From positions 1 through 25,973 of the IMG/VR virus record IMGVR_UViG_3300048433_001311: a stretch of DNA of 25,973 nt; one strand, written 5' to 3'. The DNA comes from a virus. The position numbers and the translations under genes are program-made. Shown piece after piece: positions 1 to 25,973 of this stretch. The notes under the pieces were generated by a model. It worked only from the letters and a program-made list of their open reading frames with translations. It made no database searches and was not told the origin of the DNA. Within the stretch, counting starts at the first letter, position 1. The number at the start of each line of letters is the position of its first letter.

Positions 1-3000
1 TTTCAACTTGTCCTTTAAAGCCTTCATCAGTTCCATCTCCAACAATACCAACAGCAAATATTGATCCATCGTTGCTTAAACTCATTGCTATCTCACTCTT
101 ATCAGCAGCTGGAGCAAATAGGTGGTCGACTCCAATTTGTTTCCATGTAAGAGTTTCTTCTTCGTTATAATAAACTCTTATGCATAATTCAGCAATTCCT
201 GCATCATTTATTATGTGTGTTCCAACCATAGCGGTTCTTCCATCATCACTTAATTCTACATTCGTACCTGCTAATGGATCGTTATTTTCTGAAACAATGT
301 TATCTCCTATTTGTATCCAACTAAATACACCTGCGTTATTAACAGGATCAGCTTCTTTCCATTCATAAATCTCAGTATCATTTGAAATTCTATCAGGAAC
401 TCTAATACCGATATGTTTACCTCCGTCTATTTCGCTTATTGGATTTCTGTGTATACCAATCTCAATTGTAAAATCTGGTGATACATCATTAGAAGTTGAA
501 ATTAAAGGACCAGTTCTTAAATAGGTAATAGTCGTCGAACTAATAGTATCAATATCAAATATTCCGTTATACTGATTACTTATGCCACTTACTTTTATTC
601 GAGTGGATGCAGTATTAAAGTTGATGCCCTGAATAGTAACGGTTGTTCCATCTGAATCAAATGAAAGTGCTACAGAAGTTGGAAGAAATTCCGTAAATGC
701 AGGAATAATATCGCCATTAAGTTTTAACCATGGATGAGTTGTGTCGTTTGGGTGTAGATTGTGTTCTGGTACACCTCCACCTGAACCTTGTATTTTTCTC
801 ACCCAATTAGAACCGTTCCACCTAATACTAAAAGTTGTGCTTCCAGATGATCCACTATAACGAGGTCTATCATTTTCTAAAGCAGATTCCCTTGTATATA
901 CATAAGTTTGATGAGTAAAACTAGTAATATCATCAGGAGCAAGTTCGATATCGTATACAGTACCGATATCATCATCTTGTAAAAGAAGACCCATACTCTC
1001 TTCAGTTCCGAGATCATAGTCTATATTTGGATTTGCTCCTGATCCAAATGCTACTCGATTACCATCACCACTTAAGCTAACACTTGCTCCTATTCTAGTA
1101 TTTTCATCAGTGCCAACAATATTACTTCCTTTTAATACCCATTGTTGACTTGAATTTAGCTCGTATATTTTTACTTCTCCAAGATAATTTTGATACGACA
1201 AATTATCAACTACTAAATCGGCACCTCGGTTTCTTGGGGCACCGATTGCAATAGTATTTCCAATAGCGTTTAAACTAAGCGCACTTCCTAAAATATCTCC
1301 AGCACTATCGCCATTAATATCTTGACCAAGTTGCCTCCATATATTTGCATTAGTCCCGATTCTTAAATTTGCATTATCGTTTAATGTAACATTGCGATTG
1401 ACTTGTACTATCGCAGTTGTATCTGCAGTTGTTCCTCCAGAAACTATAGAAGTAATTCTAACTGCGTTATCTGCACCGAGCTCAGGTAGTCCACCTCCTG
1501 ATACAACCATATTAACCTCAAGGCCAGCTGGAAAGGAGTCCGAGGATATATTATCAATAGTTAATGTAGTGTCGTCATCTACAAGACCATTAACTTGGGC
1601 ATTAGCTAATTCATATACTCGTACGCTACCTGAATTAATTCCAGTATCATCGCTTAGTGATGCACCAATAGCAACAACAAAGCCATCTTCGCTTATGGCA
1701 TTTACTCCACTAAAATCATTTAAAGATTCTCCGTAAATTGTTTGACCAATTTTTAAATTATCTGGCCCGTTAAATGTATCTCCATCTGTTTGATAATATT
1801 TTAAATCATCATTAGTAATAAGATTCAATACTGGATCGATTTCATGTAAGTAAACATCTTTTCCATTAAACTGAATAAGACTTTTTTTCCACCTTCCGTT
1901 ATATGTTCTACCTACGGGTGATATGAAATCAAGCATATGATCGTATTTGTCTTGATCTCGTATCGAAGTTAAAGCAACTGTGCTTGAATCAATAAAATTA
2001 GAAAATATAAGCGACTCGTTATCGCTCGGGTCAATAGAAATAGTAGGCTCTTTTATATCGCTAAATGATCTACCAATTTTATTTGTTGTATTATTAAAAA
2101 ATAGCTCGTGCGAATTTAAATCTGAATAATTTTCTGATAAAGAAAATAGAGGTTGAAGGTTTGTGTTTTCTTTACTGAATTTGGGGAATGAACGAATAAC
2201 AAATGTGTGTTCTTCTGTGTCAAGAGGAATATTTGGATTATTACCTATAAGTCCAAAATCTAAGTAGGATCTTTTGCCGTCGAGCTTTATTAATTTTTGA
2301 AGGTCATTAAAGCGAGCACCTTGCATAAACCTACCTCGAACAGGTTTTTTAAATAAAGTAGAGTCCCACGTTTCATTACTAGCATTTAAATTTTTCTTTG
2401 TATCTAAATCAATAGATAATCCAGAAATCTTAGGGGCATCGGCATAACGAACTGTTGTTTCAATACTACGAACCGTTGCCTGTCCTAGTGTTACATTATT
2501 ATCATCTTGTATTCGAAATAATAGACGACTATAATCTATTCCTAAGGTTTCAAGAGTAGTAGATGCTGTAATAGTTTGAGTAAAATCGTCATTCTTTTTA
2601 ACCCACTCTCCAGAAGAAGCTTCAAACAATCTTTCTCTTGGATAGGATACCTCTATAATTGCATCAAAGAAGAGACGGAAAAACGTTGTAATACTTTCTT
2701 CTGAACCCTTAAGTGTATAGTATTGTACAATTTTTTTATACAAAGACACTCGATCCATCACTGAAGAATCAGGAATATTTTTAGCAATTTCTCCTTGAAT
2801 TCCATCTAAATATTTCTCTGATACCTTATCAATATCGTGTTCATCAATAATACGATTTGTTTCATATGTAGGAAGACCTACGGTATTAAGATGCTCGTAA
2901 TAATCTTTAATTAATGCTACAAAGCTTTCTGAGCTAGCTCTTAGCTGTTCAGGAATAAGTTCTTCAACACGAAGAGATTCTGTATTTGATGCATTATTGC

Positions 3001-3505
3001 CAAATGGATCAAAATCTCTCCTACTTGCAGCAACTGAAATAACTGGTTGAGATATCTCTGTCGAGAAATTTGTATATGAAACTACAGTATTATTAACATT
3101 ATATGTTGCATATTTTTCGTATGATAAACCGCCATAACTATTCGCTCTTGGAGGGCTAGGAACAGCATGATTTGTTTCGCCCTCAGGCATGTAAAATGTT
3201 TCATCTAGTCCTTCGAACGTATGCACGTGCCATAATCCATTAATTAAGGATAAGTCAGTGTAAAGTGGATAGAAATATCCAACTAATCCGGCAGTATTAC
3301 CGCTATTACTTTGTCCCTCTAAAAAGTAGACTGAACCAGCGGCAGTAGATGAAGATGCAGGTGATGTAGTAATCGTGTTACCCGCATTCGCCACGTAATT
3401 ACTAGTACCTGATGTCGTCGGCGTTGAACTAGTACTACTCGATGTTGACGTCGTTGAACTAGTACTACCCGATGAATAACTGCCTGAAGAAGAATGATAT
3501 GACAT
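1..3505 (-). CDS. Large phage tail/baseplate structural protein with FG-GAP-like repeats (3' end outside window)
   Basis: The frame is open from an ATG at 3505 to the window edge, giving 1168 residues with no stop, so the C-terminus is missing. It opens with a Ser/Thr-rich low-complexity stretch (about residues 1-45). A conserved helical region follows (about 190-300; 'SFVALIKDYYEHLNTVGLPT' and 'KGSEESITTFFRLFFDAI'), a type I recall from structural proteins next to gp6 in T4-like marine phages. From about residue 590 to the edge there are repeated blades of the type 'LSxDGxxVAIGA...G.VRVYEL' (for example 'SEDGFVVAIGAS', 'NAIGNTIAIGAP', 'SGDGNRVAFGSG', 'SNDGSIFAVGIV'), as in FG-GAP/integrin-alpha beta-propellers. 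It starts 11 nt after gp6 ends, with no clear Shine-Dalgarno. By position it should be a gp7/gp8/gp10-like wedge or fibre component; which one cannot be decided. Function in adhesion is inference. Confidence 0.85.
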   Translation of the reverse strand, partial: MSYHSSSGSYSSGSTSSTTSTSSSTSSTPTTSGTSNYVANAGNTITTSPASSSTAAGSVYFLEGQSNSGNTAGLVGYFYPLYTDLSLINGLWHVHTFEGLDETFYMPEGETNHAVPSPPRANSYGGLSYEKYATYNVNNTVVSYTNFSTEISQPVISVAASRRDFDPFGNNASNTESLRVEELIPEQLRASSESFVALIKDYYEHLNTVGLPTYETNRIIDEHDIDKVSEKYLDGIQGEIAKNIPDSSVMDRVSLYKKIVQYYTLKGSEESITTFFRLFFDAIIEVSYPRERLFEASSGEWVKKNDDFTQTITASTTLETLGIDYSRLLFRIQDDNNVTLGQATVRSIETTVRYADAPKISGLSIDLDTKKNLNASNETWDSTLFKKPVRGRFMQGARFNDLQKLIKLDGKRSYLDFGLIGNNPNIPLDTEEHTFVIRSFPKFSKENTNLQPLFSLSENYSDLNSHELFFNNTTNKIGRSFSDIKEPTISIDPSDNESLIFSNFIDSSTVALTSIRDQDKYDHMLDFISPVGRTYNGRWKKSLIQFNGKDVYLHEIDPVLNLITNDDLKYYQTDGDTFNGPDNLKIGQTIYGESLNDFSGVNAISEDGFVVAIGASLSDDTGINSGSVRVYELANAQVNGLVDDDTTLTIDNISSDSFPAGLEVNMVVSGGGLPELGADNAVRITSIVSGGTTADTTAIVQVNRNVTLNDNANLRIGTNANIWRQLGQDINGDSAGDILGSALSLNAIGNTIAIGAPRNRGADLVVDNLSYQNYLGEVKIYELNSSQQWVLKGSNIVGTDENTRIGASVSLSGDGNRVAFGSGANPNIDYDLGTEESMGLLLQDDDIGTVYDIELAPDDITSFTHQTYVYTRESALENDRPRYSGSSGSTTFSIRWNGSNWVRKIQGSGGGVPEHNLHPNDTTHPWLKLNGDIIPAFTEFLPTSVALSFDSDGTTVTIQGINFNTASTRIKVSGISNQYNGIFDIDTISSTTITYLRTGPLISTSNDVSPDFTIEIGIHRNPISEIDGGKHIGIRVPDRISNDTEIYEWKEADPVNNAGVFSWIQIGDNIVSENNDPLAGTNVELSDDGRTAMVGTHIINDAGIAELCIRVYYNEEETLTWKQIGVDHLFAPAADKSEIAMSLSNDGSIFAVGIVGDGTDEGFKGQVE
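3402..3474. repeat. Short tandem repeat in Ser/Thr-rich coding sequence
   Basis: Two near-identical 23-nt units (3422-3444 and 3452-3474, one mismatch, period 30 nt), plus a degenerate third copy at about 3402-3415, lie in the N-terminal coding part of the long tail protein. They encode its repetitive Ser/Thr-rich segment. Confidence 0.6.
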
Positions 3506-3516
3506 AATTTTTAATT

Positions 3517-5448
3517 CTAATAGGAGCTATTATTAGATGATGATGCTGATGAAGAACTGCTATTACTAGTCTCTGCAGAATTGCGTTGAGTTGATGCATC
3601 AGTTCTCCTTTCTCGTGAAAACGGTGTATAATCATTAACTCCAGAAGAACCAGATACTGCTATTGTATCAACTTCTGGAGTAATATTTGTTTTTCCAATA
3701 TCAATTGTAAGAAGTTTATTTCTTTTTGATACAATATCGTTTGATGCTGGGGAAACATATATTTTTACAGTCTCAGATTTATTAATAGGTAATACATCAA
3801 TTGACAATAATCCAGTATCTGTATTAAGAATTCCTACGTTAAAATATAATATTCTTTCTATTCCATCAGCGCCAGTTGTAAATGCAGATATACGTCTTTC
3901 ATTATCAGAACCAACTATAGGAAAATCCTTTAAACTAAGACTTACACCGTCATACGTCCATGCGTCTGAACTCAAACATGGTTCATCTTGCCCAGGATCA
4001 CAGAATATTCCCATTTGGAAATCAATCGGAGTAGATGTAAGTTTACCATATTCAAGTACTGCTGTTTTATATACAAATACTCGAACAAATGAGTTTATAA
4101 TTGATATGTCTAAATTATCTATTAATCCTAGCAATTCAGAATACCTAAATACTCCGTCGAACTTTTGTAAATTGTTTGTATTAAAATCAGCCAATAATTC
4201 TTCGATAAGTGTAGAAAGTTGCCCTGTTGATTTAGAAGTTCTATTTGAATCGTATTTAAATAATACATCGAGATAAACGTATGTAAAATCAGGATCAATT
4301 ATAACCGGTTGAATTCCAATAACGCGTTTTGATTCAAGCTGTTCCAGAAGGTATATCTTATCCAAATCAGTTAAAGCTGGAGCATCATATGGTTTAATTG
4401 ATGCGTATACTTTACCGTATTGAGGAGGATCGTTATCTTCTCCACCCCATACCGATACGGTTTCAATGTTATTTAGAATCTGGTTAATTAGTGTCTTATA
4501 ATCTCCTGAAGTAACAGCTCTATTTTGGCTTATAAATGATAGAGGTGCATTTTGACGAATGCTTTCAATATCTTCTTTTTCACTACCATTTGAAGCTCTT
4601 GATAAAACTGTAATACTAGGAGAAACCGAACCAGGACTTGTCCACTCGAATACAGCAGCTCCATTACCATCACTTCCGTTAGTACTTAAATACTTAACTT
4701 TAATTACATTAAGAGATGCTGGTTTTTTGCCAAAAATATTATCGCCAAATTGAATTTCATAATTACCGCTATAATTTTCATTAATAAAATATGCTGCAGT
4801 AGATGGACCAACATTCGAAAGACTTTCAAACAACGAGAATGTTTCAACAGATGTCGAATATGCATTATCAAATACATCAACCGTCATTATTTCTAAATCA
4901 ACGCTTGAATCTTCAATGATGTATTTCTGTTCTAATTCACCAGATTCAACAATAAAAGTAAGCTCTTTCATTTTACCTTGATATATAGCAACCTCCTCGA
5001 AAACATATCGATCATTAATTTCATCATAAACGGACGTATAATCGTCTACTGTTATATAGGTATATGTTACATCATCAATTGAAGCAGTAAGTGTTTGTCC
5101 TTTATAAAGTGTATATGTAGAAAGCTTGCGATTGGCAGATCCAGCAAATACCATAGAAATTGTTGCCATGGCTGCCGATTTACTTCTTGGTGTGTATCCT
5201 AAAAGCTTTGCTCGAGAAACAACATTTGCTCTAATTTGTGCAGAATCAATGAATGATTCGTTCATTGCATTATGCGCTACGACCGCATTATAATGTGTGT
5301 TATATGCGAGTATGTCTAAAAGGTGATTAAGACCTGAACCCTCAAAATCCCAATCACTATACTCAGAGTCTGGATTGTTTCTAAAATAGGCTTTAAGGTT
5401 GTCTTTGATCTGATCAAAGTCTAGTTCTGTAACATTAAGTTGTTTCAT
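3517..5448 (-). CDS. 6: Baseplate wedge protein gp6 (baseplate J-like)
   Basis: 643 residues, close to T4 gp6 (660). gp6 dimers form the inner ring of the baseplate that holds the wedges around the hub. The N-terminus ('DWDFEGSGLNHLLDILAYNT' then 'FIDSAQIRANVVSRAKLLGY') is the typical gp6 signature, and the middle carries the baseplate J-like region ('NRAVTSGDYKTLI', about residues 310-330). The last ~30 residues are a Ser/Asn-rich low-complexity tail, unusual for the family and mirrored by the Ser-rich start of the next gene. The ATG overlaps the gp25 stop (TAATG), so translation is probably coupled. Identification is firm; the role of the Ser-rich tail is unknown. Confidence 0.95.
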   Translation of the reverse strand: MKQLNVTELDFDQIKDNLKAYFRNNPDSEYSDWDFEGSGLNHLLDILAYNTHYNAVVAHNAMNESFIDSAQIRANVVSRAKLLGYTPRSKSAAMATISMVFAGSANRKLSTYTLYKGQTLTASIDDVTYTYITVDDYTSVYDEINDRYVFEEVAIYQGKMKELTFIVESGELEQKYIIEDSSVDLEIMTVDVFDNAYSTSVETFSLFESLSNVGPSTAAYFINENYSGNYEIQFGDNIFGKKPASLNVIKVKYLSTNGSDGNGAAVFEWTSPGSVSPSITVLSRASNGSEKEDIESIRQNAPLSFISQNRAVTSGDYKTLINQILNNIETVSVWGGEDNDPPQYGKVYASIKPYDAPALTDLDKIYLLEQLESKRVIGIQPVIIDPDFTYVYLDVLFKYDSNRTSKSTGQLSTLIEELLADFNTNNLQKFDGVFRYSELLGLIDNLDISIINSFVRVFVYKTAVLEYGKLTSTPIDFQMGIFCDPGQDEPCLSSDAWTYDGVSLSLKDFPIVGSDNERRISAFTTGADGIERILYFNVGILNTDTGLLSIDVLPINKSETVKIYVSPASNDIVSKRNKLLTIDIGKTNITPEVDTIAVSGSSGVNDYTPFSRERRTDASTQRNSAETSNSSSSSASSSNNSSY

Positions 5449-5879
5449 TATCGTAAGCGTTGTAAGTAAAAATTAATTTCTTCTCTTCTTGGAGAAAATA
5501 TAACATTAAAACCAATTGTTATTTCGTATGAGTTTCTTTCTGAATTATCTGTTACCTGAACGGTATGATCAGTGGTGCGAGGCTCAAATCTTTTTAAAAC
5601 CGATAAGATTTCTTCTTCAATTGCTTTTGCTGTAAAGTTATCAGCTGGTTCAAATAACAGAGCAGTTACATCTGAACCAATTTCTGGATGAAATGGACGT
5701 TCATTAAAGTTAGTTAGAATTAAATTCTTAACTGCGTGTTTGACTGCTTCTAAATCTTTTATTCCTGATATATCTTTTAATATCGGATGGACACCGCTAA
5801 AAAACATAGGAAAATCTCTATACAGCGTTTGTGCAACTTTTCCTTGTGCTGGATTAATATCTGATAGTGCCTTCGACAT
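5448..5879 (-). CDS. 25: Baseplate wedge protein gp25 (GPW/gp25 family)
   Basis: 143 residues (T4 gp25 has 132). The diagnostic segment 'NLILTNFNERPFHPEIGSDV' (residues ~52-71) followed by 'ALLFEP' matches the GPW/gp25 family, which also includes type VI secretion TssE. gp25 joins gp6 and gp53 in the wedge core and starts sheath assembly. The protein ends with the expected beta-rich segment ('YEITIGFNVIFSPRREEINF'). It lies between gp5 (14 nt upstream) and gp6 (overlapping TAATG). The start is fixed by a late promoter whose TATAAATA ends 6 nt before the ATG, leaving room for almost no leader. Confidence 0.95.
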   Translation of the reverse strand: MSKALSDINPAQGKVAQTLYRDFPMFFSGVHPILKDISGIKDLEAVKHAVKNLILTNFNERPFHPEIGSDVTALLFEPADNFTAKAIEEEILSVLKRFEPRTTDHTVQVTDNSERNSYEITIGFNVIFSPRREEINFYLQRLR

Positions 5880-5885
5880 ATAGTC

Positions 5886-5893
5886 TATTTATA
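5886..5893 (-). promoter_or_regulatory. T4-type late promoter (TATAAATA) for gp25
   Basis: Minus-strand TATAAATAG directly abuts the gp5 stop codon (5894-5896) and ends 6 nt before the gp25 ATG. In T4, transcription starts about 6 nt after this octamer, which puts +1 at or next to the start codon. Confidence 0.7.
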
Positions 5894-6943
5894 CTAATTA
5901 AGGAAGATATTCGGTGCAGTAGTTACCTGATTTCCGCCGTATGCTTCTGTACATGTTCCACCGCTTGTCTCGGTAATAGTTGTTCCAATATTAACAGTCT
6001 GATCTAACTGCACTCTATGGATATGTTTACCACCAATATGCTCGAACTTATTACCAGTGACTTGAACATTCCAGTCACCTATAATTTTAGTATTGCATCC
6101 TCCATCAATTGTAAGATTACACCCACCTTCGATATAAACATTTTCTCCTTTCGCAACAACCCTATAGTTTTTGCCAACGATTACTTCTGTTTTATCGCCG
6201 ATTGGAGTAACTTCAGTGTATGTTCCAGTACGGTGGATAGTAGATATTCTTTCTTTTCCTGGAGTTACATCATACTCAACAATGTGCCCAGCTTCAACTG
6301 TATCGTCTGCTCGTTCATAAGCAGTCACATGATTTTGAGGATATGTGGGAGTCATTACATCATCAATAGCTGGAAATATCCATGCTGCCGGTAAAGTTCC
6401 TGCTTTTTCAGGAGCTCTTACTTTTTGAGCTATAGTTATTTTTGGATCATACATATCTCTTAAAGATTTCTTTTCTGTATAACTAAATCCTTGTTTATAT
6501 TTTTCTTCTATAACCTGTGCAGAGACTGGTGTATCAGGTTTATCAAGGTGTAACGCTTCTTCACTTGGATATCTCTCAGTTGGATCAGTAAATCCTTTGC
6601 TGTAATCTCCTGGCCGAGAGGTTATAGATGGAATAGATCCCATAATAACCGGATCTTGGGCATTAATGCCATCTCGAAAGAAGCCAATAACCCATGTTCC
6701 TCGTAATAGACCTGTTGCAGATTGACCCACACCTGACATCGATGCTGATGTAACAGGCAACATTGTCATTGCCCATGGTAAATCTTCAGTAGGTATACCT
6801 TTTTGTTCGGCTTTATCTGCATTGTGATATCCATAACACCGTACACGATATCTACCCATTTCCATTGGATCATCGATGTCTTCGATCACACCTGTGAACC
6901 ATGCAAAGCCACCACCATTATTAATAAAATTTTCTGGGTCCAT
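5894..6943 (-). CDS. 5: Baseplate hub spike protein gp5-like, without lysozyme domain
   Basis: 349 residues, far shorter than T4 gp5 (575). The N-terminus has the gp5/VgrG OB-fold signature ('WFTGVIEDIDDPMEMGRYRV', residues ~15-34). The final ~110 residues are a repetitive beta-helix ('VYIEGGCNLTIDGGCNTKII' and further short beta repeats) that forms the trimeric needle. No T4 lysozyme-like domain lies between the two, so this protein can puncture but not digest peptidoglycan. The same layout is familiar in cyanophage gp5. A late promoter sits 4 nt before the ATG and overlaps the end of the hub gene upstream. The PAAR protein at 23167 should cap its tip. Confidence 0.9.
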   Translation of the reverse strand: MDPENFINNGGGFAWFTGVIEDIDDPMEMGRYRVRCYGYHNADKAEQKGIPTEDLPWAMTMLPVTSASMSGVGQSATGLLRGTWVIGFFRDGINAQDPVIMGSIPSITSRPGDYSKGFTDPTERYPSEEALHLDKPDTPVSAQVIEEKYKQGFSYTEKKSLRDMYDPKITIAQKVRAPEKAGTLPAAWIFPAIDDVMTPTYPQNHVTAYERADDTVEAGHIVEYDVTPGKERISTIHRTGTYTEVTPIGDKTEVIVGKNYRVVAKGENVYIEGGCNLTIDGGCNTKIIGDWNVQVTGNKFEHIGGKHIHRVQLDQTVNIGTTITETSGGTCTEAYGGNQVTTAPNIFLN

Positions 6944-6947
6944 GATC

Positions 6948-6955
6948 TATTTATA
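6948..6955 (-). promoter_or_regulatory. T4-type late promoter (TATAAATA) for gp5
   Basis: Minus-strand TATAAATAG ends 4 nt before the gp5 ATG. The TAA stop codon of the upstream hub gene (6951-6953) is inside the octamer. Confidence 0.7.
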
Positions 6956-8330
6956 GTTCAAAGGAGAATGAGTCTTTCTTTACCCGTACCTCTGAGAAAT
7001 ATTCTCCATCTTCAAACGTGTGATTTACAGAAGTAATTAAATGTCTTCCTGATAAGTGTTGATCATATAAATCTAAAGAGCCTGATGGAGAGTGTTTCAT
7101 TTTTGCTAACAACTTTTTCATTATTGCTGGATCTACAGCTTTTGGAAATTTTAAATTAATAACTGTTCCAGGGTTTAGTTCAAGATCACCAAAAAGTTTT
7201 ATATCATGAGAAATAGTTTCAAGCGCTTCTTCAATCGCCTTTGTTTTCCCTTGAGTTTTTTCTTTTAGTTTATTATAGTTTTTATTATCTTCTCCGAATG
7301 ATAAGTTATTAACTGAAACATGTTCAAGATGCGACTTTGGCATTAGGTTTAATTTTTCTCCATTCACATCGAACTGAGTTGATAATGTAGTTTTTTTATT
7401 TAACGTTAAATCCTGTTTAAAATCATTCTCATAGTTATAATCATATTTAGTATATGTCTTATATGAATAATCTAAATAGTTATTTTCTGATGCCCATCCG
7501 CCGTTTGCACCTTGATAAACCTTTCCTAATTTTAAATCTGATGCAACATCAAGAATACGAGAAGCTCTTTGATTGTAATCTTGTTCGCTATATGGTTCAA
7601 AATTAAATTCACGTTCATCAAAATATGTGTGATAGCTTTCTGCAGTCATTAATTCATGCAAAGATGATAGTCGAATTACGTTATCTAAAGAATGATAAAG
7701 AAAGAATGGAGAAAAGGCTTCGTCATATGTCTTTTGGCGCAACCATTCAGCAGCTTCAAGAGGAGTTTGCCATCGCATAACACCTTTCATTCTTGAATCT
7801 ACTATTCCTTTTACTTCAAAATCACTAAACCCAAGATCTTGGGTAATAATTTTTTTAATTTCGACATCGGTTGTATTAGTAAACGACCGAGATATTTTAG
7901 ATAGCCGAGATAAATATGCGTGATCTGATACACAGGCAATACTATAAACGTTTGTATGTTCAGTTCTACTACTTCCATAAAGAGGATATTCAGTAACAAC
8001 AAAATTCAAATCGATATTTTTTTCAGATGATTTTCTGACGGCTGCTTTTGTCATTGCTCCGTCCCAGCCCTTTGGTCTAGATGATATTTCTATTTTTATT
8101 TTTTCTTGACCAATCAGTGGTGAACTCTCAAAGAAATCCGCGGTATCCTTTATGTCAATTTGTGCGATAAGATTAGGAGAATAGAGAGACTCGGTTATTG
8201 ACAATTTAACCACCATGTTTTCTATATAGAAAACGTCACCAGAATGTGTAGTCAGTGTAATTCTATCAATATTATATGATCCTGGGGTTAAAGATATTTT
8301 CTCCCCAAAATTTGTACGTTGAGCTGCCAT
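6951..8330 (-). CDS. Baseplate hub protein, gp27-like
   Basis: 459 residues (T4 gp27 has 391). It opens with a beta-rich domain ('VKLSITESLYSPNLIAQIDI', residues ~42-61; then 'PLIGQEKIKIEIS'), typical of the gp27/GpD/VgrG hub fold that forms a pseudo-hexameric ring adapting the six-fold tail tube to the three-fold gp5 needle. A mid region ('PLEAAEWLRQKTYDEAFSPF') resembles the equivalent hub segment in other contractile tails. It lies between gp53 and gp5, as expected for the gp5 partner. Its ATG follows the gp53 stop without a gap (TAAATG) and there is no clear Shine-Dalgarno, so coupling is likely. The gp27 assignment rests on position and motif style rather than strong sequence recall. Confidence 0.75.
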   Translation of the reverse strand: MAAQRTNFGEKISLTPGSYNIDRITLTTHSGDVFYIENMVVKLSITESLYSPNLIAQIDIKDTADFFESSPLIGQEKIKIEISSRPKGWDGAMTKAAVRKSSEKNIDLNFVVTEYPLYGSSRTEHTNVYSIACVSDHAYLSRLSKISRSFTNTTDVEIKKIITQDLGFSDFEVKGIVDSRMKGVMRWQTPLEAAEWLRQKTYDEAFSPFFLYHSLDNVIRLSSLHELMTAESYHTYFDEREFNFEPYSEQDYNQRASRILDVASDLKLGKVYQGANGGWASENNYLDYSYKTYTKYDYNYENDFKQDLTLNKKTTLSTQFDVNGEKLNLMPKSHLEHVSVNNLSFGEDNKNYNKLKEKTQGKTKAIEEALETISHDIKLFGDLELNPGTVINLKFPKAVDPAIMKKLLAKMKHSPSGSLDLYDQHLSGRHLITSVNHTFEDGEYFSEVRVKKDSFSFEL

Positions 8331-9512
8331 TTACTTTAATAGGTATTCTTTATATTTATCAGCAAATTCGACTATATGTTCTGGTCGTATTATTCGAATT
8401 TTTCTTGCTGCAAAAGTTTTTTCTGAAAGATCATCCTTGATCGATATATAATCTGCCTGTTGGGTGTAATAAGATTCGACAAAACTTGGTATATACTTTC
8501 TTTGAGCACTAATTGAATTATATTGAGCGATTTCACTTTGATCAAAACCATCATCTCGAGTCGATGAAATATTAATATCAATATCTCCTCTAGAATATCC
8601 TGCTTCGAGCTCGACATCTTCTTTACTGAACACCTGTGAATATGCATCAAACGCTGTAGCTCTATCACCCTCGTTTTCATTATCAAGGAAATAAGACGGA
8701 GCATTATAGGAACTTTCGTAAAAACGATGGGAAACAAATTGAATATTTTCTAGATAGCTTGTTAAGAAAAAGTTGTAATATGCATCACTTCCAGTAATTA
8801 AACCCTGTCTACTTTGGCTATCTCTTATAAATGAATAGTAAATAGTTGTTTGATTTTTTCTGGTCCACTCAAGAGCTGTTTTTGCCCATTCTGTTCTTTC
8901 AGCCTCAAACTCTAAATATTCTTGTCCATCTGTATATGGATTATCAATGTATTCAATATTCCAGCGCCTATTCCTAGAAAATCTTCCTATATTATTAATA
9001 TTATAAACCCAAAGTTGAAAGCGATTGTCATCAAATTTTAGTATTTCAGCTTGAACTTTAGTTCCGTCTGGGTTATCATCAAAAGTTGATATACGAATAT
9101 TATCATTTGCTATATCTAATCCGCCAAAATAGTTTAACATTTCAAAACCGTTTTCGTATTTACGCGCGACCGGATATTGACGAGGTATAAAAACAAGGGT
9201 AGAATAATCTGAATAATCTTGTTCGATCATTAACTCAAACTGTCTATACGATTTTGGCCAATCATTTAATCCGTTTTTAAGATTTTCGTTTAAGACAAAG
9301 AATGTCCAATAATAATCTGGTGTGCCGTATAGTCGATTAGATACAATATCAGGTCTTTCTCCTTCAAGTATTTCATAGAACGTATAAGTTCCTACGTTGT
9401 TAAGAAGCTGTTCTTTTACATCAACATGCCGAAACATGTCGGTAAGATCAGTTTTAACACCATCAGCATTAATATCGTACTTTATTGTTGGAAATTGCGA
9501 GAAGAATGACAT
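8331..9512 (-). CDS. 53: Baseplate wedge protein gp53
   Basis: 393 residues, about twice T4 gp53 (196). The N-terminal ~110 residues hold the family hallmark 'LYGTPDYYWTFFVLN' (from residue 61) and 'GLNDWPKSYRQF'. The rest, rich in Tyr/Asp/Asn, is an extension that may decorate the wedge. gp53 binds gp25/gp6 and helps link wedges around the hub. This is one of few genes here with a strong Shine-Dalgarno (AAAGGAGG, 6 nt before the ATG), and it is embedded in the gp48 3' end (stop 2 nt before the ATG). That contrasts with neighbours that start straight after a late promoter. Confidence 0.9.
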   Translation of the reverse strand: MSFFSQFPTIKYDINADGVKTDLTDMFRHVDVKEQLLNNVGTYTFYEILEGERPDIVSNRLYGTPDYYWTFFVLNENLKNGLNDWPKSYRQFELMIEQDYSDYSTLVFIPRQYPVARKYENGFEMLNYFGGLDIANDNIRISTFDDNPDGTKVQAEILKFDDNRFQLWVYNINNIGRFSRNRRWNIEYIDNPYTDGQEYLEFEAERTEWAKTALEWTRKNQTTIYYSFIRDSQSRQGLITGSDAYYNFFLTSYLENIQFVSHRFYESSYNAPSYFLDNENEGDRATAFDAYSQVFSKEDVELEAGYSRGDIDINISSTRDDGFDQSEIAQYNSISAQRKYIPSFVESYYTQQADYISIKDDLSEKTFAARKIRIIRPEHIVEFADKYKEYLLK

Positions 9513-9514
9513 AA

Positions 9515-10435
9515 TTAACCTCCTTTAGTAGGTGCAGGGTCTGGTTGTGTTAACTCCGCATTAAGACTGCCCATTCCGTTTTCATCAAGTCCTCTTGTTC
9601 CGAGTTGATCTTTTTGCATAAATTCAATATCGTGTCTATTTAATGCACGAGTTTCTTGGAACGATATTTGTAAATCAACCTCAAGCGGTGCATTATCTGT
9701 AAAATAAACATTTCCAGTAGAATTAAAGTTTGTATTAACGCTTGTACAATATGAAGTATATATACGAGGAATAAATGGATTTTCTGTACCAGAATCCATA
9801 TTCATAAATTTAATTGTCCATACCGGAGGATAGTCAAGTGTAATTGTACTGCCTTCAGAACCACGAGAAGCATACATGAAATGTCTAAACTTCGATTGTA
9901 TTCTTCGAATAAGATCTGATTCTGATTGAGAACGTGCAACCATTTTAAAAGCAAATTCAAAGTCTCTTACAGTGTTATTGTTAAAGGTTGTATTCGTATT
10001 TGGATTGTTTATTTGCCGCGTTGTTAAGTTAGCAGCTGCTTGCAGATCAGCCGGCAGTGCTTTTGAAGCGAGCGTTGCTGCTGTCCGTGCATTTGTGCTT
10101 GTTATTTCTTTAAAAAGATCACCAAAGCCCTTTTGTCCAGTAAATTTTGATGCAACTACATTAGCGCCAAAATCTAAGTTAGTTGGCCCGTAATCTGCTC
10201 CGTCATCAAATGCTATATTCGCTGGAGCAGGAAACCATATTCTATGCGCCTGTACTTGACCGTTAAGCTTTCTTTCATGAGCAGTAAATACCATACACGG
10301 CCGAGTGACATCGCCTCTCATTTCTGGAGGATAAATAAGAGGAGCAATACTAGAGATTGTTTGGTCGGGTGCAGATGTACCGCTTTGAACTATTTTATCT
10401 TTTTTATTTGAGCTGAACGGGTTAAAGAATAACAT
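9515..10435 (-). CDS. 48: Baseplate tail-tube cap/initiator gp48
   Basis: 306 residues (T4 gp48 has 364). Recognised by 'APLIYPPEMRGDVTRPCMVF' (residues ~32-51) and the C-terminal tube-fold part ('IPRIYTSYCTSVNTNFNSTG', 'PLEVDLQISFQETRALNRHD'). gp48 sits on the hub and, with gp54, primes tail-tube polymerisation. It is the first gene of the minus-strand block and is divergent from gp4 across 21 nt. A TATAAATA late promoter ends 5 nt before the ATG. Confidence 0.9.
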   Translation of the reverse strand: MLFFNPFSSNKKDKIVQSGTSAPDQTISSIAPLIYPPEMRGDVTRPCMVFTAHERKLNGQVQAHRIWFPAPANIAFDDGADYGPTNLDFGANVVASKFTGQKGFGDLFKEITSTNARTAATLASKALPADLQAAANLTTRQINNPNTNTTFNNNTVRDFEFAFKMVARSQSESDLIRRIQSKFRHFMYASRGSEGSTITLDYPPVWTIKFMNMDSGTENPFIPRIYTSYCTSVNTNFNSTGNVYFTDNAPLEVDLQISFQETRALNRHDIEFMQKDQLGTRGLDENGMGSLNAELTQPDPAPTKGG

Positions 10436-10440
10436 AAATC

Positions 10441-10448
10441 TATTTATA
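10441..10448 (-). promoter_or_regulatory. T4-type late promoter (TATAAATA) for the gp48-to-gp6 block
   Basis: Minus-strand TATAAATAG ends 5 nt before the gp48 ATG, within a 21-nt divergent gap. The plus strand of the same gap has only a weak look-alike (TATAATAA, 10445-10452) 4 nt before the gp4 ATG, which may serve gp4. Confidence 0.7.
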
Positions 10449-10456
10449 ATAAAAAT

Positions 10457-10915
10457 ATGACATACAAGGGAAGATATACTGTAAAGAATCCGGACAAATA
10501 CGACGGTGATCCTACGAAAGTAGTATTCAGATCGTTATGGGAAAGGCAAGTCTTTAAATTTATGGATATGAATCCTGATGTAATTAAATGGCAATCAGAA
10601 GAAACCATTATTCCATACCGCTGTAAGACTGATAATAAAATTCACCGGTATTTTATGGATGTTAAGATGGTTACAAAAGATAAGACGTATCTCATTGAAA
10701 TAAAGCCAAAAAAACAAACTGAGGCACCGAAAGAACCAAAGAGAAAGACGAAAAGATATATTACTGAGGTAATGTCCTACATAAAAAATACCTCAAAGTG
10801 GGAAACTGCTGAAGCATACTGTGCTGATAGAGGATGGGAGTTTGTAATATGGACAGAAATAGAACTTGCGAAGCTTGGAATTAAACTTCTTGGTGCAAAG
10901 AAGCCAAAGAAATAG
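10457..10915 (+). CDS. 4: Head completion protein gp4 (nuclease-fold)
   Basis: 152 residues, like T4 gp4 (150). It matches the gp4 family ('VVFRSLWERQVFKFMDMNPD', 'HRYFMDVKMV', 'YLIEIKPKKQT'). E29, D68 and E81-x-K83 line up as a PD-(D/E)xK/TnsA-like nuclease core. gp4 acts after DNA packaging, closing the head so that the tail can join; whether it cuts DNA is not settled. It is the first gene of the plus block, and gp4 next to baseplate genes echoes T4 order 2-4-53-5. The stop TAG touches the late promoter of the next gene. Confidence 0.92.
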   Translation: MTYKGRYTVKNPDKYDGDPTKVVFRSLWERQVFKFMDMNPDVIKWQSEETIIPYRCKTDNKIHRYFMDVKMVTKDKTYLIEIKPKKQTEAPKEPKRKTKRYITEVMSYIKNTSKWETAEAYCADRGWEFVIWTEIELAKLGIKLLGAKKPKK

Positions 10916-10923
10916 TATAAATA
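10916..10923 (+). promoter_or_regulatory. T4-type late promoter (TATAAATA) for the 194-aa gene
   Basis: TATAAATAG begins at the base after the gp4 stop and ends 5 nt before the ATG at 10929. This spacing supports that ATG over an upstream in-frame ATG at 10866 that lies within gp4. Confidence 0.7.
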
Positions 10924-10928
10924 GGGAT

Positions 10929-11513
10929 ATGGCATCTCTCTTTGATCAAATACAGGCAGCAGCGTTTAGATCTGATATAAAACGTGGAACTAAGCAGTCT
11001 CTGAAATGGTTCAGGGAAAAAGTTGCTGAGATAAGAACAGTTAATCGTAAAGCTCTTTTAAGAGATGAAGCAACTAAAACAGTAGCAAAGCCGTTAATTG
11101 GTCGTATGTTTATGTATGCGTATGATCCTAAAAACAAAAAGACTCTGCCGTTTTATGATAAATTTCCTCTTATTATTATGGTCGACAAAGCCCCTGGAGG
11201 ATTTTACGGAATAAACTTACACTATCTTCCACCATTATTAAGAGCTAGATTCTTTGATAGGCTTCTTGAGTACTCAAATAATGATAAATATAATAGTAGT
11301 ACTCGTCTTAAAATGTCGTATGACCTTTTAAAAGGAGCATCAAAACTTTCTGCATTTAAACCATGCTATAAACACTATTTAACTAGACACATCAAATCAC
11401 AAATATCCGAAATATCTGCCAGCGAATGGGAGATTGCAATCTTTTTACCATCTGAACAGTTTGTTAAGAAAGGTAAAGATGCGGTATGGAAAGACTCAAG
11501 ATCTAAACTCTAA
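10929..11513 (+). CDS. Conserved T4-like phage protein, possible DNA end protector (gp2-like)
   Basis: 194 residues from ATG 10929, a start chosen because it follows the late promoter by 5 nt; the longer frame would overlap gp4. Recognisable segments are 'TKQSLKWFREKVAEIRTVNR' near the N-terminus, then 'MFMYAYDPKNKKTLPFYDKF' and 'GGFYGINLHYLPPLLRARFF', a pattern common in tailed-phage proteins of unclear role. It is rich in Lys/Arg, which fits nucleic-acid contact. In T4 the neighbour of gene 4 is gene 2, the DNA end protector on packaged ends, so a gp2-like role is plausible from synteny, but I see no specific gp2 motif. The stop overlaps the next ATG (TAATG). Confidence 0.8.
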   Translation: MASLFDQIQAAAFRSDIKRGTKQSLKWFREKVAEIRTVNRKALLRDEATKTVAKPLIGRMFMYAYDPKNKKTLPFYDKFPLIIMVDKAPGGFYGINLHYLPPLLRARFFDRLLEYSNNDKYNSSTRLKMSYDLLKGASKLSAFKPCYKHYLTRHIKSQISEISASEWEIAIFLPSEQFVKKGKDAVWKDSRSKL

Positions 11514-12178
11514 TGGAAATCGATAAACTAAAATCAGCTGTATCACGAAGAGACGGATTTGCTCGCGCTAATCGATTCGAAGCAGTAATAATACCACCAT
11601 TTGCTGCTTTTGGCGGAAGCGTAGATAAAGCAAGAGATCTTAATATCTTTTGCGAACAGTGTTCTTTCCCTGGAAGACAGATGCAAACATTTGAGACGAA
11701 TTACACTCGTCAACAAATAAAAATTGCGCAGTCATTTATTAACGAAGATGTTTCAATAACATTTAATCTCACTAATGATTTTTTTATTAAAGAAATATTT
11801 GATAGATGGACTAATTTAATTATCGATAGAAATACTTTTAAGAAAAATTATGATAGCGTATATAAAAGAGACATATATCTATATCAAAATGATAATAATA
11901 ATAGACATGTATTTGAAGTAGAATTGCGAAATGCATTTCCTGTATCGGTGCAAGCAGTTGAATCAAGTAACGGTGCAGCAGATATACAACAAGTAACTAT
12001 AGAATTTACTTATGAGGACTTTAAAGAAAAATATATTGATCAAACTCAGGATGATGCTACTCAACGTATAGATCAGGTTCGTCCTGGGCCCAGCACTGTT
12101 CCTCGAGAATTGCGCGATACAGCGCTAGGAGCCGCAGATGCAGCGATAGATAACGCTTTTTCTGGATTTGGCCTCTAA
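11513..12178 (+). CDS. Tail-tube-fold protein, probable baseplate tube initiator (gp54/gp19-like)
   Basis: 221 residues. The features are those of the gp19/gp54 tube fold: 'RANRFEAVIIPPF' near the start, 'CEQCSFPGRQMQTFETNYTR' (residues ~44-63), and 'ISVTF/VTIEFTYEDFKEKY'-type beta strands near the C-terminus. T4 gp54 (320 aa) caps gp48 and gp19 (163 aa) polymerises on it; length here is between the two. The location before gp26 and the tape measure, rather than beside a sheath gene, favours an initiator role. The ATG overlaps the preceding stop. The C-terminal ~35 residues are Asp/Ala-rich and probably flexible. Confidence 0.82.
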   Translation: MEIDKLKSAVSRRDGFARANRFEAVIIPPFAAFGGSVDKARDLNIFCEQCSFPGRQMQTFETNYTRQQIKIAQSFINEDVSITFNLTNDFFIKEIFDRWTNLIIDRNTFKKNYDSVYKRDIYLYQNDNNNRHVFEVELRNAFPVSVQAVESSNGAADIQQVTIEFTYEDFKEKYIDQTQDDATQRIDQVRPGPSTVPRELRDTALGAADAAIDNAFSGFGL

Positions 12179-12186
12179 TTAAAATA

Positions 12187-12194
12187 TATAAATA
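12187..12194 (+). promoter_or_regulatory. T4-type late promoter (TATAAATA) upstream of gp26
   Basis: The canonical octamer lies in the 58-nt gap before gp26, 42 nt from the ATG, so this transcript would carry a short AT-only leader, unlike most late genes here. It is embedded in an AT-only inverted repeat (12181-12200). Confidence 0.55.
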
Positions 12195-12236
12195 TATTTT
12201 TATATTATAACTGAATGAATAACAAATAACAAAATT

Positions 12237-12938
12237 ATGGCATTACCAAAACTAGATATACCGAAGTACCCTATTGAGGTACCTTCTCTTAATAAAACAG
12301 TTGATTTTAGACCGTTCCTTGTAAAGGAAGAAAAGGTTCTTATGATCGCTCAAGAAACACAAGATGACAGCAAGATCTTACCAATTATTAAAGATATTGT
12401 AAAAGCATGTTCTTTTGAAAAGCTCGATCCAAACGATTGTACTGCATCAGACCTTGAATTTATTTTCCTTAAGCTGAGAGCAAAAAGCGTAGGAGAAACC
12501 GTAACTGTGCGCATTAAATGTGAAAAGTGCGACGAATATGCAAATGTTAAAATTAACCTTGAAGATATTAAGATATCTGAGGTTAACGATGTTAGTAACA
12601 CAATTGAAATTACTGATTCAATCGGAATCGTATTAAAAAGTTTATCATTAAGAGATGCAGAAAAGATCGATGATAAAAGTCCTGAAAAGGCGTTTAATCA
12701 AACAATCATATATTCGATCGAATCTATCTACGATGCAGATAGTGTATATCCTGCAAGTGAATCAACTGAAAAAGAATTAATTGAATTTGTTGATTCATTA
12801 TCACATTCACATCTCGAAAAAATTCAAAAGTATATCCAAAATATTCCAAAGCTACAATATACTGCTAAATTTAAATGTGCAGAATGTGGTCATGATAATG
12901 AGATTGTATTAGAGGGAATTGATTCTTTTTTCTCATAA
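12237..12938 (+). CDS. 26: Baseplate hub assembly protein gp26
   Basis: 233 residues (T4 gp26 has 208). It starts 'MALPKLDIPKYPIEVPSLNK' and contains 'VDFRPFLVKEEKVLMIAQET', the signature of the T4 gp26-type baseplate family. Two CxxC pairs (C95/C98 and C214/C217) suggest a zinc ribbon. In T4, gp26 acts with gp51 in hub assembly. The position directly before the tape measure parallels the tail-assembly chaperone of siphophages (lambda gpG). The last codons contain a heptanucleotide slippery site, so a share of ribosomes may shift into the gp51-like frame before the TAA at 12936. There is no evident Shine-Dalgarno. Confidence 0.92.
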   Translation: MALPKLDIPKYPIEVPSLNKTVDFRPFLVKEEKVLMIAQETQDDSKILPIIKDIVKACSFEKLDPNDCTASDLEFIFLKLRAKSVGETVTVRIKCEKCDEYANVKINLEDIKISEVNDVSNTIEITDSIGIVLKSLSLRDAEKIDDKSPEKAFNQTIIYSIESIYDADSVYPASESTEKELIEFVDSLSHSHLEKIQKYIQNIPKLQYTAKFKCAECGHDNEIVLEGIDSFFS

Positions 12939-12967
12939 GCCTTTCTCATGATTCCTTAGCGAATCAT
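12926..12967 (+). promoter_or_regulatory. Candidate programmed -1 frameshift signal (T_TTT_TTC plus hairpin)
   Basis: T TTT TTC occupies 12926-12932 in exact X_XXY_YYZ phase with gp26 (codons TCT TTT TTC), four to five codons before its stop. A perfect 7-bp hairpin (ATGATTC/GAATCAT, 6-nt loop) spans 12948-12967, 15 nt downstream, a somewhat long spacer. After a -1 slip the reading frame stays open to 13117. Confidence 0.72.
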
Positions 12968-13117
12968 TATCAGACAAACTTTGCGATGATGCAACATCAT
13001 CAATACAGTTTAACTGAACTTGACAATATGATCCCGTGGGAAAGGCAGATATACGTATCTCTTCTTCAGGAGCATATAAAGGAAGAAAATGAGCGAATTA
13101 AACGGCAAAACAAATAA
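12932..13117 (+). CDS. gp51-like C-terminal extension of gp26, expressed by -1 frameshift
   Basis: After a -1 slip at 12926-12932, 61 more residues follow gp26 residue 232, giving a 293-residue fusion. The extension reads '...SLSHDSLANHYQTNFAMMQH' and 'YSLTELDNMIPWERQIYVSL', then a charged helix (EEN, KRQNK). This 'SLTELxNMIPWER' pattern is typical of the small ORF after gp26 in T4-like marine phages, in the place of T4 gene 51. An independent start is unlikely: the first in-frame ATG (12986) is already inside the conserved segment and has no ribosome-binding site. By analogy with lambda gpG-T, the fusion would be the tape-measure chaperone. The stop overlaps the late promoter of the tape-measure gene. 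Confidence 0.72.
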   Translation, partial: LISLSHDSLANHYQTNFAMMQHHQYSLTELDNMIPWERQIYVSLLQEHIKEENERIKRQNK

Positions 13118-13120
13118 ATA
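13113..13120 (+). promoter_or_regulatory. Variant late promoter (AATAAATA) for the tape-measure gene
   Basis: AATAAATAG ends 5 nt before the ATG at 13126 and contains the stop codon (13115-13117) of the gp51-like frame. First base differs from the T4 consensus. Confidence 0.55.
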
Positions 13121-13125
13121 GATAC

Positions 13126-16100
13126 ATGGCCGACCTACAAGAGTTAATAAAAGCAATTAAGCAAGATAAAGAAAGCAACGGTGATAGGGATATCAAAGCT
13201 ACTTTAGATCTATCTGAATTGTTAGGTAGTAACGATAATTTAGATACTACGAATTATCTCTTGGCTTTAAAATATATTAAAGTTAGAAGGAATATTCTTA
13301 ATGCACTTATTAAGAAGACACAAGGAGGAAAGTTAAGAGGTCTTAAACTTGGTAAAGAGATAAAAATATCTGACCTTCTAGGTGAACCACCCAAGCTAGG
13401 CCTTCTCACGGGTTTAAAATGGTTAAGAGTTAAAAATCAAATTCTCAAAAAGGTTGGCGCAGCTGCTTCTAACGCAAACTTTGAGTTTGGTAAAGAGATA
13501 GATATTAATGATATACTTGGCTCTTCACCTGAGCAAGATTTTATAACGAAAACACGATTCTTTTTAATTCGTCAAAAGCTATTATCAAAGATTTCTGATG
13601 CAGCAAAAGCCTTTAATGGTGAGGCAGCACTCGAAGGAATATTGGGAATAGAAAAAAAATCTGATGAAATTGAAGGAATTGACTCGAGTAAATCCTTAGG
13701 CACAGCAGAAGACGAACGTATAGCCACAGCTGAAGGTATGTCCGCAGTTTCAGGTCTATCTACTGACGAATCATTAGATGAGTTACGCGGTATTCATACT
13801 GGTATTGATAATATCTATGATCATCTTAAGGAAACAAACGATGTATCAGACGATACAGAAAATGCAAGAGAACAAATAGCTCGCAACGAAAGACGTCATC
13901 AAGAACTACTACAAGCTGTGCGCGGCGGTGGTGGCTTTATGGGAAGTGGTGGAATAGCTGGTGGTGATCAACATGATGGTGCCGGAAGTGGTTTATTAGG
14001 AATGGGAGCAGACGTTTACGGAGATTACCTACTTGGTAAAGGAGTTGAAAAAGGTTTAAGCAATAGAGGAAAGCCAAAGACACCTCGCCCAAAAGGGAGA
14101 TTCGGCCGAGCATTTCAAGCAGTAAAAAACCTCGGTCCTCGGGCCGTGAGCGCGGGTAAAACAGCATTAGCGCTTAGCGGAGTCACAACTCTGGCAAGAG
14201 CGGCGGTGCCTTTGGCAATGTCGCCACCGGGTGTGATGGCTGGCACTGGTATCGCTGGTTATCTTGCAGGAACAGGGATCAACAATATTCCGAAATTGTT
14301 TGGAAGTGAAGATAGATTCAGCGATATGATGGGCAGGCCTTTGGGAAATAAGCTTGCACAAATGAGAGGTGTTGATATGTCTGGTCCTCTTCCTGAAGAA
14401 AAGATACTAGAATTGCAGAGACAGGGATTCGATGCCAATAAACCAATTTATGAAAAACGGGGTATTTATGGATTTCGAAAGAAAGTAATAACAGGTTATG
14501 AAAAATTGGACAAGGGCGTGCCACTGACACCAGAGATTGCACGCGACATGGCAGACAATTTAAAAGCTGCTAGGAAAAGGCAAGACAATGCACGCATCGC
14601 AAAAGGCATGGAACCACTTAAGCCAGGAGATGAAGGTTACCTAAAAATGCCAGATGATATTAACGAAGATGGAACGATGAAAGTTGCACCGGTATCTCCA
14701 ACTCCGGTATCTCCAGCTCCGGTATCTCCAACCGAAAGCATAACCGGTCAAAAGGAAAAGGTAGAGTCGACATCAAACAGTTCTCCAACAGAAACAATAA
14801 CCGGTAAGAAAACCGATGGAGAAGCAAATTATAAAATGGTAATGGAGAATGCCATAAGTGCTAAAAAAGATTTAGATTCTTTTGAAGATGAGACTGTCGA
14901 AGGAAAAGATTACGAAATGATTGACCGACCACAGGGATATCGCGGTATCTATTACAGCGTCGGTGGTTTCGATGAAGACGGTGATGATGGCCCGATGCAG
15001 ATACGGAAATATAAAGATCCAGCTCAACAAAAGAAATTTATAGAATTAGAAAATGCTGAAATCGCAGCAGCTAATAAAGTGGATCAAGGCGAGGTAGACA
15101 TGCTAATAGACGCTGGCATGTTGAATAAAAGATATGGCGGCGAGGGCGGAAGTAGAAGGCTTAATTTTAGACAAAATCTAAAATTAGCTCGGGCACGATA
15201 TGTTAAAGCTAATAACATTGACATTTATGCGGGTACAGAAAGAGGTTCTGAGGAATACTACCGAGCACAGAGCGATGATATCTCGTACGGTGGTAGAAAT
15301 GCCATACGAAAAAACATATTAGGCGAAGATAATACCTTTAAGCCAACTGAACCAGCTGAAGAAAAAAGTACACAACTACCATTTTCGGGTGGTGCCGTTG
15401 ACCGTGCCGTTGAAGAAAAAAGTACACAACTACCATTTTTAGAAGACAGCGTTCTCTCTGCTGGCACAGGCTTGCCTATAGCGGAAGACGATATGACTGA
15501 AGGTACAAAGCTTCGTATGGAGCACAATAAAAGTTTCGTTAAAAAACAAGATGCTGAAATCGCAGCAGCTGCTAAGCCAACTGAATCTATAACAGGAGAG
15601 ATTAAGCCTGATATCAAACAAGGTTTTGGATTCATTGATGGAAATCCTGTAGCAGTAATAGAGGGAATACCACATATGTATGGAACTACGATGACAGAGT
15701 CAAGAATAGTTAAAGCATATGGCTACGAACATGAGATCAAAGGAGAACCTGCTTTTTATATTAAGAAGGGAGTTAATAATCTCGATGATGATCCAAGCAA
15801 CCATATAGTTCACCCAACAATATACGAAGATTTTAAAAAATCGGTGAAGCCTCTCGAGAATGGAATGGGAATACCTCTGGACGAAAAGATGATTAGAAAG
15901 TTGGATACCGCAGCGGGACTTAAACAACTTGATCCAAATTCTGTATCTGCTAGTGGAAATATAATGGGAGATACCGGTGTAGATACTATTTTAACAGCTC
16001 CTGATTTAAGTGCTGATGCCAATCAACGAGACTTTAATTCCCTAGATCCTCTTTTTCCGGGGTCTTCAGGTCGTGTTATGCCAGGTATGTCGTTTGAATC

Positions 16101-16677
16101 ACGTATGAGACAGAGCATTGCAGGTATGGATGCAGATGAAACAGCACAAATACAAGCACGTTCAGGAAATTTCAAGGAAGAGTCAGCAGCAAGAATGGCT
16201 GATACCGGAGAAGATAATCTTACTAATACCGCTCAACCAATAAGACGGCCTGGTGTATTTGGACAGACGCAAGGACTAAACGGATTTGCAAACAAAGCAA
16301 TCGGTGCAATCGCTGGTCCAGATTTTCAAGCGAAAATTCGAAGAGTACTATCCTCTCGAAATCCTATTGGAGAAGGTAAAAAGTTGTTTGATAGAACTAA
16401 AAATCGTGTCGAAGGATTTGGCGAACTTAGTCCATTACAACAAGGTGTGAGAATTTTAAATGCACCAGTTCCAACTGGTGGATCACAATTAGCTGCAACG
16501 CAAAGTCAAAATCAAGATTTAAGGGGTGAATTAACAAGTTCAGCATCATCAGTTACTGTACCTACCGTTATTAATAATAATAATCAACGTTCTAGCAATG
16601 TAACAAACTCATCGATGGCTTTAGAACATGTTGATAAAACTCGAGCGCTGTTTAGCAAAACCAATTTAGGTTGGTAA
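13126..16677 (+). CDS. Putative tail tape-measure protein (gp29-like)
   Basis: 1183 residues, twice T4 gp29 (590). It is placed directly after gp26/gp51-like chaperones, as tape measures are. The N-terminus has three tandem ~42-52-residue helical repeats, each beginning with an LG box (LDLSELLG 27-34, IKISDLLG 79-86, IDINDILG 125-132, then EGILG ~170). A hydrophobic Gly/Ala-rich segment lies at ~340-386, suited to membrane entry during ejection. The middle is charged, probably disordered and repeat-bearing (PVSPTPVSPAPVSPT; TESITG three times; EEKSTQLPF twice). The C-terminus ('TVPTVINNNNQRSSNVTNSS') resembles tail proteins of marine T4-like phages. If the usual ~1.5 Angstrom per residue applies to the whole chain, the tail would be long (~175 nm), but the middle may be an insertion. 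Confidence 0.75.
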   Translation: MADLQELIKAIKQDKESNGDRDIKATLDLSELLGSNDNLDTTNYLLALKYIKVRRNILNALIKKTQGGKLRGLKLGKEIKISDLLGEPPKLGLLTGLKWLRVKNQILKKVGAAASNANFEFGKEIDINDILGSSPEQDFITKTRFFLIRQKLLSKISDAAKAFNGEAALEGILGIEKKSDEIEGIDSSKSLGTAEDERIATAEGMSAVSGLSTDESLDELRGIHTGIDNIYDHLKETNDVSDDTENAREQIARNERRHQELLQAVRGGGGFMGSGGIAGGDQHDGAGSGLLGMGADVYGDYLLGKGVEKGLSNRGKPKTPRPKGRFGRAFQAVKNLGPRAVSAGKTALALSGVTTLARAAVPLAMSPPGVMAGTGIAGYLAGTGINNIPKLFGSEDRFSDMMGRPLGNKLAQMRGVDMSGPLPEEKILELQRQGFDANKPIYEKRGIYGFRKKVITGYEKLDKGVPLTPEIARDMADNLKAARKRQDNARIAKGMEPLKPGDEGYLKMPDDINEDGTMKVAPVSPTPVSPAPVSPTESITGQKEKVESTSNSSPTETITGKKTDGEANYKMVMENAISAKKDLDSFEDETVEGKDYEMIDRPQGYRGIYYSVGGFDEDGDDGPMQIRKYKDPAQQKKFIELENAEIAAANKVDQGEVDMLIDAGMLNKRYGGEGGSRRLNFRQNLKLARARYVKANNIDIYAGTERGSEEYYRAQSDDISYGGRNAIRKNILGEDNTFKPTEPAEEKSTQLPFSGGAVDRAVEEKSTQLPFLEDSVLSAGTGLPIAEDDMTEGTKLRMEHNKSFVKKQDAEIAAAAKPTESITGEIKPDIKQGFGFIDGNPVAVIEGIPHMYGTTMTESRIVKAYGYEHEIKGEPAFYIKKGVNNLDDDPSNHIVHPTIYEDFKKSVKPLENGMGIPLDEKMIRKLDTAAGLKQLDPNSVSASGNIMGDTGVDTILTAPDLSADANQRDFNSLDPLFPGSSGRVMPGMSFESRMRQSIAGMDADETAQIQARSGNFKEESAARMADTGEDNLTNTAQPIRRPGVFGQTQGLNGFANKAIGAIAGPDFQAKIRRVLSSRNPIGEGKKLFDRTKNRVEGFGELSPLQQGVRILNAPVPTGGSQLAATQSQNQDLRGELTSSASSVTVPTVINNNNQRSSNVTNSSMALEHVDKTRALFSKTNLGW
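15053..15570 (+). repeat. In-frame direct repeats in the middle of the tape-measure gene
   Basis: A 20-nt exact repeat occurs at 15053-15072 and 15551-15570 (both encode AEIAAA, same frame). A 29-nt exact repeat occurs at 15357-15385 and 15411-15439 (both encode EEKSTQLPF), 54 nt apart. These look like recent internal duplications. Confidence 0.8.
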
Positions 16678-16678
16678 C

Positions 16679-16714
16679 AAAAAAAGAGGGAAGCAGCATA
16701 AGCCACTTCCCTCT
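16679..16714 (-). terminator. Rho-independent terminator for gp32
   Basis: A perfect 9-bp stem (16685-16693 with 16706-16714, 12-nt loop) is followed on the minus strand by seven T. It lies 23 nt past the gp32 stop. On the plus strand no T-run follows, so it mainly ends gp32 transcripts, though the hairpin also closes the tape-measure mRNA. Confidence 0.85.
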
Positions 16715-16736
16715 ACTTATTCTAGTTCAGAGATGC

Positions 16737-17654
16737 TTAGCCTTGTTGAGCTAACTTGGCAAAATAGTCAAGTGTGTCACCATCATCTTCTGTATCTAGG
16801 CTTACATTAGTGTCTTCCTGAGGAACATCTACTTTAGCAGCAGGTGCATCGACTCGTGGTGGAAGTGTCTCGTTAAGCTCGACTTGTGTATCTGTCGAAA
16901 ATGTATCTGCTACAGTTTCTTCACCGAGGACCTCATATAATTTCTTCTTTAGGTCAGCGTAAGACTTATAGTTGTCTTGGCTAACAAACTCATTCAAGCT
17001 ATGAAGAGTATTATATACAGACTCGAGCTTCGCTTCGTCTCCTTCGAATAGTTCAGAAGAACCTTCGAATTCAGACTTATCATAATTACGATAGCCTTCG
17101 AAGTTACGAATTTTCAGCTTGAAGTTAGCACCGCCCCAAAAATCAAATGGGTTAACAGGCTTTTCATCTTGAAACTGTGGTTGCATAACATCCATTACCT
17201 TATCCATGATCTTCTTACCATACTTGTAAAGGAAAACTTTTCCTTCATTTTCAGGGTTAGCAGAGTCAGAGATAACGAGGATATTAGAGACGTGATGAAG
17301 GCGACGCTTACGCATACGTGCAAGCTCTTTATCTTCTTCACGACCTGTGTTCCACAGTTGTGTATTCATTTCACTTACAGGATCGGTTTGACCAATCGAT
17401 GTAAGAGAATTTTCGATATACCAGCGACCAGTTGGACCTTTAAATCCATGATCCCAGTACTTAATCCACGGGAGGTCTTCACCTTCAGGGGAGGGTAAGA
17501 AGCGAATAACGGCATAACCATTACCTGCTTTATCGACGGTTGGTGCCCAGAATCGATCATCACCGTATGATTTCTTTTCGGTGTCTTTAGAAGCTGCATT
17601 AATGAGCTTATCGATTGCTGATGCACGGTTTTGTTTTAGGTTCGCGAACGACAT
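16737..17654 (-). CDS. 32: Single-stranded DNA-binding protein gp32
   Basis: 305 residues (T4 gp32 has 301). The N-terminal basic LAST-type segment ('MSFANLKQNRASAIDKLINA') supports cooperativity. The core ('GYAVIRFLPSPEGEDLPWIK', 'YWDHGFKGPTGRWYIENSLT') is the gp32 OB-fold, and the acidic tail (EDTNVSLDTEDDGDTLDYF) recruits replication partners such as gp59. T4's zinc ligands (CPVC) are replaced: the segment reads DPVSEMN, so the zinc is absent, as I recall for marine T4-like gp32. It protects ssDNA in replication, repair and recombination. It follows gp59 (34 nt) and ends at a strong terminator. The leader before ATG is A/T-only and has no Shine-Dalgarno, which fits gp32-type translational autoregulation. 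Confidence 0.96.
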   Translation of the reverse strand: MSFANLKQNRASAIDKLINAASKDTEKKSYGDDRFWAPTVDKAGNGYAVIRFLPSPEGEDLPWIKYWDHGFKGPTGRWYIENSLTSIGQTDPVSEMNTQLWNTGREEDKELARMRKRRLHHVSNILVISDSANPENEGKVFLYKYGKKIMDKVMDVMQPQFQDEKPVNPFDFWGGANFKLKIRNFEGYRNYDKSEFEGSSELFEGDEAKLESVYNTLHSLNEFVSQDNYKSYADLKKKLYEVLGEETVADTFSTDTQVELNETLPPRVDAPAAKVDVPQEDTNVSLDTEDDGDTLDYFAKLAQQG

Positions 17655-17666
17655 ATTATTTTTTTA

Positions 17667-17700
17667 TATTGCGGTTTATTTATTTGTATTACGGTTTATT
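17667..17700 (-). promoter_or_regulatory. Direct repeat and A/U-rich leader, candidate gp32 operator
   Basis: Two 14-nt copies with one mismatch (17667-17680 and 17687-17700), 20 nt apart, span the gp59 stop and the gp32 leader. Between them and the ATG the minus strand is almost purely A/T with a run of seven A. T4 gp32 represses its own mRNA at an unstructured A/U-rich leader, so an equivalent role is plausible. Confidence 0.4.
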
Positions 17701-18348
17701 ATTAATACCGACAAACTCTATATTATACTGATTAGGTCTTGATGTAAACAACAAAATGAGTCTCATGCGATATTTGTCTTGGTTTGCAACCATCAGTGGA
17801 ACAATGAATTTTTGGTATTTGCTTAGTGTAAGAAGAGTAGACTCTACGATTCCTAATGGATCTTTAAGTTCACTCCTCAGGCTTTTGATAAAACTTACTA
17901 AATGATCTATAATCACGAAGGTATCAGCTGATATCTTTTGACTCATATAGAGATTAAGTAAGAGGTTATCGTTTTTGTCAGAATTTGGTTTGCAAACTCC
18001 GTCAAAGTCGAGGTTATATTTATAAGCTTCTTTACGTATAATCTTAATTTCTTTTTCAAAATTATAGCTCAGTGCTTGGCGGTGTGCATTTCGTTTTTCA
18101 TGAGTCGCATCATCCATGTCTCCGACCCACACATTGTCGGATATAATGTTATCAACAAAAAAGAGTTTTAACTCATCTTCGTTAGGATATCTGCGTGCGA
18201 TCTTCTCGAAAAAATATCGGTCTTTCCTTCTCTCAAAGGTAGAAGCTTTGACATTTGTTTTAAAGTTGTATTTAAATGCATCATAACTCTCTTGAGTAAA
18301 ATGCAATCCTACAGACCTATAGATGCAATATGCTTTATGACCGTTCAT
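17689..18348 (-). CDS. 59: Replicative helicase loader gp59
   Basis: 219 residues from ATG 18348 (T4 gp59 has 217). A TTG codon just upstream would add one residue, but the ATG overlapping the gp33 stop (TGATG) is the natural choice. Segments typical of gp59 are 'GHKAYCIYRSVGLHFTQESY', 'DAFKYNFKTNVKASTFERRK' and 'DRYFFEKIARRYPNEDELKL'. gp59 binds forked DNA and gp32 and loads the gp41 helicase at origins and recombination intermediates. The order gp33-gp59-gp32 is exactly that of T4, and the genes are contiguous. Helicase gp41 itself is not in the window. Confidence 0.95.
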   Translation of the reverse strand: MNGHKAYCIYRSVGLHFTQESYDAFKYNFKTNVKASTFERRKDRYFFEKIARRYPNEDELKLFFVDNIISDNVWVGDMDDATHEKRNAHRQALSYNFEKEIKIIRKEAYKYNLDFDGVCKPNSDKNDNLLLNLYMSQKISADTFVIIDHLVSFIKSLRSELKDPLGIVESTLLTLSKYQKFIVPLMVANQDKYRMRLILLFTSRPNQYNIEFVGINNKP

Positions 18349-18587
18349 CAAAATAATGTGGATGTGGTACGCTTAATAATATTTCTATTCATGGCCTCAG
18401 CCTCAAGCTTTATCTTAAGTGGACCTTTAACAAGCTTCGCCATGTCTGCAGGATCTATCATGCGCTGCTCACACAGGTGGCATATGGCTTCTGCGTAAGA
18501 CATCTTATCCTTATGAACAAGCATCTCTGTCTGAAGAGTGAGCTCTTCGCGTGTCATCGATATTTTGATTTGTATTTTTTTAGCCAT
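18348..18587 (-). CDS. 33: Late transcription co-activator gp33
   Basis: 79 residues (T4 gp33 has 112). It is all-helical in outlook with 'KMSYAEAICHLCEQRMIDPA' and 'KLVKGPLKIKLEAEAMNRNI', the pattern of gp33 in T4-like phages. gp33 binds the flap of host RNA polymerase beta and links it to the sliding clamp gp45, allowing late transcription with the sigma-like gp55. Its presence agrees with the TATAAATA promoters in this window. The ATG overlaps the stop of the 400-aa gene (TAATG), and its own stop overlaps gp59 (TGATG), so the three are translationally linked. Confidence 0.88.
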   Translation of the reverse strand: MAKKIQIKISMTREELTLQTEMLVHKDKMSYAEAICHLCEQRMIDPADMAKLVKGPLKIKLEAEAMNRNIIKRTTSTLF

Positions 18588-19789
18588 TATATTGTTTTGA
18601 GAATAAGCGTCTGATCGTTTACACGTCCATTAGCAGGTTTGCGCTTAGTCTTCAGTTCATCAATGATCTTATGGCTTCGCTTTTCAGTTTGTGTTACAAT
18701 TGCGTTGAGTATATCGTTTGGTTTCCTGAGCGTCATACTATAACTCCGAGATTCGTCGAAGTTCTTTAACGTAGAACCTTTTACGAATATACCATCTGTA
18801 GAATCGCACTCATACACCGTTAGCTTACGATATTTGATATTGAAGGTATAGACCTTCTTCGACCCAGGGATTTGCACTGGAGATACAGAGGTGACAGCAT
18901 ACTCGTCAGATTCGCTTAGGTAATTCAATGATTTGACTTGCTTATCAGCAGTCTGAACCTTTTTCTTACGTGGCTTACGAGCATTTGTATGTGTAGCTTT
19001 GTACTTCTGCATCTGAGAGATCATCTTATCGAGCTCTTTGATTCGATTACGAATGCCTGCTTTGGTCAGATGTGAATAGCCTTCGACACAATCAGCATCG
19101 CCGTCAACTGCTCCAGAAAGCTCTGATTTTTGGAACTCAAGCCATTCATCAACGTATTTAAGACCTGCAGCTGGAATGGAGTTTTGCTTAAGAGATGCAT
19201 GGAGATTAATACCAGTCACCTTTACTTCGTCATTAATCCAATCATCAAGCATCCAATCAAGATCACGGTTCACAGTTGTCTGTACCTTATTACGTAACCT
19301 TTCTATAGGACTTATGTTCGGTCCTTTAGTAGTTGGCTTGTCATCAGTATCTTCATCAGATACGACTTTAAAACTAGTTAACAATCCATCGATTTCCTTC
19401 TTAACGAAGTCGAAGTCATTATGAAGCTGAGGGTTTGAATACCCCGATTTTCCTTCATAATATTCCATAGCTCCATCACAAGTAGGTAACATACCATTGT
19501 TCATAGCTCTACAGAGTTTGGATGTTGTTACTGAGGGAAGTGTATCACGCAAGCTTTTTACATACTTGACTTGATCCTTCGTGTAACTGTTTTTCTTCAT
19601 CCACTCAAGAGCAAATGCCTTTAGGTCTTTGGCACTTAAGTAGTAGTTATAGAAACCGAACATGCGATTTCGATTTGTCATAAACTTAATGGGGTCCCAG
19701 TTTTCACATCCATCCCATTGAGGTTCTTCGCCAGTGTATTTTGAATCGCAAGCGATAACGCGATTATATTTATCTAGTACTTTAGCCAT
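18587..19789 (-). CDS. Conserved hypothetical protein upstream of gp33
   Basis: 400 residues, function unknown. The N-terminal ~110 residues contain 'WDPIKFMTNRNRMFGFYNYY', 'LSAKDLKAFALEWMKKNSYT' and 'PSVTTSKLCRAMNNGMLPTC', a block I associate with a conserved protein beside gp33 in T4-like marine phages. A Lys/Arg-rich patch (TNARKPRKKKVQTADKQVK, ~residues 268-286) suggests nucleic-acid contact. No enzymatic motif is visible. It is co-directional with the replication genes, starts 4 nt after the 74-aa gene and overlaps gp33, so it belongs to the same transcript and probably to replication or transcription functions. Confidence 0.85.
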   Translation of the reverse strand: MAKVLDKYNRVIACDSKYTGEEPQWDGCENWDPIKFMTNRNRMFGFYNYYLSAKDLKAFALEWMKKNSYTKDQVKYVKSLRDTLPSVTTSKLCRAMNNGMLPTCDGAMEYYEGKSGYSNPQLHNDFDFVKKEIDGLLTSFKVVSDEDTDDKPTTKGPNISPIERLRNKVQTTVNRDLDWMLDDWINDEVKVTGINLHASLKQNSIPAAGLKYVDEWLEFQKSELSGAVDGDADCVEGYSHLTKAGIRNRIKELDKMISQMQKYKATHTNARKPRKKKVQTADKQVKSLNYLSESDEYAVTSVSPVQIPGSKKVYTFNIKYRKLTVYECDSTDGIFVKGSTLKNFDESRSYSMTLRKPNDILNAIVTQTEKRSHKIIDELKTKRKPANGRVNDQTLILKTI

Positions 19790-19793
19790 ATTT

Positions 19794-20018
19794 TTATTCG
19801 CTTAGGTCTACGAGTGAGTCAGCAGTGTATTTTGTCATGAAATCAAATTCTTCTTTGATGTCATCTTCACTTGCACCCTTTGGTGCGAAGTCCACATAAT
19901 CTTCTATAACTGTAGGTTTTGCCTTAGCGAGTCGTCCACGAGCAGGCAGACCTTTTCGTTGCCTGTCGAGACGCTTGACTGTTTTCTTAATGAGCGCGAG
20001 CCTTTGTTTTTCTGTCAT
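19794..20018 (-). CDS. Small conserved-context hypothetical protein (74 aa)
   Basis: 74 residues from ATG 20018. The frame is open further upstream, but that part overlaps the secreted protein gene, and a promoter sits right before this ATG. The first half is very basic ('KKTVKRLDRQRKGLPARGRL'), the second acidic ('DFAPKGASEDDIKEEFDFMT'). This polarity is common in small phage regulators and inhibitors, but no family is recognised. It starts the transcript leading to the 400-aa gene, gp33, gp59 and gp32, four nucleotides before the former. Confidence 0.75.
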   Translation of the reverse strand: MTEKQRLALIKKTVKRLDRQRKGLPARGRLAKAKPTVIEDYVDFAPKGASEDDIKEEFDFMTKYTADSLVDLSE

Positions 20019-20024
20019 AATGTA

Positions 20025-20053
20025 ATAATATATCAATGTTGATGGTTTGTAAA
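20025..20053 (-). promoter_or_regulatory. Sigma70-like promoter for the 74-aa to gp32 operon
   Basis: Minus strand TTTACA (20048-20053), 17-nt spacer, TATTAT (20025-20030). The -10 ends 6 nt before the ATG at 20018, so the transcript would start at about the first codon. Confidence 0.6.
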
Positions 20054-20061
20054 CAATAAAA

Positions 20062-20484
20062 TTAGCGTACGCGTACTCTGCGTGTAATTGTTTTGTAGTA
20101 GCCTGCGCGAACAACGAAAGGATTTCCGTATGCATCGTAATTGTAGATAGGTTGTACCCACACTTGTTCGTAAACAGTTGTGTAAACTGGATGATGAGGA
20201 ATCGGTGACAATATACGATGACCTTGATGTATTCCACCATGATGTACACCGCGTGAATGACCGTATTGGCCACGACGATTTAAAACGCCTGAACTAATGC
20301 CTGTGACAGCTCCAATAAGAGCTCCAGTTTCGCTGTCTCCACTGCCAGTATTGTTACCAATAATAGCTCCGATAATTCCGCCTACAATGCCATCTCGAAG
20401 ACCACTGTCTATATGAGGATTAGCATGAGTTGAAGATGCGAGCAATGCTGCAGCTCCAATGATTGTGATTATTTTTTTATTCAT
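20062..20484 (-). CDS. Secreted glycine-zipper protein (140 aa)
   Basis: 140 residues with a Sec signal peptide ('MNKKIITIIGAAALLASSTH', cleavage likely after THA at ~21). A glycine-zipper 2TM-like segment follows ('GIVGGIIGAIIGNNTGSGDS', 'TGALIGAVTGISSGVL', ~32-67), then a His/Gly-rich and a C-terminal beta-prone part ('YEQVWVQPIYNYDAYGNPFV') ending in basic residues. Such proteins sit in the bacterial periplasm or outer membrane. In a phage it may alter the envelope or block superinfection; that is inference. It has both a sigma70-like promoter and a late-type octamer 5 nt before the ATG, suggesting expression throughout infection. Confidence 0.85.
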   Translation of the reverse strand: MNKKIITIIGAAALLASSTHANPHIDSGLRDGIVGGIIGAIIGNNTGSGDSETGALIGAVTGISSGVLNRRGQYGHSRGVHHGGIHQGHRILSPIPHHPVYTTVYEQVWVQPIYNYDAYGNPFVVRAGYYKTITRRVRVR

Positions 20485-20489
20485 GATTC

Positions 20490-20497
20490 TATTTATT
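20490..20497 (-). promoter_or_regulatory. Variant late promoter (AATAAATA) for the glycine-zipper gene
   Basis: AATAAATAG on the minus strand ends 5 nt before the ATG at 20484, the same geometry as for the structural genes. Confidence 0.5.
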
Positions 20498-20507
20498 TAA
20501 TTTAGAT

Positions 20508-20536
20508 ATTATACCACAGATTTGTGGATTTGTAAA
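20508..20536 (-). promoter_or_regulatory. Strong sigma70-like promoter with palindromic spacer
   Basis: Minus strand TTTACA (20531-20536), 17-nt spacer, TATAAT (20508-20513) with an extended TGG before the -10. The spacer contains the inverted repeat CCACA-AATC-TGTGG (20514-20527), which looks like a repressor operator. It would drive the glycine-zipper gene. Confidence 0.72.
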
Positions 20537-20547
20537 GCATATAATTC

Positions 20548-20799
20548 TTACGAAATTGTGTTACCTTGATTGAGCACTCCTTCTAAGCGACGAGTGAAAG
20601 CCATGTTTTTTACCTCTTCTTGAGGCACCGACTTCAAGCAAACCTCTGCTTTTCCAGAGATGAATACATTGGAACAATCAAGGTATTCCTTTGCTTGCCT
20701 TTTATTGATGTCGATACACTCACCGTTGTGAGTAGTAGTGAGGGTGTACCAAAGGCCGAAACCTCTGTAGTCGATGATGTATTTGATTTTATTATTCAT
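20548..20799 (-). CDS. Hypothetical early protein (83 aa)
   Basis: 83 residues, no family recognised. It begins with basic and aromatic beta-prone sequence ('NNKIKYIIDYRGFGLWYTLT') and has a polar C-terminus; there are three Cys. No signal or membrane segment is seen. It lies alone behind two sigma70-like promoters (20827-20854 and 20977-21005), which is typical of small early phage genes that act on the host. Coding status rests on length, promoter context and the absence of overlap with other genes. Confidence 0.65.
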   Translation of the reverse strand: MNNKIKYIIDYRGFGLWYTLTTTHNGECIDINKRQAKEYLDCSNVFISGKAEVCLKSVPQEEVKNMAFTRRLEGVLNQGNTIS

Positions 20800-20826
20800 A
20801 AGCTTTAGTAGTTGGTTACAGTATTA

Positions 20827-20854
20827 ATTATACCATATTTTCACCAATTGTACA
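20827..20854 (-). promoter_or_regulatory. Sigma70-like promoter, proximal to the 83-aa gene
   Basis: Minus strand TGTACA (20849-20854), 16-nt spacer, TATAAT (20827-20832) preceded by extended TGG. It lies 27 nt before the ATG. Confidence 0.6.
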
Positions 20855-20976
20855 TAGGCATTATACTGTTGACTGCCAACCGCTTATGAATTTTTTCAAA
20901 TCTTCTCTTCAAAAATCACAAAATGTATGATTTGGTTGTTAAAATGGGACATGAGAGATAAGTGATTTCATATATT

Positions 20977-21005
20977 ATTATACCAAAACGGCTTATGGAT
21001 GTACA
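20977..21005 (-). promoter_or_regulatory. Sigma70-like promoter, distal to the 83-aa gene
   Basis: Minus strand TGTACA (21000-21005), 17-nt spacer, TATAAT (20977-20982) with TGG. It shares both hexamers and the TGG with the proximal promoter. The ~120 nt between the two contain no convincing gene. Confidence 0.55.
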
Positions 21006-21016
21006 TGCCAAAATCA

Positions 21017-21024
21017 TATAAATA
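21017..21024 (+). promoter_or_regulatory. T4-type late promoter (TATAAATA) for the GH16 gene
   Basis: TATAAATA ends 5 nt before ATG 21030. An earlier in-frame ATG (21024) overlaps the octamer and would not be fully transcribed, so 21030 is preferred. Confidence 0.7.
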
Positions 21025-21029
21025 TGATA

Positions 21030-22529
21030 ATGATAAGTGATGAGATAAAATACCAATTGGTCGCTCAAGATCGTGGTACTGGGGATTTGGGCGAAGTAGG
21101 TTCATGCGAAGAAATCAATTCTACGTGTGATTGGTCAGAAAAAAATACTGATGCTGCGAGCTATGGAACTTCTACGGTTATAGGTTGCACGTATATTTCA
21201 TCAGATGCGAATGATCCATCAATTATAACCGAAGCTTCTACAACAAATCTCTCTATTACTGGAGAATATGGCTTAGCAACCTTTAACCAAGTTTCTTACA
21301 AATTTAAGGACATCAACCCACCATACGAACTTTTTACTGGAAGTGGTTGGCCTCCACCATTCAAGACCAGACCTCCAGCAGATAATCCTCATTTGCCAAA
21401 TTACCACATGTACGAATTGATCGAAGATCCTCGTACGAATCGAGATGTTACAACAGTAGTTGAGTTTCTTATTGAGTTTGATTTTTCATCTATCGCCACT
21501 CCTCCTACTTCTATTGCACCGAGTGCTTCTACTTATAGCTTATATGTTGATAGTGTAAATGAAAAGGCATACAGAAAGGATAGAATCTCATTTATTCACA
21601 CTGTAAGAAACTATAGTTATGTAAAATTTAGAACAGAATTATTAGATTCTTTATCAGGTGAGTTAATTGGTGGGCAAGATGCAGCTGCAGCAGTCGTAGA
21701 GGATGAGGATTCTACCCCAGTGGAAGGCGCGCTTTACGTTCCGGATGGGTATTCATATGTGTGGGGTGATCTTTTCAATGGTACTGAATTAGACTCGGCC
21801 AACTGGTTTGTTGGTATGCGTGATCCTACATCTGGAGATCTTATTCCTGGAGCTGCCGGTGATTACTTGTTAAATAACAAGTATTCTGGCTATGTCACCG
21901 AGGAAGACTCCTTTGTTTCTGACGGTTCCTTGATTCTGCGTAACCAACAAAGGAGTTATACTGGCACTAGTCCGGCAGGTAATTATGCGTACACATCTGG
22001 TTGGGTGTCATCTATGCATCGTCGCCATTTTAATAAGTGCTATATTGAAGTTCGTGCAAAATTTCCTTCAGGCGACAAGGTTTGGCCAGCGATTTGGATG
22101 GTTGCAGAAGATTTAGTCTGGGGGCCGGAGTGGGACCTATGGGAATATTTCGGCTACCGTGAGGATGTTGGCTATGACAATATGGGTATGCATCTGATGA
22201 CTGGCTATGAACAGCATGGTAATTTGTGGCCTAATCAGGATGCAAGACTTTGGGATGATCAATGGATTAAGCCATTCGACTCTCAGTACGATGCTGATGC
22301 ATGGCATATCTATGGTTGGGAATGGACCGATACTTTTGCACAATGGTCAATTGACGGCAATGTTGTCCACACTCTTCTAAAAAGTGACTCTCGCAGACCT
22401 TCTGCATGGCCAAATGAAGAGATGTATATCATCTTGAATAATGGTCTACGCACCGCTTCACCCAACACCACCACAACTTATCCCAATACACTTGAGATTG
22501 ATTGGATCGAAGTGTATCAGAAACCATAA
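21030..22529 (+). CDS. Virion-type glycoside hydrolase family 16 enzyme with phage N-terminal domain
   Basis: 499 residues. The C-terminal ~270 residues form a GH16 domain (beta-1,3/1,4-glucanase, agarase or carrageenase type): 'YSYVWGDLFNGTELDSANWF' at the start, the catalytic motif E367-W-D369-L-W-E372 (ExDxxE; first Glu nucleophile, second Glu acid/base), the aromatic 'WPAIWMVAEDLVWGPEW', and the end 'YPNTLEIDWIEVYQ'. The N-terminal ~230 residues have no signal peptide and match no enzyme; they are probably a virion-attachment domain. The downstream genes are structural. The GH16 half uses visibly more G+C-rich codons than the N-terminal half, suggesting recent capture. It would cleave host exopolysaccharide or algal glucan/galactan; the substrate cannot be read from sequence. 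Confidence 0.9.
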   Translation: MISDEIKYQLVAQDRGTGDLGEVGSCEEINSTCDWSEKNTDAASYGTSTVIGCTYISSDANDPSIITEASTTNLSITGEYGLATFNQVSYKFKDINPPYELFTGSGWPPPFKTRPPADNPHLPNYHMYELIEDPRTNRDVTTVVEFLIEFDFSSIATPPTSIAPSASTYSLYVDSVNEKAYRKDRISFIHTVRNYSYVKFRTELLDSLSGELIGGQDAAAAVVEDEDSTPVEGALYVPDGYSYVWGDLFNGTELDSANWFVGMRDPTSGDLIPGAAGDYLLNNKYSGYVTEEDSFVSDGSLILRNQQRSYTGTSPAGNYAYTSGWVSSMHRRHFNKCYIEVRAKFPSGDKVWPAIWMVAEDLVWGPEWDLWEYFGYREDVGYDNMGMHLMTGYEQHGNLWPNQDARLWDDQWIKPFDSQYDADAWHIYGWEWTDTFAQWSIDGNVVHTLLKSDSRRPSAWPNEEMYIILNNGLRTASPNTTTTYPNTLEIDWIEVYQKP

Positions 22530-23158
22530 TGAGAATTAGTCCACAGAGTACGCTATCTTCAGTAATTGAATTATCAAATTTTTCTCAGAGTATTACAGCA
22601 ATTGGTGAAGTTGACACCGGTACCACAAATACAGAAATTCCCGTTGGTGTTTTTATTGATCCTACATCAGGTGATCTAAATCTCGGGGTAAATATAACAG
22701 AATCAGATTCATCAGTGAATTTAAGTGGAGTTTATAGTGGAGTATTCGGTACAGAAATTAGACATTTCGAAGATGGAAAAGTTACTGCTGATGAACCTAC
22801 TGACGACCCCAAAGGAATAGGATTTGAAGCATTAAAAGAAAAATATCCTGTACTTCATGAAGAAGGCAAAGTTGTTAAACGAAGCATTACGAATGATGTC
22901 CTTAGTATTCCAACTGATCCATCGCATATTCTATATGCTTATATAGCTAAGCCACCTTTCAGCACAACAGTACAATACAGAGTAACAGTTTATTATAACG
23001 TGTTCAGCACTTCAGTTAATTCAATGACCAGAGAAGAACACGAACAAGGAGTAGTTAGAGATAATATTCGATCATCGACCTTTACCATATCTCAAACTGT
23101 AAATTTTGATGAGTCAGTACCAGCTAATACTATAAAAGCGTATTATCCAAATGCATAA
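22529..23158 (+). CDS. Putative virion structural protein (209 aa)
   Basis: 209 residues from ATG 22529, which overlaps the GH16 stop (TAATG); an upstream in-frame ATG at 22502 lies inside GH16 and is less likely. The sequence is beta-rich ('YAYIAKPPFSTTVQYRVTVY', 'SSTFTISQTVNFDESVPANT') with no signal peptide, which fits a baseplate or fibre component. Coupling to GH16 upstream and PAAR downstream suggests that it helps mount the enzyme or the spike. No family is recognised. The stop TAA is inside the next gene's late promoter. Confidence 0.8.
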   Translation: MRISPQSTLSSVIELSNFSQSITAIGEVDTGTTNTEIPVGVFIDPTSGDLNLGVNITESDSSVNLSGVYSGVFGTEIRHFEDGKVTADEPTDDPKGIGFEALKEKYPVLHEEGKVVKRSITNDVLSIPTDPSHILYAYIAKPPFSTTVQYRVTVYYNVFSTSVNSMTREEHEQGVVRDNIRSSTFTISQTVNFDESVPANTIKAYYPNA

Positions 23159-23161
23159 ATA
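23154..23161 (+). promoter_or_regulatory. Variant late promoter (CATAAATA) for the PAAR gene
   Basis: CATAAATAG ends 5 nt before the ATG at 23167 and contains the stop codon of the 209-aa gene (23156-23158). Confidence 0.5.
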
Positions 23162-23166
23162 GAAAT

Positions 23167-23457
23167 ATGCCACCAGTAACAAGAATAGGAGATGCAGATG
23201 TAAGCCATTGCTCGGGTATGGTAAGAGCAGTAGGTAGTCCAAACGTGTTTACAAATTATATTCCAACATCACGACAAGGTGATGTGAATACAGGACACAA
23301 ATTACCAGCGCCTATATGTCCAAGCCATGCTCAGCCAATTGCTGTTGGTTCAAGCACAGTATTTGTTAATGGAAAAGGTTGTGGAAGAATAGGAGATGCT
23401 ATATCAGGTTGTACATCAGTAGCTGCAGGTTCGCCTAACGTTTTCGCCGGAGGTTAA
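23167..23457 (+). CDS. PAAR-domain spike-tip protein (gp5.4-like)
   Basis: 96 residues, the length of T4 gp5.4 (97). It is a full PAAR-motif protein: 'MPPVTRIGDADVSHCSGMVR', 'GSPNVFTNYIPTSRQGDVNT', 'GSSTVFVNGKGCGRIGDAIS' and 'AAGSPNVFAGG'. The His/Cys positions (H14, C15; C56, H59; C77, C86 region) supply the metal site at the cone tip. PAAR proteins cap the gp5/VgrG needle and sharpen it for membrane piercing. It is separated from gp5 by the rest of the tail genes, but follows the GH16 and 209-aa genes in one unit. Confidence 0.93.
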   Translation: MPPVTRIGDADVSHCSGMVRAVGSPNVFTNYIPTSRQGDVNTGHKLPAPICPSHAQPIAVGSSTVFVNGKGCGRIGDAISGCTSVAAGSPNVFAGG

Positions 23458-23461
23458 TAAA

Positions 23462-23626
23462 ATGAATGGATTAGTTTTAATACTAATATCTTTAGGCTTT
23501 ACAGCAGTGCCGTTGATATGCTTTATATTATATGTATATTTCGAATATCAATTGAATCGTAATCCCAATGATTTACCGTTGTCAAAAGAAGATAAAGAAT
23601 ACTACGATAGTCTTCCTTTAAAATAG
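23462..23626 (+). CDS. Small single-pass membrane protein (54 aa)
   Basis: 54 residues starting 4 nt after the PAAR stop. An N-terminal transmembrane helix ('LVLILISLGFTAVPLICFIL', residues ~4-23, continuing to ~27) is followed by a hydrophilic, acidic cytoplasmic-type tail ('YQLNRNPNDLPLSKEDKEYY'). No family is recognised. Small size, one membrane helix and late position would allow a holin or spanin-accessory role, but nothing specific supports it. Confidence 0.65.
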   Translation: MNGLVLILISLGFTAVPLICFILYVYFEYQLNRNPNDLPLSKEDKEYYDSLPLK

Positions 23627-23634
23627 GAAAATAT

Positions 23635-23664
23635 TATAAATATGCATTGTTGTCACTCGACAAC
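23635..23664 (+). promoter_or_regulatory. Late promoter followed by a 5'-terminal hairpin
   Basis: TATAAATA at 23635-23642. The predicted +1 (about 23648-23649) coincides with the first base of a perfect 6-bp hairpin, GTTGTC-ACTC-GACAAC (23649-23664). The transcript would have a ~44-nt leader with a capped 5' end before the ATG at 23692, unlike the leaderless late genes. Confidence 0.55.
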
Positions 23665-23691
23665 GTTCTTTAACATTCAACCAATAAAACC

Positions 23692-23961
23692 ATGGAATTG
23701 CTAATATACGGCACCGCTTGGCTAACGTTATGTTGTCTTGTCGCTGGAGTCCTTTATGAATTGCATTACCCTAAAAAGGTAGTAAAAGGCGGTTTAAATG
23801 TGGCTTATGAGATCTGTCTGCATAAAGCTGAAGAACAGCAAGTGCTATTGCACAAATGGCTCGAATCAGAAAAAGCTGGCTATGACATCGGTATGGAAAA
23901 AGCTCAAGAATCTTGGGCAAAATACCATAAAGACAATTGGCGTAAAAGTAAAAGTGCTTAA
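23692..23961 (+). CDS. Membrane-anchored small protein (89 aa)
   Basis: 89 residues. Residues ~4-23 form a transmembrane helix ('LLIYGTAWLTLCCLVAGVLY'); the rest is a charged helical domain with 'HKWLESEKAGYDIGMEKAQE' and 'SWAKYHKDNWRKSK'. The 'AGxDIGxExAxxxWxxxHxxxWR' pattern feels like a conserved short bacterial/phage family, but I cannot name it. It is the last gene of the plus block and is followed after 18 nt by a strong terminator. It has its own late promoter and hairpin leader. No clear Shine-Dalgarno is present. Confidence 0.75.
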   Translation: MELLIYGTAWLTLCCLVAGVLYELHYPKKVVKGGLNVAYEICLHKAEEQQVLLHKWLESEKAGYDIGMEKAQESWAKYHKDNWRKSKSA

Positions 23962-23979
23962 TTAAATAGAAAATTAACT

Positions 23980-24010
23980 GAGGCCCATTCGAAAGAGTGG
24001 GCCTCTTTTT
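23980..24010 (+). terminator. Strong rho-independent terminator
   Basis: An 11-bp stem (23980-23990 with 23995-24005, one T-G wobble) closed by a stable C(GAAA)G tetraloop is followed by TTTTT (24006-24010). It ends the plus-strand block and separates it from the convergent beta-barrel gene, whose stop is 2 nt away. Confidence 0.93.
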
Positions 24011-24011
24011 G

Positions 24012-25163
24012 TTAGAACTTTAATCTATAACCGACAAACACTTTGTTCTTAAAGACATCAGCATCTTTATTTAGTAGATGCAAGCCTTGATAGCCAAGTT
24101 CGGCATAATGATTCTCATTGTATTTCCAAGCAAACGTGATGCTCGAAACAAAGACTTCTTCTTCACGTTCTAATCCAATGTTATAGCGATTACCAATGTC
24201 TTTATAAGATGTCAGAAGGTGTGCAGCCATAGCACTCACATCGAGTTTTGGTGTGATTGGATATTTAACCATAAGAGATGTTTTTAAATTCTCTTTCATA
24301 TTCCAATAAGCTACAGACGAATCCATTACTTCGTATGTGCTATTTAGGCCAATCACTGTACCTCTTTCAGTGAAGTAAGTTATATTGGCTCCATAAGTCG
24401 GCACAGAGTATTCAGTCAGTGTACCGTATTGATCTTCGATCAACGCATCGATAATACCATAATTGAATTTTATGATAGTTGAAGGATTCATGACATACGA
24501 GAACTGAGCATAATACGTATCAGTATCAATCGCTCCACGAGATCCACTATAGTCCAATAACGATTTTTTACCAACAAGTTCTAATATAAAACGTTTACCG
24601 AGGATTTGCTCAGCGCTAAACGTAAACGTGTCTTTAGTAAAATCTCCGTTGGTTAGTTCATCACCACTTCCTACAGGCAAGTTTTCAGACCAGCGTTTGA
24701 TATAACTTTCATATCCGCCTTTGAGTTTTAAGAGATATCGAGGTTGCCATGTTAGCATATACGAACTCTTATTCATAAAGTACGTTACATCAATATCGTC
24801 ATCAATATCGCTTGGTTCTCTTTCTGAATGAGAGAATGAGTTAGCAGAATCAAGTGTAAGCTTTGGTCCAAACTGATAAGTGCTCTTAATGCCAATGTTA
24901 CCAAACACCAACGTCTTACTGTCAACAGCCCTGTGTCTTATTTCTGGTTGTGCTTTAAGATCTATTAGATCTCGAAAGAACTTACCATCGATTCCTAGTG
25001 ATTGGCTATAGTAGAAGGTTGATGTTTGGCCGGACGTACCAGCCGCCCGCATAAAAACATTGTCATCAAAAAAGATTCGACTAAACGAAGTAAAGTTAAG
25101 ACCTCCTAAGCCATACGCTATAGATGTTACCACTAACAATAATGTACATAACAAAAATCTCAT
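24012..25163 (-). CDS. Outer-membrane beta-barrel protein encoded by the phage
   Basis: 383 residues. A signal peptide ('MRFLLCTLLLVVTSIAYG', cleavage near 18) is followed by alternating aromatic/polar beta strands all along the chain and a C-terminal 'VFVGYRLKF', whose final Phe is the outer-membrane assembly signal. It resembles the putative beta-barrel/EpsL-type outer-membrane proteins near exopolysaccharide and exosortase loci, but that is style rather than a firm match. It starts 3 nt after the PEP-CTERM gene, so the two are co-translated. A phage gene for an outer-membrane protein could block the receptor, alter EPS export or change permeability; all of these are inference. Confidence 0.85.
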   Translation of the reverse strand: MRFLLCTLLLVVTSIAYGLGGLNFTSFSRIFFDDNVFMRAAGTSGQTSTFYYSQSLGIDGKFFRDLIDLKAQPEIRHRAVDSKTLVFGNIGIKSTYQFGPKLTLDSANSFSHSEREPSDIDDDIDVTYFMNKSSYMLTWQPRYLLKLKGGYESYIKRWSENLPVGSGDELTNGDFTKDTFTFSAEQILGKRFILELVGKKSLLDYSGSRGAIDTDTYYAQFSYVMNPSTIIKFNYGIIDALIEDQYGTLTEYSVPTYGANITYFTERGTVIGLNSTYEVMDSSVAYWNMKENLKTSLMVKYPITPKLDVSAMAAHLLTSYKDIGNRYNIGLEREEEVFVSSITFAWKYNENHYAELGYQGLHLLNKDADVFKNKVFVGYRLKF

Positions 25164-25166
25164 AAT

Positions 25167-25835
25167 TTAATCCGTTCTACGTTTCGTTGCTACATATAGA
25201 AATAATAACCAACCTAGTATTAACGCATAGGTTGATGGTTCAGGCACTGTACTAAAATATAGTTGACTTGGTCCATTTATTTCAATATCCATTGAGCCAA
25301 GCGCATCAGCTTGAAAGGAAGTAAATACCACTAAATATTCTTTTTCTTCTAAGTCAAATAGACCGTCAAACGCACCTTCGCCCGTACCAGTTCCTTGACC
25401 GCTATTAAGACTTTGGCCTCCACCAAATCCAAATGTTGATGATGAGTTAAAGATATCTGGTATATTAGTTATAACATTGCTTAAATCAAAATCGTCAGTA
25501 TCATACAACAATACTTGTGTATCGATTGTCGAACCATTTGATCCTTGCAATGAACTTGAGTAATTAGAAAAACGAAAATCATTACCTGCGCTATCAGGTG
25601 TCATGTATATGTACTCGTAATATGTACGGACTGTACTATTTTCTGCACCATTCTGTGGAGGCGCATTCTCTGATACTTCCGCGCCGCTAAAACCTTCAAT
25701 ATATTGGTCATCTAGAACGACATCTATATCATAGTAAGAATAGTTGGGGGTTGTACCAGTGAGTGGTCCTAGTATGCTAATACTAGCGAATGCCGGAGTG
25801 GCCATTAATAAAAATAGTGTTAACCATTTATACAT
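25167..25835 (-). CDS. PEP-CTERM exosortase-substrate protein encoded by the phage
   Basis: 222 residues with all three parts of a PEP-CTERM protein: Sec signal peptide ('MYKWLTLFLLMATPAFA', cleavage ~17), a Ser/Asn/Gly-rich beta-prone exported domain without Cys, and a C-terminal sorting signal. The signal starts at V197 with VPEPSTYALILG, continues as a hydrophobic helix and ends with KRR. Exosortase cuts such proteins at PEP and releases them to the surface or EPS matrix. No exosortase is in the window, so the host enzyme must be used. It is preceded by an AGGA ribosome site and a small membrane ORF and followed by the beta-barrel gene. The start ATG 25835 gives a correct signal peptide. 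Confidence 0.93.
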   Translation of the reverse strand: MYKWLTLFLLMATPAFASISILGPLTGTTPNYSYYDIDVVLDDQYIEGFSGAEVSENAPPQNGAENSTVRTYYEYIYMTPDSAGNDFRFSNYSSSLQGSNGSTIDTQVLLYDTDDFDLSNVITNIPDIFNSSSTFGFGGGQSLNSGQGTGTGEGAFDGLFDLEEKEYLVVFTSFQADALGSMDIEINGPSQLYFSTVPEPSTYALILGWLLFLYVATKRRTD

Positions 25836-25838
25836 GAC

Positions 25839-25973
25839 TTAAATTCCTAATCCGTGATTGCAAACTCCAGAGCAAAGATGGTGTGTAGTTGCTGTAGTAG
25901 CTGCTGCTTCTACTTCTTCGCCACCGATAACACCGAGCATATTAAGTACGATAAGTACGACTACAATGCCGAC
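25839..25973 (-). CDS. Small membrane protein, 5' part outside the window
   Basis: The only open minus frame at the right edge encodes 44 residues ending at TAA 25839-25841. It begins in a hydrophobic helix (VGIVVVLIVLNMLGVIGG) followed by 'EEVEAAATTATTHHLCSGVC' and 'NHGLGI'. An internal ATG exists at about 25938-25940, but the hydrophobic stretch suggests that the gene starts beyond the edge. It ends 3 nt before the PEP-CTERM ATG and is probably its operon partner. No family is recognised. Confidence 0.55.
   Translation of the reverse strand, partial: VGIVVVLIVLNMLGVIGGEEVEAAATTATTHHLCSGVCNHGLGI

Follow-up and report, generated by a model that had tools for sequence, protein, structure and literature searches.

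The small outer-membrane lipoproteins Llp of phage T5 and Cor of N15-like phages block adsorption at the cell surface, and we know of no adsorption-blocking phage protein of this kind that bears an exosortase sorting signal. Descriptions of exosortase sorting have so far placed it in bacteria and linked it to exopolysaccharide, and a literature search, outside whose scope most subscription journals lay, found no paper on phage PEP-CTERM proteins. The bacterial PEP-CTERM proteins have a reported compositional signature, being poor in cysteine and basic residues and rich in threonine, serine and asparagine (Haft et al., PMC1569441). Here we analyse a 25,973-nucleotide stretch of viral DNA (IMG/VR record IMGVR_UViG_3300048433_001311, positions 1 to 25,973; hereafter the window), in one end of which a PEP-CTERM exosortase substrate had been predicted from the letters alone. 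The predicted ORF is indeed present on the minus strand and encodes 222 amino acids with a signal peptide, sorting motif, helix and KRR tail; the relevant features of the window are as follows.

25167-25835, minus strand: gene for the PEP-CTERM protein (222 aa), present at the same slot on more than 20 other viral contigs
25782-25835, minus strand: predicted signal peptide, residues 1-18, AFA/S cleavage, without a lipobox cysteine (sequence inspection and hydropathy scan)
25248-25781, minus strand: exchangeable ectodomain, residues 19-196, predicted calpain-C2L/PPC-like beta-sandwich (fold, cassette exchange, dN/dS)
25176-25247, minus strand: PEP-CTERM sorting domain of PEP motif, hydrophobic helix and basic tail (TIGR02595 18.9 bits, cut-off 16)
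24012-25163, minus strand: outer-membrane beta-barrel protein, 383 aa, the usual partner (weak BBP2_2 match; 86% mean column identity among 13 relatives)
25839-25973, minus strand: final part of a gene for a small membrane peptide, in the same operon and truncated where the contig stops (comparable to L002:3876-4013)
23167-23457, plus strand: PAAR spike protein, a conserved neighbour past the barrel (Pfam PF05488, 9.6e-11; synteny)
21024-22529, plus strand: fibre-like protein with a C-terminal glycosyl hydrolase 16 (GH16) domain (PF00722, 1e-10; N-terminal part syntenic)
16737-17654: gp32, a T4-like gene
12237-12938: baseplate hub, a T4-like gene

The protein begins with MYKWLTLFLLMATPAFA/S and ends with VPEPSTYALILGWLLFLYVATKRRTD (translation of the 222-aa ORF), and comprises, in order, the signal peptide, a cysteine-free beta-sandwich, a VPEP motif, a hydrophobic helix and the KRR tail. 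In line with the original prediction, the C-terminal tail is recognised by a PEP-CTERM model, TIGR02595, which scores 18.9 bits at the domain level (25176-25247), above its cut-off of 16, and 14.9 bits, below that cut-off, over the whole protein. The Pfam model PF07589 remains sub-threshold (14.7 vs 20.7), a model that recognises just 22% of TIGR02595 members (Haft et al. 2006, PMC1569441). The TIGR02595 cut-off is exceeded in 19 of the 24 virus records of the window's group, and in three of the other five the sequence ends inside or before the tail. In all 24 related proteins inspected the motif and the hydrophobic helix are present, the helix being followed by two or more basic residues; none of the 24 has a cysteine, and hence a lipobox, in its first 35 residues. 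A rule-based tail test applied to the window and a 141-kb relative (contig IMGVR_UViG_3300020469_005214) was passed by three of 163 ORFs, all three of them PEP genes. In composition the ectodomains show 2.2% lysine plus arginine (background 11.3%), no cysteine, 10.0% threonine (background 6.0%) and 9.6% serine (background 8.1%), with no enrichment in asparagine (5.9% vs 6.1%). We regard this as almost certainly a genuine phage PEP-CTERM gene.

Searches with the barrel protein recovered 22 viral loci, 20 of which display a PEP-CTERM gene directly upstream, whereas the other two start within the barrel gene or right where it begins. One contig (L011) reproduces the gene order of the window, i.e. 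PEP, barrel, PAAR, fibre, p400, helicase loader and gp32, and PEP genes also occur in a similar slot with no adjoining barrel (L076, L078, L080, L082 and L084) or as two tandem copies (L033 and G119). Among 112 Porticoccaceae and 369 gammaproteobacterial genomes searched, no bacterial relative of either the PEP protein or the barrel was detected, the sole exception being L033, a phage contig in one metagenome-assembled genome (MAG); on this ground we rejected recent capture from a bacterium. INPHARED phages gave no match to the PEP protein, the barrel or the tail. A different small PEP-CTERM protein of 115 aa, with the tail VPEPSTYALFAGMIGLGYAVYRRKFLTK, occurs on five contigs of 29-73 kb filed in the viral collection (L130, L131, L134, L136 and L147), and further PEP-CTERM tails lie on unrelated contigs of 9-103 kb filed there (L140:641-1429, L142, L132 and L137). 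The tail scan additionally retrieved a pentapeptide-repeat PEP-CTERM protein on L085, a contig filed among the viral ones; its genes resemble, by eye, those for relaxase, integrase and recombinase, and it is probably an integrative element instead of a phage.

Besides gp32 and the baseplate hub the window encodes a T4-like baseplate wedge, tail tube, head closure protein, DNA end protector and helicase loader, and the gp32s closest to its own (52-54%) belong to phage C48C1, Pelagibacter phage HTVC008M and cyanomyoviruses. The distance of about 2 kb to T4-like tail-type genes given in the original prediction is right, these being the PAAR gene and the gene for the GH16-bearing protein (23167-23457 and 21024-22529). 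The latter protein is probably a virion-borne polysaccharide depolymerase, and the GH16 and PAAR/fibre genes adjoining the PEP locus suggest a polysaccharide-coated host. The barrel gene, on which the original prediction was silent, directly follows the PEP gene after a gap of three bases; its product matches PF10082 (BBP2_2) weakly, at 15.4 bits against a gathering cut-off of 23.7 (best relative E 3.7e-4), profile searches found no EpsL match (TIGR03014), a PDB sequence search with it gave no meaningful match and its predicted structure (pLDDT 36.7) is too poor for use. Several other features of this region deserve mention. The GH16 domain of the fibre-like protein has an intact-looking E-W-D-L-W-E active-site motif, and relatives share its N-terminal part without GH16. 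A secreted glycine-zipper protein (Rick_17kDa_Anti-like; window 20062-20484, minus strand, and L083:3941-4348) is conserved in these phages and adjoins wall-hydrolase genes. A small membrane protein at the far side of the slot looks holin-like by eye and matches no family, and we therefore do not call it a holin.

Two conserved products are encoded immediately before the PEP gene (L004:6013-7464, L014:1278-2764 and L033:450-2255): a strongly acidic protein rich in Ser and Glu, and a membrane peptide of 57-58 aa, neither of which matched a known family. Judged by the barrel, L044 and L060 represent the two lineages nearest to the window; in both, the octamer TATAAATA precedes the operon's first gene by 22-25 nt, at what we take to be the position of a T4-type late promoter. 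This octamer is absent upstream of the operon in several lineages. The same octamer precedes several structural genes in the window, where its total of 8 occurrences against 3.8 expected is a modest enrichment. Its position in L044 and L060 and its presence before structural genes make late expression of the PEP operon likely.

The most distinctive behaviour of this family lies in its ectodomain. At least five ectodomain types occur with the same kind of PEP tail; a type other than the window's shows a weak match to the carbohydrate-binding CBM_4_9 family, and a CBM-like type is seen at eight loci. Between L079 and L027 nucleotide identity is about 93% over the stretch that begins with the signal peptide and stops just short of the PEP tail, and about 50% on either side, their barrels being 46% identical; likewise, the window and L003 are about 95% identical within the ectodomain and 45-55% at the signal peptide and tail. 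The reverse pattern is seen between L028 and L027, with about 40% inside the ectodomain and about 90% for tail and barrel. Synonymous divergence tells the same story: between the window and L003 the ectodomain has a dS of 0.20 and the barrel one of 1.93, and between the window and L005 the ectodomain stands at 0.74 and the tail at 0. In L082 a partial gp32 that is 97% identical to that of the window accompanies an ectodomain of the CBM-like type and no barrel. The exchanged stretch is bordered by the signal peptide on one side and the PEP tail on the other, a pattern in which, as read from these alignments, the ectodomain is a mobile cassette swapped between related phages while the targeting signals are kept. 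Within the window's type dN/dS of the ectodomain is 0.135, and the protein is therefore under purifying selection. The ectodomain model (pLDDT 68.6) resembles the calpain C2L and PPC/collagen-binding beta-sandwiches (Z 8.0-9.8), and as the best Foldseek E-value is merely 1.4e-3 we treat this as a fold resemblance and not as a family assignment. That related viruses exchange this domain suggests a function that evolves rapidly on the surface of the host cell.

Searches of eight phage records, including one of 141 kb, recovered no exosortase, so a host enzyme would be needed if the sorting signal is used. This is consistent with the original prediction that the phage would employ the host exosortase, and we consider processing of the phage protein by the host enzyme probable. 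The only genome link for the window's phage group is L033, the phage contig binned in a Porticoccaceae MAG (G001). This MAG encodes one exosortase (contig C82, L034), which is most like XrtC of the VPDSG class and is flanked by an EpsL-like barrel and a PrsK-like kinase; outside the phage contig, the MAG has no match to TIGR02595. An exosortase is present in 30 of 80 genomes of the family. However, the phage tails (PEPSTYAL..G..AFLYVAIKRR) differ in style from those of Porticoccaceae (PEPxxLALLGLGLAGLGFxRKKK), and we therefore do not trust the binning as host evidence. A tail search of plasmids found nothing, the window contains no tRNAs, and the tRNAs of G119 (Lys, Glu and Arg) are uninformative on the host.

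In the model that we propose, the late genes of one lineage of marine T4-like phages include, at a constant slot, a gene for a secreted PEP-CTERM protein. The PEP gene would be co-transcribed late in infection with the acidic protein, the small membrane peptide and usually the outer-membrane barrel; Sec would export its product, which the C-terminal helix would anchor in the inner membrane, whereupon the host exosortase would cleave it at the PEP motif and pass it to the outer surface or the EPS layer, as it would a host PEP-CTERM protein. There the beta-sandwich may bind and mask a host glycan or receptor, which would spare released progeny from re-adsorbing to kin or debris and would shut out other phages, and the swapping of ectodomains between phages would follow from the variation of surface chemistry among hosts. 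We favour this chain as a whole only tentatively, and hold the role in adsorption or masking, taken by itself, to be a plausible but similarly provisional suggestion. What argues for it most strongly is that phages swap an ectodomain that is intact and under selection while the targeting signals around it stay fixed; processing, location and binding would be its weakest links. As to the roles put forward in the original prediction, probable late expression and ectodomain exchange fit masking of a receptor or glycan and prevention of re-adsorption better than early superinfection exclusion, and EPS remodelling by the PEP protein itself is unsupported, no catalytic domain having been found. It is also conceivable, if rather doubtful, that the host exosortase pathway has been domesticated as a phage display route, in which the conserved signal peptide and PEP tail would frame a recombination hot spot, the unrelated ectodomain types swapped there would constitute a host-matched mask and a dedicated phage barrel would aid export.

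The main rival is a lysis protein, i.e. a beta-rich domain in the periplasm, anchored by a C-terminal membrane helix, which, with or without the barrel, helps to break the outer membrane in the manner of a unimolecular spanin. The beta-rich domain, the C-terminal helix and the lack of a periplasmic cysteine are features of such spanins (PMC6139136), a secreted wall hydrolase of the SleB or SLT type follows the slot in relatives, and the PEP operon is probably late. Nevertheless, no member of the 24 has an N-terminal cysteine, so that we rejected identity as a lipoprotein or unimolecular spanin, the PEP motif, needless for a spanin, is kept in all types, and exchange of ectodomains is unexpected for a lysis protein; we therefore judge this explanation unlikely. 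Slightly less probable still is that the displayed protein sticks infected cells together or to particles so that the phage meets new hosts: Zoogloea depends on PEP-CTERM proteins to form flocs (work cited in PMC9012009) and the tail region is weakly similar to the model of the floc protein PepA, but this match lies far under the cut-off of that model (18 vs 80 bits). A third alternative holds that the tail alone matters, as a decoy that keeps the host exosortase busy and leaves the EPS or surface layer weaker during infection, in keeping with a tail that stays constant while the ectodomain varies. The ectodomains evidently matter, since they remain intact, pass between phages as complete cassettes and evolve under purifying selection (dN/dS 0.135), and PEP genes additionally occur in tandem pairs, which makes a mere decoy improbable. 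Finally, an assembly chimera at about 24-26 kb, fusing host DNA to the phage contig, might be suspected from the location of the PEP gene at the extreme contig end, but is ruled out for practical purposes by the recurrence of the slot and its neighbours on many independent contigs, including the order shared with L011 as far as gp32, and by the lack of bacterial relatives beyond the MAG phage contig in the 112 Porticoccaceae and 369 gammaproteobacterial genomes.

A conserved and exchangeable phage cargo of the exosortase system would represent a new viral way to the outer surface of the Gram-negative cell, and would offer genetic handles both on the role of exosortase cargo at that surface and on the control of adsorption by marine lytic phages late in infection. 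Llp of T5 and Cor resemble the window protein in its proposed effect, as secreted phage proteins that block adsorption, but are small outer-membrane lipoproteins. The BBP2_2/EpsL outer-membrane barrels of exosortase loci (PF10082, TIGR03014) likewise adjoin a PEP-CTERM component; the phage barrel matches BBP2_2 weakly, is sub-threshold for PF10082 and has no EpsL match. With unimolecular spanins such as gp11 of phage T1 (PMC6139136) the phage protein has in common the beta-rich periplasmic domain, the C-terminal helix and the absence of periplasmic cysteine, and differs from them in having no lipobox, a PEP motif and an exchangeable ectodomain. PepA and other PEP-CTERM matrix proteins (NF033554, NF038126 and NF038129) match weakly over the tail and part of the beta-rich region, far under their family cut-offs, so that the phage protein is not a member of these families. 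The bacterial substrates of the PEP-CTERM/exosortase (EpsH/Xrt) system (TIGR02595; PMC1569441) share with it the signal peptide, the tripartite tail, the composition and a rapidly evolving ectodomain. Unlike these, the phage version is encoded by a lytic phage with no exosortase found on the records searched, its ectodomain is swapped between fixed targeting signals and a barrel gene is its usual partner. The observation behind the original prediction is confirmed and its interpretation in part supported; PEP-CTERM sorting being already known in bacteria, what is new here is the probable conversion of PEP-CTERM cargo into an exchangeable phage surface protein.
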